Source: Methylomagnum ishizawai (GTDB taxonomy: Bacteria; Pseudomonadota; Gammaproteobacteria; Methylococcales; Methylococcaceae). From it: a DNA stretch of 64,000 bases. The stretch covers positions 3,064,150-3,128,149 of the forward strand of contig NZ_AP019783.1 of NCBI RefSeq assembly GCF_019670005.1. The letters are read 5' to 3'. Numbering within the stretch: the first letter of the stretch is position 1; every line of letters starts with the position of its first letter. Shown here in pieces: positions 1-64,000 of the stretch. Under the pieces are notes generated by a model. That model made no database searches, was not told the origin of the DNA, and was given only the letters and a program-made list of their open reading frames with translations. The position numbers and the translations under genes were made by a program.

Positions 1-1001
1 TGGTCATGGGCGGCCACGACGAGCGCGAGCAGACCCTCAACCAATTGCTGACCGAGATGGATGGCTTCGATCCTTCCGTCGGCGTGGTGGTGATGGCCGC
101 GACCAACCGCCCGGAAATCCTCGACAAGGCCCTGCTGCGGGCGGGCCGTTTCGACCGCCAGATCGTGGTGGACAAACCGGGCCTCGAAGACCGCCTCGCC
201 ATCCTCCAACTCCACACCGCCAAGATCACCTTGGCACCGGGCGTGAACCTGCGCATCGTGGCCCAGCGCACCCCCGGATTGGTCGGCGCGGACCTCGCCA
301 ACATCTGCAACGAGGCCGCCATCATCGCCGTCAGGAAGAACCAGAACGCGGTGGGCCTGGAAGATTTCGAAGCGGCGATAGACCGGGTCATCGCCGGTCC
401 CGAAAAGAAATCCCGCACCCTCAACGAAGCCGAGAAGCGCCGGGTGGCCTACCACGAATCCGGCCATGCCCTGGTCGCCGAGATCGTGCCGACCGGCGAG
501 CCGGTGCATAAGGTATCGATCATCCCGCGGGGCGCGGCGGCGCTGGGCTATACCCTGCAACTGCCGGTGGAGGAGAAATTCCTCTCGACCGAGGCCGAAT
601 TGCGCGACCAGATCGCCATCCTCCTGGGCGGACGCACGGCGGAGGAACTGGTGTTCGGCGATGTGTCGAGCGGGGCGCAGAACGACCTGGAAAAGGCGTC
701 GGAAATCGCCCGCGCCATGGTCTGCCAACTGGGCATGAGCCAGCGGCTCGGTCCCTTGACCTATGGCCGCCGCCAGCGCTTGGCCTATCTCGCCACCGAA
801 GGCATGGAGGAGCGCAATTTCAGCGAGGAAACCGCGAAGCTGATCGACGCCGAAGTGCGCGGCTTGGTGGAGGAAGGCCAGCGCCGGGCGCGGGAAATCC
901 TCGGCGAGCGGCGCGGAATCCTGGACGTAATCGCCCAGCTGCTTCAGGATAAGGAAGTCGTCGGCGGAGAAGAAATCAAGGAAATCATCCACGGCGGCTG
1001 A
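1..1001 (+). CDS. ftsH: ATP-dependent zinc metalloprotease FtsH (C-terminal part, 5' end outside window)
   Basis: Membrane-anchored AAA+ protease that degrades misfolded and regulatory membrane proteins. The visible frame is open from base 3 and its start lies upstream, so the first ATG in frame (base 6) is internal. It contains the second half of the AAA module (GGHDEREQTLNQLL, then ATNRP, then the arginine-finger stretch RAGRFDRQ) and the M41 peptidase domain with the HEXXH zinc motif (HESGH, residues 150-154 counted from base 6). The N-terminal membrane segments and Walker A are outside the window. The stop is TGA at 999-1001. Family is certain; which FtsH paralogue this is cannot be decided from the fragment. 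Confidence 0.97.
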   Translation, partial: VMGGHDEREQTLNQLLTEMDGFDPSVGVVVMAATNRPEILDKALLRAGRFDRQIVVDKPGLEDRLAILQLHTAKITLAPGVNLRIVAQRTPGLVGADLANICNEAAIIAVRKNQNAVGLEDFEAAIDRVIAGPEKKSRTLNEAEKRRVAYHESGHALVAEIVPTGEPVHKVSIIPRGAAALGYTLQLPVEEKFLSTEAELRDQIAILLGGRTAEELVFGDVSSGAQNDLEKASEIARAMVCQLGMSQRLGPLTYGRRQRLAYLATEGMEERNFSEETAKLIDAEVRGLVEEGQRRAREILGERRGILDVIAQLLQDKEVVGGEEIKEIIHGG

Positions 1002-1077
1002 CACCAGGGGCGCGGGCCGGGAATCCGCAACGCCATCGGCCCGCGTCCCCCTTGATTCCCCATCTCCAAGCATCACA

Positions 1078-1974
1078 ATGACCCCGAGCATCGTCCGACA
1101 ATTGCCCTTGGCCCTCGCCCTCCTGTGTACGCTCGGCCCCGCCGCCGCCGCAGAAAAACACCCTGGCAAAGCCAAACCCCACCCCAGCAAAGCCGCCGCC
1201 CCGGTCCCGGCCAAGGCGGCGCAACCGGCCAAAACCACCGAGCCCAAACACCACCACCCGGCTCCCGTGGCCGCGAAAACGCCGCCCCGGCCCCGACACG
1301 CACCGGAACCCAAACCCAAACCCACCCTCCCGGAATCCCAATCCGCCGCGCCGGTCCAACCCGCCCCCGCCGCAGTCCCGGCGGAACCGGCACCCGCGCC
1401 GCCACCCCGTCCCAAAACCCGCCATGCCCCCGCGCAAGCCAGCGCGCCCGCGCCCGCCGCCCCAGCCAGCGAAGCCGACTACCTCGCCGAAATGGAAGCT
1501 TGGCGCAGCTATCAAACCGAAACGGCGCGGGCCTGGAAGCAATACCAAGCCCGGACCATCACCCGCGAAGCCTATGACGCCGAAGTCAAGCGCAGCTGGA
1601 CGGCCTATGCCGCCGTCTCCGGGAACGGCGCGGCCACCGGCACGGCCCTCGGCAACAAAGACACCGCGCTGGATCAACTCCGGCTATGGCTGGACCTGGA
1701 CTTCTGCAACACCGACCAAGCCGCCGCCGCCATCCGCCGCCATTACGGCATCAGCGGCCCGACCGAAGACAGCGGCCCGGTGTTCGCGGGGCTGCTGAAC
1801 CGCTTCGTGCAGACGGCCTCGCCCGAAACCCAGCAGCGCATCGAACGCGAAATCGCCGACTACCGCCGCCAGTCCGCCGACGATATCCAAGACCGGGTCG
1901 AGCGCATCCAGGCCAATCTCGGCACCCGCGATATCCGCAAGGCCTATCGCGGTTCCTGGTGCGGCAGGACTTGA
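1078..1974 (+). CDS. exported Pro/Ala/Lys-rich protein of unknown function
   Basis: A 298-residue protein that I do not recognise. It begins with a likely Sec signal peptide (hydrophobic LPLALALLCTL run, Ala-rich cleavage region near residue 25). A low-complexity Pro/Ala/Lys segment covers about residues 28-135. The C-terminal half is soluble and mostly helical, with charged amphipathic stretches rich in Trp, Tyr and Arg. The layout suggests a periplasmic domain held on an extended linker. It starts 76 bp after ftsH and ends 9 bp before the next gene, so it may be co-transcribed with the glycosyltransferase. Confidence 0.75.
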   Translation: MTPSIVRQLPLALALLCTLGPAAAAEKHPGKAKPHPSKAAAPVPAKAAQPAKTTEPKHHHPAPVAAKTPPRPRHAPEPKPKPTLPESQSAAPVQPAPAAVPAEPAPAPPPRPKTRHAPAQASAPAPAAPASEADYLAEMEAWRSYQTETARAWKQYQARTITREAYDAEVKRSWTAYAAVSGNGAATGTALGNKDTALDQLRLWLDLDFCNTDQAAAAIRRHYGISGPTEDSGPVFAGLLNRFVQTASPETQQRIEREIADYRRQSADDIQDRVERIQANLGTRDIRKAYRGSWCGRT

Positions 1975-1983
1975 ACCCGGCCC

Positions 1984-3249
1984 ATGCACGTCCTGTTCGT
2001 CCACCAGAATTTCCCCGGCCAATACCAGCGCCTCGCGCCCCAACTGGCGGCTGACCCTGGGAATCAAGTGGTGGTCCTCTGCGCCCACCGCCGCCCCTTG
2101 CCCCCCGGCCTCCAAGCCGTGCGCTACACGGTGCGACCGGACTTCGCCAGCGGCCTCCACCCCTGGTTGGAAACCACCGAAACCCGCGTCCTCATGGGCG
2201 AGGCGGCGGCGCGGGCGGCCTTGGAACTCAAGCGCGGCGGCTTCGTCCCCGATGCGATCTGCGCCCATCCCGGTTGGGGCGAAGCCCTGTTCCTCAAGGA
2301 CGTGTGGCCGGATGCGCCGCTCTTGTGCTATCTGGAATTCTTCTTCCAACGGGGCAACCACTTCGGGGCGTTCGATCACGCATACCCGGAGCGCGGTTTC
2401 GAGGCGGAATGCGCCTGGCGGATGAAGAACAGCTTCGCCCTGCATGGACTCGACGCCATGGACTTCGGCATCAGCCCCACCCAGTGGCAGGCCGCGCAGT
2501 TCCCGGACTATCACCGCCCGCGCATCCAAGTCATCCACGACGGCATCGACACCCAGGCCGCCCGGCCCGACCCGGACGCCTCTATCCAGCTGGCCGCCCA
2601 TCGGCTCACGCTACGCCCCGGCGACCCGGTGATAACCTTCGCGGCCCGCAGCCTGGAACCCGCCCGCGGCTTCCTGGGTTTCATGCGCGCCCTGCCCTTG
2701 ATCCAGCGGGCCTGTCCCCAGGCGCGGACGATCATCGTCGGCGGCGAAACCGCCAGCTATAGCCCGGCGCTCCCCGCCGGCGACAGCTACAAGCAACGCG
2801 CCCTGGCCGAGGTCGGCGCCCAGCTGGACATGGGCCGGGTGCACTTCGTCGGCACCCTGCCCCACCCGCTGCTGTTGACGCTGTTCCAAGTGTCCGCCGC
2901 CCATGTCTACCTGAGCTATCCCTACGTGCTGTCCTGGTCGGTGCTGGAAGCGATGGCGGCGGGCTGCTTGGTGGTGGGTTCCCGCACGCCGCCGGTCGAG
3001 GAGGTGATCGAGGACGGGGTGAACGGGCTGTTGGTGGATTTCTTCTCGCCCGAATCCATCGCCGGGGTGGTGATACGGGCACTGCAACAGCCGGAACAGC
3101 TACGGGATTTGCGGGCAAACGCCCGCCGTACCGTGGTCGAGCGCTACGACCTGGAACGCCTGTGCCTGCCCCAACAGGTGGCCTTGGTGCGGGCCGTGGC
3201 GGAAAGGCGCTATCCCGGCGGGCACCTTCCCCTGGCCCCATACCCTTGA
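1984..3249 (+). CDS. glycosyltransferase, GT4 family
   Basis: A 421-residue GT-B fold glycosyltransferase, probably transferring a sugar from a nucleotide donor to a surface glycan. The N-terminal domain opens with HVLFVHQNFPGQY, typical of one GT4 subgroup. The C-terminal donor-binding domain has VLEAMAAGCLVVGSRTPPVEE (a split E-x7-E signature) near residues 320-340. No signal peptide or membrane segment is seen. It follows the Pro-rich exported protein by 9 bp. The acceptor substrate cannot be inferred; no other polysaccharide genes adjoin it. Confidence 0.88.
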   Translation: MHVLFVHQNFPGQYQRLAPQLAADPGNQVVVLCAHRRPLPPGLQAVRYTVRPDFASGLHPWLETTETRVLMGEAAARAALELKRGGFVPDAICAHPGWGEALFLKDVWPDAPLLCYLEFFFQRGNHFGAFDHAYPERGFEAECAWRMKNSFALHGLDAMDFGISPTQWQAAQFPDYHRPRIQVIHDGIDTQAARPDPDASIQLAAHRLTLRPGDPVITFAARSLEPARGFLGFMRALPLIQRACPQARTIIVGGETASYSPALPAGDSYKQRALAEVGAQLDMGRVHFVGTLPHPLLLTLFQVSAAHVYLSYPYVLSWSVLEAMAAGCLVVGSRTPPVEEVIEDGVNGLLVDFFSPESIAGVVIRALQQPEQLRDLRANARRTVVERYDLERLCLPQQVALVRAVAERRYPGGHLPLAPYP

Positions 3250-3259
3250 CTGGTTTGCC

Positions 3260-3757
3260 ATGCCCAGACTCCGATCCCGGTCGATAGCGCTGTTATTGGT
3301 GGTTTTATCCGCCTGCGCCTCGCCCCCCGCCACCGAACCCGGCGTGATCGAAGCCCCGCGCCTACATGCCCAATGGTGGCGCGGCGAATTCTACGGCTAT
3401 GACGAAGCGGCCTACCGCCTGCGCCACACGGCGGCGGGGGACGAACTCGTCGTGGATTTGCGCTATGGGGCCGCCAGCGCCGATTTCCGCGCCATCGACT
3501 GGCCGGGACTGGGCATCCAGCCTTTGCGGGTGTTGGAACATTCGGCGGAGCGTTGCCAAGTGTTCGGTAGCCTGCAATCGCGCTGCATTTATCACGATGT
3601 GCTGGACCTCGACCCGCCGCCGGGCGCTTTGGAGCGGGCGCGGGCCGAGGGGGTGGAATTGGCTTTGCTCGGGAAGGCGGGCGGGCGGCGGGGGTTGGCG
3701 CTGCCGGGGGAGTATATCGGGGAATTCTTGCGGGCGCGGACCGCGCTGGCTCGATAG
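3260..3757 (+). CDS. small lipoprotein of unknown function
   Basis: A 165-residue protein with an N-terminal hydrophobic segment ending in the lipobox LSAC (Cys at about residue 19), so it should be lipidated and held at the outer membrane or in the periplasm. The mature part is acidic with several Trp and Tyr and no domain I can name. The start codon lies 10 bp after the GT4 stop, suggesting one transcript with it. Convergent with the restriction-modification genes downstream. Confidence 0.72.
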   Translation: MPRLRSRSIALLLVVLSACASPPATEPGVIEAPRLHAQWWRGEFYGYDEAAYRLRHTAAGDELVVDLRYGAASADFRAIDWPGLGIQPLRVLEHSAERCQVFGSLQSRCIYHDVLDLDPPPGALERARAEGVELALLGKAGGRRGLALPGEYIGEFLRARTALAR

Positions 3758-3942
3758 CGGCTTGCTTCGCGGCGATGCAAACCAAGCGGCTCGTGCCCAG
3801 GCCGTGCAAACCGGGTTTGGGCTACTGTTTCTGCCCATCCTATACCCGCATCCCCAAGCTCCGTTTGGAAATGCCGATACGAAGCCCTGCTTCCAGCGCC
3901 ACGCCAAACAGTGAGTGGGAGCCGCAAATTGCCGGCCAACCC

Positions 3943-4866
3943 CTAAGCGACCTCTATTCTCAAACCAGGGTCGGTCTCGCATTCATCCACGATGGCGTTG
4001 TATTCGGAGATAAGTTGTTCCGTCGTGGTGCGTCGGCCAGCTTGGGCGAACTTGCCTATCTCATACAGATTGCCCGCTATGAACTGCTCGGCCTCGAATA
4101 CGTCGAGCCTATCGGCTATGCCCGCCTGTTCGGCCAGCCCTTCCGCCACCACCGCACCCCGGCCAGTGGTGATGATGACGAGCTTCATCCCATTATCGAG
4201 ATTCCTCCCGCATTTGCGTATCAATGCCTCGGACGGGGCGGTGGTGACATGGATCGCGACATCCTCGACGATGAAATCACCTCCACGGCCCGACACATCG
4301 TCCGCGACATTCGCGCCATGATGCCGTAGCGGCGAATCGAGCAACAGGTTCAATTTCGCGCCAACCAGATGTTGGAGCATAGTCCCCACAAAAGTCGAAC
4401 CATTGGCCTGGGCCTGCCGTTTCTCGGCTTGCGACAGCAAGTCCCGGATCACGGCGCGTAGGGACTTCGAACCGTCGAACCGCAGCACAAAGGGCTTGCC
4501 CGAGAAAAACTCCCGCACACGCTCGATCCACCACGCTTCCAACCGTGCGAAATCGATGATGCCGGAAGCGTGGGCCTCGTTCAGGAAGGCGACATATTTC
4601 CGCATATTGCCTACGCTGCCCCGGCTGGTACGCCCGCCCTCCTCGGCCAGGACACGTTCGATGCCATGCTCTTTCAAAATGGCCTGCACAGCGGATTTCC
4701 CAAGTCCCACGACTTGCCCACCGCCCTCGGTCAACAATGCCTCCGGGTCGAGGGGCATTCCAAGTTTCCTACCATGGCGCGTCACGACCAAGGCGACGCA
4801 AAGCGGCCCTTTGCCCTTCATATGGTTTTTCCGGGCGAACTCATCGAGTTTCTCATCGAAGGGCAT
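3943..4866 (-). CDS. DUF4928-type protein, putative restriction endonuclease of the adjacent methyltransferase
   Basis: A 307-residue protein resembling the DUF4928 family, which from memory is found beside C5-cytosine methyltransferases and is thought to be the cognate type II endonuclease. A nuclease-like core is suggested around residues 170-215, where acidic residues (RGGDFIVEDVAIHV) resemble a divergent PD-(D/E)XK site. Its ATG overlaps the methyltransferase TAA by one base (TAATG at 4868-4864 read on the minus strand). That implies translational coupling, so the methylase is made first. Recognition sequence unknown. The nuclease role is inferred from pairing and family, not from a clear catalytic signature. 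Confidence 0.7.
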   Translation of the reverse strand: MPFDEKLDEFARKNHMKGKGPLCVALVVTRHGRKLGMPLDPEALLTEGGGQVVGLGKSAVQAILKEHGIERVLAEEGGRTSRGSVGNMRKYVAFLNEAHASGIIDFARLEAWWIERVREFFSGKPFVLRFDGSKSLRAVIRDLLSQAEKRQAQANGSTFVGTMLQHLVGAKLNLLLDSPLRHHGANVADDVSGRGGDFIVEDVAIHVTTAPSEALIRKCGRNLDNGMKLVIITTGRGAVVAEGLAEQAGIADRLDVFEAEQFIAGNLYEIGKFAQAGRRTTTEQLISEYNAIVDECETDPGLRIEVA

Positions 4867-5963
4867 TAAAAACCTCTTTTCCTTATCAATTCCGCCAGGG
4901 GAGATAATAAGTTCTCCGCAAGATACCGGGATACTGGAAGGGCAACAGCGTCACCCATTGCCTTATACCCATCGTTATAAGTGCCGGGCAGTTTATAGCT
5001 TGCGGGTGCCCCCATTAAGGCAGCGGCTTCCCCTATGGTAAGCAACCGGGTTTTAATCAAACCATTATTTTCCCTTATCACCAAAAATTGACGACTGCTA
5101 CCGCCTTCCGGTGTGCGTAGGCATCCGGCGAGACCATCGAAGCGCAATTCCAAAACCTGCCGCCCCTGCCTGATACGTTTATAACCAGGAAAAACCATTT
5201 GCCCCTCCTTGGAAGCGACCGCCATTTTCTCGTAATGTTTGTCCGGTACCAAGGCTAGCAGGCGTGTCTGCTTTTCTGGACCATCGCAGGGCGCGGTGAA
5301 TTCAATCAAATCATCGAGTTTCTTTTTTCTTTCCGGTGGTCTGGCGAGATTCCACCAGATCCAGCCCTTCAATCCCTCGGCCACCCTGGTAATGGCGGAG
5401 GGATGGCACCAAGCTGGCTGGTCCATTTCAAAGGGGGCTGTCGGTATCCCGGCCTCCACAGCGATGACGAAGACACGCTTTCTCGATTGGGGTACCCAGT
5501 GTGAAGCATCGATTATGACTGCACCGACTTTATACCCCCTCTCGATCAAGGCACGATGAAGTTTACGATAATGCTCTCCCTGCGCGGTGGACACCAAACC
5601 GACAACGTTTTCGGCGACCGCCAATGGGGGCCGGCGCGGCATCTCATCCAGCACCCGCAGCCATTCCCAAACCAAGCCGCTGCGTGAACTAGAGAGACCC
5701 CCCATATTGCCGGCCAATGAAACATCCTGGCATGGGAAACTTCCCCAGGACAAAACCGCCGGGGGTAGGTCTCCACCTTTCACATCGCTGATCGAGCCGA
5801 GGTGGAAGATGTTTCCATCGTGGTTAGCACAAAAAATCTTGGCTTTCTTCTCGCAAATATCATTCGCCCAAACCGTCTCGAAATGGTCTTTCAGCCCTTC
5901 GGCCACCAACCCGCTACCGGCGAAAAAATCCAAGCAGGTTGGCTTGTTGTACACTCTACTCAT
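4866..5963 (-). CDS. DNA (cytosine-5-)-methyltransferase of a type II restriction-modification system
   Basis: A 365-residue C5-cytosine methyltransferase with the family motifs in order: motif I FAGSG (residues 14-18) for AdoMet binding, motif IV with catalytic Cys78 in FPCQD, motif VI ENVVG, motif VIII QSRKR, and motif X with GDAV where GNxV is usual. It protects host DNA from the coupled downstream endonuclease. The ATG at 5963 is preceded by AAGG as a weak ribosome-binding site. A 20-bp palindrome 22-41 bases upstream is a candidate operator. The pair lies between ordinary chromosomal genes and is likely acquired. Confidence 0.93.
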   Translation of the reverse strand: MSRVYNKPTCLDFFAGSGLVAEGLKDHFETVWANDICEKKAKIFCANHDGNIFHLGSISDVKGGDLPPAVLSWGSFPCQDVSLAGNMGGLSSSRSGLVWEWLRVLDEMPRRPPLAVAENVVGLVSTAQGEHYRKLHRALIERGYKVGAVIIDASHWVPQSRKRVFVIAVEAGIPTAPFEMDQPAWCHPSAITRVAEGLKGWIWWNLARPPERKKKLDDLIEFTAPCDGPEKQTRLLALVPDKHYEKMAVASKEGQMVFPGYKRIRQGRQVLELRFDGLAGCLRTPEGGSSRQFLVIRENNGLIKTRLLTIGEAAALMGAPASYKLPGTYNDGYKAMGDAVALPVSRYLAENLLSPLAELIRKRGF

Positions 5964-5984
5964 AGACCTTGGTTTTCAATCATC

Positions 5985-6004
5985 GTGATAACTCCTGTTA
6001 TCAC
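5985..6004. promoter_or_regulatory. palindrome upstream of the R-M methyltransferase, candidate operator
   Basis: Perfect 8-bp inverted arms GTGATAAC and GTTATCAC around a 4-base spacer, 22-41 bp upstream of the methyltransferase start, where the promoter should lie. Such sites in restriction-modification loci are often bound by a controller protein or by the methylase itself. No controller gene is visible here. The function is inferred from position and symmetry. Confidence 0.5.
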
Positions 6005-6031
6005 TTTTACCCATCCTGCCGTGTTATGTAA

Positions 6032-6061
6032 GGCGGGTTAATCTTAAAAAACCAACCCGCC
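6032..6061 (-). terminator. candidate terminator of the GH57 gene
   Basis: Inverted arms GGCGGGTT and AACCCGCC separated by 14 bases, starting 11 bp beyond the stop of the GH57 gene. Read on the minus strand, the loop holds a run of T. The long loop and lack of a clear U tract after the stem make it a weak intrinsic terminator. Confidence 0.4.
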
Positions 6062-6072
6062 CCCAAATCCCC

Positions 6073-7533
6073 TCAAAAATCGTGCGTCGCGATCTCCACC
6101 GCCCGCCGGCAAATCTCCCGCCCATAATCGGTCCACTGGCCCTGCCCCCAATAGCGGTAGCAACTGGTCTGCGCCGTCATCAGATGGAACAGCGCGTTGC
6201 GGTAGCGCCTATCGGCGGTGGACGCGCCGGACTTCAGCACCTTCTGGTAAAACGCCGAACTGGCCTCCTCCATCGGCCCCAGCACGTTGTCATAGCCGCG
6301 CACCCAGGAAATATCGTTGGTCCAACTGCCGCCCTCCATGTGGAAACGGTGATCCTCCTTGCGGATATCCTCGATCACGGCTTCCAGTTTGGCGGGACCG
6401 TCGCCCGGCGCGAAGCGGTCCCAAATCTTCTTCTGGAACAAGGGCTGGACCACCGGCAAATCGCTCTCCTTGATGCCCATGGCAAACAGGAATTCCAGGT
6501 ATTCGGTGGCGTTCATCAAGGGGGAACGGCTGCCGCTGGCTTCCCGCACCGCGTCCATGAACTTGCCGGGGAATTCGTTCATCATCACCCCGCCGTTCTC
6601 GCCGTCGGCGATCTGCGTCACCAGGGGCGGAACCGAACGCCCCGCCAAGGTCCAGCGCGACAACGCCTTGGCCTCGTAGAACGGCTGCATCTGCGCCACC
6701 AGCTTGGTGTCGCTGCCCTGGGTCTTGATAATGGCGATGATATCGACGCTCTCGCCCGCCGAATTGGTGCAGACCAGCCGGTGCGGCAAATGTTTGAGCT
6801 CCGGGCCATGGCCGTTGCCGGGTTGCTCGACCGTGTGTTCCTGCACCAAGAGCCAGGTGAAGCCGCAATCGCGCAGGGTCTTGATATATTCGTAGGCCAC
6901 GTCGGGATGGTTGGGCAGGGCCATTTCCGAAGGCGAGAAGCCGCGCACCCGTTGCAGCGCCTCCAGGCCGAAGATGGCGGCGAAATGGTGCTGCCACGCC
7001 TTGACGTGCAGGCGGTAATCCTGGGCCGGGGTCGAAGGCGCGACCGCGTGGCCCCAGGGCGCGCCCAGCCATTCCACGCCCTGGCGGTAATCCGGGTTGC
7101 AGGTCACATTGCGCAAGGTATCGAATACATCGTGCAGGCCCATCTTGCGCAGTCCGTGGAACAGCGTACCGGAGTATTCCAGCATCACCCGGGGGCTCTT
7201 GCCCTCGTGGAACAACTGCGGCACGAATTCGCCGATGCGTTTATAGCACCAGTGGAATGCCGGGGCGTTGTGGTTGTCGCCGACGCCCTGGTTCCACATC
7301 ATGTATTGCAGGTTGCTGATGATATCGGCGCTGCGGAGGTCGCCACCGCCCGCCGGGATCAAGGGCTGGTGCATGTGCAGGGCGATGGCGCAGGCGCTCT
7401 CGATGTGATCGAAATGGATGGGACTGGCGGGCTTGAACACCTCGGCGGGACGGTTCCGCACAGCCGCTTCGATCAAGGCTTCGGAACCGGAGATATTGGG
7501 CAGGTCGTCGATGTATTCGGGAATATGTTCCAT
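6073..7533 (-). CDS. glycoside hydrolase family 57 protein
   Basis: A 486-residue protein with the start of a GH57 (amylopullulanase/branching-enzyme type) domain: AIALHMHQPLIPAGG near residue 50, followed by conserved stretches VMLEYSGTLFHGL and GFSPSEMALPNH. It probably acts on an alpha-glucan such as glycogen in the cytoplasm, since no signal peptide is present. The open frame extends upstream to 7950, but the ATG at 7533 is preceded by GAGGAG at proper spacing and the domain begins right after it. The upstream extension is only an antisense shadow of the DUF3530 gene. Confidence 0.85.
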   Translation of the reverse strand: MEHIPEYIDDLPNISGSEALIEAAVRNRPAEVFKPASPIHFDHIESACAIALHMHQPLIPAGGGDLRSADIISNLQYMMWNQGVGDNHNAPAFHWCYKRIGEFVPQLFHEGKSPRVMLEYSGTLFHGLRKMGLHDVFDTLRNVTCNPDYRQGVEWLGAPWGHAVAPSTPAQDYRLHVKAWQHHFAAIFGLEALQRVRGFSPSEMALPNHPDVAYEYIKTLRDCGFTWLLVQEHTVEQPGNGHGPELKHLPHRLVCTNSAGESVDIIAIIKTQGSDTKLVAQMQPFYEAKALSRWTLAGRSVPPLVTQIADGENGGVMMNEFPGKFMDAVREASGSRSPLMNATEYLEFLFAMGIKESDLPVVQPLFQKKIWDRFAPGDGPAKLEAVIEDIRKEDHRFHMEGGSWTNDISWVRGYDNVLGPMEEASSAFYQKVLKSGASTADRRYRNALFHLMTAQTSCYRYWGQGQWTDYGREICRRAVEIATHDF

Positions 7534-7661
7534 GGCAGGCTCCTCTAAACTGTGGAGGGGTTGGCTCGGTACCGGACCCACGGGGACCGGCCCGCCGCGA
7601 CGGCCCGAGTTTACACGAATCCCCGGACCCGGCAGTCCGGCCTTGATGCAACTTATCCGCC

Positions 7662-8684
7662 ATGAACCGCCTATCCCGCTCCGCTTCCATTCCGCGCCCC
7701 CGGCGTGGGGTCCGGACCCTCTGGCTCGGCTGGCCGCTGCTGCTGGCGACGGCCCCGCCGCTGGCGGCCCCCGAACCGCCAACGCCCCCCGCGAATCCAC
7801 CGGCCGGCCCGCCCGGACAAGTTCAGGCTCCAGTCCCGCCCGCGTCCGCGCCGCCCACCGCACCCGCGCCCGGCGGTACGCCCGCGCCCCCCAGCACCCC
7901 GACGCCCACGACCACCAACGCCCCGGCACCCACCCCACCCGCCGCGCCACCGAAACCCAAGCCTCCGGAAGCGAGCGACCTGTTCCCGCCCAGCGAAGTG
8001 GTCAAGCTGACGGCGGACGGCACGTCCTTCGAGGGCTTGTTCCGCGAAACCCCGGCGCGGCGGATCCGGGGCACGATCCTCCTGCTGCATGGCCGGAGTT
8101 CGGCGGCGAACGATCAAGCCGTCGTCGATCCGCTCCGGGTCCGGCTACCGGAACGCGGCTGGTCCAGCCTGTCCCTGGTCCTGCCGGACACGCCGCCGGG
8201 CCAAGCCCAGGCCTTGGAACAGGCCGAGGCGCGGGTCAAGGCGGGCGTGGATTTCCTCAAGGGCAAGAACTTGCGGGCGCTGATCCTGTTGGGACACGAC
8301 CAAGGCGTACGCACCTTGCTCGGCTATCTACTGAAGCAGGCCGACCCCGCGGTCAAGGCCGCCGTGGTGATCGACCCGGTGCCGGGCATCTTCGCGCCGG
8401 GTTCGGGGATCGGCAACGAACAGGCGGCGCGGCTGCGGCTCCCGGTCCTGGACCTCCGCACCGGGCGGGATATCGCGGTCCTGGGGGAAGAGGCGCGGCT
8501 ATGGCGGGTGGCGTTCCGGGGCGATCCCGGCTACCGGCAATCGGTCCTGAACGATCCCCATCCCGATTGGAAGGATATGGAGGAGTTCGTGGAAAACCGG
8601 GTCCATGGCTGGCTGGTGCGGCTGCAACAAAGCGCCGATCCCGGCGGATCGGTGCCGATCCAGGATACCGCCGACGCCCCCTGA
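7662..8684 (+). CDS. DUF3530 family alpha/beta-hydrolase-like exported protein
   Basis: A 340-residue protein with a signal-like N terminus (about residues 20-37), a Pro/Ala/Thr-rich linker (about 38-105) and a C-terminal alpha/beta-hydrolase-like domain of the DUF3530 type. The oxyanion region reads LLLHGRSS. The usual nucleophile elbow GxSxG is LGHDQG, with Asp where a Ser would normally be, so a standard serine hydrolase mechanism is doubtful. Transcribed divergently from the GH57 gene across a 128-bp gap. Substrate unknown. Confidence 0.75.
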   Translation: MNRLSRSASIPRPRRGVRTLWLGWPLLLATAPPLAAPEPPTPPANPPAGPPGQVQAPVPPASAPPTAPAPGGTPAPPSTPTPTTTNAPAPTPPAAPPKPKPPEASDLFPPSEVVKLTADGTSFEGLFRETPARRIRGTILLLHGRSSAANDQAVVDPLRVRLPERGWSSLSLVLPDTPPGQAQALEQAEARVKAGVDFLKGKNLRALILLGHDQGVRTLLGYLLKQADPAVKAAVVIDPVPGIFAPGSGIGNEQAARLRLPVLDLRTGRDIAVLGEEARLWRVAFRGDPGYRQSVLNDPHPDWKDMEEFVENRVHGWLVRLQQSADPGGSVPIQDTADAP

Positions 8685-8701
8685 AGCCCGTGCCCGTAGC
8701 G

Positions 8702-8717
8702 GGGACTACGTAGTTCC
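8702..8717. promoter_or_regulatory. 16-bp near-perfect palindrome, possible regulator-binding site
   Basis: The core ACTACGTAGT is a perfect palindrome and the flanks GGG/TCC extend it with one mismatch per side. It lies 18 bp after the DUF3530 stop and upstream of the orphan terminator. It resembles binding sites of dimeric LuxR/FixJ-type regulators in general form only; no regulator is assigned. Confidence 0.35.
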
Positions 8718-8830
8718 TCGTAGATAGCGACGGAATCTACTAATTTACCGATAAACGGTACCGCGGTTAAATAGGCACCAAGTCTGGCGGAGACATTTTG
8801 CATCGGTGTTCCGTTTCGGACTGGGGGACT

Positions 8831-8864
8831 GAAACCCGGCCGCAAGGTCGGGTTTCCGTTTTTT
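8831..8864 (+). terminator. strong intrinsic terminator
   Basis: Stem GAAACCCGGCC / GGTCGGGTTTC with a GCAA tetraloop, one G-T pair, then a T6 run at 8859-8864. It lies about 147 bp beyond the DUF3530 stop, which is far for that gene alone. It may end a small RNA that starts near 8700. Confidence 0.85.
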
Positions 8865-9159
8865 CGGCCCCCGCGAATCCCGCTTCCCGCCCTTTCCCTC
8901 CCCGCCGCGCCGCCTCATCGCAAGGCATCCACGCACCACGACGGGGCAAGACCTTTCCCCATACGCCCGGCCCAGCCCCGCATCCCTGCCGCAAGGGGGT
9001 AAATGCCGGACTTGCGTAAATGGCTTAATTTCTGCCTAATGTGGCCATCCGTGCCGCGCCCCCGGCCGATTCCCCGGACCGCACGGCGGCCCAGGACCAT
9101 CCCTGAGGCCCAAGACCTAGCATTCAAGAATTAAAAAGACCTTCAGGACCCGGATAGCC

Positions 9160-9915
9160 ATGACTTACTGCCTTTCCATCAACGTAGACCGCGGCTTGAT
9201 TTTCTGCTCCGACTCCCGCACCAACGCCGGGATGGACAACATCGGCAGCTATTCGAAAATGCATCCCTTCATCTGGCCGGGCGACCGGGTATTCGTCCTG
9301 TTGTCGGCGGGCAACCTGGCGACCACCCAGGCCGTGGTGAAAAAACTCAACCGCGATATCGACCAGGCGCTGGTCCCCAACCTGCTCTCGGTGGGCAGCA
9401 TCAGCGAGGCCGCCGACTACGTGGGCATGATCAGCACCCAAATCCAGCGCCAGCAGGCCACCCGCGACACGGCCAACACCAATTTCGAGGCCACCTTCAT
9501 CTTCGGGGGACAGTTGGGGACGGCGACCCCGGAAACCTTCATGGTCTATCCGCAGGGCAATTACATCCACGAGTCCAGCGAACACCCGTTCCTGCAAATC
9601 GGCGAGACCAAATACGGCAAACCCATCCTGGACCGTACCATCAAGCGCGAAATCGACCTGGAACGGGCGGCGCGGGTAGCCCTGGTGTCGATGAATTCCA
9701 CCATCCGCAGCAACGTGACCGTCGGCCCGCCGGTGGAACTCCTGATCTACGAACGCGACAGCCTCAGCGGGGGCCGCAGGCTGTTCCTCACCGACGACGA
9801 CCCCTTCGCCCACGAGTTGTCCGAGCGCTGGAACAAGGGGCTGATCCTGGCCCTGGAAAGCCTCCCGGTATTTTCCTGGGAAGACAAGCGCGACAAGAAA
9901 GCCTCCCCGCCCTAA
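9160..9915 (+). CDS. Anbu-type proteasome homologue (20S proteasome-like peptidase)
   Basis: A 251-residue Ntn-hydrolase of the Anbu (bacterial proteasome homologue) family. Removal of Met1 would expose Thr2 as the candidate nucleophile (MTYCLSINVDRGLIFCSDSR), and the Asp/Arg around residues 17-19 fit the proteasome beta fold. No propeptide is present, as in Anbu generally. Anbu is often encoded with an alpha-E protein, an ATP-grasp protein and a transglutaminase. None adjoins here, although a transglutaminase lies about 29 kb away. The next gene is a hemerythrin. Family call firm; substrate unknown. Confidence 0.9.
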   Translation: MTYCLSINVDRGLIFCSDSRTNAGMDNIGSYSKMHPFIWPGDRVFVLLSAGNLATTQAVVKKLNRDIDQALVPNLLSVGSISEAADYVGMISTQIQRQQATRDTANTNFEATFIFGGQLGTATPETFMVYPQGNYIHESSEHPFLQIGETKYGKPILDRTIKREIDLERAARVALVSMNSTIRSNVTVGPPVELLIYERDSLSGGRRLFLTDDDPFAHELSERWNKGLILALESLPVFSWEDKRDKKASPP

Positions 9916-10044
9916 GGCCGGCGGACCCCCGGGAGGGACTCGCCATCCACCGCGAATCGGAGCAGGATATACAAGCCCACGCCGCCACCGGCGTGGACGG
10001 TCCCGCCTTCCGTCCCCACCCGGCTCCCCCGCAGGAGGTCCGCC

Positions 10045-10593
10045 ATGCATCGCCTACTCAATGAACTGCACCAAGACCATGTCAACCTCGGCAGGGTCTT
10101 GCGTATCCTGGAGAACCAGCTCGGCCTGCTCCGCGCCGGCGCGGACGCGGACATCCACGTCCTGGGCGAAATCATCGACTATGTGCAGAGCTATCCCGAC
10201 CTCGTCCACCATCCCCGCGAGGACGTGATCTTCGCGGCCTACCGGGCGCGGGCGCTGCCGGGGATCGACGTGATCGAGCGCCTGATGGCGGAGCATCGAA
10301 CCCTGCTGGACAGCACCGCCCAGCTCAAGGTCTCGCTGGAACAATGGCATTGCGATTCGCCGATACCGCGGGAACAGGTCGCCGGGCAGATCGACGACTA
10401 CCTGCGCCTGCAATGGGAACACCTGAACCTGGAGGAAGGCTCGATCTACGGGATGCTGGCCGAAGGGCTGGGGGACGAGGATTGGGCGGGGATCGAAGCG
10501 GGCCTGCCGCGGGGGTCCGATCCCTTGTTCACGGACCAGATGCGGCGGCGCTACCAGAACATCTACGAACGGGTGGTGGAATCGGCCTATTGA
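10045..10593 (+). CDS. hemerythrin HHE-domain protein
   Basis: A 182-residue four-helix hemerythrin-like protein that should bind a non-heme di-iron centre. Likely ligands are seen in order: HQDH near residue 10, HHPRED around residue 55, AEHRTLL near residue 80, and EHLNLEEGSIY near residue 130. AGGAGG lies just upstream of the ATG. Possible roles are oxygen or NO sensing, or iron protection. It follows Anbu by 129 bp and may share its transcript. Soluble, with no signal peptide. Confidence 0.9.
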   Translation: MHRLLNELHQDHVNLGRVLRILENQLGLLRAGADADIHVLGEIIDYVQSYPDLVHHPREDVIFAAYRARALPGIDVIERLMAEHRTLLDSTAQLKVSLEQWHCDSPIPREQVAGQIDDYLRLQWEHLNLEEGSIYGMLAEGLGDEDWAGIEAGLPRGSDPLFTDQMRRRYQNIYERVVESAY

Positions 10594-10606
10594 GCCGGTC
10601 CCGGCG

Positions 10607-10633
10607 GGCGGGGGCCGGGGACCGGCCCCCGCC
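10607..10633. terminator. GC-rich hairpin between convergent genes
   Basis: Perfect 12-bp arms (starting GGCGGGGG) with a 3-base loop between the stops of the hemerythrin and PAS genes. It could end transcription from both sides, though there is no T tract on either side. Confidence 0.5.
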
Positions 10634-10639
10634 GCGCCC

Positions 10640-12106
10640 TCAACCGGTGGCGACCTGCCGCAGCGGCTCGGCCCTGGGGGCGTGGTGGGCGGAGGACGGG
10701 GCCTCGACGGGCCATTCCGCATCCAGACGGCCCGGCAGATGGCCGCCGAACCCCGCGCCCTGGGCCAAACGCGCGATGAAGGCGCGGGCCTCGCCGATAT
10801 CCCGCAACACCACCACCGCCCCCGCCGCCTCCGCCCCGATCCGCAAGGGATAGGCGGCGAATTCGGCGACGAAATGGGTACCGTCGGAACGCAGCAAGGT
10901 TTCGTCGAAACGGGCCGGCACCCCGTCCCGCAGGGTGCGCCGCAAGGGGCAGGGTTCGGCCACCTCCCCCTGGCAATGGCAGAGGAAACCCAGCAAATCC
11001 TGCCCCACCGGCTCCCAACCGTCCTCGCAGCCCAGCAAATCCCGCGCCGCCCGGTTGATGAAGGTGCAGCGCCCCTGCCGGTCCATGCCCAGGATGCCCT
11101 CCCCCACCGATTCCAACAACAGCCGGAACCGCGCCTCGCTGGCCCGGAGCTTGGCCTCGGCCTGCTTGCGGTGGCATAGCTCCAGGTCCATCCGCTGGTT
11201 GGCGGCCAGGAGCAAGCCGCTCTGCCGCTCCAGCTGCTCGGTGCGCTGGGCCACCAAATCCTCCAGCCGGTGGCGGTAATACTCCAGGTCGCGCTCGTTC
11301 TCCTTGTCCTCGGTGATATCGACCAACAGCCCTTGCACGAACAAAGGACGGCCCAGTTCGTCCCGCACCACCCGCGCCTCGTCCAGCATCCAGCGGACGC
11401 GGCCATCGCGCTTGAGCATCCGGTATTCGGCCCGCAGGGGCGCATGGTCCTCCCAGGTCCGCGCCCACAGCCCGGCCAACCGGGGCCGGTCCTCGGGATG
11501 CACCGCGCCGAGCAGCCCGTCCCGCGCCTCCCGCCAACGCTCGGCGGGATAGCCCAGGCAATCGGCGATGCGGGGGCTGAGGTACAGGAGCCGCCCCGGC
11601 GGTTCCAAGGCGGCGAGGTAGACGATGGCCGGCATCTGCTCCACCAAGCCCCGGTACTGCGCCCGCACGGCCCCGAGCTCGGCCAAGGCCGCACGGCCCA
11701 CGCGACGGGCCGCGCTTTCCCGCAAGGCCTTGAAAATCGCGGCGGGCAGCCATTCCAGGCCGGCGGCGGTCGCGACCACATAATCGGCGGCGCCCGATTC
11801 CAGCGCCCGCAGCCCGACCCCGGCGTCCTCGGCTCCGGCCAGCACCACCACGGGCACGCCGGCCCTTTCGCAGGTCCCGGCCAATTCCGCGAGCAATTCC
11901 CAATCGGGCCACCGCTGCTCCAAAAGCACACAATCGCAGCCACCGTCCTGCACCAAAACGATGCCTTGCGCGACGGTCCCGGCCTCGTGGAGGGCGAACG
12001 CGCCGCCGGATCGCGCCAGGACCCGCCGACAAGCCGCACTATCGACGGGATCGCTGGCGACGAGCAACAGGCGGACCGGGGGGGTGTGGTGGGGCTGCGG
12101 GTTCAT
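10640..12106 (-). CDS. receiver-like / tandem PAS domain sensor protein without output domain
   Basis: A 488-residue protein. An N-terminal CheY-like domain (about 1-125) has the phospho-acceptor position occupied by Glu63 (VLLEQRWPD) where Asp is normal. A PAS/PAC unit (about 140-270), a coiled-coil linker (YRHRLEDLVAQRTEQLERQ) and a second PAS unit (about 315-430) follow. No kinase, GGDEF, EAL or DNA-binding domain follows, so it must signal through partners. The start at 12106 has AAGGAG upstream; the longer frame to 12163 lacks such a site. Confidence 0.8.
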   Translation of the reverse strand: MNPQPHHTPPVRLLLVASDPVDSAACRRVLARSGGAFALHEAGTVAQGIVLVQDGGCDCVLLEQRWPDWELLAELAGTCERAGVPVVVLAGAEDAGVGLRALESGAADYVVATAAGLEWLPAAIFKALRESAARRVGRAALAELGAVRAQYRGLVEQMPAIVYLAALEPPGRLLYLSPRIADCLGYPAERWREARDGLLGAVHPEDRPRLAGLWARTWEDHAPLRAEYRMLKRDGRVRWMLDEARVVRDELGRPLFVQGLLVDITEDKENERDLEYYRHRLEDLVAQRTEQLERQSGLLLAANQRMDLELCHRKQAEAKLRASEARFRLLLESVGEGILGMDRQGRCTFINRAARDLLGCEDGWEPVGQDLLGFLCHCQGEVAEPCPLRRTLRDGVPARFDETLLRSDGTHFVAEFAAYPLRIGAEAAGAVVVLRDIGEARAFIARLAQGAGFGGHLPGRLDAEWPVEAPSSAHHAPRAEPLRQVATG

Positions 12107-12571
12107 GCTGGGACTCCTTGGACTGGCCGGGACAATGGACGACACAGGGCATAAAGACACCACGGCGGGGGATCGCGGTCGGACAGGGGAAAACCGGGGT
12201 GGTGGACGCTGTCGAACGGGGAGCGCGGGTATTATGGCGATACCGGGGTGTCCGGTTTTGTGAAAACGATCCGCGCAAACCGCTATGAGGGAGAGATTCT
12301 CGGGGACCGCACCCGCATGGGATGGGCCACCATCCGTCCGCCGATGGAATCGTGGACCAATATACAGAAACCTGCCAGCGGGGGAATAAGTATTAATGCT
12401 TAGGAAAATCCGGGCGCGCTGCCGGTGTGTCCGGGGATAATCCGCTGATAGCGCTATGGTCGCGCCACAAGGATGTGGCGGATCGGACCTGTGTCACAGG
12501 TCCGCCGCCCGGTCGAACCCCATAGGGAGGAAAGCCGAAGCGGGGGCCGCCATGGCGGCAGCCCCCGGATT
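12107..12571. other. 465-bp gap between the ammonium channel and the PAS gene
   Basis: No protein gene seen. It should hold the promoter of the PAS gene and the 3' end of the amt transcript. It contains a perfect inverted repeat at 12484-12504 and a GC-rich interrupted stem at about 12541-12566 close to the amt stop, which may serve as its terminator. Confidence 0.5.
12484..12504. repeat. perfect inverted repeat, 10-bp arms
   Basis: Arms CGGACCTGTG and CACAGGTCCG around one base. It is 68 bp or more downstream of the amt stop (minus strand) and about 380 bp upstream of the PAS gene. It could be an operator or a hairpin; no T tract follows. Confidence 0.5.
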
Positions 12572-13945
12572 TTAATCGTGATAGGCCATTTCGCCATGTT
12601 CGGACAAATCCAGTCCTTCGCGCTCCGCATCGGGGGCGACACGCAGGCCCAGGGTCATGTCCACCAACTTGAAGGCCAGGAAGGCCACCACGCCGGACCA
12701 GACCAAGGCCACCCCGGTCCCCCAAATCTGGCTGAGCAGTTGCGATCCCAGGCTGTACTCGCCGATCCCATTGGCGACGTAATCATAGACCCCGGTACCG
12801 CCCAGGACCGGGGCGGCCACGAAGGCCGTCCCCAGGGAGCCGATGATGCCGCCGACACCATGCACGCCGAACACATCCAGCGAATCGTCGTAGCCGAAAT
12901 GGCCCTTCAAGCCGGTCACGGCCCAGAAGCAACCCGCCCCCGCCACCAACCCCAACAGGATCGCCCCCATGGGACCGGCCCAGCCACAGGCCGGGGTCAC
13001 CGCCACCAAACCCGCCACCGCCCCGGAAGCCGCGCCCAACACGGAGGGCATCCCCCGCGCCAGCCATTCGGCGGACATCCAGGCCAGGGTCGCCGCCGCC
13101 GTGGCCAGCAAGGTGTTGGCGAACACCAGCCCCGCCGCGCCGTTGGCCTCCAGGTTGGAACCCACGTTGAAACCGAACCAGCCCACCCACAACAGGCAGG
13201 CACCGGTCATGGTCATCGGCATATTGTGCGGGGCCATGGGTTCGCGCCCGAAACCGAGGCGCTGCCCGACCAGCAGGCTACCCACCAGGCCGGCCACCCC
13301 GGCGTTGACATGCACCACCGTCCCGCCCGCGAAATCCAGCGCCCCCTTCTGGAAGATGAACCCGGCGGTGGCGGCCGCGGCCTCGGCGGCCTGGGCGTCG
13401 GTATAGGCGTCGGGACCGGCCCAGTACCACACCATATGGGCGATGGGCAGGTAGGAGAAGGTGAACCACAAAACGATGAACAGCAGCACCGCCGAAAATT
13501 TCATGCGCTCGGCGAAGGCGCCCACGATCAAGGCCGGCGTGATGGCGGCGAAGGTGAGCTGGAACATCGCGTACACGTATTCCGGCACATAGACCCCCTT
13601 GCTGAAGGTGGCCGCGACCGAATCCACCGTGATGCCCCTCAGGAAGCTCTTGCCCAGGCCGCCGAGGACGGCGTTGCCCTCGGTGAAGGCGAGGCTATAG
13701 CCATAGACGGCCCACAGCAGCGCGACCAGGCAGAAGACCACGAACACCTGCATCAGGACCGACAGCACGTTCTTGGCGCGGACCATGCCGCCATAGAACA
13801 AGGCCAGCCCCGGCACGGTCATCAGGATCACCAGCACGGTGGCGACCAACAGCCAAGCGGTGTCGGGCTTGCTGGCCACGGGTTCGGCGGCCATCGCGCC
13901 GCCGGACAGGAGCAATAAAGCGAGCGAGGTCGATGGTTTAATCAT
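12572..13945 (-). CDS. amtB: ammonium transporter, Amt family
   Basis: A 457-residue ammonium channel with a cleavable signal peptide (ending near AMAA, residue 20) and 11 expected membrane helices. Family signatures include DTAWLL and ALFYGGMVR at the N terminus, DFAGGTVVHVNAGVAGL in the middle (first pore His) and DVFGVHGVGGIIG later (second pore His of the twin-His pair). It moves ammonium/ammonia across the inner membrane under nitrogen limitation. No glnK gene adjoins, which is unusual. A sigma-54-like promoter lies about 230 bp upstream, as expected for nitrogen control. Confidence 0.96.
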   Translation of the reverse strand: MIKPSTSLALLLLSGGAMAAEPVASKPDTAWLLVATVLVILMTVPGLALFYGGMVRAKNVLSVLMQVFVVFCLVALLWAVYGYSLAFTEGNAVLGGLGKSFLRGITVDSVAATFSKGVYVPEYVYAMFQLTFAAITPALIVGAFAERMKFSAVLLFIVLWFTFSYLPIAHMVWYWAGPDAYTDAQAAEAAAATAGFIFQKGALDFAGGTVVHVNAGVAGLVGSLLVGQRLGFGREPMAPHNMPMTMTGACLLWVGWFGFNVGSNLEANGAAGLVFANTLLATAAATLAWMSAEWLARGMPSVLGAASGAVAGLVAVTPACGWAGPMGAILLGLVAGAGCFWAVTGLKGHFGYDDSLDVFGVHGVGGIIGSLGTAFVAAPVLGGTGVYDYVANGIGEYSLGSQLLSQIWGTGVALVWSGVVAFLAFKLVDMTLGLRVAPDAEREGLDLSEHGEMAYHD

Positions 13946-14546
13946 GGACTCCCCTAAACGGTTGTTTCTGAAAGGTTGTTCTCATCAAAAATCACCCCAT
14001 CCAGCCAAATCGCGATCCGTCCCTCCCCGAATGGGCGGATCGGGCCTTGGCCGTTGTTCGGCGTCCGCGGGCGGCGGCGCAGGGCGATGGGTCGCTGTAT
14101 CCGGTCCCGGCCGACGGGATGCGTGGTCCCCGCGCCCCCCAGGCCGGTGCGCGATGAGCGGAATGCGTCCTAGCATTAAAGATGCCAAACATACAGGGCA
14201 GCCCCGCGCGGGACCGGCGGCGGCGGAACGAAACCCGCCCCAGACCCCCGGCCCCACCGTGCCACGCCTGCACCGACACCGGCCTTGCTTAGACGACACC
14301 CACACGCACCACGAACAAACCAAGTTCACGGCCAAGCTCAATAATGGTGCATATCCATACGCCCCATAGGGCCATAGCCCAAACGGACCCAGGCCATGAC
14401 GGCGTCACAAGCCCCGGTTAATTCCGGCTACACCCGACACAGCGAACCCGTGGGACGCTTGGCACATAACCTGCTGCCTACCCGGCATATGCGGGACGCC
14501 CCCGCGACCACCCCGCTCCGCTGCCCCACTTCCCCGGTGAACGATC
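13946..14546. other. 600-bp divergent intergenic region between amtB and the duplicated-protein gene
   Basis: No gene found; glnK is not here. It carries a sigma-54-like promoter pointing to amtB (14173-14187) and, further upstream, GCACCA at 14306-14311 and TGGTGCAT at 14345-14352, which resemble NtrC half-sites in opposite orientation. The rest shows no clear structure. Confidence 0.5.
14173..14187 (-). promoter_or_regulatory. candidate sigma-54 promoter of amtB
   Basis: On the minus strand the sequence TGGCATCTTTAATGC keeps the GG and GC elements with exactly 10 bases between them and matches TGGCA...TGC of the -24/-12 consensus. Transcription would start near 14161 and give a leader of about 215 bases. 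NtrC-like half-sites lie 120-180 bp further upstream. Assignment by consensus match only. Confidence 0.45.
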
Positions 14547-15827
14547 ATGCCACTAGCGACAGAAGGCCAATTCAACCCCTCGTTCCACTTCCTTGGACTG
14601 ATCCAGAAAGCCCTCTCGGACGGCATTCCCCGGCGTTGTTCGATGCCGGCCTGTCCCGAGGTCTATATCGTACCCGCCGACAAGCGCTACTACACGACGG
14701 CCCCCAATGTCCAGGCGCTACGCGGACTCTGCCTGGCCGCGCCCTTCGACCTGACGGTGGAACCGGTGCCGGACTGGCGGCCCGACGGCGGCAAGGAAGC
14801 GGTGCAGGCGGGCCGGCTCTGGATGCGTAAACCCAAAGCCGAAACCGCCGCCCCCAGCCTGCCCGCCCGCCCCCTGCAAGAACTCCTGTGGTACGCCAGC
14901 CTCAGCGCCTCGCAAGGGCAATTGCTGCACGGCTGCCGGGCAGACGATCTGGTGCGGCTCAAGCGCTGCCCGGATTTCTCGATCCTGCCCCATTCCGAAC
15001 ACGACATGACCCTGGCGGTGTTCATGATGGAGGAGAGCGGCGACCTCCTGACCGTGGCCGAGGCCACCGGCATCCCGCTCGCCAAGGTGTTCGACTTCCA
15101 CAACGCCTGCGCCGCCCTGGGTTTGATCGAACGCGGCAACGCCTTCGACCCTGGGGAATACCTGGCCGGGACGATCCAGCGGGCGCTGGTCGACCGGCAG
15201 ATGCGGCGCTGCGAACTGCCGGGCCGCGCCCCTTTGTTCCTGGCCCCCGCCGAAGGCAAGTACTACACCCAGGGCGACGCCGCCACGGTCGCGGCCTATG
15301 CCACGGCCTCGCTGGCGGAAATGGACATCGGCATCGCCGACGGCCTCGGCACCCAGACCGGGGAAGAGGAAGAATTGGTGCAGATCGGGCGGATGTGGGT
15401 ACGCCGCAAGAAAGAAGTGCAAGTGGCCGCGCCACCGTCCTATCCGCTGACGCAACTGCTATTCCGGGCCACGCTGGACACCTCGCGCGGACGGTTGGTG
15501 GCGGGCAGCGCCCTGGGCGACACCGTGCGCCTGACCCGCTGGCCGGAAGCCCACTGCCTGGAACTGGACCGGCGGTTTTTCGCGCTGGCGGCGTTCATGT
15601 CGGCCAATACCGCCTCGGTGGCGAAGATTTCCGAATACACCGGCATCTCGCTGGGGCGGGTGGCGGAATTCCACAACGCCTGCGCGGCGCTGGGCCTGAT
15701 CGAGGCCGGCGGGACCGAGAGCATCAAGGCCAAACCGGTGGCGGAAGGCCAGCGCGAAATCTACCGGAAGATATCCAAGGCCCTGGAGACCATGAAGGCG
15801 GGCGCGCAGCATGAGCCAACCTCCTAA
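14547..15827 (+). CDS. internally duplicated protein coupled to a signalling GTPase
   Basis: A 426-residue protein made of two homologous halves (about 10-205 and 210-400). Each has an RRC..PG/PA segment, a KYYT-type motif, VQ.GR.W.R, a PL.[EQ]LL stretch, and ends in an almost identical block containing FHNACAALGLIE. The ends look like winged-helix or helical modules. No enzyme motif is seen. Its stop lies 17 bases inside the next gene, a small GTPase, so the two are translationally coupled and probably work together, perhaps as GTPase plus partner or regulator in a cell-polarity or surface-sensing switch. Function unknown. Confidence 0.72.
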   Translation: MPLATEGQFNPSFHFLGLIQKALSDGIPRRCSMPACPEVYIVPADKRYYTTAPNVQALRGLCLAAPFDLTVEPVPDWRPDGGKEAVQAGRLWMRKPKAETAAPSLPARPLQELLWYASLSASQGQLLHGCRADDLVRLKRCPDFSILPHSEHDMTLAVFMMEESGDLLTVAEATGIPLAKVFDFHNACAALGLIERGNAFDPGEYLAGTIQRALVDRQMRRCELPGRAPLFLAPAEGKYYTQGDAATVAAYATASLAEMDIGIADGLGTQTGEEEELVQIGRMWVRRKKEVQVAAPPSYPLTQLLFRATLDTSRGRLVAGSALGDTVRLTRWPEAHCLELDRRFFALAAFMSANTASVAKISEYTGISLGRVAEFHNACAALGLIEAGGTESIKAKPVAEGQREIYRKISKALETMKAGAQHEPTS

Positions 15828-16359
15828 GGGCAATCCGCAGATCAAGCTGGTTTTCACCGGCAGCGTGGGGGCGGGCAAGACCACGGCGATTTCGGTCATC
15901 AGCGAGGTGCCGCCGATCATGACCGAGGCCCGCCCCAGCGACGACGTGGCGTTCCGCAAGAACAGCACCACGGTGGCGATGGACTACGGCGAGCTGACCC
16001 TGGAAGGCGGGATCAAGCTGAACCTGTACGGGACGCCGGGCCAGCGCCGTTTCGATTTCATGTGCCATATCCTGACCAAGGGCGCGCTGGGGCTGATCGT
16101 ACTCATCAACAACGCCCATCCCACGCCCTTGGACGAGTTGGACTACTACCTCAACCTCAACGCCGATTTCCTGAAGGACCGGCCCGCCGTGATCGGCGTG
16201 ACCCACCTCGACGAGGCCGCCACGCCCGGCATCGAGGAGTATTACCAATGCCTGGCCGAGCGCGGGGAATATTGGCCCGTGCTGAAGGCCGACGCCCGCA
16301 GCCGGGACGATGTGACGATCCTGGTGAACGCGCTGCTGTCGGTGTTGGAGTTCGGCTGA
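15811..16359 (+). CDS. small MglA/Arf-like GTPase
   Basis: A 182-residue single-domain P-loop GTPase. G1 is GSVGAGKT (17-24), switch II is YGTPGQ (73-78, with Gly where the usual DxxG Asp sits), and G4 is THLD (131-134) where NKxD is usual. These variants are typical of bacterial Arf/MglA-type signalling GTPases, which often act with roadblock or other adaptor proteins. No roadblock protein is present here; the overlapping upstream gene, a duplicated protein, takes that place. Cytosolic. Confidence 0.85.
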   Translation: MSQPPKGNPQIKLVFTGSVGAGKTTAISVISEVPPIMTEARPSDDVAFRKNSTTVAMDYGELTLEGGIKLNLYGTPGQRRFDFMCHILTKGALGLIVLINNAHPTPLDELDYYLNLNADFLKDRPAVIGVTHLDEAATPGIEEYYQCLAERGEYWPVLKADARSRDDVTILVNALLSVLEFG

Positions 16360-16761
16360 GGTTCCCCTTCCGCCTGGGTGGAGTTGGGTGGAATCCGTGA
16401 CGACCCGGTTTCTTGGGGGTCACGGATTCCACTGGGTTCCGGTCGGGCGAATTTCCCGCTGTTTTTCTTCCCCTTTTCCTGGCCCGGCGGGTTGTATTGG
16501 GCGGTTCAGCGCCGTTCTCGCCTGTGCCGTGCCGGGATATGCGCCAGAAATCCAGAAATTTGGATGCGTCCTATCGCCCGGAAGTCCGCGCGAAGCGGAT
16601 TTCCAACCCCAGGGCTTTCAACCGATTCCCCCCACCGCCGACAGGGCATCGACGCCGAATTTTGAAATTCCCCCCGGATTCCGCCGCCCGCCCCCCACGG
16701 CTTAGCACGGAACGGCACATCCATTACACTACCCCTCCTCCCACCACCACCGAGCGCTCCC
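16360..16761. other. 402-bp gap holding a long inverted repeat
   Basis: No protein gene. The first 75 bp after the GTPase contain a perfect 14-bp inverted repeat (16388-16432). The remainder is moderately AT-richer, with no recognisable promoter beyond possible weak elements near 16730 before the SWIM gene. Confidence 0.5.
16388..16432. repeat. perfect 14-bp inverted repeat, 17-base loop
   Basis: Arms GTGGAATCCGTGAC and GTCACGGATTCCAC, 29 bp after the GTPase stop. The position fits a transcription end point, but no T tract follows and the loop is long. A dispersed genomic palindrome (REP-like) is the alternative. Confidence 0.65.
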
Positions 16762-18432
16762 ATGCCCGACCTCGACGAATGGATCACCCGGAAATCCCTG
16801 GCCGAATACGCCGGTCCCAAGGTTTTCCAACGCGGGCTCGATTATTTCCAAGCCAACACCGTCACCCGGCTGCGCGACATCGGCCACCGGGTCAGCGCCC
16901 GGGTTTCGGGCTCAGAGGACTACGAGGTCGAGTTGTGGACCGACGGCGAGGAATTCGAATACGCCTGCACCTGCCCCCACGCCGCCGAGGGCAATTTCTG
17001 CAAGCACTGCGTCGCGGCCGGGCTGGCCTTCCTGGACGGGCGGCGCGGTATGGAACATCTGGCCCCGGAAAACACTCCGCAAGGCGTTTGGGTGCGTTTA
17101 CAGGAATACCTCCCGCTCCAACCTGTGGAAACCCTGGTGGACTGGCTGCTCGAAGCCGCCGGACGCGACGAAACCACCTACCGGACCTTGCGGCTGGCCA
17201 TGGAAAAGGTCGGCGGCTCGCTACACCAGATCAAAGCCCTGCGCCGGGAAGTCGACCAAATCGCCCGTTATTGCAACCCGGACGACTGGGATTCCCTGCT
17301 CGACAGCCTCGAAGAACTGTTGGACACCGAACCCGCCGCCGTGGTCGAGGTGGCCGAATACGCCGTCGAGCGGGTGGAGGCGGCCATTCCCGAACTCGAA
17401 TACGACGAGGGCGAGGCCATCGATATCCTGGACCGGTTGGGCGAACTCCACCGCCAAGCCTGCTTGTCGGCCCGGCCCGACCCGGTGGCCCTGGCGGAAC
17501 GGCTGTTCCGCTACGACACGACCGGCGAAGGCGATGCCTTCCACAACAGCCTGCCCGACTACCGGGAAGCGCTGGGCGAAGCCGGGACGCGGCGCTACCG
17601 GGAACTCGCCGAAGCCGCTTGGCGCGAAAACCCTGGCGGCAACTATCGGATCAGCTCGATCATGGAAAACCTGGCGCGGGAATCCGGCAATATCGAAGCC
17701 CTGGTCGCCGTCAAGGCCCACGACCTGTCGTCCGCCCATCGCTTCCTGGACATCGCCGAAATCTACCAGGAGGCCCGGCAACCGGACCAAGCCTTGAAGT
17801 GGGCCGAACTCGGCCTGGAAGCCTTTCCCGAACGCCCGGACTCCCGGCTGCGGGATTTCCTGGCGGAGTTGTATCTGGAACTCGGGCGGAACGACGAGGC
17901 GCTGGCTCTGGCCTGGGCGCAATTCGCCGAAGACCCAAGCCTCCGCACCTATCAAAAGCTGCGCGGCCTGGCGGAACGCTTGGGCAAGTGGCCCGAACAG
18001 CGGGAACGGGCCTTGGCCGAAGTGGAACGCGCGGCCCAACATCCCAAGCGCTGGGCCACCCAGAACCAAACCCCGGATACGTCGTTGCGGGTGGAAATCG
18101 CCCTGTGGGAGGAAGACCCGGAGGCGGGTTGGGAAGCGGCGCAGCGGGGCTATTGCCAACCGGGACTCAAGACGCGGCTGGCCGAAAAACTCGAAGAACC
18201 GCGCCCGGCGGAAGCCCTGGCGCTCTATCTGCCGATGATCCCGGCGCAGGTCGCCCTGGGCAAGAACGAAGCCTACCAGCGGGCGGTGGAGTTGATCGGG
18301 ATCGTCGGGGAATTGCTACAGCGCCTGGACCGGGAGGATGAATTCCAGGGGCTGCTGGCCGGGTGGCGGGCGGCGTTCAAGGCCAAGCGCAACTTCATGA
18401 AGCTGCTGGATGAAATGGGCTGGGATTTGTAG
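16762..18432 (+). CDS. SWIM zinc-finger domain protein
   Basis: A 556-residue cytoplasmic protein with an N-terminal SWIM zinc finger: CxC at 69/71 and CxH at 80/82 (ACTCPH...FCKHC). The long C-terminal part is helical and TPR-like, with repeated ALxWAExGLEAFPE-type segments around residues 300-420. SWIM domains bind DNA or proteins. From memory such proteins are sometimes found near Swi2/Snf2 helicases, but none is nearby. Function not assigned beyond the domain. Confidence 0.85.
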   Translation: MPDLDEWITRKSLAEYAGPKVFQRGLDYFQANTVTRLRDIGHRVSARVSGSEDYEVELWTDGEEFEYACTCPHAAEGNFCKHCVAAGLAFLDGRRGMEHLAPENTPQGVWVRLQEYLPLQPVETLVDWLLEAAGRDETTYRTLRLAMEKVGGSLHQIKALRREVDQIARYCNPDDWDSLLDSLEELLDTEPAAVVEVAEYAVERVEAAIPELEYDEGEAIDILDRLGELHRQACLSARPDPVALAERLFRYDTTGEGDAFHNSLPDYREALGEAGTRRYRELAEAAWRENPGGNYRISSIMENLARESGNIEALVAVKAHDLSSAHRFLDIAEIYQEARQPDQALKWAELGLEAFPERPDSRLRDFLAELYLELGRNDEALALAWAQFAEDPSLRTYQKLRGLAERLGKWPEQRERALAEVERAAQHPKRWATQNQTPDTSLRVEIALWEEDPEAGWEAAQRGYCQPGLKTRLAEKLEEPRPAEALALYLPMIPAQVALGKNEAYQRAVELIGIVGELLQRLDREDEFQGLLAGWRAAFKAKRNFMKLLDEMGWDL

Positions 18433-18442
18433 GCGCGCGGAA

Positions 18443-19255
18443 TCAACCCGCCCCATAAACCGCCAGGGCATAGGCCGCCAAAGCCTCCTCTATGAAACCC
18501 GTCAGGCTGCCCCCATAGCGTGGATTGATCTCGAAGAGATAAAGACGGTCGTCCACGACCTTATAATCGAAGCAACAAATCCCTTGATAATCCATCGCCC
18601 CTAAGATTTTCTCGAATATCCCTTGGTATTTTCCATGGTCGATCCGCCGCGCCTTGACCGGGGTTTTGTCGATGCCCTTGACATAGACATCGGTATCGAA
18701 TTCGAATTCGACGGTCTTGAAAAAGACGATCTTCCTATCCTTCATGATGATATGGGTCGCATATTCGCGTCCGCCCGCGATGTATGCCTGCTTGAAATAT
18801 TTTCCAGACTTGAGTTTATCGGCATTCCCCGGCTCGTCTTCCGGGCCGAGGACGATGCTTGCGCCAATCCCCCATTCCCCGATTTTCGGCTTCAGTATGT
18901 AAGGTGGCGGCAATTGCTGATCGATTTTGGGGGCCGCGTCGCCAAGACCCAAATCTTGCAAGAAAGCGTAAAGTTCCGTTTTGTCATTGCAAAGCCCCAT
19001 GCAATATTCCGAAGGACCCAAGCCGGCCAACGGTTTGTGCGCAACCGCCACCTCGTTGAGAAATCTCTGGTCGCTTAAATTCAGCGGGATAATGAGGTCG
19101 AAAGCGCCCAGATCGACGGCGCGGAAATCCCCGAAGGCTATGTTGTACCCGGATAGCCTATTTTGCAGCGCGGTTTTCCAACCCTTTTTATCTGAAAACA
19201 AAATAGAAAATCCCGGGTCCTTCAAGTTGACCGGGGAGAAATTCCGCATAACCAT
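18443..19255 (-). CDS. ATP-grasp domain protein
   Basis: A 270-residue ATP-grasp ligase-like protein. The nucleotide-binding part has PYILKPKIGEWGIGAS (about residues 125-140) and the metal-binding end has FEINPRYGG (about 245-253). The mid region, IPLNLSDQ..., fits a pre-ATP-grasp domain. It probably joins a carboxylate to an amine or thiol; the substrate is unknown. The frame is open to 19357, but ATGs at 19255 and 19249 are the credible starts. Base composition is lower in GC than its neighbours, hinting at acquisition. Convergent with the SWIM gene (10-bp gap). Confidence 0.75.
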   Translation of the reverse strand: MVMRNFSPVNLKDPGFSILFSDKKGWKTALQNRLSGYNIAFGDFRAVDLGAFDLIIPLNLSDQRFLNEVAVAHKPLAGLGPSEYCMGLCNDKTELYAFLQDLGLGDAAPKIDQQLPPPYILKPKIGEWGIGASIVLGPEDEPGNADKLKSGKYFKQAYIAGGREYATHIIMKDRKIVFFKTVEFEFDTDVYVKGIDKTPVKARRIDHGKYQGIFEKILGAMDYQGICCFDYKVVDDRLYLFEINPRYGGSLTGFIEEALAAYALAVYGAG

Positions 19256-19322
19256 AAGCCTGCCGCGCCACCCAGCCTTTGCGATCGTCCGGCCCCCGAA
19301 CCACCCGACACAGGAGCTTCCC

Positions 19323-19691
19323 ATGCGAATCACCGCCTTCCACCACGCCTCCATCATGGTCAGCGATATGGCCCTGGCCCGTCCCTTCTACGAGGGCATC
19401 CTGGGGCTGGTCCCCAACCCCAAGCGCCCCAACTTCGATTTCGACGGCGCGTGGTACGACATCGGCGAGCAGCAAATCCACCTGCTCGCCCTGCCCAGCC
19501 CCGAATTCGGCCTTCCCAAGCCCGAACACGGCGGGCGCGACCGCCATACCGCCCTGCGGGTGGCCGACCTCGACGCCCTCAAGGCCGACCTGGAACAAGC
19601 GGGCATCCCCTACACCCTCAGCCGCTCGGGCCGTCCCGCCCTGTTCTGCCGCGACCCCGACGGCAACGCCTTCGAGTTGATCGGCCAGTGA
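19323..19691 (+). CDS. VOC family (glyoxalase/dioxygenase-like) protein
   Basis: A 122-residue vicinal-oxygen-chelate protein. The first beta-alpha-beta-beta-beta module starts with FHHASIMVSDMALARPFYEGILGL (metal ligand likely His7 or His8) and the second ends with FCRDPDGNAFELIG, where the Glu is a usual ligand. It fits a small metal-dependent lyase, isomerase or resistance-type protein; the reaction cannot be told. The ATG at 19323 has AGGAG upstream, while the longer frame upstream is antisense to the ATP-grasp gene. Confidence 0.88.
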   Translation: MRITAFHHASIMVSDMALARPFYEGILGLVPNPKRPNFDFDGAWYDIGEQQIHLLALPSPEFGLPKPEHGGRDRHTALRVADLDALKADLEQAGIPYTLSRSGRPALFCRDPDGNAFELIGQ

Positions 19692-19701
19692 CGGCCCATG
19701 G

Positions 19702-20100
19702 CTAGCGGGTGTTGTACAACTCCCAGCTATTGCTATACGCGGTTTCCGTGCCGAAATCGCGCCATACCACGTCGGGCGTAACCATGGGCTTGGTCGGGAT
19801 CATGAAGGTGAACATATCCGCCATCCCCAGGAACATCCTGCCGAAGGTGTTGGCCATGCCCTTGAACAGCCCCAGGGTCAGGCCCGACAACACGCCGTCC
19901 TGCATCGAGGACACATACATGGTCTTGGGGATTTCCACCCAGCCCAAGCCCATATTGGTCACGCCGGTCCCGAATTTCTCGGCGATGGTGCCGGTATAGC
20001 CCCGATAGACCGGGGCCGGTTCGCGTTGCGCGTGGCAGGGCGGGACGCTGGCCAGGCCGACGCAAACCAGCGCGACGGCCATATAGTTGATTTTCTTCAT
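19702..20100 (-). CDS. exosortase system-associated protein, TIGR04073 family
   Basis: A 132-residue exported protein with a signal peptide (MKKINYMAVALVCVGLASV, cleavage after CHA). The body follows the TIGR04073 pattern: KFGTGVTNMGLGWVEIPKT, then GLTLGLFKGMANTFGRMFLGMADMFTF, ending with a W-x-D region. The family occurs in genomes with PEP-CTERM/exosortase sorting; no exosortase lies in this window. The frame is open to 20148, but the ATG at 20100 starts the signal peptide. Role unknown. Confidence 0.85.
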   Translation of the reverse strand: MKKINYMAVALVCVGLASVPPCHAQREPAPVYRGYTGTIAEKFGTGVTNMGLGWVEIPKTMYVSSMQDGVLSGLTLGLFKGMANTFGRMFLGMADMFTFMIPTKPMVTPDVVWRDFGTETAYSNSWELYNTR

Positions 20101-20254
20101 AAAACTCCACTTCGTCGCGGATAGGGGGATCGATGCCGGGTCGGGCACGTCCCGCTGGAAAAACGTCGGCCCCGTTCACCCCCCACCCCCTGGAACGTTA
20201 AACTGTGCCGCGGTTTCCCCCGGCCACAACCCACCCAGATTCCAAGGACACGAC

Positions 20255-20569
20255 ATGAGCGAACAAAGGCACTTCTACCGGAAAAAACTGACATCGACCG
20301 GATACCTGATTCTACCATCCGGCGAAGAGCGGAAATTCTCCCTGCTGGACTTGTCCCTGCGGGGACTGCAAGCCGAGTTCGATACAAACCCCGGCCTGCA
20401 ACCCGAACAAATCCTCAGGATCAACCTGCCGGACCAAAGCGTCGAAGGCTTGGTCACGGTGGTGCGCGTCACCCCGCAACCGGAAGGCACCTGCCATATC
20501 GGCTTCCAGATCAACCGCATGGACGGGGTGGGCGACAACACCTACCGCTTCCGGGACGACGACGAATAA
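20255..20569 (+). CDS. PilZ domain protein
   Basis: A 104-residue single PilZ domain. The c-di-GMP-binding RxxxR-type motif is at the start (RHFYRKKL, residues 5-12) and the second motif is DLSLRGLQAEF (DxSxxG pattern) around residues 33-43. It should act as a cytosolic c-di-GMP adaptor. ATG 20255 starts the domain; the longer frame upstream has no support. It sits 14 bp before the mxaA-like gene and may lead that transcript, though the spacing alone cannot prove it. Confidence 0.85.
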   Translation: MSEQRHFYRKKLTSTGYLILPSGEERKFSLLDLSLRGLQAEFDTNPGLQPEQILRINLPDQSVEGLVTVVRVTPQPEGTCHIGFQINRMDGVGDNTYRFRDDDE

Positions 20570-20583
20570 CAGCGGCCGCGCCC

Positions 20584-21489
20584 ATGATGGCCCCCCGCTC
20601 CCGCACCCTCGCGGCGTGGCTCCCGCTCCTGCTCTGCGCCGGCCCCGTCCTGGCCGACCCCGCCACGCCGCGCCTCGAAATCCAGCCCCCCCGCGATTTC
20701 GGCTACGCCATGGGCGATATCCTCGAACAAAGCTTCACGGTCGCGCTCCCGCGAGGCTATACGCTCGAAACCGGATACCTGCCCCAAACCGGGGCGCTGG
20801 ACGAATACCTCGAAATCCAAGGCAGCGAATGGCGCATGGAACAGCAGGAAGAGGGGCCGGTGTACGAGGTGCGTATCGCCTACCAAGTCTTCAAAGGGGT
20901 GCGCGCCACCGAAACCGCGACGGTGCCCGCCCTGCCCTTGCGCTTCCAGGGACCCAGCCCGCTGGCGGCCCAACTGCCCGAATGGCGCTTCACCGTCGCG
21001 CCGCTGATCCCACCCGACCTCGCCGACGAACAAGTCGCGATCCGCGGACCGCTGCCGCCGATGGAGACACCCACCCGGCCCCATACCTCGCGCCTCGTGG
21101 GCTATCTGGGCCTCGCCTCGGCCCTGCTCGGCCTTATCGCTTGGCAACGGCATGGTTCCGAACCCCGCCCGTTCGCCCGCGCCCACCGCGAATTGCGGCG
21201 GCAACTCCGGCGTGGCGCCACGGCGGCAACCTACCGCGCCGCGGTCCAACGCCTACACCAAGCCTTGAACGAAACCGCCGGCCATAGCCTGTTCGCGGAG
21301 CAACTCGGCGGCTTTTGCGCGGAACGCCCCGCCTTCGCGGAATTGCGGGAAGAATTGGCCGGATTCTTCGGACTGTCGCGGCGCGTGTTCTTCGCCGCGC
21401 CCGATGCGCCCCTCCCGCCCGACTATCCCGCCGCCCGGCTGGAAGAACTCTGCCGCCGCTGCGCCCAGGCCGAACGGAGGCGGGCTTGA
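20584..21489 (+). CDS. mxaA: MxaA-like protein (methanol dehydrogenase accessory operon)
   Basis: A 301-residue protein with a signal peptide (to about residue 25), a periplasmic beta-rich domain, one membrane helix (about 180-195, LVGYLGLASALLGLIAW) and a cytoplasmic helical tail. The architecture and the order of the following genes (MxaC-, MxaK-, MxaL-like) match mxaACKL, which is needed for calcium insertion or assembly of PQQ methanol dehydrogenase. BatD-type proteins of MoxR/vWA operons look similar, so the symbol is tentative. Its TGA overlaps the TTG start of the next gene. Confidence 0.6.
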   Translation: MMAPRSRTLAAWLPLLLCAGPVLADPATPRLEIQPPRDFGYAMGDILEQSFTVALPRGYTLETGYLPQTGALDEYLEIQGSEWRMEQQEEGPVYEVRIAYQVFKGVRATETATVPALPLRFQGPSPLAAQLPEWRFTVAPLIPPDLADEQVAIRGPLPPMETPTRPHTSRLVGYLGLASALLGLIAWQRHGSEPRPFARAHRELRRQLRRGATAATYRAAVQRLHQALNETAGHSLFAEQLGGFCAERPAFAELREELAGFFGLSRRVFFAAPDAPLPPDYPAARLEELCRRCAQAERRRA

Positions 21490-22466
21490 ACCTGGACCTA
21501 GCCGAACCCTGGGTCTTGCTGCTGGGACTCGGTGCCATCCTGCCCTGGCTGGCGCGCCCCCCGGCCCTGCCCTATTCCGCCTTGGCCCTGGTGCCGGACG
21601 ATCCCTTATCCACCGGGCTGGACCGGTTGCTCAAATTCGCGGGTTCGGCGGCGGCGCTGTGTCTGGCCCTGGCCCTGGCCGGTCCTTATCTACGCGAGCA
21701 ATGGGTGGAAAAAACCGGCACCGGTGCCCATATCGTGCTGTTGCTCGACCGCAGCAGCAGCATGAACGAGAACTTCACCGGCAAATACCTGGGGGCCAAG
21801 ACCGGCGAATCCAAAAGCGCCGTGGCCCGCCAACTCCTGGGCGAGTTCGTGGCCCGGCGCGAGCATGATTTGTTCGCCATGGTGGATTTCGCGGCGGCCC
21901 CGGTCTACGTGCTGCCGCTGACCGAGGACCGGGCGGCGGTCGAAGCCGCCATCGCGGCGGCGGGCGGGCGCGGCCATGGCGTCACCCACATCGCGCCGGG
22001 GCTGGCGATGGCCCTGGATTTCTTCGCAGGACGCCCCCCGACCGGCTCGCGCATCGTGCTGCTGGTTTCCGACGGCGCGGCCCGCATCGACGAGGAAACC
22101 CGCGACCGCCTGCGCCAAAGCTTCCAGGACACCCAGACCGGCCTGTATTGGATCTACCTGCGCAATCCCAACAGCGGGCGGCTGGCCGACAAACCCGCCA
22201 ATCCCAACGAAAGCACCACCCCGGAATATTTCCTGGACCAATATTTCCAAAGCCTGGGGATTCCCTACCGGGCTTTCGAGGCCGACAACCCGGCGGCGAT
22301 GCGGGCCGCCATCGCCGAGGTGGAGCGCTTGGAAAACCTGCCCCTGCGCTACCGCGAAAAACTGCCGCGGCAGGATTTATCCGGTTGGTGCTATGGCGCG
22401 GCCCTGCCCTGGCTGCTCCTGCTCATCGCCGCCAAAACCCTGGAGATCGAAACATGGCACGCCTGA
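21486..22466 (+). CDS. mxaC: MxaC-like membrane protein with von Willebrand factor A domain
   Basis: A 326-residue protein: an N-terminal membrane segment pair, a vWA domain with the MIDAS motif DRSSS (DxSxS, about residues 89-93) and the threonine loop GVTHIAPGL, and a C-terminal membrane helix. TTG at 21486 is taken as start because it overlaps the upstream TGA (TTGA), has GGAGG before it and the domain begins at once; the frame upstream is out of register with MxaA. Likely inner-membrane chaperone component for methanol dehydrogenase. Confidence 0.65.
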   Translation: MNLDLAEPWVLLLGLGAILPWLARPPALPYSALALVPDDPLSTGLDRLLKFAGSAAALCLALALAGPYLREQWVEKTGTGAHIVLLLDRSSSMNENFTGKYLGAKTGESKSAVARQLLGEFVARREHDLFAMVDFAAAPVYVLPLTEDRAAVEAAIAAAGGRGHGVTHIAPGLAMALDFFAGRPPTGSRIVLLVSDGAARIDEETRDRLRQSFQDTQTGLYWIYLRNPNSGRLADKPANPNESTTPEYFLDQYFQSLGIPYRAFEADNPAAMRAAIAEVERLENLPLRYREKLPRQDLSGWCYGAALPWLLLLIAAKTLEIETWHA

Positions 22467-22996
22467 ACCTCGCGCTCCGGGCGGCGCTGGCCTTGGCGCT
22501 GGCGGGGGCCGCCCACGAAGGCTGGCACCTGTGGCGGGCAAACCGCGATAACGCGCTGATCGCCGCGCCCGGACGCATCCAGGTCGATCCCGCCACACCG
22601 CCGGCCCTGGTCTTCGCCAAGGCCTACGATCTCGCCCGCCACGGCGATACCCAGGAAGCCACCCGGCTCTATGGCGCGCTGACCCAAACCGGCGACGCGG
22701 AATTGCGGACGCGGGCATATTACAACCTGGGGACGCTCTACCTGGGCGACGCGGCCCGGCTCTGGAACGCCCGCGGCGTGTTGGAATATGTGCGGGTGAA
22801 TACCCTGGTGTCCGCCGCCAAGGAAAACCTCAGGGCGGCCCTGCGGCTCTCCCCTGGGCACTGGGACGCCCGCTACAACCTGGAATACGCCTACCGCATC
22901 ACCCCGCCGCCCAAGGAAAAACCCAAATCGGACTTCAAAGCCTCCAAGGGCAGCGTCTACGCCACCATGCCCAGCCTGCCGGGCGGTGCGCCATGA
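22454..22996 (+). CDS. mxaK: MxaK-like tetratricopeptide-type membrane protein
   Basis: A 180-residue protein with an N-terminal membrane anchor (about residues 4-20) and a TPR-like helical domain (ARHGDTQEATRLYGAL, RTRAYYNLGTLYLGDA, HWDARYNLEYAYR). It overlaps the MxaC stop by 13 bases and the MxaL start by 4, so the block is translationally coupled. MxaK has an accessory role in methanol dehydrogenase assembly; the exact task is not known. Confidence 0.65.
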   Translation: MARLNLALRAALALALAGAAHEGWHLWRANRDNALIAAPGRIQVDPATPPALVFAKAYDLARHGDTQEATRLYGALTQTGDAELRTRAYYNLGTLYLGDAARLWNARGVLEYVRVNTLVSAAKENLRAALRLSPGHWDARYNLEYAYRITPPPKEKPKSDFKASKGSVYATMPSLPGGAP

Positions 22997-23931
22997 GGCG
23001 CTTCCGGGCCGATGGCCGCAAGTCCGCCCTGTGGTTGGCGGCGGGCTTGCTGGCCTGGGCCTTGTTCCAGCCGCGGCTCGCCCTGCCCAGGCCGGTCTAC
23101 CGCTATTGGTTCGTGCTGGACATCACCCAGAGCATGAACACCCGCGATTACCACGCCGAGGGGCTGCCCCCGGAACGGCTGGCATACGCCAAGGCCGCCC
23201 TCCGCCGGGCGCTGGCCGAACTGCCTTGCGGTTCGGAGGCGGGGCTGGGCCTCTTCACCACCCAGAATGTGCAGTTCCTGTTCGAGCCTTTGGAGGTGTG
23301 CGGGCATTTCCCGGTGATCGACGACGCGCTGGCCCATATCGATTGGCGCATGGCCTGGTCGGCCAACACCTTCGTCGAGCAAGGGCTGTACGCGGCGCTG
23401 CGCGAGATCGGCAAGCGCGATCCGTCGATCCGGTTGGCCTTCTTCACCGACGGCCAGGAAACCCCGCCACCCAGCGTCCGCGCCTTGTTCCAGGGCCAGC
23501 CCGGCGCGGTGCGCGGCGTGATCGTCGGCACCGGCGGCACCCTGCCCACCGTGGTGCCGCGCTACGACCGCGACAACCATTTCATCGGCTATTGGGAAAA
23601 CACCGATATCGAAACCCCGCCGGTCCTGACCGCGGCCTATGAAAACGCCCAGGAAAAACCCCCCGCCCTGCCCAAGGAAGGGCATTTCCTGTCCTGGCTG
23701 GACGAGGCCCACCTACGGGAATTGGCCGCCATCACCGGGCTGCGCTACCATCGCCTGGAAGACCCGGCGGACCTGGGCCGCTTGCTGCGGGAACCGGAAT
23801 TCGCCGTCCGCCGCACGGTCGATACCGATCTGCGGCCCGTCCTGGGACTCGCGGCCTGGGCCTTGTTATTGGCGGCGCACTGGCCGGCGGCCCGGCGGAG
23901 GGGCAAAGGATGGATTGGGGAAAAGGCTTGA
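22993..23931 (+). CDS. mxaL: MxaL-like von Willebrand factor A domain protein
   Basis: A 312-residue protein with an N-terminal membrane segment (about 12-28), a vWA domain whose MIDAS reads DITQS (DxTxS, about residues 44-48), the FFTDGQE strand, and a C-terminal membrane helix (PVLGLAAWALLLAAHW). It starts inside the MxaK stop (ATGA). It is the second vWA protein of the operon, as in mxaACKL. Methanol dehydrogenase structural genes and mxaRS are not in the window. Confidence 0.65.
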   Translation: MRRFRADGRKSALWLAAGLLAWALFQPRLALPRPVYRYWFVLDITQSMNTRDYHAEGLPPERLAYAKAALRRALAELPCGSEAGLGLFTTQNVQFLFEPLEVCGHFPVIDDALAHIDWRMAWSANTFVEQGLYAALREIGKRDPSIRLAFFTDGQETPPPSVRALFQGQPGAVRGVIVGTGGTLPTVVPRYDRDNHFIGYWENTDIETPPVLTAAYENAQEKPPALPKEGHFLSWLDEAHLRELAAITGLRYHRLEDPADLGRLLREPEFAVRRTVDTDLRPVLGLAAWALLLAAHWPAARRRGKGWIGEKA

Positions 23932-24125
23932 TCGGGCTGGGCCTGGTCCTGGTGTTGGCCGGGTTGGCGCTGTCCTATGCGCCGGGCTTGCTGGGTTGGT
24001 TCGGGAAGCTGCCGGGCGATATCCATATCCAGGACGGCAAGCGCGTCCTCTTCGTCCCCATCACCAGCATGATCGTGGTCAGCGCGGTGCTGACGCTGCT
24101 CGCCAACCTGTGGTTCCGGCGCTGA
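23910..24125 (+). CDS. DUF2905 small membrane protein
   Basis: A 71-residue protein with two membrane helices flanking the family motif GKLPGDI (about residues 31-37). It overlaps the MxaL-like gene by 22 bases and so belongs to the same operon. The family is widespread, is found near ruvB in some bacteria, and has no known role. Its fusion to an mxa-like operon is not a combination I recall. Confidence 0.88.
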   Translation: MDWGKGLIGLGLVLVLAGLALSYAPGLLGWFGKLPGDIHIQDGKRVLFVPITSMIVVSAVLTLLANLWFRR

Positions 24126-24131
24126 ACCCGT

Positions 24132-25835
24132 TCATTGCAAGGCGATCATGGCGTAGCGGCTGAACGAGGCCGCGTTCTTGAGCAAGGTATAGGTGCGGAA
24201 CAAACGGCTTCCCTCCCCGGTCTTCTGGCGCACCATGCCGCCGGGATGGGTTTTCCCAGGGAGGGCCAACAATTCCGGCTCGCCCCGGAGTCCCGGCTCG
24301 GGCGGCAAGAGCAAGCCCTTGGCCGTCGGTTGCATATCGTGGTCCAGCAAATCGACCACCTGGGCGGACAGGGTCAGCCGTTCCACGCCGAAGCGCACCC
24401 GGCCCTCGCCGCAATGCAACCAGCGGATCACGCCGATGAACAAGGGCTGGCCGGGTTCGCTCACGCCGATCACCTCGCCGACCTTGATCTCGGCCACTTG
24501 GTCCAGGGGCCATACGATGCAGTAATCGTTCACCCCGACATTGGCGATCCGGCCCTCGACCCTGGCCCGGTCCCCGGCGGTTTCGGGTTCTTCCTCCCGC
24601 CGTGCCGTCCAAATCTCATCCCGGCTCAGCCCGCCCTTGCGCATCAGTCTGGGCAGGGTGATTTCGCTACGCAGATCGGCGTCCTCGTTATCCAAATCCC
24701 GCCCCAGGATCAAATCGAGCCGCCGGGCCAGCTTGCCGGATGGGCCCGGTTCGGCCGGGACGGCGGTTTCGCCGGCGTCGGAGCCGGACGGGGCAAGCGC
24801 GGCGATCAGTTTGTTCAGGCCCACGATGCAATGGCAGGCACGGTCCCGCACCTTGCGGTCGGCCTTGCGCTTCTGGATGCCTTCCAGGTTGCGGGCCACG
24901 CTCGATAACACGGACTCGTCGATGGGATGCCGGTCCCCGGACAAGCCGGTCCCGGCCTCCTCGGCCAGTTCCGCCACCACCCGGGCCAAGCCCAGGGTAT
25001 AGAGGAAATGGATGCCGCGCAGTTGCGGGGCACCGCCCGGCAGGCTGCGCGAGGGCGGGCAATCGCCGTCGAGATAGACCATGAATTCGGCGGAATGCCA
25101 ACCCCGGACGGCTTCCGGCCTCCATTCGGCATGGTCGGCCCATTGGCCCAGCAAGTCGTAGACGCGGGCCATGTCGCGTTGGCGCAGGTGGCGGGTGCCG
25201 GCCAGATAGAACAACAGGCCGCGCTTGAAGAGTCCGAGCGGGGTTTTGCAGGCGTCGGGTTCGCCGGGGGAGTCGAAATGGCTTAGCAAGAGCTTGTGGG
25301 CTTCGGCGTGGCGGTACAGGCGGAACCAAGTGCCCCAATAATCCATCGGCAGGCTCAGGTATTGCTGGGCCACCCGCAATTGCGCCAAGCCCAGGTGCTG
25401 CAAAGCCCGGCACACCACCTTCAAGGTTTGATTGCCGCCATGGTTGAACCAGCCATGGGCCGGCTTGATGTCGAACGCGGCCAGGGCGTAGGCCATCCCC
25501 AAGCCATATTGCAGGCGGAAAGCCACCCCGGCATAGAATTCGGCCTTGGGATGATAAGGCAGGGCGGCGTCCATGAAATGCCCCTCGCATTGCCCGACCA
25601 ACAGGGCCACCTTGGGATTCAGCAGTTCGGCCATTTCCAGGCGGACCGCGCCGGGGATGGCGGTTTCGCCGTTGAAATATTCCAGCACCGCCTCCACGGC
25701 ATCGAAGCAATGGAACAGGTTCGCCAACGGCAACTCATCCAGCCAAGCGGCGAGCGCCTTGGTCTTGGCTTCGGGGAGTTCGATTTGATATCGAACCCGC
25801 CGGGGACTTCCGAAATTGGATACTGATTCTGTCAT
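24132..25835 (-). CDS. uncharacterised protein with possible C-terminal PilZ-like domain
   Basis: A 567-residue cytoplasmic protein that I do not recognise by name. The N-terminal 330 residues are helical and Leu-rich. The last 200 include a segment (RIANVGVNDYCIVWP...IGVSEPGQPLFIGVIRWL...FGVERL) shaped like a degenerate PilZ beta-barrel, without a clear RxxxR or DxSxxG motif. Proteins of this layout have been discussed as c-di-GMP-related effectors, but that is inference. ATG 25835 is preferred to the upstream 25871 because GGGGGA-type bases precede it. Convergent with DUF2905. Confidence 0.65.
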   Translation of the reverse strand: MTESVSNFGSPRRVRYQIELPEAKTKALAAWLDELPLANLFHCFDAVEAVLEYFNGETAIPGAVRLEMAELLNPKVALLVGQCEGHFMDAALPYHPKAEFYAGVAFRLQYGLGMAYALAAFDIKPAHGWFNHGGNQTLKVVCRALQHLGLAQLRVAQQYLSLPMDYWGTWFRLYRHAEAHKLLLSHFDSPGEPDACKTPLGLFKRGLLFYLAGTRHLRQRDMARVYDLLGQWADHAEWRPEAVRGWHSAEFMVYLDGDCPPSRSLPGGAPQLRGIHFLYTLGLARVVAELAEEAGTGLSGDRHPIDESVLSSVARNLEGIQKRKADRKVRDRACHCIVGLNKLIAALAPSGSDAGETAVPAEPGPSGKLARRLDLILGRDLDNEDADLRSEITLPRLMRKGGLSRDEIWTARREEEPETAGDRARVEGRIANVGVNDYCIVWPLDQVAEIKVGEVIGVSEPGQPLFIGVIRWLHCGEGRVRFGVERLTLSAQVVDLLDHDMQPTAKGLLLPPEPGLRGEPELLALPGKTHPGGMVRQKTGEGSRLFRTYTLLKNAASFSRYAMIALQ

Positions 25836-26229
25836 CGAGGGTTCCCCCTTGGAATGGCCACCGCCGGGCACCCACCCGAGACCGCGGCTATCGCCGGACC
25901 GATATTACAGTTTATGCCAGGGCCGCGAAAGCCGCCGCCCACCGTCCGGGCGGGCGGGGTTTCTCCCCGCCCGTTGTCTCGGCACCCACCGCCCCTGCCG
26001 ACAATTGCCCGACTTTAAAGGAATTCCGCCAACCCCACCGACCCCACCATTTCACGGACCCGGCGGAATTAGTTCCCTTGACAGCCGCGAAATCCCCCGC
26101 GGACTCCCCCAGGCAGCGGGATTAGGCAATAATCGCCCGCCGTGGGAGCGGCCAAAACACCACGCGACCGACCGATTCCCGCAAAACCACTCTAAACTTG
26201 ATATGCCCCAGCCCCAGAGGAAACCCATC
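25836..26229. other. 394-bp divergent gap before cytochrome P460
   Basis: No gene. It holds a GC-rich hairpin at 25951-25973 (arms CGGGCGGGG / CCCCGCCCG, 5-base loop). The AT-rich interval near 26010-26060 and 26170-26205 probably carries the P460 promoter, but no convincing -35/-10 pair is visible. Confidence 0.45.
25951..25973. repeat. perfect 9-bp hairpin in the P460 upstream region
   Basis: CGGGCGGGG and CCCCGCCCG separated by five bases and followed by TTGTCTC on the plus strand. A transcription attenuator or operator are both possible; there is no clear T tract. Confidence 0.45.
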
Positions 26230-26730
26230 ATGAAGCGATCCCTTTTCGTCCTGGCCCTGGCCTGCAACACCCTGCCGGGCTTCGCCGACCCCGCCGCCGC
26301 CCCCCCGGCCCCGAACGGTATCACCCTGCCCAAGGATTACCAGAACTGGCGCTTGCTGGGCGTGTCCCAGCGCACCGAGAACGGCACCCTGCGGGCCATC
26401 CTGGGCAACGACAAGGCCATCGAGGCCGCCCGCTCCGGGCAAACCCATCCCTGGCCGGACGGGGCCATGCTCGCCAAGGTCGCCTGGAAACAGAAGGGCC
26501 ACGATAAGTTCGCCACCGCCGTGGTGCCCGGCGAATATGTGCATACCGATCTGATGGTGAAGGACGCCGCCAAATACGCGGCGACCGGGGGCTGGGGCTT
26601 CGCCCGCTGGCTCGGGGACAAATTCACCCCCTACGGGCAGGACGCCCAGTTCGCCCAAGAGTGCCTGGGCTGCCATGGCGCGGCCAAGGACGCCGATTGG
26701 GTCTTCACCACGCCGGCCAAACTGCCCTGA
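26230..26730 (+). CDS. cytochrome P460
   Basis: A 166-residue periplasmic mono-heme cytochrome with a signal peptide (ending near FADP, residue 19). Family features are DYQNWRLLGVS, RAILGND, HPWPDGAMLAKVAWK, the TGGWGFARW stretch and a C-terminal heme site CLGCH. P460 cytochromes carry a lysine-crosslinked heme and oxidise hydroxylamine. In methanotrophs and ammonia oxidisers they remove the hydroxylamine that methane monooxygenase forms from ammonia. ATG 26230 starts the signal peptide; the frame upstream is non-coding. Confidence 0.92.
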   Translation: MKRSLFVLALACNTLPGFADPAAAPPAPNGITLPKDYQNWRLLGVSQRTENGTLRAILGNDKAIEAARSGQTHPWPDGAMLAKVAWKQKGHDKFATAVVPGEYVHTDLMVKDAAKYAATGGWGFARWLGDKFTPYGQDAQFAQECLGCHGAAKDADWVFTTPAKLP

Positions 26731-26735
26731 ATCCC

Positions 26736-27647
26736 ATGAACCATTCCCCGTCCTCGCGCATCCAGGCCGATCCCCCGGCGTCTTCCCAGGCTCCCGAACT
26801 GGCCGAGTTGGTCCGGGGCGCCCACCGGGTGGTCTCGCTGCCGGAGGTCTATTACCGCGTGCAGGAATTGATCGACGATCCCCGGCACAATTCGGCGACC
26901 CTGGCGCGGCTGATCGAAAGCGACAGCGGCCTCACCGCCCGCCTGCTCAAGGCGGTGAATAGCCCCTTGTACGGCCTGGGACGGCGGGTGGACCGGGTTT
27001 CCCAGGCGGTGGGGCTGTTGGGCGGGCACATCCTGCGGGATATCGTGCTGGCCACGACCATCGTGCGGACCTTCGGCAAGCTCCCGCCGCAAGCGGTGGA
27101 TTTATCCACCTTCTGGCACCATAGCATCTATTGCGCCCTGGCCGCCCAACAACTGGCCCGGCGCTGCCACGTCCTGCACAGCGAGCGCATGGCGGTGGCG
27201 GGCATCCTCCACGATATCGGCCAGCTGGTGCTATACCGGTTCCAGCCCGCCGCCTCCGCCCAGGCCCTGGTCCTGGCCGAACCCGCCGACGATGGCGCCT
27301 ACCGGGCCGAACGGCGGGTGTTCGGCTACACCCATGCCGAGGTGGGCGCGGAATTGCTCAAGGCTTGGGGGCTGCCGGAAAGCCTACAGGCGGTCGCCCT
27401 CCACCATCACGAACCCCTGGCGGAATCCCCGCACGCCCTGGACATCGCCATCGTCCATCTCGCCAACGCCATCGCCAACCGGCTGGAGCCGGGCCGCATC
27501 CTCCCCCGCTGCGAATCCCGCATCTCCCCCCTGGCCTGGGAAATCACGGGACTGGACGAGGCCGTGATCGAGCCGGTCCTGGCGGAAGCCAACAGCCATT
27601 TCCTGGAAACCCTGGACCTGTTGCTGCCGGGCCGGGCCCCCCGCTGA
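26736..27647 (+). CDS. HDOD domain protein
   Basis: A 303-residue HDOD protein (HD-related output domain of signalling systems). The pattern includes SLPEVYYRVQELIDD, SDSGLTARLLKAVNSPLYG, HDIGQLVLYRF and the later HHHEPL. Many HDOD proteins lack catalytic metal residues and act as adaptors in motility or stress signalling. It starts 6 bp after the P460 stop, so the two probably share a transcript, a link without an obvious functional reason. Confidence 0.9.
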   Translation: MNHSPSSRIQADPPASSQAPELAELVRGAHRVVSLPEVYYRVQELIDDPRHNSATLARLIESDSGLTARLLKAVNSPLYGLGRRVDRVSQAVGLLGGHILRDIVLATTIVRTFGKLPPQAVDLSTFWHHSIYCALAAQQLARRCHVLHSERMAVAGILHDIGQLVLYRFQPAASAQALVLAEPADDGAYRAERRVFGYTHAEVGAELLKAWGLPESLQAVALHHHEPLAESPHALDIAIVHLANAIANRLEPGRILPRCESRISPLAWEITGLDEAVIEPVLAEANSHFLETLDLLLPGRAPR

Positions 27648-27673
27648 GCGGGATTCCCCCTTGCTTGACGGGT

Positions 27674-27702
27674 TTGGGAAATGACCGGGCTACATGTAAA
27701 AT
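27674..27702 (+). promoter_or_regulatory. candidate sigma-70 promoter of fdxA
   Basis: TTGGGA at 27674-27679 and TAAAAT at 27697-27702 with a 17-bp spacer, 54 bp before the fdxA start. Partial matches to both hexamers (4/6 and 5/6). Confidence 0.4.
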
Positions 27703-27756
27703 GGCGCGCGGTTCGCGCCTTATGCCCGCGATTAAAACAGCAGATAGGACCCTGAA

Positions 27757-28080
27757 ATGAGCTTCGTAGTTACCGAAAACTGCATCAAGTGCAAATATAC
27801 CGATTGCGTCGACGTGTGCCCGGTCGATTGCTTCCACGAAGGACCGAATTTCCTGGTGATCGACCCGGACGAATGCATCGATTGCACCCTGTGCGAACCC
27901 GAATGCCCGGCCAACGCGATCTACTCCGAAGACGAAGTGCCCAACGACCAGAAGGACTTCATCAAGCTGAACGCCGATCTGGCCAAGATTTGGCCCAGCA
28001 TCACCGAGGTCAAGCCCGCCAACGCCGACGCCGACACCTGGAAGGGCAAACCCGGCAAGCGCGATTTGCTGGAAAAATAA
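27757..28080 (+). CDS. fdxA: ferredoxin FdxA (3Fe-4S/4Fe-4S, seven-iron type)
   Basis: A 107-residue soluble electron carrier. The N-terminal cluster region [17 protein letters not shown] and the second [12 protein letters not shown] match the Azotobacter FdI/FdxA type, with one 3Fe-4S and one 4Fe-4S cluster followed by a C-terminal extension ending in KRDLLEK. AGGA precedes the start. Single gene with its own candidate promoter; cysB follows after 230 bp. Confidence 0.97.
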
Positions 28081-28260
28081 GCGCCGGGAACCCGGCCCCG
28101 TTCCCCATCGCCCAGGGTTCGCGCATCCCCCCGGCGCGACCAACCCATCCCCGCACCAGCCCCCCATCGGAAGCCAACCGCCGCCGCCCAGGCACGGCGG
28201 CTGGTTGCGGTCTTTCCATCCGCCCCGTCCCGCAGGACAGCGCCGTTCAGACCATAATGC

Positions 28261-28266
28261 TATAAT
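28261..28266 (+). promoter_or_regulatory. -10 element upstream of cysB
   Basis: A perfect TATAAT 44 bp before the cysB start. No good -35 hexamer lies 16-18 bp upstream, so the promoter may need an activator or be controlled by CysB itself. An imperfect GC-rich hairpin at about 28175-28206 upstream could end fdxA transcription. Confidence 0.45.
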
Positions 28267-28286
28267 GGTTCCGGCTCTATCAATGA

Positions 28287-29285
<999 letters not shown>

Positions 29286-29298
29286 GGGGTACCGGGGT

Positions 29299-29862
29299 TC
29301 AGCGCACCCACTGGGAAATGGTTTTGAACTCGGGGTGGGCGGCGTCGCGCAGCCATTCGAACAGCACCGACTCCACATTGGTGACGACGGCCCCGGCCTC
29401 GCGCAGCCGGGCCAGGGCGTTGTGCTTATGGCCCTGGGCGCGGGAGCACACCCCGTCCTCGACCACGAACACCCGGAAACCCAGGGACAGCAATTCCAGC
29501 GCGGTCTGCAACACGCAGACATGGGCTTCCTGGCCGACCAGGACCACCTGCCCCCGGCCCGGCGCCTTCAAGGCGGACAGGAACCCCTCGGCGGCGCAGC
29601 AGGAAAACGCGGTCTTCTCGAACCGCAGCGCCATGGCCGGCAAGCGCTCGACCAGGGCGGGCACGGTCGGACCCAGGCCCTTGGGATATTGCTCGGTATA
29701 AAGCACCGGGATTTCCAACGCCCCGGCCGCTTGCAGCAGGGTCTCGGTATGCTTGACCAAATGGGCGCGGTCGGCTTCGGCCATGGCGGCCAACAGGCGG
29801 ATTTGCAGGTCCACCACCACCAACACGCTATCGTCGGCGGAACAAAGCGAAGGGATATTCAT
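29299..29862 (-). CDS. isochorismatase-family hydrolase (YcaC-like)
   Basis: A 187-residue cysteine hydrolase. The Asp of the catalytic triad is in VVVDLQIRLL (about residue 18), Lys in FEKTAFS and the nucleophile Cys in GQEAHVCVLQTALELL (about residue 119). The family cleaves C-N or ether bonds of small amides; YcaC-like members have unknown substrates. Convergent with cysB (13-bp gap). Confidence 0.88.
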   Translation of the reverse strand: MNIPSLCSADDSVLVVVDLQIRLLAAMAEADRAHLVKHTETLLQAAGALEIPVLYTEQYPKGLGPTVPALVERLPAMALRFEKTAFSCCAAEGFLSALKAPGRGQVVLVGQEAHVCVLQTALELLSLGFRVFVVEDGVCSRAQGHKHNALARLREAGAVVTNVESVLFEWLRDAAHPEFKTISQWVR

Positions 29863-29941
29863 GGGACCGCGCCTCTCGGAATCGTGGATGGGGTGGGGAA
29901 AACCGCCGGACGCCCCCGCGGGAAAGCCTCCGGCGGCGGCG

Positions 29942-30802
<861 letters not shown>

Positions 30803-30945
30803 GTGTTGTTTTCTAAAAAATAATCCAGCAGTGATATCCTTGAGTGATTTCCAACATTACTTCACAACAACCGCATCCTCCTCTCGCCACCTTTCCAATA
30901 CAACGGATAAAACATTACTTTTCCAAAATCCATATTTATTCGGCT

Positions 30946-31557
30946 TCAACGCGGCTGGCCCGCCAGTAGGGGTTCTAACTTATTCCACACCTGTTCCAGT
31001 AATAAAGACTGGGCCTCCCGGTTCGGATGGATGCCGTCGGCCTGCATATAGGCCTCCACCCCGCCCACGCCATCCAGCAGGAACGGCACCGACGCCACCC
31101 CGCTGCGCCCGGCCAGGTCGGCATAGACCTTCTGGAACATTTCGGTATAACGCTTGCCATAGTTGGGCGGAATCTTCATGCCCAGGAGCAAGACCTGGGC
31201 CCCCGCCGCCCCGGCCCGGTCGATGATGCCGCCCAGGTTGGCCGCCATCTGGGCGGGCGGCAAACCCCGGAGGCCATCGTTGCCCCCGAGTTCCAGGATC
31301 AGCACGGCGGGATGGTGTTGGGCGAGCAAGGCATCGACGCGGGAAAGCCCCCCCGCGCTGGTATCCCCGGAAATGCTGGCATTGACGACTATCATACCGC
31401 GGGGCCGGAGTTTTTCCGCCAGCAGGGAAACCCAGCCCTGGTCGATTTTTTCCAGGCCGTAACCGGCGCTGATACTATCCCCCAACACCACGATGGTTGC
31501 CGCGCCAACCCAACCGGACATTGCCCACAACATGAACGACAACAGTAAATTACGCAT
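30946..31557 (-). CDS. tesA: arylesterase / lysophospholipase (GDSL, TesA-like)
   Basis: A 203-residue SGNH hydrolase with a signal peptide (ending at VGA, about residue 19), block I GDSISAGYGL, block III GGNDGLRG and block V DGIHPN with the catalytic Asp and His. It acts in the periplasm as thioesterase or lysophospholipase. The start ATG at 31557 overlaps the ybbA start on the other strand within CATG (31555-31558). The frame continues upstream to 31971 only as an antisense shadow. Divergent neighbour of ybbA-ybbP, as is common in gammaproteobacteria. Confidence 0.93.
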   Translation of the reverse strand: MRNLLLSFMLWAMSGWVGAATIVVLGDSISAGYGLEKIDQGWVSLLAEKLRPRGMIVVNASISGDTSAGGLSRVDALLAQHHPAVLILELGGNDGLRGLPPAQMAANLGGIIDRAGAAGAQVLLLGMKIPPNYGKRYTEMFQKVYADLAGRSGVASVPFLLDGVGGVEAYMQADGIHPNREAQSLLLEQVWNKLEPLLAGQPR

Positions 31558-32266
31558 GGATTCCGACCCATTGGAGAAAAACGGCCCCGCGATCTCCGGG
31601 GATATCATCCGGACGGAGAATCTCGGCAAACGGGTGCCCACGGCGGATGGCTGGCTGGATATCTTGTCATCAGTCGATGTTTCGATCAAACCGGGGGAAA
31701 CCTTGGCCGTGGTCGGGGCTTCGGGTTCGGGGAAATCCACCCTGCTGGGATTATTGGCCGGCCTGGACCGCTCGACCGAAGGCAAGGTCTGGCTGGCCGA
31801 TACCTGCCTCACCGCGCTGGACGAGGATGGCCGGGCGCGGTTGCGGGCGCTGCATGTCGGCTTCGTGTTCCAGTCCTTCCAATTGCTGCCGCACCTGACC
31901 GCGCTGGAAAACACCCTGCTGCCACTGGAACTCGTCGGCAGCCCCGAGGCCCGTGGCCGGGCGCTCGACATGCTGGCGCGGGTGGGCCTGGAACACCGGG
32001 TGAAGCATTACCCCAAGCAGCTTTCCGGCGGCGAACAACAGCGCGTGGCCCTGGCGCGGGCCTTCGTGACCGAGCCGCGCATCCTGTTCGCCGACGAACC
32101 CACCGGCAACCTGGACAGCAAGACCGGCCAGACGGTGATCGACCTGTTGTTCGCGCTCAACCGCGAACGCGACACCACCCTGGTATTGGTGACCCACGAC
32201 GAGGCGCTGGCGGCGCGGTGCGGACGCACGGTCCGGCTGGAAGCCGGACGCGTGGTCGAGGCTTGA
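31556..32266 (+). CDS. ybbA: ABC transporter ATP-binding protein YbbA
   Basis: A 236-residue ATPase of the LolD/MacB type: Walker A GASGSGKST, signature LSGGEQQRVALARAF, Walker B ILFADEP and the H-loop LVTHDEA. It pairs with the FtsX-like permease that follows after 15 bp. Start is uncertain: ATGs at 31493, 31532 and 31556 are in frame with no clear ribosome-binding site. 31556 gives a length closest to the family and overlaps the tesA start. Confidence 0.93.
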   Translation: MDSDPLEKNGPAISGDIIRTENLGKRVPTADGWLDILSSVDVSIKPGETLAVVGASGSGKSTLLGLLAGLDRSTEGKVWLADTCLTALDEDGRARLRALHVGFVFQSFQLLPHLTALENTLLPLELVGSPEARGRALDMLARVGLEHRVKHYPKQLSGGEQQRVALARAFVTEPRILFADEPTGNLDSKTGQTVIDLLFALNRERDTTLVLVTHDEALAARCGRTVRLEAGRVVEA

Positions 32267-32281
32267 AGGCGGGAGGCTGGC

Positions 32282-34777
32282 ATGGGCAATAGTTTCAAAC
32301 TGGCGTTCAAATTGGTGGGCCGCGACTTCCGCAGCGGCGAACTGACCCTCCTGCTGGCGGCGTTGGTGGTCGCCGTGGCCGCTTCCACCGCCGTCAGCCT
32401 GCTGGGCGACCGGCTGAACCGCACCATGGCCTTGCAAGCGGCGGAATTCCTGGGCGCGGATTTATCGGTGGCGAGCCACGGCCCGCCCGATCCGGCCTGG
32501 ACCGTGGAAGCCGGACGCCTGGGCCTCGCCCATTCGGCCACGGCGGAATTTCCCAGCGTGCTGATGGAGAACGGCGAAATCCTGCTGGCGGGCGTGAAAT
32601 CGGTGGCGGTGGGCTATCCCCTGCGCGGCGCGGTGAAAACCACCCTGGACGATCCCGCCACCGCCGAGGAAACCCATGCCATTCCCGCGCCGGGCGAGGT
32701 CTGGATCGAACCACGGGTATTGTCCACCCTGCATTTGAAGCTGGGCGACACGTTGACGGTGGGCGAACAACCCTTGCGGACCACCCGCCTCATCACCCAC
32801 GAACCCGACCGCCGCGGCGACCTCTACAGCCTGTCGCCCCGCATCATCATCAACGCCGCCGACCTCGACGCCACCCGCATCGTGCAACCCGGCAGCCATG
32901 TCCATTATTTCTCCCTGTACGCGGGCGACGAAACCGCCCTGCGCGGCTTCAAACGCTGGCTCCAACCACGCCTGCATCCGGGGGAACGCATTTCCGATAT
33001 CCACGAGGATCGCCCGGAACTCGGGAACGCCCTGAACCGGGCCGAGCGCTATCTAGGCTTGACCAGCATCGCCGTGGTGTTGATCGCGGGCGTCGCCATC
33101 GCCATGAGTGCCCGCCGCTACACCGAACGCCATTTCGATCTGGCCGCCCTGCTCAAAACCCTGGGAGCGCGGGAACGCGATGTGCTGCGGCTGCACCTCT
33201 GGCAATTCGGCTTGATCGGGCTGGCCGGTAGCGCCCTGGGTTGCGCCCTGGGCTATGGCCTGCAAGCCGGGGTGGCGCATTTCCTGGGGGCGTTGCTGCC
33301 GCGCCATCTGGCGAGCCCCAGCCTGTTCGCCCTGCTGTTCGGTACCGGCGTGGGCTTGCCGATCCTGTTCGGCTTCTCCCTGCCGCCGATCCTGAGGCTC
33401 AAGCGCCTACCGCCGCTGCGGGTGTTACGCCGCGATCTGGAACCCCTGCCGTCCAGCGCTTGGCTGGTCTATGGCTGCGCCGCCCTGGTCCTGGGCGCGT
33501 TGATGTGGCGCTATACCCAGGATGGGCTGATGACCGTCACCGTGCTGGCCGCGAGCGGCGCGGCGGTGGCGGGATTCGGCCTGTTGGGCTTGTTCCTGCT
33601 CAAGCTGGGCAAGCTGCCGATCCCGCATGTGGGCCTGGCTTGGCGCTTCGGCCTGCAACACCTGACCCGGCGGCCCCAACTGGGCGTCGGCCAAATCCTG
33701 GCTTTCGGCATCACCCTGGCGGCGATGCTGCTGAGCCTCCTGGTCCGCACCGAGCTATTGCAGGAATGGCGGCGGCAATTGCCGGACAACACCCCCAACC
33801 ATTTCGCCCTCAACCTGTTCGATGCCGACCTCGACCGCTTCCGCGATTTCCTGGCGCGGGAGCAAATCGCCAGCAGCCGGTTCTACCCCATCGTCCGGGG
33901 CCGCTTGACCCTGGTGAACGGCCAGGACGTGTTCCAGATCATTGGCAAGAATTCGCGGGCGGAAGGGGCCATCAACCGCGATCTCAGCCTGACCTGGGGG
34001 GCCGAACCACCACCCGACAACCCCATCGTCGAGGGCGAATGGTGGCGCGAAAGCCAAGCCCCCACCGAACCCCTGGTCTCGGTGGAAAAGGAATTGGCCA
34101 AGAACCTGGGCATCAAGCCGGGCGATCAGCTCGGCTTCAACATCGCCGGGCAGGAACTCACCGCCACGGTCGCCAACACCCGTGGCGTGCGCTGGGACAC
34201 CATGGCCCCCAATTTCTTCATGATCTTCCCGCCGGGCGTGCTGGATTCGCAGCCGCATACTTGGCTGACCAGTTTCTATCTGCCCCCGGCGGCGAAACCG
34301 GCCTTGGCGCGGCTGGTCAAGGCGTTCCCCGGCGTGACCCTGCTGGAGGTGGACACCTTGCTCCAGCAATTCCAGAGCATCCTGGCCCAGATCACCCGCG
34401 CCATCGAGTTCGTGCTGGTATTGGCCTTGGCGGCGGGTTTCACCGTGTTGTTCGCCTCGGTGCGTGCCACCCTGGACGAACGCCTGCGCGAGGATGCGCT
34501 GTTGCGGGCCTTGGGCGCGGACCGGGGTTTGCTGCGGCGGGCGCAATGGGTGGAATTCTGCGCCCTGGGCTTCCTGGCGGGATTGTTGGCGGCGGGGATC
34601 GCGGAGAGCGTGGCCTGGGTCTTGTTCAGCCGGGTGTTCGACCTGGCGCACCGGATGCACTGGGAAGCTTGGCTGGCGACGCCACTGGTGGGGGCTTTGG
34701 CGGTGGGCCTGGCGGGTTATTGGAATACCCGGCCCGTGGTGAAAAACAGCCCGATGCGGGTGTTGCGGGAACTCTAG
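32282..34777 (+). CDS. ybbP: FtsX-like ABC permease YbbP
   Basis: An 831-residue inner-membrane protein with ten or so helices: one N-terminal helix (LTLLLAALVVAVAASTAV), a large periplasmic MacB-like domain, a block of FtsX domain helices (about 255-470), a second periplasmic domain, and a final FtsX block (about 700-815). With YbbA it forms a transporter or mechanotransmission complex of unknown substrate. It is linked in many genomes with tesA, suggesting lipid or lipoprotein work. Confidence 0.95.
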   Translation: MGNSFKLAFKLVGRDFRSGELTLLLAALVVAVAASTAVSLLGDRLNRTMALQAAEFLGADLSVASHGPPDPAWTVEAGRLGLAHSATAEFPSVLMENGEILLAGVKSVAVGYPLRGAVKTTLDDPATAEETHAIPAPGEVWIEPRVLSTLHLKLGDTLTVGEQPLRTTRLITHEPDRRGDLYSLSPRIIINAADLDATRIVQPGSHVHYFSLYAGDETALRGFKRWLQPRLHPGERISDIHEDRPELGNALNRAERYLGLTSIAVVLIAGVAIAMSARRYTERHFDLAALLKTLGARERDVLRLHLWQFGLIGLAGSALGCALGYGLQAGVAHFLGALLPRHLASPSLFALLFGTGVGLPILFGFSLPPILRLKRLPPLRVLRRDLEPLPSSAWLVYGCAALVLGALMWRYTQDGLMTVTVLAASGAAVAGFGLLGLFLLKLGKLPIPHVGLAWRFGLQHLTRRPQLGVGQILAFGITLAAMLLSLLVRTELLQEWRRQLPDNTPNHFALNLFDADLDRFRDFLAREQIASSRFYPIVRGRLTLVNGQDVFQIIGKNSRAEGAINRDLSLTWGAEPPPDNPIVEGEWWRESQAPTEPLVSVEKELAKNLGIKPGDQLGFNIAGQELTATVANTRGVRWDTMAPNFFMIFPPGVLDSQPHTWLTSFYLPPAAKPALARLVKAFPGVTLLEVDTLLQQFQSILAQITRAIEFVLVLALAAGFTVLFASVRATLDERLREDALLRALGADRGLLRRAQWVEFCALGFLAGLLAAGIAESVAWVLFSRVFDLAHRMHWEAWLATPLVGALAVGLAGYWNTRPVVKNSPMRVLREL

Positions 34778-34825
34778 CACCGGATGCGGCGATGGGCCTC
34801 GGGGACGCGCATCGCCGCCCTGCGA

Positions 34826-35326
34826 TCAACCGGCTTTGATATTGATTTTGGAAGTCCAGCCGGACTTGCCTTGGCAATCGCCCTCCAGCATCTTGACCTT
34901 GACATAGGACAACAGGCCCGCGATCTGCTCTTCCTCGATAGTGCCCTTGGCGGCTCCCTTGACCAAGCACACGTTCTGCTCGGTGTCGTCGGGATCGGCC
35001 GCGCCCATCATGCCCGGCGCGAGGGTCAACTGGGAATTGCCGCCATTGGGATTTTCCACCGTCACCGTCTGGCCGATGGCCACCGCCGCCGTATTGACCT
35101 TGGTCACTTCGTCGCCACCGCCCATGAAACTGGCGAGGATCACCACCACCACCGCGCCACCCAATGCGTATTGGGCATTGCGGTTGGTCTTCAGGGTTTC
35201 CAGGAGACCTCCTTGGGCGGTGGGCGTGGGCACGGGAGCGGCAGCGGGCTTCTCGGTGGCGGCGGGTTGTTCGGCGGCGGGGGCCGGGGTTTCCGGGGCG
35301 GCGCTGTCTTTATTCTCTTCGGACAT
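34826..35326 (-). CDS. single-pass membrane protein of unknown function
   Basis: A 166-residue protein with a cytoplasmic Pro/Ala-rich acidic N terminus (about 1-45), one membrane helix (AQYALGGAVVVVILASFMGG, about 51-70) and a periplasmic domain of about 95 residues with two Cys (a possible disulfide) and beta-like repeats, perhaps SH3-like. GAGGAGG gives a strong ribosome-binding site. A hairpin (GCGGCGATG / CATCGCCGC, 34786-34818) lies beyond its stop and could end both convergent transcripts. Confidence 0.72.
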   Translation of the reverse strand: MSEENKDSAAPETPAPAAEQPAATEKPAAAPVPTPTAQGGLLETLKTNRNAQYALGGAVVVVILASFMGGGDEVTKVNTAAVAIGQTVTVENPNGGNSQLTLAPGMMGAADPDDTEQNVCLVKGAAKGTIEEEQIAGLLSYVKVKMLEGDCQGKSGWTSKINIKAG

Positions 35327-35570
35327 TCTGATACCTCCTCTAGTGGATTTTTTTGATTCGGCCCCGGCGACCGGGCCGGGGCTGCTTGGGGCACGCGCAA
35401 ATTATCATGTCGTCCATCCGATGCAAACAGGTAATTTGGCCGGTGGCCGCCGTTGAGGGGAGTCGCCACCGGGCAGGTTTACGACCAAGGAATCCGGTCC
35501 GAGTTCAGCGGCGCGGACGGGACACGCCCCGATCAGCGGCAAAAACGCCCCCAGGCCCGGCCTGCGCGCC

Positions 35571-36008
35571 TCAAAAAGCCGCGCAGGCCATAGACCGCAC
35601 CCGCAGCACCGCTTCTTGTTGGAATTCCGCCTTGTAGCGTTCGGCGAGAGCGCCCACGGCCCCGGTTTCGGCGGGCGTATCGCCATGGACGACGCGGAGG
35701 ATATAGGCGTCCTCGCGCTGGATCCCGCCCTGGGCCGTCCGCCATTGCCCTTGGCCCGTCCACCAAGTGAACCCGCCGGGAAAACGGGGCGTCACCTCGG
35801 CATCGACGAAGCCCCGCCAAGCCTCGGCGGCGACCACGCCATCCGGTTTGCGCGTGCCGAAATATAAGGTATCGACCCACATGGCGCGTTCGCCCGGACG
35901 GCAGCCATCGGGCGCGTCCAGGGCGCAAGCGGCCAAAACTCCGGCCAGACACAGGGCGGCGAATCCAAGTTTCAAGCGATGCCTCCGGGATGCGGGGACG
36001 CGGATCAT
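35571..36008 (-). CDS. DUF3574 lipoprotein
   Basis: A 145-residue protein with a lipobox (LAGVLAAC, Cys about residue 28) and the DUF3574 body: DTLYFGTRKPDG, AEAWRGFVDAEVTPRFPGGFT, and the ILRVVHGD segment. Likely an outer-membrane-bound periplasmic protein; function unknown. The ATG at 36008 lies 62 bp from the divergent SDR start. Confidence 0.85.
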   Translation of the reverse strand: MIRVPASRRHRLKLGFAALCLAGVLAACALDAPDGCRPGERAMWVDTLYFGTRKPDGVVAAEAWRGFVDAEVTPRFPGGFTWWTGQGQWRTAQGGIQREDAYILRVVHGDTPAETGAVGALAERYKAEFQQEAVLRVRSMACAAF

Positions 36009-36070
36009 AACCGCAAAGCCGGAGGGCCGTGCGAAACTATGCGCCCCTTTCCCTGCGAGACAGCCCGATC

Positions 36071-36904
36071 ATGACCGCCCCCCGATCCATCCTCATCACC
36101 GGCTGTTCGTCCGGCATCGGCCTGTGCGTGGCGCGTGGCCTCAAGCAACGCGGCTACCGGGTGTTCGCCACCGCCCGCGCCCCGGACGATGTGGAACGGC
36201 TCCGCGCCGAAGGCTTCGAGGCTTTCCGGCTGGACCTCTCCGATTCGGATTCGATCCGCGCCGCCGTGGACGCGGTATTGGAAGCCAGCGGTGGCGGACT
36301 CGATGCGCTGTTCAACAACGGTGCCTATGGGCAACCGGGCGCGGTGGAGGATTTGCGGCGGGAAGTGCTGCGCGAACAGTTCGAGACCAACCTGTTCGGC
36401 ACCCACGAACTGACCCATTTGATTATCCCGGTCATGCGGCGGCAGGGCCATGGCCGGATCGTCCAGAACAGCTCGGTGCTGGGCTTCGCCGCGATGCGGT
36501 ATCGGGGTGCCTACAATGCCAGCAAATACGCGCTGGAAGGTTTGTCGGACACCTTGCGGCTGGAATTGAAAGGCAGCGGCGTCGAGGTGTGTTTGGTCGA
36601 GCCCGGTCCCATCCTCAGCCGGTTCCGGGACAACGCCTTCGCCATGTACCGGAAGAACATACAGCCCGAACACAGCCCGCACCGCCAGACCTATGCGGCG
36701 ATGGAAGCCCGCCTGCAAAAGGAAGGCCCGGCGGCGCCTTTCACCCTGGGGCCGGAAGCGGTGCTGGCCAAGGTGATCCTGGCCTTGGAATCCAAGCGGC
36801 CCCGCGCCCGCTATTACGTGACCTTCCCGACCTATCTGTTCGCCTATTTGAAAAGGCTACTGCCGACGCGGGCCTTGGATTGGATACTCGGCAAGGTGGG
36901 ATAG
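36071..36904 (+). CDS. SDR family oxidoreductase
   Basis: A 277-residue short-chain dehydrogenase of the classical type. The cofactor motif is TGCSSGIG (TGxxxGxG) near residue 10, the Asn motif is NNGAYG near 80, and the catalytic triad is in NSSVLG and YNASKYALEG. Residues after the first beta-strand (TARAPDD) suggest NADP. Substrate unknown. ATG 36071 is preferred; an upstream in-frame ATG at 36029 adds a non-conserved N terminus. Confidence 0.9.
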   Translation: MTAPRSILITGCSSGIGLCVARGLKQRGYRVFATARAPDDVERLRAEGFEAFRLDLSDSDSIRAAVDAVLEASGGGLDALFNNGAYGQPGAVEDLRREVLREQFETNLFGTHELTHLIIPVMRRQGHGRIVQNSSVLGFAAMRYRGAYNASKYALEGLSDTLRLELKGSGVEVCLVEPGPILSRFRDNAFAMYRKNIQPEHSPHRQTYAAMEARLQKEGPAAPFTLGPEAVLAKVILALESKRPRARYYVTFPTYLFAYLKRLLPTRALDWILGKVG

Positions 36905-36911
36905 GCCGGGG

Positions 36912-37646
36912 TCAGCATTCGCCGCGCTGCCTACGCTTTTCGCCACAACCGCGATGATGTTCGCCCCCGCCGTTCCATTGTGGTTGCGGCTGGGGCGGAC
37001 GCTGGGCCTGATGTTCCTGTACCCGCGCCTGCCAATGCGCTTGCTGCCGCGCCAAGCGGGCCTGTTCCCCGGCTTCGCGCTGGCGTAGATGGTCCTGCTT
37101 GGCCTCGAAGCGCCGTTCTAGCCTTTGGGTCGCGAAATCCCGATACTGTTGGAATTGCTGGCGCTCGGCCTCCAAAGCCGATGGGGGGGCTTGGTGGTGC
37201 CGTAGGTATCCCAGCCTCCGCTCTTCGGCCCGGTCCAGCCGATGATCCAAGCGCTGCTCCCGCTGCTGTTGGCGCTGGTCGAGGTGCTGGCTTTGCTGTT
37301 GGTATTGCCGCCGGTCGTGGCGCATTTCCCGTTCCACCGCATCCAGCCTTTGCCGGGCCGTGGGTGGTTGCGGCGGCGGCGGTGTCCGCCGCCATTCGCG
37401 CCGGCCATGATCCTCATGGTCGCCGTGGTATCGCCTTTCCTCGTAATATCCAGCATTGGGATAGGCATATCCGGCCGGGGCCGAATAAACCGGATACCCG
37501 GAATAACCAGGATAACTTTGGGTTTCATAATAGCCACCCGGATAGGCCCGCCGCGCCCCATAGCCACCGCCGCCATACTCGGCGCAACCGGAAGCCATCA
37601 AGGCCAGCGCGGGCAGGACCAGAAAACACAGGACCGGGGGTTTCAT
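36912..37646 (-). CDS. Gln/Arg-rich lipoprotein with coiled coil
   Basis: A 244-residue protein with a lipobox (LMASGC, Cys about residue 21). A Gly/Tyr/Pro-rich linker (about 22-85) is followed by a long Gln/Arg-rich alpha-helical region (about 95-215), probably coiled coil, and a His/Cys tail (HHRGCGEKRRQRGEC). The layout suggests a periplasmic spacer or surface-linked protein. Low complexity makes homology uninformative. Convergent with the SDR gene (7-bp gap). Confidence 0.7.
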   Translation of the reverse strand: MKPPVLCFLVLPALALMASGCAEYGGGGYGARRAYPGGYYETQSYPGYSGYPVYSAPAGYAYPNAGYYEERRYHGDHEDHGRREWRRTPPPPQPPTARQRLDAVEREMRHDRRQYQQQSQHLDQRQQQREQRLDHRLDRAEERRLGYLRHHQAPPSALEAERQQFQQYRDFATQRLERRFEAKQDHLRQREAGEQARLARQQAHWQARVQEHQAQRPPQPQPQWNGGGEHHRGCGEKRRQRGEC

Positions 37647-37746
37647 GACGATTGCTCTTGATAGGTGTGGTGGAAAAAGCCGGACATTGGCGCTACCGCA
37701 CGCACATTTATACTTGCCTCGGCTGAACCCAGGCTGAAGCCTTGCC

Positions 37747-38469
37747 ATGGAAACAATCCCCATGCCCCGCACCCCTTTCCCTGGATTGGCGCTCGCCCTT
37801 CCACTCATGGCGGCGACCTGCCATGCCGATGGTGGACTGACGCCCGCAGAGATCGAATACCTACGCCACCGCGCCCAAGCCGGCATGGCCACGACGCTCA
37901 ATGTGGACATCCCGGAACAGCGCGTCCGTCTGGAACAGCCCAGCCGGCCCATCGCGCCGGACAGCCCGGAACTGCCCGCCTTGATCGCCGATATGCGCGG
38001 CACGGTCACAGCCATGCACGGCATGGGTTTGGCGGCGGTCCAGATCGGCGTTCCGGTCAGGGTCGCGCTGCTGCGGCGCGAAGCCGGTGGGGAATTCCAA
38101 GCCTTCCTCAATCCCCGGCGCATCGCCGCCTCGGCCCAACGCCTTGGTGCCTGGGAGCGCTGTTTATCCGTGCCTTGGGGCTACCGCTACACCGATAGAC
38201 CGGCAAAAATCACCCTCCGCTATCAAACCCCGGACGGCGCGGAACACCGCGAAACCCTCGCCGATGGCGAGGCCGTGGTGTTCCAACAGGAACTCGACCA
38301 TCTCGACGGCAAGCTCCTGAGCAGCGGCCACGATCCGCGTTGGTTCATCCCGGAGGATGGGATGGCCGGTTTCCTGGCCGAGGTGGGCTGTGCCGACCTG
38401 GAACGCGCCGCTTGCCGGGCACGAACCAAAGCGCATTGGGAAACACGGGCCAAGGCGGTCCGGCCCTGA
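37747..38469 (+). CDS. exported peptide deformylase-like protein with altered metal site
   Basis: A 240-residue deformylase-fold protein. Motif 1 is GMGLAAVQ (92-99, intact), motif 2 is ERCLS (137-141, metal Cys139 intact), and motif 3, normally QHExDH, reads QQELDH (180-185), so the first zinc His (position 181) is Gln. The N terminus is signal-like (PGLALALPLMAATCHA), predicting export. Ordinary Def is cytosolic and acts on N-formylmethionine, so this is not the housekeeping enzyme. Possibly an inactive or repurposed homologue. Confidence 0.8.
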   Translation: METIPMPRTPFPGLALALPLMAATCHADGGLTPAEIEYLRHRAQAGMATTLNVDIPEQRVRLEQPSRPIAPDSPELPALIADMRGTVTAMHGMGLAAVQIGVPVRVALLRREAGGEFQAFLNPRRIAASAQRLGAWERCLSVPWGYRYTDRPAKITLRYQTPDGAEHRETLADGEAVVFQQELDHLDGKLLSSGHDPRWFIPEDGMAGFLAEVGCADLERAACRARTKAHWETRAKAVRP

Positions 38470-38873
38470 TGGAGCCCTGCCCGGACTTCCGCCACCAGTC
38501 CCCCTATCCTTTTGCAAGGCTTGACACCGGCGCGAACCTATTGGGTACGGGTCCGGGAAAAATAGGGTTTGGATGGAAGCGGTGAATGTGATTGTGGTTT
38601 TAAAATAGCCCACTGATACGATAAAAGCGAGTAGAATGACCCTATCACGCCCACCATCTCCAAGCCTCGTGGTGGGCCGGGAATACCAGTCCACCCTGCT
38701 TGCTGGATGGCGAAAAGCCGGGGAGGAAACTGCCCGACTTCCTGAGGTTTATGGCAACGCGGTAAACATAGTAGCCCTTGGCCAGCCGCGACCAGGCCAT
38801 ACCCAAAGCCCAACAGCCCTGCCAAAGCCCGGCCCACTCATCGGGCCAATCCTTATAATCCCCCGAGTATTCC
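38470..38873. other. 404-bp gap without a convincing gene
   Basis: Short frames exist on both strands (for example 38645-38875 minus) but none shows a recognised domain, good start site or codon bias. It lies between the deformylase-like gene and the transglutaminase. It should hold the latter's promoter; I see no clear elements. Confidence 0.45.
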
Positions 38874-39731
38874 ATGTTTATTAGAATCGGTTTCGATATC
38901 GCCTATTCGTTTCCCCAGCCCACAGAAATGATCCTGATGCTCTACACGCATCCCGAGCGGTCGTCGTTTTTAATGATGCCCGAGCGCTTGAGCAGCGATC
39001 CCGCCATCACTATCGAGGAATTCACAGACATCTATGGGAACCGGTGCGCACGGGCCTTCTGTCCCGGCGGGCGCTTGCATCTCAAGAACGATACCATCGT
39101 GGTGGATGGCGGTTTACCGGATATCCTGAAACCGGAGGCCCGTCAACATACCATCCACGAACTTCCGACCGATACCCTGCTTTATCTGCTGGGCAGCCGT
39201 TATTGCGAGATCGAGAAATTATCGGATGTCGCCTGGGAGCTTTTCGGACATGGGCCGACAGGATGGGGACGGGTGCAGGCTATTTGCAACTGGGTACATA
39301 ACCACGTCACCTTCGCCCACGAAGCCGCCCGCTGCGACCGCACCGCCTATGATACCTTCAAGGACCAAAGGGGGGTATGCCGGGATTATACCCATCTCGC
39401 CATCACCTTCTGCCGATGCATGGGCATTCCCGCCCGTTATGCCACCGGTTATCTTGGCGATATTCACGTGCCGGTGGTCCCGCCCATGGATTTCAGTGCC
39501 TGGTTCGAGGTGTTTCTGGAAGGGGAATGGCATACTTTCGACTCCCGCAACAATACTCCCCGCGTGGGGCGGGTTTTGATGGCCCGGGGCCGGGATGCCG
39601 CCGATGTCGCCCTGACCACGAGCTTTGGTAAGCACATCCTGGAAAAATTCGACATCTGGGCTTACGAACTCTCCCGCCCGGAGGTCGCGAAAGCCCTCCA
39701 GGACCGATCCGCACGCCCCGGTTCGCCGTAG
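38874..39731 (+). CDS. transglutaminase-like family protein
   Basis: A 285-residue protein with the transglutaminase/protease core: catalytic Cys in RGVCRDYTHLAITFCR (about residue 167), and His and Asp in WHTFDSRNN (about 220-225). The N-terminal 110 residues form a beta-rich domain typical of bacterial transglutaminase-like proteins. It may hydrolyse or cross-link peptides. No signal peptide. This family is often seen with Anbu, but the Anbu gene here is about 29 kb away. Start at 38874 is the only reasonable ATG. Confidence 0.88.
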   Translation: MFIRIGFDIAYSFPQPTEMILMLYTHPERSSFLMMPERLSSDPAITIEEFTDIYGNRCARAFCPGGRLHLKNDTIVVDGGLPDILKPEARQHTIHELPTDTLLYLLGSRYCEIEKLSDVAWELFGHGPTGWGRVQAICNWVHNHVTFAHEAARCDRTAYDTFKDQRGVCRDYTHLAITFCRCMGIPARYATGYLGDIHVPVVPPMDFSAWFEVFLEGEWHTFDSRNNTPRVGRVLMARGRDAADVALTTSFGKHILEKFDIWAYELSRPEVAKALQDRSARPGSP

Positions 39732-39882
39732 ATCAAGCCCGCCGCGCAGCATCATCGGATGCGGTCAGGGTGGGCATGGGTACATGCCCACCATTGCCCA
39801 CCGCCCCGCCTCCCCCAAAAAGCCCGCTTTTGCTTTAGAATGCCCGCCTTCTCCTTCACCGGATCGTCACGCCAGAACACCC

Positions 39883-40113
39883 ATGACCCCATCCCAAAGC
39901 CGCGCCGCCCTCGCCGCCGCCCTCGGCCTCTCGGCCCTGCTGGCCCAAGGCTGCGGACAAAAAGGGCCGCTCTACCTGGAACGTCCCCCGCCACGCCAAC
40001 CCGTGGCCGCCAAGCCCAAGAAAACCACGCCCTCCCCCGCTCCGGCCACCAGCCAAAAGCCGGATCAACCGGACACCGTGGAACAATCCTTCCCGCAACA
40101 AGAACAATTCTGA
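39883..40113 (+). CDS. lptM: LPS translocon maturation chaperone LptM (YifL-type lipoprotein)
   Basis: A 76-residue lipoprotein with a signal peptide and lipobox ending in Cys (AQGC, about residue 22), followed at once by the hallmark GQKGPLYL, then a Pro/Lys/Ser tail. LptM helps the LptD/LptE outer-membrane translocon mature. It directly precedes lysA, as in many gammaproteobacteria, and its TGA overlaps the lysA ATG (TGATG). Confidence 0.9.
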   Translation: MTPSQSRAALAAALGLSALLAQGCGQKGPLYLERPPPRQPVAAKPKKTTPSPAPATSQKPDQPDTVEQSFPQQEQF

Positions 40114-41360
40114 TGGACCATTTCGAATACCGCGACGGCGAACTCCACGCCGAATCCGTGCCGCTCCGCGCCATCGCCGAGCGTTTCGGCACCCCCTGCT
40201 ATATCTATTCCCGCGCCACCCTGGAACGCCATTGGCGGGCCTTCGACCGGGCTTTCGGCGAGCGCCCGCATCTGGTGTGCTACGCGGTCAAGGCCAATTC
40301 CAACCTCGCCGTGTTGAACGTGCTGGCGAAACTGGGCTCGGGCTTCGATATCGTCTCGGTCGGCGAATTGGAACGGGTGTTGGCGGCGGGCGGCGACCCG
40401 GCCAAGGTGGTGTTTTCCGGCGTGGGCAAGCGCGAGGACGAATTGCGCCGGGCGCTACAAGTGGGCATCCGCTGCTTCAATGTCGAAGTGCCGGGCGAAC
40501 TCGACCGCCTCGACCGCATCGCCGGGGAACTGGGCGTGAAAGCCCCCATCTCCCTGCGCGTCAACCCGGACGTGGACGCCAAGACCCACCCCTATATCTC
40601 CACCGGACTCAAGGAAAACAAATTCGGCATCGATATCGAAGAAGCCCGCGCGTGCTACCGCCACGCCGCCCGCCTGCCGAATCTCGAAGTGGTCGGCATC
40701 GATTGCCACATCGGCTCGCAATTGACCGAGGTCGAGCCCTTCATCGACGCCCTGGCGCGGGTGCTGCGGCTGGCCGAGCAATTGCGCGGGGACGGCATCG
40801 CCATCCATCACCTCGATATCGGCGGCGGCCTCGGCATCCGCTATAGCGACGAGCGCCCGCCGGAACCTTCCGACTACGCCTCCGCCCTGTCCGAACTCCT
40901 GGCCGGGACCGATTACGAAATCCTGATGGAACCGGGCCGCGCCATCGTCGGCAATGCCGGCGTGTTGCTGACGAAGGTGGAATATCTCAAATCCAACCGC
41001 TTCAAAAACTTCGCCATCGTCGATGCGGCCATGAACGATTTGATCCGCCCGGCCCTGTACGATGCCTATCAAACCATCCTGCCGGTAAAGCCCACGGACG
41101 CGGTCCCGGCCCAGGTCTACGACATCGTGGGTCCGGTCTGCGAAACCGGCGACTTCCTGGGCAAGGAACGCGAGTTGGCGATCCGGGAAGGCGATTTGCT
41201 GGCGGTGCGCTCGGCGGGGGCCTATGGCTCCAGCATGGGTTCCAATTACAACTCGCGGCCCCGCCCGCCCGAAGTATTGGTCGATGGCGGGCAAGCCATC
41301 CTGGTCCGCCAGCGGGAAACCCTGGCCGACCTGTTCCGCGATGAAATCCTGCCCGGCTGA
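40113..41360 (+). CDS. lysA: diaminopimelate decarboxylase
   Basis: A 415-residue PLP-dependent enzyme that makes L-lysine from meso-diaminopimelate. PLP lysine in CYAVKANSN (about residue 58), glycine-rich phosphate loop LDIGGGLGI, substrate/PLP region [11 protein letters not shown] and the catalytic Cys in PVCETGDFL. The C-terminal [10 protein letters not shown] is family-typical. ATG 40113 overlaps the lptM stop, so translation is coupled. Second gene of the lysine/peptidoglycan precursor block. Confidence 0.97.
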
Positions 41361-41370
41361 AGCGAATCCT

Positions 41371-42195
41371 ATGAAATTCACCAAAATGCAGGGCTTGGGC
41401 AACGACTTCGTGGTGATCGACGCCGTGCGCCAAGCCGTGGACCTCTCGCCCGCACGGATGCGCTTCCTGGCCGACCGCCATTTCGGCATCGGCTGCGACC
41501 AAATCCTCGTCGTCGAACCTGCCCAAAGCCCCGACGCCGATTTCCGCTACCGCATCTTCAACGCCGATGGCGGCGAAGTCGCCCAATGCGGCAACGGGGC
41601 GCGGTGTTTCGCCCGCTTCGTGCTGGACCAGGGCCTGTGCGATAAGGACGAAATCCGGGTCGATACCCAGGCGGGCCGCTTGATCCTGCGTCCGCGCCCG
41701 GACGGCTCGGTCACGGTGGACATGGGCGTACCGCGCCACGCCCCGGCCCAAATCCCCTTGCGGGCGGAAACCGAAGCCTTGGCCTATCCGGTCGAGATCG
41801 ACGGCACGGTTTGGGAATTCGGCGCGGTGTCGATGGGCAATCCCCATGCCGTGCTGCGGGTGGAGAGCGTGGACAGCGCCCCGGTCGCGGCCTTGGGTCC
41901 GCGCCTGGAAAGCCATCCCCTGTTCCCGGAACGGGCCAATATCGGCTTCATGGAAATCGTGGAGCGGAGCCACATCCGCCTGCGGGTGTTCGAGCGCGGT
42001 TCGGGGGAAACCCTGGCTTGCGGCAGCGGCGCCTGCGGAGCCGTGGTGGTGGGAATGGAGCGCGCTTGGCTGGACAGCCCGGTGCGGGTCGATCTTCCCG
42101 GCGGGGCGTTGGACATCGCCTGGGCGGGCCGGGGTTCGCCGGTGCTGATGAGCGGCCCGGCGGTCGCCGTATTCGAGGGGGAAATCCCCGCATGA
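41371..42195 (+). CDS. dapF: diaminopimelate epimerase
   Basis: A 274-residue enzyme that interconverts LL- and meso-diaminopimelate for lysine and peptidoglycan. The two catalytic Cys lie in AQCGNGARC (about residue 73) and ACGSGACG (about residue 217). The N terminus [13 protein letters not shown] is typical. It follows lysA by 10 bp and overlaps the DUF484 start by 4 bases (ATGA). Confidence 0.98.
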
Positions 42196-42881
42196 GCGCC
42201 GAAACCGCCAAACGCAAGGAAAGAATCCGAACCACCGCCCGCGAGGTGGAAGCCTATCTCCAAAAGCATCCCGAGTTCTTCAAACACCATCTGACCTTGC
42301 TGGAAAGCCTGAAAATCCCCCATCCCTGCGGGGAGGCCGTGTCGCTCATCACCCGGCAAATCCAAATCCTTAGGGAACGCGACCAGCGCTTGCAGCAGCA
42401 AATGGCCGAAATCCTGCATGTCGCCCGCGACAACGAAGTCCTGCGCGAACGCCTCCACCGCCTGACCCTGACCTTGATCGACGCCCGCGGCCTGGAGGAC
42501 GCCCTGGCCGGGCTGAAATGGGGTTTGCACGAATATTTCCAGGCCGATTTCGTGGCGGTCCGTATCGCCAACCCCGCATTCGACAGCCCCATCGCCGACC
42601 TCGCGCTCTCCGGCGACACGCCCTTATGGACCCCGGCGCTGGAGGATGGCGAACCCCATTGCCTCGGCCTCGCTCCGCACGAGGGCGGATCGTTGTTCGG
42701 CGCCCATGGCGGGGAAGCGGCCTCCTGCGCCTTCGTGCCCTTGCGCCATGCCGGTTTCAAGGGCGTGCTGGCCATCGGCAGCCGCGACCCCCAGCGCTAT
42801 CAACCGGGTATGGGTTCGTTCTTCCTGGCCCAGATGGGCGAGATCGTCTCGGCCCGGCTGGCCGCGTTGATCCTGGATTGA
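42192..42881 (+). CDS. DUF484 family protein
   Basis: A 229-residue GAF-like protein of the DUF484 family: N-terminal helix ([22 protein letters not shown]), a coiled coil ([21 protein letters not shown]) and a C-terminal domain with [21 protein letters not shown]. It commonly sits between dapF and xerC, and its role is unknown. The start overlaps dapF and the stop is 6 bp before xerC. Confidence 0.93.
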
Positions 42882-42887
42882 AACCCG

Positions 42888-43814
42888 ATGGACGCCCTGG
42901 CGGACCGGCAAGTCGCGGCTTTCCTCGATAGCCTGAGGTTCCAGCGCCGCGCCTCGCCGCACACGGTCGAGGGCTATGCCCACGACCTCGCGCGCCTGCG
43001 GGAATACTGCGCGGGCAAGGACATCGCCGATTGGACCCGGTTGGAACCCGCCCAGCTCCGCGAGCATATCGCCCTGCGCCACCGCGACGACATCGCCAGC
43101 CGCAGCCTGCAACGGGAACTGTCGGCGATCCGGGGCTTCTTCGCCTTCCTGGTCAAACGCGGCGAGGCCAAGCGCAACCCGGCCCAGGGCATCCGCGCCC
43201 CCAAAGCCCCCAAGACACTCCCCAAGCCCCTGGACGCGGACCAACTCACCGGACTCCTGGACGCGCCCGCCGAGGACGTACTGGATATCCGCGATCTGGC
43301 GATGTGGGAATTGTTCTATTCCTCCGGCCTGCGCCTGTCCGAATTGACCGGGTTGGACCTGTACGATGTGGACCGGCACGCGGGCCAAGTGCTGATCCGG
43401 CATGGCAAGGGCGATAAATCGCGGATGGTGCCGGTGGGCGGTCCGGCCCTCGCCGCCCTGGAACGCTGGCTGGACCTCCGTCCCGCCTATGCCGATGCCA
43501 AGGCAACCGCCTTGTTCGTCAGCCGGTTGGGGCGGCGCATCTCGGTGCGCACGGTCCAGGTCCGCCTGGACCGCTGGCAGTTCCGGCAGGGTTTTCCCGA
43601 ACACCTGCATCCGCACCGCCTGCGCCACTCCTTCGCCAGCCATCTGTTGGAAGCCAGCGGCGATTTGCGGGCGGTGCAGGAATTGCTCGGCCACGCCAAT
43701 CTCGCCACCACCCAGGTCTACACCCATCTCGATTTCCAGCATTTGGCCGGCGTCTATGACCAGGCCCATCCCCGCGCCCGCAAGAAAAACCGTGCCAAGG
43801 ACGGCCAAGGCTAA
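42888..43814 (+). CDS. xerC: tyrosine recombinase XerC
   Basis: A 308-residue site-specific recombinase that resolves chromosome dimers at dif with XerD and FtsK. The N-terminal SAM-like DNA-binding domain spans about 1-90. The catalytic residues are Arg in SSGLRLSEL, Lys in HGKGDKSR, HxxR in [10 protein letters not shown], His in LLGHANLAT and nucleophile Tyr in TTQVYTHL. The dapF-DUF484-xerC order supports the XerC identity. Confidence 0.96.
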
Positions 43815-43877
43815 CGGACCCCGCCCGCTTTTAAGTTATAATCGCCCACTTCGGGAAACCGCCACCAGGACGCCACC

Positions 43878-44918
43878 ATGTCAGCGCCAGCAGAGCATGT
43901 CGATCAGCAGCCCTCCCCCGCCCCTTCCGCCACCGCCGGCACCAAGGGTATTTTCGGTGCCAAGAGCTTCCGCGAACGGGGCACGGCCTGGAAGGTCGGC
44001 ATTTTCTTCGGCGTGGTGGGACTGGTCATGCTCGGCATCTCCTGGTATTGGAGCCGGGAGCCGGCCCGGTTCGACGTGGTCGAGGTCGCGGCCGAAGCGG
44101 CCAATATCAAGAATCCCAAGGAATTGCCCTTGGGCTATACCTATTCCACCGCCTTGATCGAGATCGCCGACACCGTGCTGCACAAGCCGGGCGGCTTCCT
44201 GACCAACGACGTGTTCCCGCCCAGCGTGATGCTGGACAACATCCCCAACTGGGAACTGGGTGCCCTAATCGCCCTGCGCGACGCCACCACCGCCCTGCGT
44301 AACAATATCTCCCGCTCCCAAACCCAATCCCGCGAAGACCCGGACCTCGCCAAGGGCGAACCGTTCTTCTATTTCGACCACAAATCCTGGCAATTGCCGT
44401 CCTCCGAATCGGAATACGAAAAAGGCGTGGAAGCGCTGGAAGGCTACCGGGAACGGCTGATGAAGCGCGACGCCAATTTCTACGCCCGCGCCGACAACCT
44501 GCGCCAATACCTGGAAATCCTGGAAAAGCGCATGGGCGACTACTCCAACCGCCTCAGCGCCAGCACCGCCGACGCCCCCGGCACCACCGAGGAACGCCGC
44601 CCCGGACTCACCAAGACCCCCTGGCTCAAGATCGACGACGTGTTCTTCGAGGCCCGCGGCTATTCCTGGGCCGCCATGCATGTGCTGAAAGCCATCGAAT
44701 TCGACTTCCGCGACATCCTGAGCAACAAGACCGCCCTGGTCTCCTTGCAGCAGATCATCCGCGAACTGGAGAACAGCCAGGCCAGCTATCTCAGCCCCGT
44801 CATCCTGAACGGCAGCGGTTTCGGCCTGTTCGCCAACTATTCGCTGACCCTGGCGAACTACATCGCCCGCGCCAACGCCGCCACCATCGACCTGCGCAGC
44901 CTGCTGCAACAAGGTTGA
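43878..44918 (+). CDS. DUF2333 inner-membrane protein
   Basis: A 346-residue protein with one N-terminal membrane helix (VGIFFGVVGLVMLGISWYW, about 40-58) and a large periplasmic helical domain typical of DUF2333 (PKELPLGYTYSTALIEIADTVL, GGFLTNDVFPPSVMLDNIPNWELG). Function unknown. An AT-rich -10-like TTATAAT sits about 40 bp upstream, and the gene is closed by a strong intrinsic terminator, so it looks monocistronic. Confidence 0.92.
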   Translation: MSAPAEHVDQQPSPAPSATAGTKGIFGAKSFRERGTAWKVGIFFGVVGLVMLGISWYWSREPARFDVVEVAAEAANIKNPKELPLGYTYSTALIEIADTVLHKPGGFLTNDVFPPSVMLDNIPNWELGALIALRDATTALRNNISRSQTQSREDPDLAKGEPFFYFDHKSWQLPSSESEYEKGVEALEGYRERLMKRDANFYARADNLRQYLEILEKRMGDYSNRLSASTADAPGTTEERRPGLTKTPWLKIDDVFFEARGYSWAAMHVLKAIEFDFRDILSNKTALVSLQQIIRELENSQASYLSPVILNGSGFGLFANYSLTLANYIARANAATIDLRSLLQQG

Positions 44919-44935
44919 TAGCCGGCCCACACGGC

Positions 44936-44964
44936 AAAGGCACCCCGGAAGGGGTGCCTTTTTT
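44936..44964 (+). terminator. strong intrinsic terminator after DUF2333 gene
   Basis: Stem AAAGGCACCCC / GGGGTGCCTTT with a GGAA loop, then T run to 44964. It lies 18 bp past the stop at 44918. Confidence 0.95.
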
Positions 44965-45278
44965 CATGCCCGCCCCCGGACACCGGCATTCCACGGCAAT
45001 CCCGGTATGCGGACCCCTGTAAAAAAGGCCGTGGTGGCCTCCGGGCCGTGCTTTCCGATCTTTCTGATATACTCAACCCAAAGATTCCAGGCATGGCCCT
45101 GGCTCTTCGCTAAAATACTATTTCCCCGCCGCCACGGGAACGCCCTGCCATGAAGGCGCGCCACAGCCCATCATCGCAACCCGCCGGATTGGGTAGGTAT
45201 CCACCCCACCCGCGACAATCCACTATCGCGGCCCCTCGAAACCCTCGACCACGCCCCCTAAAGCGAAAGGCTCCAAGC
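44965..45278. other. 314-bp gap upstream of the FkbM methyltransferase
   Basis: Non-coding apart from in-frame codons upstream of the FkbM start. A TATACT hexamer near 45067 could be a -10 element; the -35 match is poor. No repeats seen. Confidence 0.4.
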
Positions 45279-46061
45279 ATGTCCGAAGATACCAGAGAAA
45301 CCAAGCAAACCCTGCCGTCCCAAGAAGAGTTGCTGAAGCAGATATTGCAGCAAATCACCACCCTCAACGTACAGCAGAAATATCTGGCCATGGGACCGGA
45401 AAAGGTCCATGAATTCCTCTATTCCGACCAGATATTCAAAATGTATCTCCCGTTCGCGAATATCGACTTCATCCAGAACTTCATCCTGATGCGGAATACG
45501 TTCTACGAATTCCACCTGCTGCGCAAAGCCCAGGCCATGATCCCGCCGGGAGCCATCGTCGCCGACGTCGGCACCAATATCGGCAACCACACGGTCTATT
45601 TCTCCAAGGTTTGCCGGGCCGAACGGGTCTATTCCTTCGAGCCCCTGCACGAGACCTTCCGCATACTCCAACGCAATATCGCCCTGAACGAACTCACCAA
45701 CGTCACGGCCACCAACGCGGCCGTCGGGGAACGGCCCTGCCGCACCAATCTCGGCCGGTATAGCGCGGTCAATACCGGTGCCTCCTCGTTCCAGGTCGGC
45801 GACGACGGGGAATACGCGATGACCTCCCTCGACGCCATGAACCTGGAACGCCTGGATTTCCTGAAAATGGACGTGGAGGGGGGGCATGTGGCGGCGCTCA
45901 TGGGGGCCAAGGAAACCCTGGCACGGTGCCGCCCCATCATCTGGGTCGAACTCAGGAAGCCCATGAACGAATTCCCCTCCGGCGAGGCCGCTTTGAAAGC
46001 GCTGGGCTATCGTTTCGATCAGTCCTTGAGCCCGAACGACCATATTTTCCTGCCGGAATAA
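45279..46061 (+). CDS. FkbM family methyltransferase
   Basis: A 260-residue AdoMet-dependent methyltransferase. A coiled N-terminal segment (about 1-35) is followed by motif I VADVGTNIGNHTVYF (about 92-106), the acidic loop YSFEPLHETF and FLKMDVEGGHVAAL (about 192-205), the FkbM hallmark. FkbM enzymes methylate hydroxyl groups of glycans or secondary metabolites. No glycan cluster is adjacent, so the substrate is unknown. The ATG at 45279 is preferred to the frame start at 45150. Confidence 0.9.
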   Translation: MSEDTRETKQTLPSQEELLKQILQQITTLNVQQKYLAMGPEKVHEFLYSDQIFKMYLPFANIDFIQNFILMRNTFYEFHLLRKAQAMIPPGAIVADVGTNIGNHTVYFSKVCRAERVYSFEPLHETFRILQRNIALNELTNVTATNAAVGERPCRTNLGRYSAVNTGASSFQVGDDGEYAMTSLDAMNLERLDFLKMDVEGGHVAALMGAKETLARCRPIIWVELRKPMNEFPSGEAALKALGYRFDQSLSPNDHIFLPE

Positions 46062-46234
46062 ACCGGCCAGACCGCGCAGCCCCGCCTTCCCCCCAAGGCC
46101 GCGGCCGGGCCCGCCCATAGGCCCGGCCTCCCCCGCCAAGGCCGGGCCGGGGCCGCCATGAAACGTTGCATTGCCCCGGCAATCCCCCCGGAACCCCGTG
46201 GGCACGCCATAATCCCCGTTCTCAGGTTGCCAAC

Positions 46235-47254
46235 ATGAGGACACTTATGCTTATCGCCAAACCCTATCTCCTGTTCCTGGGCGACGCCGCCGATCCCCTG
46301 GCCGCGAAAACCGCCTATGGCGTGGCGCGTTGGCGCCCCGAGGATTGCGTGGGACAACTCAGGCTGCCGGGCTGCCAAGCCGATACCGGGCTGCCGGAGC
46401 TTTCGATAGAAGCGGCGGCCGCGCTCGGGGCGCGGACCTTGATCGTCGGGGTCGCCAACCGGGGCGGCAAGCTGGCGGCGGCATGGCTTCCCGAATTGCT
46501 GGCGGCCCTGCAAGCGGGAATGGACCTCGCCAACGGCCTGCACCAGCGGCTCGCCGATCTCCCGGAACTGGCGGCGGCGGCGGACATCCTGGACCGCCGC
46601 TTGATCGACGTGCGCCATCCTGGCGGAAGCTTCGAGGTCGGCACCGGCCAAAAACGTCCCGGCCAACGCCTGCTGACCGTGGGCACCGATTGCTCCACCG
46701 GCAAGATGTACACCACCCTGGCCCTGGAACGGGAAATGCGCGGGCGCGGCTTCGACGCCGATTTCCGCGCCACCGGGCAGACCGGCATCCTGATCGCGGG
46801 TGCCGGGGTGTGCGTGGACGCGGTGGTGGCGGATTTCATCTCGGGCGCGGTCGAGACGCTCTGCCCCGCCAATGCGCCGGACCATTGGGACTTGATCGAA
46901 GGCCAGGGTTCGCTGTTCCATCCTTCGTTCGCCGGGGTCAGCCTGGGACTGCTGCACGGGGCGCAGCCGGACGCGCTGGTGCTGTGCCACGAACCCACCC
47001 GCCCGCACATGCGCGGCGTGCCAGGCTATCCGCTGCCGGACCTGGCCGAATGCATCGCCGCCAACGAGGCCGCCGCCCGCCTCACCAATCCCAAGGCCCG
47101 CTGCATCGGGGTTTCCATCAACACCGCCCACCTCTCCACCGCCGCGGCCGGGCGGCTGCTGGAAGACACCCGGAACCGGCTGGGCCTGCCCTGTGTCGAT
47201 CCCTTGCGTACCGGGGTCGCCGCCCTGGTGGACCGTATCGCCGGGCTGGGCTGA
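46235..47254 (+). CDS. dgcN: DUF1611 protein, D-glutamate N-acetyltransferase (DgcN)
   Basis: A 339-residue protein of the DUF1611 family with a P-loop-like GTDCSTGKMYTTLAL (about 150-165) and a Rossmann-like N-terminal domain. DgcN acetylates D-glutamate and works with DgcA, an N-acetyl-D-glutamate racemase, to convert D-Glu into usable L-Glu derivatives. The next gene, 3 bp away, has the DgcA signature, which supports this assignment. The biochemical role is from family knowledge. Confidence 0.85.
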   Translation: MRTLMLIAKPYLLFLGDAADPLAAKTAYGVARWRPEDCVGQLRLPGCQADTGLPELSIEAAAALGARTLIVGVANRGGKLAAAWLPELLAALQAGMDLANGLHQRLADLPELAAAADILDRRLIDVRHPGGSFEVGTGQKRPGQRLLTVGTDCSTGKMYTTLALEREMRGRGFDADFRATGQTGILIAGAGVCVDAVVADFISGAVETLCPANAPDHWDLIEGQGSLFHPSFAGVSLGLLHGAQPDALVLCHEPTRPHMRGVPGYPLPDLAECIAANEAAARLTNPKARCIGVSINTAHLSTAAAGRLLEDTRNRLGLPCVDPLRTGVAALVDRIAGLG

Positions 47255-47257
47255 GCC

Positions 47258-48238
47258 ATGCGCGAAATCACGATCAAGCGCGAAAACTGGCCGTTGCGCG
47301 GCGTGTTCCGCATCGCGCGGGGCGGCAATACCGAAATCACGGTGGTGGTGGTCGAAATCCGCGAAGGCGCGTTCCGGGGCCGGGGCGAATGCCGCCCCTA
47401 TCCCCGCTATGGCGAAACGCCCGAAGCCGTGGCCGGGGCCATCGCCGCCCTGGTCCCGGATTTGGCGGCGGGCCTGGAGCGGGAAGAACTCTTGACACGG
47501 ATGCCCCCCGGCGCGGCCCGCAACGCCATCGATTGCGCCCTATGGGATTTGGCCGCGAAACGGGCGGGCCAACCCGTGTGGCGCTTGGCCGGTTTGCCCC
47601 CGCCCGCCCCCTTGACCACGGCCTACACCCTGTGTGTGGACACGCCGGAACAAGTGGCGGCGACGGCCCGCGCCCAGGCCGCGCGGCCCTTGCTCAAGTT
47701 GAAGCTGGCGGGCGGGGATGATCTGGAACGGGTGGCGGCGGTACGGACCCACGCGCCCGCCGCCCGCTTGATCGTCGATGCCAACGAAGCCTGGACCTTG
47801 GCCGATTATCACCGCTTCATGCCGGAACTGGCGCGGCTGGACGTGGAGTTGGTGGAACAGCCCTTCCCCGCCGGGGCCGACGCGGCATTGGCGGACTTAC
47901 CGAGGCCGGTGCCGGTCTGCGCCGACGAATCCTGCCACGACAGGGCCGGCCTGGCCCAGCTACGCGGGCGCTACGATGCGCTGAATATCAAGCTGGACAA
48001 GACCGGCGGGCTGACCGAAGCCCTAGGGATGCAAGCCCTGGCGAAAGCGCAGGGTTTCGGGATCATGGTCGGCTGCATGGTGGCGACTTCCTTGGCGATG
48101 GCCCCGGCCCTGTTATTGGCGCAGGGCGCGGATTATGTGGATTTGGACGGGCCGTTGCTCCTAGCCGAAGACCGGGAGCCGGGACTGCGCTACGAAGGCA
48201 GCCGGGTATTTCCGGCGGAAGCAGCGGTATGGGGATGA
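47258..48238 (+). CDS. dgcA: enolase-superfamily racemase (DgcA, N-acetyl-D-glutamate racemase)
   Basis: A 326-residue muconate-lactonizing/racemase-type enzyme. Acid-base Lys in LLKLKLAGG, metal ligands in VDANEAW, VELVEQPFP and VCADES, and the second Lys in LNIKLDKTGG. It starts 3 bp after dgcN. L-Ala-D/L-Glu epimerase is the close alternative; the DgcN pairing favours N-acetyl-D-glutamate. It may recycle D-glutamate from peptidoglycan. Confidence 0.87.
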   Translation: MREITIKRENWPLRGVFRIARGGNTEITVVVVEIREGAFRGRGECRPYPRYGETPEAVAGAIAALVPDLAAGLEREELLTRMPPGAARNAIDCALWDLAAKRAGQPVWRLAGLPPPAPLTTAYTLCVDTPEQVAATARAQAARPLLKLKLAGGDDLERVAAVRTHAPAARLIVDANEAWTLADYHRFMPELARLDVELVEQPFPAGADAALADLPRPVPVCADESCHDRAGLAQLRGRYDALNIKLDKTGGLTEALGMQALAKAQGFGIMVGCMVATSLAMAPALLLAQGADYVDLDGPLLLAEDREPGLRYEGSRVFPAEAAVWG

Positions 48239-48272
48239 TCGCCCCGCCCTTCCACGACCGATAACACCCGCC

Positions 48273-49277
48273 ATGGCCAAAACCTTCCGCCTCGACCAGC
48301 CCAAGCAACGCGCCGACCTCTATCTCCAACTCGCCGCCTTGGAACGGGCCGGCATCGCCCCGGCCCAAGCCGTGGCGATGCTCGATCCACCCAAGACGGA
48401 AGACTCGGATCAACTACTCCAACTCCTGCGGTCCCGGCTGGAACGCGGGGCCGATTGGGTGGAAACCGGGCGGCGCTACGGGCTGTTCACCGAATTCGAC
48501 GCCGCCTTGCTGGGCGCGGCGGCGGCGACCGGCAGCCTGGCCAGCGCCTATCGGCAATTGTCCGACCACTACGACGCCCAGGCGCGGCGGCGCGGCCAAA
48601 TCCGGGCGCGGCTGGCCCTGCCGGTCGCGGTGCTGGTGCTGGCGGGTTTGATCCAGCCCTTGCCGGAACTGGTATTGGGCCGGGTCGATGGCCTGGGCTA
48701 TCTCAAGCTGGCCTTGCTGCCCTTATTGCAGATGGGCCTGGGCGCTTACGCGCTGTTCAAATTCCCGACTGGGTTCCGGGGCGGGGCTTTGTCGCCGTTC
48801 CGGGCCGGGTTCGATAGGCTGCTGCTGCGCCTGCCCAAACTGGGTCGCTATGAAATGCGGCGCAATCTGCGGGACTTCTGGTCCAGCCTGGCCTTGCTGT
48901 TGGAAGCGGGCGTGCCGATGCTGGACGCCTTCCCCAAAGCGCTGGGCACCGTCGATAACCTCGTCCTCCGCGCCCAACTGGCCCCCGCCGAACGCACGCT
49001 GAAACGCGGCGGCGACCTCGCGTCGGCCCTGCGCACCCTGCCCTGGCCGGGACCGCCGGAAGCCCTGTCCTTCGTCGCCACCGGCGAGGCCAGCGGCGAA
49101 CTCCCCGCCCTGCTGCGCCGCTACGCCGGACAGGAAGCCGAGCGCGTCGCCCGCTTCGACGACGCCCTGGCCGAATGGCTGCCGCGCCTCGTCTATGGCG
49201 CGGTCCTCGCCATGATGGCCGCGTCCATCCTGGGAAGCGGCGCGTTCATGCCCAGCGCCGCCCTTTCCGCCCTTTGA
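48273..49277 (+). CDS. type II secretion system F-domain protein
   Basis: A 334-residue inner-membrane protein with two T2SF-like helical domains (about 10-95 and 195-300) and membrane helices at about 112-130, 145-165 and near the C terminus. It resembles GspF/PilC platform proteins but stands alone: no ATPase, pilin or secretin gene adjoins. It might serve a pilus or secretion machine coded elsewhere. Confidence 0.82.
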
Positions 49278-49320
49278 TTTCCAGCCGTTCCGGTCCCCGC
49301 TGGGTATCGGCGATTCCGGC

Positions 49321-49326
49321 TATAAT
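49321..49326 (+). promoter_or_regulatory. -10 element upstream of glyQ
   Basis: Perfect TATAAT 43 bp before the glyQ GTG start. No convincing -35 hexamer at 16-18 bp. A leader of about 35 bases would result. Confidence 0.45.
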
Positions 49327-49368
49327 GCCCGGCTTCGTTCAACCACCCGCAAGCTTCAAGGGGCCAGC

Positions 49369-50292
49369 GTGAACACCCAAAAATACGATGTATCCACTTT
49401 CCAGGGCTTGATCCTGGCGCTCCAGGATTACTGGGCCGCGCAGGGTTGCGTGATCCTCCAGCCGCTAGACCTCGAAGTCGGCGCGGGTACCTTCCATCCC
49501 GCGACCTTCCTCCGCTCCATCGGTCCCGAGCCTTGGAACACCGCCTATGTCCAGCCTTCCCGCCGGCCCACCGACGGGCGCTACGGCGAGAACCCCAACC
49601 GGCTCCAGCACTATTACCAGTTCCAGGTCATCATGAAGCCGTCCCCGGCCCATTTCCAGGAACTCTACCTGGGTTCGCTGGCCTTCCTGGGCTTCGACCT
49701 GCTGGAACACGATGTGCGCTTCGTCGAGGACAACTGGGAATCGCCGACGTTGGGCGCGTGGGGCCTGGGCTGGGAAGTGTGGTTGAACGGCATGGAAGTG
49801 ACCCAGTTCACCTATTTCCAACAGGTCGGCGGCATCGATTGCCGCCCCGTCAGCGGCGAAATCACCTATGGGCTCGAACGCATCGCCATGTACCTGCAAG
49901 GCGTGTCCAGCGTGTTCGATTTGATCTGGGCGCGGGGGCCGCAGGGCGAGGTGACCTACGGCGATATCTACCACCAGAACGAGGTGGAGATGTCGGCCTT
50001 CAATTTCGAACACGCCGACACCGGCTTCCATTTCGACGCCTTCGACACCTACGAGCGCGAATGCAAGAAGCTGATCGCGCTCGACCTGCCCCTGCCCGCT
50101 TATGAAATGGTGTTGAAAGCCTCCCACGCCTTCAACCTGCTGGACGCCCGCCGCGCCATTTCCGTGACCGAGCGCCAGCGCTTCATCCTAAGGGTGCGCG
50201 ATCTGGCCAAGGCCGTGGCCGAGGCCTATTACCAACGCCGGGAGAAACTCGGCTTCCCGCTGCTGAACGCTAGGAGCGCCAAAGATGACTGA
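49369..50292 (+). CDS. glyQ: glycine--tRNA ligase alpha subunit
   Basis: A 307-residue class II aminoacyl-tRNA synthetase subunit. GTG start at 49369; [25 protein letters not shown] is the typical N terminus once the initiator is Met. Motif 2 and 3 regions are in [20 protein letters not shown] and [11 protein letters not shown]. Together with the beta subunit it charges tRNA-Gly. It overlaps glyS by 8 bases. Confidence 0.98.
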
Positions 50293-52360
50293 GACCCGCG
50301 ATTTGCTGTTTGAACTGGGCTCCGAGGAATTGCCGCCCAAATCCCTATCGAACCTGAGCCTGGCTTTGAAGGCCAATGTCGAGGCGGGGCTGGGCAAGGC
50401 GGGATTGTCGTATGGCGAAGTGCGGCCCTACGCCACGCCGCGCCGCTTGGCGCTCGTCATCCAGGGTTTGAGCGTGGCCCAGCCCGACCGCGAAGAAGAA
50501 CGCCGCGGCCCCGCCGTCAACGCCGCCTACCAGCCCGACGGCTCGCCCAGCAAGGCGCTGCAAGGTTTCCTGAAAAGCTGCGGCGCGACCCCCGAGCAAC
50601 TCATCACCCTCCGCACCGACAAGGGCGAATGGGTGGCGTTCCGCCAAACCGTGCAGGGCGGCTACACCGCCGATCTGATCCCCGATATCCTGCGGCAAGC
50701 CCTGGCCGGTTTGCCCATCGCCAAGCGGATGCGCTGGGGCGATGGCAGCGCCGAATTCGTAAGGCCGGTGCATTGGGCCGTGTTGCTGTTCGGACGGGAA
50801 ATCATCGACACCGAAATCCTGGGCGTCCGCACCGGGCGGGAAAGCCGGGGCCACCGTTTCCACCATCCTTCGCGCCTGATCCTGGAAAAACCCGCCGACT
50901 ACGCCGACACCCTGCTGGATCCCGGCCATGTGGTCGCCGAATTCGCCGCCCGCAAGCGGAAAATCCAGGCGCTGGCGGAAGAAGCCGCCGCCGGGGTCGG
51001 CGGCAAGGCCCATATCGAGCCGGATTTGCTGGACGAGGTCGCCGCCCTGGTGGAATGGCCGGTGCCGGTGCTGGGCGGCTTCGACGCCCGCTATCTGGCC
51101 CTGCCGCCGGAAGTCCTCATCACCACCATGCAGGCCAACCAGAAATATTTCCCGGTCAAGGACAAGCACGGCGGCTTGCTGCCCTATTTCATCACCTTCG
51201 CCAACGTGGTCAGCACCGCGCTGGACACGGTCAGGGCCGGTAACGAACGGGTGGTGCGCCCGCGCCTGTCCGACGCCGAATTCTTCTGGAACCAGGACCG
51301 CAAGCGCACGCTGGAAAGCCGCGCCGAAGAACTGGCCCAAATCACCTTCCAGAAAACCTTGGGTTCGATGCTGGCGAAAACCCAGCGGGTGCGATCCCTG
51401 GCCGCCTATATCGCCGGGAAGCTCGATACCGAAAGCGCCTGGGTGGAGCGCGCCGCCCTGCTCGCCAAGGCCGATTTGCTGACCAGCATGGTCGGCGAAT
51501 TCCCGGAACTGCAAGGCACCATGGGCCGCTACTACGCCCTGGCCGAAGGCGAACCCGAGGATATCGCCGCCGCCATCGAGGAGCAATACCTGCCCAAGGT
51601 CTCGGGCGGTGCCCTGCCCGAGAGCCGCACCGGCTTGATGCTGGCCCTGGCCGAGAAGATCGACACCCTGACCGGCATTTTCAGCGCCGGCTTGATCCCG
51701 ACCGGCGATAAAGACCCCTACGCCCTGCGCCGTGCCGCCCTGGGCGCGATCCGCATCCTGATCGAGGCCAAGCTGGATTTGGACGTGCCGGATTTGCTGG
51801 ATTTCGCGCTGGACCAATTCAGCCACGACTTCGAGACCGAGCAGGCGCGGGAGAACGTCCACGGTTTCATGATCGAGCGTTTACGCGGTTATTTCCTGGA
51901 CCGGGGCATCAAGCACGACGAATTCGAGGCGGTGCTGGCGGTATGGCCGTCGAGCCTGCTCGATTTCGAGCGGCGCTTGCAGGCCGTGCGCGAATTCCGC
52001 CGCCTGCCGGAAGCCGAAAGCCTCGCCGCCGCCAACAAACGCATCCGCAACATCCTGCGGAAGGCCGAGGAAGAAACCGCCGCCAGCGTGGACGACCACG
52101 TCCTGGCCGAACCCGCCGAGAAGCGCCTGCTGGAAGCCGCCCGCCTCGCCAAGGAGGACGTGCTGCCGCTGCTGCGCGGACGCGACTACACCGGGGCGCT
52201 GCGGCGTCTGGCCCAATTGCGGGAAACGGTGGACGCCTTCTTCGATGGCGTGATGGTGATGGCGGAAGATGCCGAATTGCGCCGCAACCGTTTGGGGCTG
52301 TTGGGCATCGTGGAGGGTTTGTTCTTGAATATCGCGGATATTTCCAAATTGCAGGGATAA
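50285..52360 (+). CDS. glyS: glycine--tRNA ligase beta subunit
   Basis: A 691-residue partner of GlyQ, the usual length. N-terminal [13 protein letters not shown], central [14 protein letters not shown]-like [23 protein letters not shown] and the C-terminal anticodon-binding domain (about 560-680). It starts inside the glyQ stop region, so translation is coupled. Confidence 0.98.
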
Positions 52361-52372
52361 GCTGCGAAAACC

Positions 52373-52777
52373 ATGCTGCCTTTCGAATACCTCATCGAAA
52401 AGCGTCCTGTTTCTTTACAGACCAGGAATAGGGAAAACCTCCAAGCTTGGAAAACTTTCGTGCGCTGCGAAGTCGCCAAGGCTTGGAGGGACAAGCCTCC
52501 GATCGCAGCGATGACTTTAAGGTTCACGCTGGTTTATCTATGCGATGACTCGCCCGCCGATACCGATAACATCATCAAGCCCATCCAAGACGCTTTGGTG
52601 GGCTTAGTATTCAAAGATGATAATTTGATTTCTGATGTGGATAGCCATCGCCGCTTTATCAGCGAAGGGATCGACATTAGCGTCTTGCCACCGTTATTAC
52701 AGCGGGGTGTAGCGAGCGGCCTGGAGTGCGTTTATATCAAAGTCAGCCTTGCCCAACCGTTGGAGATTTATCTATGA
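52373..52777 (+). CDS. RusA-like Holliday junction endonuclease
   Basis: A 134-residue protein with the RusA metal core DTDNIIKPIQDAL (Asp63, Asp65, Lys69, Asp73) followed by KDDNLISD (Asp82/83). RusA is a prophage-type enzyme that cuts Holliday junctions as a dimer. No phage genes adjoin. The start is 12 bp after glyS and the stop overlaps the next gene by 4 bases (ATGA), so it is coupled to a PD-(D/E)XK plus HEPN-motif protein. GC content drops here, a sign of acquisition. Confidence 0.82.
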   Translation: MLPFEYLIEKRPVSLQTRNRENLQAWKTFVRCEVAKAWRDKPPIAAMTLRFTLVYLCDDSPADTDNIIKPIQDALVGLVFKDDNLISDVDSHRRFISEGIDISVLPPLLQRGVASGLECVYIKVSLAQPLEIYL

Positions 52778-53466
52778 ATACCACCGCGCAAGCCTTCCAT
52801 CATGAGTATGAACAAATCCGGTCCCTAGCGGAACAGTATACCGAGGCGGGCTTCCAAGTATCGATTGAACCCGATACCGGCGCGATTCCCTTCGATCTTG
52901 GCGATTATCGACCGGATTTTATCGCTGTCAAAGGCGGGACCGGGATTATCGTCGAAGTCAAGCCGAGTTCGGCCCGGATTTCCGTGGAAAGATTCCACGC
53001 CTTGGCCGAAGAAGTGGCCAAGCATCCTGGCTGGCGTTTTATACTGGTCACGCCCGACGATGTGGAATCGGATTCCGTGCCGGGATTGGCGGCGGATTTA
53101 CCCGCTTGGCAGAAACTTATCGAAGGTGTTGGCCGGTCCCGGCATTTGATCGATGCCGGGGAGCACGAACCCGCTTTGTTATATCTGTGGGGTATTTTCG
53201 AGGGTGGTTTGCGTAAACGCGCTGTGGAGGCGGCCATCCCCGTGGAAAGGTTTCCGGTGCGGCGGGCGGTCGACCATATGTATTCGCTGGGGGAAATCTC
53301 GGTGAAGGATTATGACTTGGTTTTGGCCGCGCTCGCGGCCCGGAACCGGCTGAGTCATGGCGCTATCGCCGGATCGGATAGCCAAATAGTCCACGCACGG
53401 CTTGCGGAGGATTTCGGCCTTCTGGTTTCCAGGTTATTGGAAACTTGGCGGCAACCGGCGCATTGA
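52774..53466 (+). CDS. PD-(D/E)XK nuclease-like protein with C-terminal HEPN motif
   Basis: A 230-residue protein. The N-terminal part (about 20-110) has the restriction-like core PDFIAVKGGTGIIVEVK with Asp48, Glu61 and Lys63 (PD...ExK). The C-terminal helical part ends with RNRLSH (Arg190, Asn191, His195), matching the Rx4-6H motif of HEPN RNases. A DNase-like domain fused to a HEPN-like domain suggests a toxin or defence protein. It starts within the RusA-like stop codon. From memory, related proteins are annotated as AHJR-type endonucleases. Functional role is inference. Confidence 0.72.
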   Translation: MNTTAQAFHHEYEQIRSLAEQYTEAGFQVSIEPDTGAIPFDLGDYRPDFIAVKGGTGIIVEVKPSSARISVERFHALAEEVAKHPGWRFILVTPDDVESDSVPGLAADLPAWQKLIEGVGRSRHLIDAGEHEPALLYLWGIFEGGLRKRAVEAAIPVERFPVRRAVDHMYSLGEISVKDYDLVLAALAARNRLSHGAIAGSDSQIVHARLAEDFGLLVSRLLETWRQPAH

Positions 53467-53505
53467 AACCGCCCTCGACTATCCCCACCCCACCCCAGCG
53501 CCAAC

Positions 53506-54234
53506 CTATCCCTTCACATTCCCGGCATGGAGCCCACACTCCTTCTTGCCGGCATCTTCCCACCACCAACGCCCCTCGCGCTCGTGCTGGTTCGGCAGGA
53601 TCGGACGGGTGCAGGGTTCGCAGCCGATGCTGACATAGCCCCGGCGGTGCAGTTCGTTGAACGGCACATCGTGGGCCTCGATGTAATCCCAGACCTGGGA
53701 CGAGGACCAATTCGCCAACGGGTTGAACTTGACCAGCCGCCGTTCCGGTCCCGAGAAGGCGGCGTCGATCTCCACCTCGGCCAATTCCTGGCGGGTTTGG
53801 TTCTGGTCGCGGCGCTGGCCGGTGATCCAGGCGTCCAGGGTTTCCAGCTTGCGCCGCAGCGGGGCGACCTTGCGGATGCCGCAGCATTCGTGGTGGCCGT
53901 CCTTATAAAAACTGAACAGCCCCTTGTCCTTGACCATCTGCCAGAGGGCTTGGCAATCGGGGAACAGCACCTCCAGTCGGATGCTGGGATAGCGCTCGCG
54001 GACGGCTTCGATGAGGCGGTAGGTTTCGGGGTGGAGGCGGCCCGTGTCCAGGGTGAACACGGCGATGTCGGGCCGGATTTTATGGGCCATATCGACCAGC
54101 ACCACATCTTCGGCACCGCTGAAGGACACGGCGATGTTGTCGAACAGGGAGAGCGCGGTCTTGAGGATGGTGCGGGGGTTCTTGCCGACCAGGTCGGCAT
54201 GGAGGCTGGCGATGTCGGAAGTCTCGAAACTCAT
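53506..54234 (-). CDS. cysH: adenylyl-sulfate reductase, CysH family (iron-sulfur type)
   Basis: A 242-residue assimilatory reductase that forms sulfite from adenylyl-sulfate with thioredoxin. The P-loop SFSGAED (about 38-43), Cys117/Cys118 (ECCGIRK) and Cys205/Cys208 (GCEPC) are the 4Fe-4S ligands that mark the APS-using type, and Cys233 in KKECGLH is the catalytic residue. PAPS reductases lack the CC/CxxC pairs. Likely under CysB control. ATG 54234 is taken; 54240 is also possible. Confidence 0.95.
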
Positions 54235-54344
54235 GGGCATCAATGGGCGGGATTGCAAAGGGGCTTACCTTACCATAAGGCGGGAAGCGGACAAATTCGT
54301 TTGTGCGCTATGGATATTCGGCACCCATCCATATCGGGGGGCGC

Positions 54345-54375
54345 GGCGGAATATGCCGGAGTACCGGCTATTCCG
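54345..54375. repeat. REP-like palindrome, copy 1
   Basis: GCGGAATA ... CCGG-AGTA-CCGG ... TATTCCGC: an 8-bp outer stem and a 4-bp inner stem around AGTA. It lies between the divergent-end regions of cysH and the exported protein gene. Related copies lie near 55006-55037 and 55608-55637. Confidence 0.7.
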
Positions 54376-54407
54376 CACCATGGACTGCCACGCGGTGTAT
54401 CTAAAGA

Positions 54408-54836
54408 CTATTTGCGTATACAAGTAGCGACCGCCCGCCACAAGCCATCGCCAGCGCTGGGCGTAGCGCCCCAGGTGCCTTCAAATCGATTGATCGTCTT
54501 GGCATTGCCGATGGCTTCGTCGGTATAATTACCCTTCCAAAAATATTGCTTCCCATTTAGTTCACCGCTGCGATAAACCTGGGTTAGGCTGCACGTATGG
54601 TCATTGCAATTGCCGTCTAGCAACGATTTGCCATAGCGATCCGTATATTCGCCATCGATTTCCCAACCGACCCCGGCTTTGCCCTTCCAAAATACATTCC
54701 AAGTAAACCTGCCCTTATTATTACTACCGAACGTCGACCAGCTGCCATCGTAGTCGCAAATCCATATCTCAGCCTGTACCGGAAGCGCCAACATTAAGCC
54801 CAGCAGCATCGTTATACTCGCTAATTTTTTTCGCAT
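54408..54836 (-). CDS. small exported protein of unknown function
   Basis: A 142-residue protein with a signal peptide (MRKKLASITMLLGLMLALPVQA). The mature part is beta-like, rich in Trp, Tyr, Gly and Asn, with four Cys that could form two disulfides. AT content is higher than the core genes. No domain recognised. The frame extends five codons upstream to 54851; ATG 54836 best fits the signal peptide. Confidence 0.68.
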   Translation of the reverse strand: MRKKLASITMLLGLMLALPVQAEIWICDYDGSWSTFGSNNKGRFTWNVFWKGKAGVGWEIDGEYTDRYGKSLLDGNCNDHTCSLTQVYRSGELNGKQYFWKGNYTDEAIGNAKTINRFEGTWGATPSAGDGLWRAVATCIRK

Positions 54837-55156
54837 AATGATTTCCCTCATCGATCATATAATCGTAACTTATTTATATTACCCAACTTGTGACCAGGCG
54901 TTATCACAGCGCGCAACACCATCGAGCTTAGCACAAGTCCTAATGCCCACCAGGCTTGCCAAGCTGGTTTTTTCCATGCCTTGGCCCGCGTAGGGAAGAG
55001 TGACGTATTCCGCCGAAGTACCGGCCATTCCGCCCTACGGGCTACGGGCCAAATCAGTTGCCCGCTGTTTTTGGCTTTGCTTATTTTTCTAAAAAAGCCT
55101 ATTCTGCGAAGGGGATATGGGTTTTCCATGTCTCCTTATTTTTCAAGGAACCCCAC
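54837..55156. other. 320-bp divergent gap with a REP-like remnant
   Basis: AT-rich near 54850-54890 (likely promoter of the minus-strand gene), then a repeat copy at 55006-55037. The rest holds a short frame (54848-55129 minus) with no recognisable domain, which I do not call a gene. Confidence 0.45.
55006..55037. repeat. REP-like palindrome, degenerate copy 2
   Basis: TATTCCGCCGAAGTACCGG followed by CCATTCCGCCC shares the GTACCGG core and ATTCCGC arm with copy 1. The left arm is altered, so the stem is imperfect. Confidence 0.5.
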
Positions 55157-55495
55157 ATGAAATTCAAAACCGCGATCAGGTTGTTATTGGTTTCCCTGCT
55201 GGCCTCCGCCAGCGCCGTCCACGCGGCGGGCGGCCCGATGAACGAAGACCTGTCGGCCATCGCCCCCTACGCCCAGAAAGCGCTGGACGCGGGCAAGCAA
55301 GGCGATTCCGCTGCGTTCGTCAAAGCCAGCCAAGACGCCTTGATCCAGGCCCAATCCAAGCCTTTTTCCGCCGCCACCCAAAGGATGGTGAGACAGCTGA
55401 AATCCGCCGTCACTTTGGGCAAGGAAGGCAAGGTCGACGAGGGTATGAAGGCGGTCGAGGAAGCCATGACCGATATGAAGAAGATCGGCGGTTAA
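55157..55495 (+). CDS. small exported helical protein
   Basis: A 112-residue protein with a signal peptide (AIRLLLVSLLASASAVHAA, cleavage near residue 24). The mature part is a short all-helical domain (IAPYAQKALDAGKQGD, FVKASQDALIQAQ, TQRMVRQLKSAVTLGKEGKVDEGMKAVEEAM). It resembles small periplasmic four-helix proteins such as metal- or heme-binding ones, but no ligand residues stand out. AAGGA precedes the start. Confidence 0.72.
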   Translation: MKFKTAIRLLLVSLLASASAVHAAGGPMNEDLSAIAPYAQKALDAGKQGDSAAFVKASQDALIQAQSKPFSAATQRMVRQLKSAVTLGKEGKVDEGMKAVEEAMTDMKKIGG

Positions 55496-55607
55496 TAATT
55501 AGCCAAGGGCTTTCGCCGGGCGGGAGTCCGACGTTAGTCAGGGAATATGAAAAAGCGCGTGTGGTTTTGGAGCCATGCGTGCTTTTTTTGTTTTTGATAC
55601 CGTAGGT

Positions 55608-55637
55608 CAGAATACACCGGGGTACCGGTTATTGTAC
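55608..55637. repeat. REP-like palindrome, copy 3
   Basis: GAATACACCGGGGTACCGG followed by TTATTGTACCC; arms GAATA/TATTG around CACCGG-GGTA-CCGG. Third member of the set within 1.3 kb. Confidence 0.55.
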
Positions 55638-56402
55638 CCTATGAACTGCAAGATAATCAACGATATTCTCCGGGATTTCGAGGGGGTCTGAAGTATCGCA
55701 AGAAGACTACTTGGATTATTGCCCATAGTGGCCTTTAGTAATCATCTATTTCAAAATGGAGATTGCAATGCCTTGATACGCCAATCAAATCAGGGTATAG
55801 AGAAGAATTATTAATATTTTCCTTACTATTCAATAGCCTAAGAAAACCATCGCGATCATCGCCAGGTATAATTAGTTTTATCAGCACATATTCATTACCA
55901 TCTACATCTTTATAACACCGCTTGACAAGCTCATTCAGGCAAACACCGTTTGGTACATATGTAAAAAGACCACTTTGAGCGGCTAATCTTTTGTTTCCAT
56001 TGTAACTTGGTTCAAATAACTCTACCTTTGACTCGCCAACCTTTAGCTTGTCAAGCTTTGTTTTATCAATGGCGTAAACAACACGCTCACCTTGTGAGGA
56101 ATCAGGGTCTTTTTTAGGTTCAAAAGCAAAAAAAGCAGCAATAAGGGGCGAAGTTGTCCAATCTAATAAAGGCGTACCCAGTCCATAGTGTTGTCCTAAA
56201 GCCCACACCTCATTTTTTATGTTTATAAATGACTTGAAAAATTCAGGACGATCATCATGCATTCCTTGAATACTTTTTTTAAATCTCTCTAGGTGAGCTT
56301 CTATTTCCTCATCCGTAACAAATAGATCGGAAAACACAGAATACCTATCTTCTTCAATTAAGTCTTCGCCAATATCTCCACCACCTTTAAAAACAGCCAT
56401 AG

Positions 56403-56413
56403 CTTTACTTAAC
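56403..56413. repeat. target-site duplication, left copy
   Basis: CTTTACTTAAC, identical to the right copy at 57831-57841. It flanks the IS directly and lies inside the FRG gene. Confidence 0.95.
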
Positions 56414-56426
56414 CAGCCCTTTCAAA
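56414..56426 (+). repeat. left terminal inverted repeat of the IS
   Basis: CAGCCCTTTCAAA, perfect complement of the right end; the match breaks after 13 bases (CTGA versus GTGA). Confidence 0.95.
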
Positions 56427-56484
56427 CTGAAATAACCGATAGTATTATCGGCGCTCAACATACCAACACCAATAGTCGAGATCA

Positions 56485-57813
56485 ATGCTAGAGCTATTCC
56501 GCCAGAAAATGCCCCTGTCCTGCCTGCTGCACGGCCTACTGGAACGCTGCTTTGCGGCGGAGAGGCTGGACAGGATTTTCCTGGAGAACGCGAAGGAGCA
56601 ATACACGCGGGAAATCCTATTTTCGACGGTGTGCGACCTCATGCTGAGCGTGGTCCTCAAGGTCCATCCCTCGATCAACGCGGCCTACCAGAAACACCCG
56701 GAACCCCTGGGGGTAACGGTATCCGCGCTCTACGAGAAACTCAAGGGCGTTGAATTATCCGTGTCCCAAGCCCTGCTGCGCGATACCTCGGAAGACCTGT
56801 CGGATATTCTCGATGCCCTGGGTTTCACCCCCGAACCCTGGTTGCCGGGTTATCCGGTCCGCCTCCTCGACGGCAACTGTCTGGCGGCGAGCGAGAAACG
56901 CCTCGCCGTCCACCGCGAGGTCGGCGGTGCCGCGTTGCCGGGCAAGTCGCTGGTGGTGTTCGACCCGGAGCGCCGCCTGATGCGGGACGTGTTCCCTTGC
57001 GAGGACGGACATGCCCAGGAGCGCCGCCTGCTCGACGCCGTGGCCGGTATCCCCAAGGCCGGCGAACTGTGGATCGCCGACCGCAACTTCTGCACCGTGG
57101 GATTCCTCGACCGGCTCCAGGGCCGGAACGCCCACGCCTTGATGCGCTTGCACCTGAACCTGCCGCTGACCGAGGAAACCCTGTTTTCCCAGGCCGGGGA
57201 ACAGGGCGGCGGGCGGCTTTTGGAAAAGCGGGTCGGCGTGGCCGGGCGGCCCTATCGCCTCGTCCGCGTCGAACTCGAACAACCCACCCGCGACGGCGAT
57301 GCCTTCGTCGATATCCTGACCGACCTCCCGGCGGACATACCCGCCGCCACCGTCGCCGACCTCTACCGCAGGCGCTGGACCCTGGAAACCGCGTTCCAAC
57401 ACGTCGAAAAACATTTCAAGTCCGAGATCGAAACCCTGGCCTATCCCAAGGCCGCCCTGTTCGGATTCGCCCTGGCCCTGGTCGCCTATAACCTCTTCTC
57501 GGTCATGATCTCGGCGCTGGACTGCGCCCATGGAAAACCCGTGTCCAAGGATATCTCCGGGTATTATCTCTCCCACGAGATCGCCGCCACTTTCCTCGCG
57601 CTCATCCAACTCAGCGGGGTCGGCGACTGGCTGTTCGTCTCCGAACAAACCCCGGCGGAATTCGCCGCGTGGCTGCGCGAAACCGCCCGGAACATCCCGT
57701 TGCGTACCCTCAAAAAGCATCCGCGCGGCCCGAAAAAGCCCATCGACAAACCGCCCTACGACCCGAAACAGCCACATGTCTCGACATATCAATTACTTAG
57801 GAAGAAGAAGTAG
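56485..57813 (+). CDS. IS4-family transposase (DDE type)
   Basis: A 442-residue transposase with the DDE set: Asp129 in LLDGNCL, Asp199 in WIADRNFC and Glu301 in the YREK-type motif YRRRWTLETAFQHVEKHFK (Tyr294, Arg297, Glu301). The basic C-terminal tail (KKHPRGPKKP, LLRKKK) is DNA-binding in style. Uninterrupted frame, so probably active. GC content matches the chromosome, unlike the AT-rich FRG gene around it. Confidence 0.95.
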   Translation: MLELFRQKMPLSCLLHGLLERCFAAERLDRIFLENAKEQYTREILFSTVCDLMLSVVLKVHPSINAAYQKHPEPLGVTVSALYEKLKGVELSVSQALLRDTSEDLSDILDALGFTPEPWLPGYPVRLLDGNCLAASEKRLAVHREVGGAALPGKSLVVFDPERRLMRDVFPCEDGHAQERRLLDAVAGIPKAGELWIADRNFCTVGFLDRLQGRNAHALMRLHLNLPLTEETLFSQAGEQGGGRLLEKRVGVAGRPYRLVRVELEQPTRDGDAFVDILTDLPADIPAATVADLYRRRWTLETAFQHVEKHFKSEIETLAYPKAALFGFALALVAYNLFSVMISALDCAHGKPVSKDISGYYLSHEIAATFLALIQLSGVGDWLFVSEQTPAEFAAWLRETARNIPLRTLKKHPRGPKKPIDKPPYDPKQPHVSTYQLLRKKK

Positions 57814-57817
57814 TCAC

Positions 57818-57830
57818 TTTGAAAGGGCTG
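57818..57830 (-). repeat. right terminal inverted repeat of the IS
   Basis: TTTGAAAGGGCTG on the plus strand; perfect 13-bp partner of the left end. The transposase stop at 57813 is 4 bp inside it. Confidence 0.95.
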
Positions 57831-57841
57831 CTTTACTTAAC
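57831..57841. repeat. target-site duplication, right copy
   Basis: CTTTACTTAAC, identical to 56403-56413. Codons in both copies are in the same frame, which allows the exact reconstruction of the FRG gene. Confidence 0.95.
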
Positions 57842-58135
57842 TTAATAAACCTTTTATTAACCCCAGCAAGATGCCTAGTTAAAGTTGGAATTAACTCCCA
57901 ACTAGAATCACATTGACCACGAAATATAAAATTCGATGACTCCTTGAGGGAATTAGATAGCTCTAAATAATCACCCCAAGAGTCCAGCTTATGCTCTAAA
58001 AATCCATTCCTTGATGGAAGAAACTCGTCAATATTTAAATTCTTTTTAAGATTTTCCATATAACCCCCTAGTTTAAACTTGAAGCGCCCATCTCATGAGA
58101 TGGGCACAAAACATGCCCACCCCATCGCTTATAAC

Positions 58136-61100
58136 CTACTGACAAGCCTCACAAGTCGGATCATCCAACGAACACACCTTGGCCCCCTCCGCCGGCCTAA
58201 TATCCGAAGCCGGTTCCATCAGCAACGCGCCCTCCCCGCTTTTCACCGCGTTCAGCTTGCCATCGAACGCCGTGCTTTTCTCGACATGGGTGGCTCCCAG
58301 CGTCCTCAGGTAATACGTGGTCTTGAGGCCGCGAATCCAGGCCAGCTTATAGAGGTTATCCAGTTTCTTGCCGGAAGGCTCGGCCATGTACAGGTTCAAG
58401 GATTGCGCCTGGTCGATCCACTTCTGCCGCCGCGAACCGGCCTCGATCAACCAACGGGCGTCCAATTCGAACGCGGTCGCATACATCCGCTTCACCGCCT
58501 CCGGCACCCGCTCGATCTTCTGCACGCTGCCGTCGTAATACTTGAGATCGTTGATCATCACCGCGTCCCACAGGCCGTGCCGCTTCAACTCGGCCACCAG
58601 GTACGGATTGACCACGGTGAATTCGCCCGACAGGTTCGACTTCACGAACAGGTTCTGATAGGTCGGCTCGATGGACTGCGACACCCCGCAGATATTGGAA
58701 ATGGTCGCGGTCGGCGCGATGGCCATGGTGTTGCTGTTCCGCATCCCGACCGTCTTCACCCGCTCGCGCAAGGCGTCCCAATCCAGCGTGGCCGAGCGGT
58801 CCATTTGCAGATAACCGCCCCGCGCCTCCTCCACCAGCGCGATGGAATCGATGGGCAAAATCCCCCGGCTCCACAACGACCCCTCGAAGCTGGAATAACG
58901 GCCCCGCTCCTCGGCCAGATCGGTGGACGCCTTGATGGCGTGATAGCTCACCAATTCCATGCCGCGGTCGGCGAACTCCACCGCTTCCGGCGAGGCGTAG
59001 GCGATGCCCAGTTTATACAGCGCGTCCTGGAAACCCATGATGCCCAGTCCCACCGGGCGGTGGCGCACGTTGGAGCGGCGGGCTTGCGGCACGCTGTAAT
59101 AATTGATGTCGATGACGTTATCGAGCATCCGCATGGCGGTGGAGATGGTTTGTTCCAGTTTGGGAGTATCGATTTCGCCGGATTCTGTGATATGCGAGGC
59201 GAGATTTATCGATCCTAAGTTACAAACGGCTATCTCATTTTCGTTAGTATGCAAAGCTATTTCAGTGCAAAGATTAGAACTATGCACCATTCCTACGTGC
59301 CTATTGCTATAACGCAAATTGCACGGGTCTTTGAACGTGATCCAAGGATGCCCCGTCTCGAACAGCATCGACAGCATCTTGCGCCACAACTGCGCGGCGG
59401 GCAGGCGCTTGAACAGGGCGATTTCGCCCCGGTCCACCTTGGCTTCGTAGTCGGTATAGCGTTTCTCAAAATCCGCGCCGGTCAGGTCGTGGAGGTCGGG
59501 GGTATCGCTGGGGCTGAACAAGGTCCACTGGCCTTCTTCCGCCACCCGCTTCATGAACAAATCCGGCACCCAGTTGGCGGTGTTCATGTCGTGGGTACGG
59601 CGGCGGTCGTCGCCGGTGTTCTTGCGGAGGTCGAGGAATTCTTCGATATCGAGGTGCCAGGTTTCGAGATAGGCGCAGACCGCGCCCAACCGCTTCCCGC
59701 CGTTATGGGCCAGGGCGGCGGCGGTCATATAGGATTCGTCGCCCTCGACCTTCAAGTCGATCACGAAGGGGCAAGGAGCCATCGGCTCCACTTTGCGGAC
59801 CCGGCTGAATACGCAGCCTTGGTAGACGATCCAATTGCGTTTGGCGATGGCGCGGCAATCCACCAGTTCGGCGATTTCCGGCACGGCGGGAATCCGCAGG
59901 TCGTAGGCTTTGGTCACGCCGCTGAAGGCGATTTCCGAACCATCGGAACGACGGGCGGTATGGGCATTCTCGCGCTCCCGGTATTGCCCGGCGGCGGGGA
60001 TGCCCATCCGCAGCAATTGATAGCGCAAGCCTTCCACCAAAGCGTGCGAGGTATTGGTGAAATAGATTTCCTTGCCCCGGCTGACACCACCATCGGTTTC
60101 CAGCAAACCCTTGATCAAGGCGCGGGCCTGGGGCAAAGGCAGATGGCTGAAACGGCGGCTGATGCGCTTACGGCCTTGGGCGTCGTAGAGGTCGTCGCGG
60201 GTGAACGGCAGGGTCGGAGCGCCAGCACCGACGATCCGGCCCGTGGTGCCATCCCGCACCGCGCCGGACCCGGTGGACCAGTGAATCTGGCCGTAAGTCT
60301 CGCCGCGACCATTTTCCCAGTAATGGACGCCGCGCCGCGCCAGATAAAGACGGACGAATTCCATATGTTCATCCCGCTCGGGATTACCGGAAACGCCCCA
60401 TTCCTTACCATCCCCCGACATATGGCCGTCGCCCAGCAAAATGCCGTAGAGCCGGGCGTCGTCCTCGGTGAAGCCGTCCACCGGCAGCACTTCGGCGGGA
60501 ATCACCTGCCCCACGTAATCGCCCTTGCGTAATTCACCGGCATCGATCCAAGCGGGACCAATCTTGCCCTTATCCAGCCAAGCCAGGGTGCGGGCGGCGG
60601 CTTGCTCCATCGGCACCCCGCGAATCGCCCAGAACGGATGTCCAGCGGTCACCCGCAAGGGTTCGACGCTGTGTTTTACATCCAAGCTGACCATCGGGTC
60701 GCGTTGGTTGTAAACCATCTTGTCGGTGACTTCCCGGTAGGTACCACTGATGCCCAGCACCAAATCGCCGATTTCGATATCACGGATGGCTTTGATACCG
60801 TCTGCAGAGAATATGGGAGTCTCGGGAGAGAAACATTGATTGACCGCGACCGCTGTATCGTTCGCCACCTTCAGGAACGGCACCACCCCCTGCGATTTCC
60901 CATTCGTCCCCTTGATATGCGCCCCCAAACCCCGCACGCGGGTCCAGTCGTTGCCCAGGCCACCGGCATATTTGGAGAGCAAGGCATTGTCCTTGATGGC
61001 CCCATAGATGCCTTCCAGGTCGTCCGGCACCGTGGTCAGGTAGCAGGACGACAACTGCGGGCGCAGCGTGCCCGAGTTGAACAAGGTCGGGGTCGAACTC

Positions 61101-62164
61101 ATGAAATCGAAGCTCGACAGCAGGCGGTAGAACTCGATGGCCTTGGCCTCGCGGTCGATCTCGTTCAGAGCCAAACCCATGGCGACGCGCATGAAGAAGG
61201 CTTGCGGCAACTCGAAGCGGGTATTGCCGTGGTGGATGAAATAGCGGTCGTACAGGGTTTGCAGCCCCAGGTAGTTGAACAGCAGGTCGCGCTCCGGCTG
61301 GAGCGCCGCGCCCAGGCGGCCTAGGTCGTAGCGGGTCAATTCCGGCGACAAGAGTTCCAATTCCGCGCCGCGCTTGATGAAGTCGGCGAAATACTCCGGG
61401 TAGCGTTCCGCCATCTCGTCCTGGGTGGCCTCGGGCGCGCCCTGGCCCAGGAAACCCAAAGCCTCGCGGCGCAAGGTGTCGAGCAACAGCCGCGCCGTGA
61501 CGTAGGAATAATTCGGCTCCTGCTCGATGCGGGTCCGCGCCGCCATCAACAAAGCGGCGGCCACGTCCTTTTCCGGTACGCCGTCGAACAGGTTGCGGCG
61601 GGTCTCCTCCAGGATCCAGCCGCCATCGACATCGGCCAGTCCACGGCAGGCTTCATCGACGATGCGGCCCAGGCGCACGCTATCCAGCGGCTTCTGACGG
61701 CCATCGGCCAGGGTGACGCGCAAGGCATCCCCTGCGGGCGGCTGTTCGTTGGACTTCTCGGCGCGGAGCCGGGCGTGTTCCTCGCGGTACAGCACATAGG
61801 CGCGGGCCACCTTGTGATGCTCGCCGCGCATCAAGGCCAATTCGACCTGGTCCTGGATATCCTCGATATGGAGGGTGCCGCTGGACGGATGACGCCGCGA
61901 CAAGGCGGCGACCACCTGGGCGGTGAGGTCTTCCACCACTTCGTGGATGCGGCGGCTGGCGGCGGCGCTACCGCCCTCGACCGCGAGGAAAGCCTTGGTG
62001 ATGGCGACGCCGATCTTGCCGGGGTCGAATTGGGTCACTTTGCCATTGCGGCGGATGACGCGCATCCCGCCGGGGCTGTCGGCGTGGGGTTCGGGAGTGT
62101 TGACGGGCATTTCGGGCGGGAGGGCATGGGCGGAAGGATGGTTCAGGCGGGTTTCGGACGGCAT
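58136..62164 (-). CDS. nrdA: ribonucleoside-diphosphate reductase alpha subunit with an intein
   Basis: A 1342-codon class I ribonucleotide reductase large chain; without the 378-residue intein it is about 964 residues, normal for the Pseudomonas-type NrdA. Two ATP-cones open the protein (RVIRRNGKVTQFDPGKI and RVTLADGRQKPLDSV). The body has DTAVAVNQ/GGKR split by the intein, AVCAYLETWHLDIEEFLDL, the site stretch NLCTEI, and a C-terminal redox Cys pair in CEACQ. ATG 62164 is chosen for its AGGAG site; the frame continues to a GTG at 62197. NrdB is not within the window. Two NrdR boxes lie upstream. Confidence 0.97.
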   Translation of the reverse strand: MPSETRLNHPSAHALPPEMPVNTPEPHADSPGGMRVIRRNGKVTQFDPGKIGVAITKAFLAVEGGSAAASRRIHEVVEDLTAQVVAALSRRHPSSGTLHIEDIQDQVELALMRGEHHKVARAYVLYREEHARLRAEKSNEQPPAGDALRVTLADGRQKPLDSVRLGRIVDEACRGLADVDGGWILEETRRNLFDGVPEKDVAAALLMAARTRIEQEPNYSYVTARLLLDTLRREALGFLGQGAPEATQDEMAERYPEYFADFIKRGAELELLSPELTRYDLGRLGAALQPERDLLFNYLGLQTLYDRYFIHHGNTRFELPQAFFMRVAMGLALNEIDREAKAIEFYRLLSSFDFMSSTPTLFNSGTLRPQLSSCYLTTVPDDLEGIYGAIKDNALLSKYAGGLGNDWTRVRGLGAHIKGTNGKSQGVVPFLKVANDTAVAVNQCFSPETPIFSADGIKAIRDIEIGDLVLGISGTYREVTDKMVYNQRDPMVSLDVKHSVEPLRVTAGHPFWAIRGVPMEQAAARTLAWLDKGKIGPAWIDAGELRKGDYVGQVIPAEVLPVDGFTEDDARLYGILLGDGHMSGDGKEWGVSGNPERDEHMEFVRLYLARRGVHYWENGRGETYGQIHWSTGSGAVRDGTTGRIVGAGAPTLPFTRDDLYDAQGRKRISRRFSHLPLPQARALIKGLLETDGGVSRGKEIYFTNTSHALVEGLRYQLLRMGIPAAGQYRERENAHTARRSDGSEIAFSGVTKAYDLRIPAVPEIAELVDCRAIAKRNWIVYQGCVFSRVRKVEPMAPCPFVIDLKVEGDESYMTAAALAHNGGKRLGAVCAYLETWHLDIEEFLDLRKNTGDDRRRTHDMNTANWVPDLFMKRVAEEGQWTLFSPSDTPDLHDLTGADFEKRYTDYEAKVDRGEIALFKRLPAAQLWRKMLSMLFETGHPWITFKDPCNLRYSNRHVGMVHSSNLCTEIALHTNENEIAVCNLGSINLASHITESGEIDTPKLEQTISTAMRMLDNVIDINYYSVPQARRSNVRHRPVGLGIMGFQDALYKLGIAYASPEAVEFADRGMELVSYHAIKASTDLAEERGRYSSFEGSLWSRGILPIDSIALVEEARGGYLQMDRSATLDWDALRERVKTVGMRNSNTMAIAPTATISNICGVSQSIEPTYQNLFVKSNLSGEFTVVNPYLVAELKRHGLWDAVMINDLKYYDGSVQKIERVPEAVKRMYATAFELDARWLIEAGSRRQKWIDQAQSLNLYMAEPSGKKLDNLYKLAWIRGLKTTYYLRTLGATHVEKSTAFDGKLNAVKSGEGALLMEPASDIRPAEGAKVCSLDDPTCEACQ
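59702..60835 (-). other. intein (Hint domain plus LAGLIDADG homing endonuclease) within NrdA
   Basis: Residues 444-821 of the reductase (378 aa), inserted between AVNQ and GGKR of the conserved extein. N-terminal Cys1 opens block A (CFSPETPIFSADG). Block B is VTAGHPFWA. Two LAGLIDADG-like motifs are LYGILLGDGH and LIKGLLETDGG. Block F/G ends with ESYMTAAALAHN, so His-Asn terminates it. The next residue is Gly, not Cys, Ser or Thr. Ordinary splicing needs a nucleophile there, so splicing may be atypical; from memory a similar RNR insert in Azotobacter was listed as intein-like. Confidence 0.93.
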
Positions 62165-62193
62165 GGACGACTCCTGGGTCTTATTAAGGGTCG

Positions 62194-62209
62194 CCACTAT
62201 AGAGTGTGG
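62194..62209. promoter_or_regulatory. NrdR box, proximal copy
   Basis: CCACTATAGAGTGTGG (or its complement) matches the 16-bp NrdR consensus ACACWATATATWGTGT at about 12 of 16 positions. Centre-to-centre distance to the second box is 32 bp, three helical turns, as in known nrd promoters. NrdR with ATP/dATP would repress nrdA. Confidence 0.65.
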
Positions 62210-62225
62210 TAAAACCCGGAGTCAA

Positions 62226-62241
62226 GCACCATATCCTGTGG
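62226..62241. promoter_or_regulatory. NrdR box, distal copy
   Basis: GCACCATATCCTGTGG matches the same 16-bp consensus at about 12 positions, with the central ATAT kept. Same helical phase as the proximal box. Confidence 0.65.
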
Positions 62242-62293
62242 TCTATTGCGCGGAAAAATCCATATCCGCCCATTCCCCGGCAGCCGGCGGCGT

Positions 62294-62322
62294 CCGGGGG
62301 GCCATGCCCGATGGCCCCCCGG
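62294..62322 (-). terminator. perfect hairpin downstream of the OmpA-type lipoprotein gene
   Basis: 12-bp arms CCGGGGGGCCAT / ATGGCCCCCCGG with a 5-base loop, 29 bp beyond the lipoprotein stop on the minus strand. Very stable, but no T tract, so it may stop transcription weakly or protect the 3' end. Confidence 0.55.
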
Positions 62323-62350
62323 ATCGATACCCAGGCAGCGGGGCCGGGGC

Positions 62351-62875
62351 TTAGTTCTGGGTGTAGATGGGCACCAAATCGATATCGATGCGCCGGTTCT
62401 CGGCCCGCCCCGACGCGGTGCTGTTATCGCCTTCGGGCTGGTACTGGCCATGGCCGGCCGCCGTCATCCGGCTGGGATCGATGCCCTTGCGTTGCAGGTA
62501 TTCGACCACGCCGGCGGCACGGGCGGAGGAGAGTTCCCAATTGGTTTTGTACTTGCCCTTGAGGTGGTGGCCGACGGGCACATCGTCGGTATAGCCTTCG
62601 ACTTCGATGCGATGGTCGGTGGCCTGCTGGAGGGTGGGTGCCAGCTTGTCGAGCAAGGCCCGCCCTTCCCGGCTGAGGTCGGCCCGGCCGGAAGGATAGA
62701 GGATGCTGTCCTCGATGGTGATCCGCAGCCGGTCCTTGAGTTGTTGTATTTGCACCTGATCCGACTGTAGCTCCGATTCGAGCTGTTGGTTCAGCTGGTG
62801 TTCGCGGTCGTAGGTTTGTTGCATCACGCAAGCGCCGAGGAGTAGGGACGCAAGCAATACGGCTGGCAAACGCAT
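62351..62875 (-). CDS. OmpA-family lipoprotein
   Basis: A 174-residue outer-membrane lipoprotein: lipobox LLLGAC (Cys about residue 16), a coiled coil (REHQLNQQLESELQSDQVQIQQLKDRL), and a C-terminal OmpA/MotB peptidoglycan-binding domain with VEGYTDDVPVG and the RAENRRIDI end. It tethers the outer membrane to peptidoglycan. Divergent from the AI-2E family permease, with 321 bp between. Confidence 0.9.
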   Translation of the reverse strand: MRLPAVLLASLLLGACVMQQTYDREHQLNQQLESELQSDQVQIQQLKDRLRITIEDSILYPSGRADLSREGRALLDKLAPTLQQATDHRIEVEGYTDDVPVGHHLKGKYKTNWELSSARAAGVVEYLQRKGIDPSRMTAAGHGQYQPEGDNSTASGRAENRRIDIDLVPIYTQN

Positions 62876-63196
62876 AGGGTGGCTCCTGTGTCAGTAGTGA
62901 TTGGGCCGGAAGGCCATGGGGCCCCCGCCATTCCCCGCCGGACGCGGGCACGCGCCTTCGGAGCGGCAGAGGCCGCGTTATGTTATCGTTGCGACGGATA
63001 AAAGTCGGCCAGCGGGCGGGATTCGCAACCCCCTGCCGCCCGCGACGGGACCGATGGCATCCATCGCCGACCGCCCCCCATCGAAAAATAGAAACAAGGC
63101 TTCCACGCGGGCCGCTTCCGCCATGCTCCGGGATCGATCCCACGGCGAACGGCCCCACCCCGCAACGGAAGCCACGACAACAATAAGAAAACCGCT
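62876..63196. other. 321-bp divergent promoter region
   Basis: No protein gene. The region between 62975 and 63010 is relatively AT-rich and may carry the permease promoter; no confident hexamer pair was found. Confidence 0.4.
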
Positions 63197-64000
63197 ATGC
63201 AAACCCTGAGCGAATGGACCCACGATTGGATTAAGAAAGTGCTGCCCAATACCCAGGCGATTTCACTCGCGCTGCTGCTGGCCCTGGGCTTCGGGCTGGT
63301 GATCGGGCTGGGCAAGATGCTGATGCCGGTGTTCGCCGCCGGCGTGATCGCCTATCTCCTGGAGGGCATCGTCAAGGCGGGCGAGCGCCGCAAGCTGCCG
63401 CGGCTGGCCGCCGTGCTGGTGGTCTACCTGCTGTTCCTGGCCTTCGTGCTGTTCCTGCTGGTGGCGCTGCTGCCCCTGCTCTACCAGCAAAGCATGCAAT
63501 TCATCACCCAGCTTCCGGCCTGGGCCAACAGCGCCCAAACCTTGATCATGGAACTGCCGCAACGCTATCCCGGCTTCATCACCGAGACGCAGCTGGTCGA
63601 GATTACCGCCACCATGCGCAAAGATTTGCTGAGCTGGGGCCAATCGATGCTGACCTACTCCTATTCCTCCCTGGTCAGCATCATCACCTTGACCGTCTAC
63701 CTGATCCTGATGCCGTTCCTGGTGTTCTTCTTCCTCAAGGACAAGGAGCGCATCCTGGCCTGGTTCATCCAATACCTGCCCAGGGACCGCCACCTATCGG
63801 GCAAGGTCTGGGACGAGGTGGACATGCAGATCGGGAACTATGTGCGCGGCAAGTTCATCGAGGTGTTGGCGCTGTTGATCGCGAGCCTCGCCACCTTCGC
63901 CCTGATGGGGCTGAACTATCCGCTGTTGCTGGCGGTGTTGATCGGGCTGTCGGCCATCATCCCCTATGTGGGCGCGACCCTGGTGACTTTCCCGGTGGTG
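63197..64000 (+). CDS. AI-2E family transporter (PerM/YdiK type), N-terminal part
   Basis: A 268-codon open frame that runs off the window end. The start is ATG 63197 (MQTLSEWTHDWIKKVL). Membrane helices are visible at about 22-55, 70-95 and 155-180, followed by the family stretch FFFLKDKERI and later helices (VLALLIASLATFALMGLNYP). The family moves small solutes or acts as Na+/H+ antiporter-like permease; the substrate here is unknown. Confidence 0.92.
   Translation, partial: MQTLSEWTHDWIKKVLPNTQAISLALLLALGFGLVIGLGKMLMPVFAAGVIAYLLEGIVKAGERRKLPRLAAVLVVYLLFLAFVLFLLVALLPLLYQQSMQFITQLPAWANSAQTLIMELPQRYPGFITETQLVEITATMRKDLLSWGQSMLTYSYSSLVSIITLTVYLILMPFLVFFFLKDKERILAWFIQYLPRDRHLSGKVWDEVDMQIGNYVRGKFIEVLALLIASLATFALMGLNYPLLLAVLIGLSAIIPYVGATLVTFPVV

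Follow-up and report, generated by a model that had tools for sequence, protein, structure and literature searches.

A putatively exported peptide deformylase paralog with glutamine at a metal-ligand position in Methylomagnum ishizawai

The deformylase-like gene and its surroundings

Within the window (the whole 64,000-nucleotide stretch of Methylomagnum ishizawai DNA that was analyzed), one gene encodes a protein that resembles peptide deformylases (Table 1); its reading frame, coordinates, and strand were given exactly in an earlier note on this DNA. The 240-residue protein scores 103.3 bits with the Pfam family PF01327, whose cut-off is 22.8 bits (E value of 1.2e-29), and misses the NCBIfam equivalog cut-off of TIGR00079 (76.5 versus 103.95 bits). 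It is one of two PF01327 matches in its genome, the other being the canonical def gene (G000:C1:4059589-4060032), which has EGCLS and QHEMDH at motifs II and III.

Motif I fits the form G-phi-G-phi-A-A-x-Q and is intact, as the earlier note had claimed. The same claim for motif II fails, as ERCLS departs from the consensus EGCxS (given in the available text of PMC5591237 and PMC12690207), with the cysteine ligand itself retained. The replacement of QHExDH by QQELDH, with glutamine at residue 181, is seen in the translated sequence as described; QELDH departs from the canonical motif III, HExxH with two histidine ligands. The degenerate DNA pattern for QQExDHLxG has a single match in the window and no match in any of 100 shuffles.

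The predicted structure (pLDDT of 81.8 and pTM of 0.78, from an alignment of 45 rows) is weak at residues 4 to 20 (pLDDT of <50) and in the tail blocks from residue 191 (64 to 74), and it places residues 173 to 186, including motif III, in a single helix. Its 20 best matches among solved structures are all deformylases (Z of 20.2 to 20.7; rmsd of 1.6 to 2.8 over 142 to 165 residues), and the model's own alignment also consisted of deformylases. The earlier note had suggested a repurposed amidase-like or binding protein. An unrelated amidase fold is ruled out by the PF01327 match together with the structure matches; a binding protein is retained below as a rival, not as the leading explanation.

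In both the window and the congener G018, the neighbors are SDR, lipoprotein-like, and transglutaminase genes. The divergent lipoprotein-like protein is rich in Gln, His, and Arg and is 84% identical in the congener. The approximately 400 bp between the deformylase-like and transglutaminase-like genes (38470-38873) contain no evident gene or Rfam match, and no RNA element was matched in Rfam within the 64-kb window. The sigma-70-like promoter pattern was found once, versus 0.5 occurrences expected by shuffling; ATTTATACTT of the promoter region is conserved in the congener.

Table 1. Features of the deformylase-like gene and its surroundings (window coordinates), with the comparison loci outside the window
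Feature	Position	Strand	Remarks
Divergent lipoprotein-like protein, 244 aa	36912..37646	-	No Pfam match; context only
Sigma-70-like promoter TTGGCG-16-TATACT	37687..37714	+	Ends 32 bp before start codon; weak
Putatively exported peptide deformylase-like protein CDS (P0001)	37747..38469	+	ORF, 240 aa; neighbors the same in congener G018
Putative signal peptide, residues 1-27 (or from Met6, 37762)	37747..37827	+	Sequence, hydropathy; h-region GLALALPLMAATC
Cys25 codon, lipobox-like Cys closing h-region	37819..37821	+	Sequence
Motif I GMGLAAVQ, residues 92-99	38020..38043	+	Intact
Motif II ERCLS, residues 137-141	38155..38169	+	Cys ligand retained; Arg138 for Gly
WGYR, residues 144-147	38176..38187	+	Invariant across the exported clade
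Motif III QQELDH, residues 180-185	38284..38301	+	Gln181 for first His ligand; Glu182 and His185 retained
Codon 181 CAG (Gln)	38287..38289	+	CAA in congener G018
C-terminal pair Cys215 and Cys223	38389..38415	+	8 apart in 4/4; candidate disulfide
Transglutaminase-like protein (PF01841), downstream neighbor	38874..39731	+	Context only
QQExDH deformylases of the phylum of G955	L008, L174-L177, L179-L181		EGC retained in 4/4; no signal peptide by eye

Relatives, predicted export, and the residue at position 181

When the 38 genomes of the family were searched with the protein, five gave matches at an E value of ≤1e-15. Four of these carry the exported type, namely, the window genome, the congener G018 (80% identity to the window protein), G024 (40%), and G022 (39%); the fifth match, that of G034, has QHE and belongs to the canonical kind. 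Order-wide profile searches returned the same four of 311 genomes, and profile searches of a class sample (369 genomes) and of two overlapping phylum samples (299 and 397 genomes) found no member beyond the window genome, with six to eight first-look candidates scored per genome where more existed. Clade members left out of the profile scored 192 to 364 bits, compared to 108 bits for the best other deformylase, so a relative as distant as that of G022 would be expected to pass the thresholds used. The clade may occur in further lineages. Genes of the PmoA/AmoA family are present in each of the four genomes (PF02461; 3, 3, 2, and 1 matches), which suggests that these genomes probably belong to methane oxidizers.

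The four proteins share the sequence WE[RY]CLSVPWGYR, and Gln99, Cys139, Glu182, and His185 are retained in every one. In a tree built on 125 of 181 distinct rows, with no type 3 reference included and the G022 row flagged for unusual composition, they group in one clade with support of 100/100, and the stem leading to it measures 1.19 changes per column; the family's 37 canonical copies and 17 other accessory copies fall outside it.

A plasmid or phage origin was considered and rejected: tblastn gave matches in 779 plasmid and 98 phage records, all <60% identical and none with a place covering 80% of the query. Among viral contigs, scanning for the patterns of the family gave 11 stretches, none of them confirmed, and in a scan with P0003 (at least 600 stretches and at least 580 relatives) the best 80 scored ≤96 bits with the clade profile. 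The best viral score among the matches listed was 108 bits, compared to at least 192 for the left-out true members.

Gene context differs between genera. The G022 member lies near a MurF-like gene (named by eye) and a DUF2092 gene, and the G024 member, which is of the His type, starts 45 bp after a same-strand ZnuA-type gene (PF01297) at a contig end (L141:11867-13819). No operon is conserved across the genera of the window genome, G022, and G024, and context therefore gives no substrate.

All four proteins begin with a hydrophobic stretch that has a cysteine at or near its end. The open frame of 243 amino acids starts just three codons before Met1, so the stretch is present whether the window protein begins at Met1 or at Met6. 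The best 13-residue hydropathy is 1.85 in the window protein and 1.88, 2.38, and 2.73 in its three relatives (for the G022 protein, with an uncertain start codon). Four canonical copies, measured over their first 50 residues, reach 0.87 to 1.32; two accessory copies lie outside the comparison. Past the N-terminal cysteine, each protein has exactly three others, the motif II ligand and the tail pair; two cysteines after motif III are found in none of the 37 canonical copies and in 5 of 16 readable other accessory copies. Net charge of the tail is +1 in the window protein and 0, +2, and -5 in the others, versus a canonical median of +9 (n = 37), with the exported tails counted from three residues earlier than the canonical ones. 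From the hydrophobic N termini, the tails without the canonical basic charge, and the invariant extra cysteine pair, we strongly infer that the protein is exported from the cytoplasm. This agrees with the earlier note, and its further point, that the protein is removed from nascent-chain deformylation, is upheld as a consequence of the predicted export.

The window protein has two candidate cleavage sites, an SPase I-type C-H-A/D site and a degenerate lipobox, A-A-T-C, at Cys25. As a lipobox, AATC of the window protein fits poorly, AAAC of the congener is borderline, LPSC of G024 comes close, and IGGC of G022 fits well; threonine at -1 is outside the usual pattern. Lipidation of the window protein at Cys25 is uncertain.

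Gln181 is also present in the congener, where it is encoded by a different, synonymous codon and the neighboring genes are kept; Gln181 is thus real, and a sequencing error is ruled out. The exported homologs in G024 and G022 have His at this position, as do all 37 canonical copies of the family. The earlier note asked whether homologs share the Gln, taking His in them as a sign of sequencing error: the congener does share it and the more distant exported relatives do not, but their His does not carry the proposed meaning. Given the His in G022, G024, and the canonical copies, His would most simply be the ancestral state, and the change to Gln, common to both genomes searched in the window's genus, reads as a genus-level step on an older exported subfamily.

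Between the window and the congener, dN/dS is 0.23 for the whole gene and 0.20 for its mature part, the highest of five genes compared for the same pair (canonical def, 0.17; SDR gene, 0.18; lipoprotein-like gene, 0.19; transglutaminase-like gene, 0.11). Protein identity is 80% for the deformylase-like protein, 94% for canonical Def, 93% for the SDR protein, 84% for the lipoprotein-like protein, and 93% for the transglutaminase-like protein. The gene is under purifying selection, with weaker constraint than in the other four.

Glutamine at this position is found elsewhere. The deformylase of G955, a Candidatus Omnitrophota MAG, is otherwise canonical and has FQQELDH, and the pattern QQE-[LIMVF]-DHLxG occurs in 4 of 237 genomes of that phylum, G955 included; in the tree, these proteins are separate from the exported clade. 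There is a single PF01327 match in G955, in G1148 (with one stop codon reported in its stretch), and in G1182; G1106 has three. As the completeness of these assemblies is not given, a second copy may have been missed. G955 and G1148 also match PF02911, which is the C-terminal domain of Fmt and similar formyltransferases; G1182 and G1106 gave no match to it. Eight stretches of viral contigs have the QQE pattern, versus at least 120 with QHE; seven of the eight are readable as deformylase, and in six of these the motif II Cys is replaced by Ser. A second viral sample, represented by the best 80 of at least 580 relatives, has QH in 79 and RH in 1. The near-identical phage proteins L013, L014, L015, L016, L017, and L019, with ETSL at motif II and QQELDH, are probable pseudo-deformylases.

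Glutamine at the first metal-histidine position thus appears to be uncommon and to have arisen more than once, in copies that look to be sometimes probably dead and sometimes the cell's only enzyme. In three assemblies, an unrelated QQExDH copy is the sole PF01327 match, and PF02911 is present in two of the three. Gln181 by itself should thus not be read as proof of inactivity, and the inference that the residue disables the enzyme is weakened to that extent.

Function and competing explanations

The explanation that we prefer, and to which we give about an even chance, is that this exported deformylase paralog is a periplasmic metal-dependent N-formyl (peptide) hydrolase. It draws on sequence, clade membership, conservation, selection, and predicted fold; in its favor are the deformylase fold, the four residues retained throughout the clade, and purifying selection, and the ZnuA-type gene upstream of one His-type member (G024) points to a link with metal. 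The protein would be an anciently diverged peptide deformylase paralog, perhaps a lipoprotein in its ancestors and soluble or lipidated in the periplasm here. Its metal, more likely zinc in that compartment, would be held by Cys139, by Gln181 through the side-chain oxygen, and by His185. Glu182 would serve as the general base and Gln99 and Leu140 would line the oxyanion pocket, with these roles transferred from the canonical enzymes. A Cys215-Cys223 disulfide may close the tail, which stands in place of the basic, ribosome-binding tail of those enzymes. Likely substrates would be formyl-Met N termini exposed to the periplasm, such as those of N-out inner-membrane proteins and released formyl peptides; inner-membrane proteins, N-out ones in particular, have been proposed to retain the formyl group (PMC5454389, in the text available). 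The more specific proposal, of a working extracytoplasmic N-formyl hydrolase with a natural Cys/Gln/His metal site that deformylates the N termini of membrane proteins posttranslocation, is possible but doubtful.

Several observations count against a hydrolase. Arg or Tyr in place of the motif II Gly and Gln in place of the motif III His are reminiscent of the "type 3" group, the loss of the motif II Cys from six of the seven readable viral QQE copies looks like decay, the gene changes faster than the four compared with it, and G1182, with its sole deformylase, has no PF02911 match. The degenerate lipobox of the window protein speaks against the lipoprotein part. According to the available text of PMC12690207, exact matches to the classical motifs are limited to 61.9% of deformylases, and no deformylase with the exact updated motifs is present in 7.1% of reference genomes, so departures from the motifs alone do not decide activity.

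The main rival, which we consider unlikely, is a pseudo-enzyme: an exported fold in which catalysis was lost in this genus and which was kept because it binds formyl peptides or another periplasmic ligand. The faster change and the viral losses of Cys would fit this as well, and so would the loss of one metal ligand and of the motif II Gly on so long a stem (1.19 changes per column). It is harder to reconcile with the presence of Glu182, His185, Gln99, and the Cys ligand in all four proteins, with purifying selection, and with the three assemblies, two with PF02911, in which a QQE copy is the only deformylase detected. A deformylase that withstands or soaks up actinonin-like natural inhibitors in the periplasm is improbable. 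This idea stems from Tyr146, which is invariant in the clade and aligns with the Arg of ...CLSVPGAR... in Def1 (9qfr_A; u171581), an Arg that we take to be Arg97 on the assumption that the motif II Cys is residue 90. In Vibrio cholerae Def1, R97Y gives a higher actinonin MIC (PMC12690207, available text). However, aromatic residues are common at that position (43 Tyr and 52 Phe among 206 aligned copies, duplicates included), so we give this reading little weight; the genome's own canonical copy has Phe there, a periplasmic enzyme would be no substitute for the cytosolic one, and no biosynthetic gene lies among the few neighbors scanned.

Two further ideas take their cue from genomic setting. 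A role in clearing N-formyl or formaldehyde-derived adducts from a formaldehyde-making periplasm would suit organisms in which C1 oxidation is likely, as the PmoA/AmoA-family genes in all four genomes indicate, and lowered cytosolic deformylase activity has been linked to higher formaldehyde resistance in a methylotroph (PMC13131673, available text). That effect is the opposite of the one needed, as less activity was better, and it concerns an ordinary def gene; the protein is moreover present in only 4 of 38 family genomes, and we regard the idea as very improbable. There is a slight chance that the protein is a zinc-homeostasis paralog, part of a low-zinc response like other zinc-enzyme paralogs, as the position of the G024 gene 45 bp after the ZnuA-type gene might suggest. 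Zur regulons have been linked to spare copies of zinc enzymes, and no paper on this link was found by title in the open-access literature. The ZnuA adjacency is seen in one of three genera, however, with no ZnuA among the three neighbors scanned in the window or the three in G022, and a casual look by eye upstream of the window gene found no Zur-box-like palindrome.

Comparison with known systems

Deformylation is generally viewed as cotranslational, in the cytosol or in organelles. In the open-access literature, with subscription journals mostly outside it, we found no report of an exported or periplasmic bacterial deformylase and, by title, no paper on Gln at the first metal-His position of deformylase or on mutants of the His132 ligand; the available text of PMC3352175 has nothing on Gln at the metal position, and the leading paper of a looser search mentions the periplasm once, in connection with a cloning vector. 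If the hydrolase reading is true, this could, tentatively and within the reach of the literature searched, be the first deformylase outside the cytosol and organelles. An exported deformylase would make the question of retained formyl groups testable by simple deletion, the role of such groups on membrane and periplasmic proteins being described as not known (PMC5454389, in the text available). Gln at the metal position seems to have appeared independently in the exported clade and in other deformylases, and it offers a natural experiment on the tolerance of the HExxH site. Changes of His to Gln among the ligands of carbonic anhydrase II may retain zinc and activity, but the open-access literature searched did not show this precedent, and we do not use it as evidence.

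The protein resembles canonical Def (PF01327; type 1B) in fold (Z of approximately 20), motif I, the Cys and second His ligands, and the catalytic Glu, and it differs in its signal-peptide-like N terminus, ERCLS, QQELDH, the lack of a basic tail, and the extra Cys pair. It shares substitutions in conserved motifs with the type 3 deformylases of archaea, trypanosomatid mitochondria, and some bacteria (PMC5591237 and PMC12690207, available text), a group that is mostly weakly active or inactive according to the available text of PMC5591237; its predicted export and motif III change set it apart from them, in a comparison made with no type 3 sequences in the tree. Like the accessory deformylases (Vibrio Def2 and the integron and plasmid copies), it is a second copy beside a canonical def and has Tyr at "97," whereas it is putatively exported and has lost one His ligand; Def2 of V. 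cholerae is reported to be an active replacement of the canonical enzyme (PMC12690207, available text). With the QQExDH deformylases of G955 and three other genomes of its phylum, it shares Gln for the first metal His, but those proteins have EGC, have no signal peptide by eye, and are phylogenetically separate.
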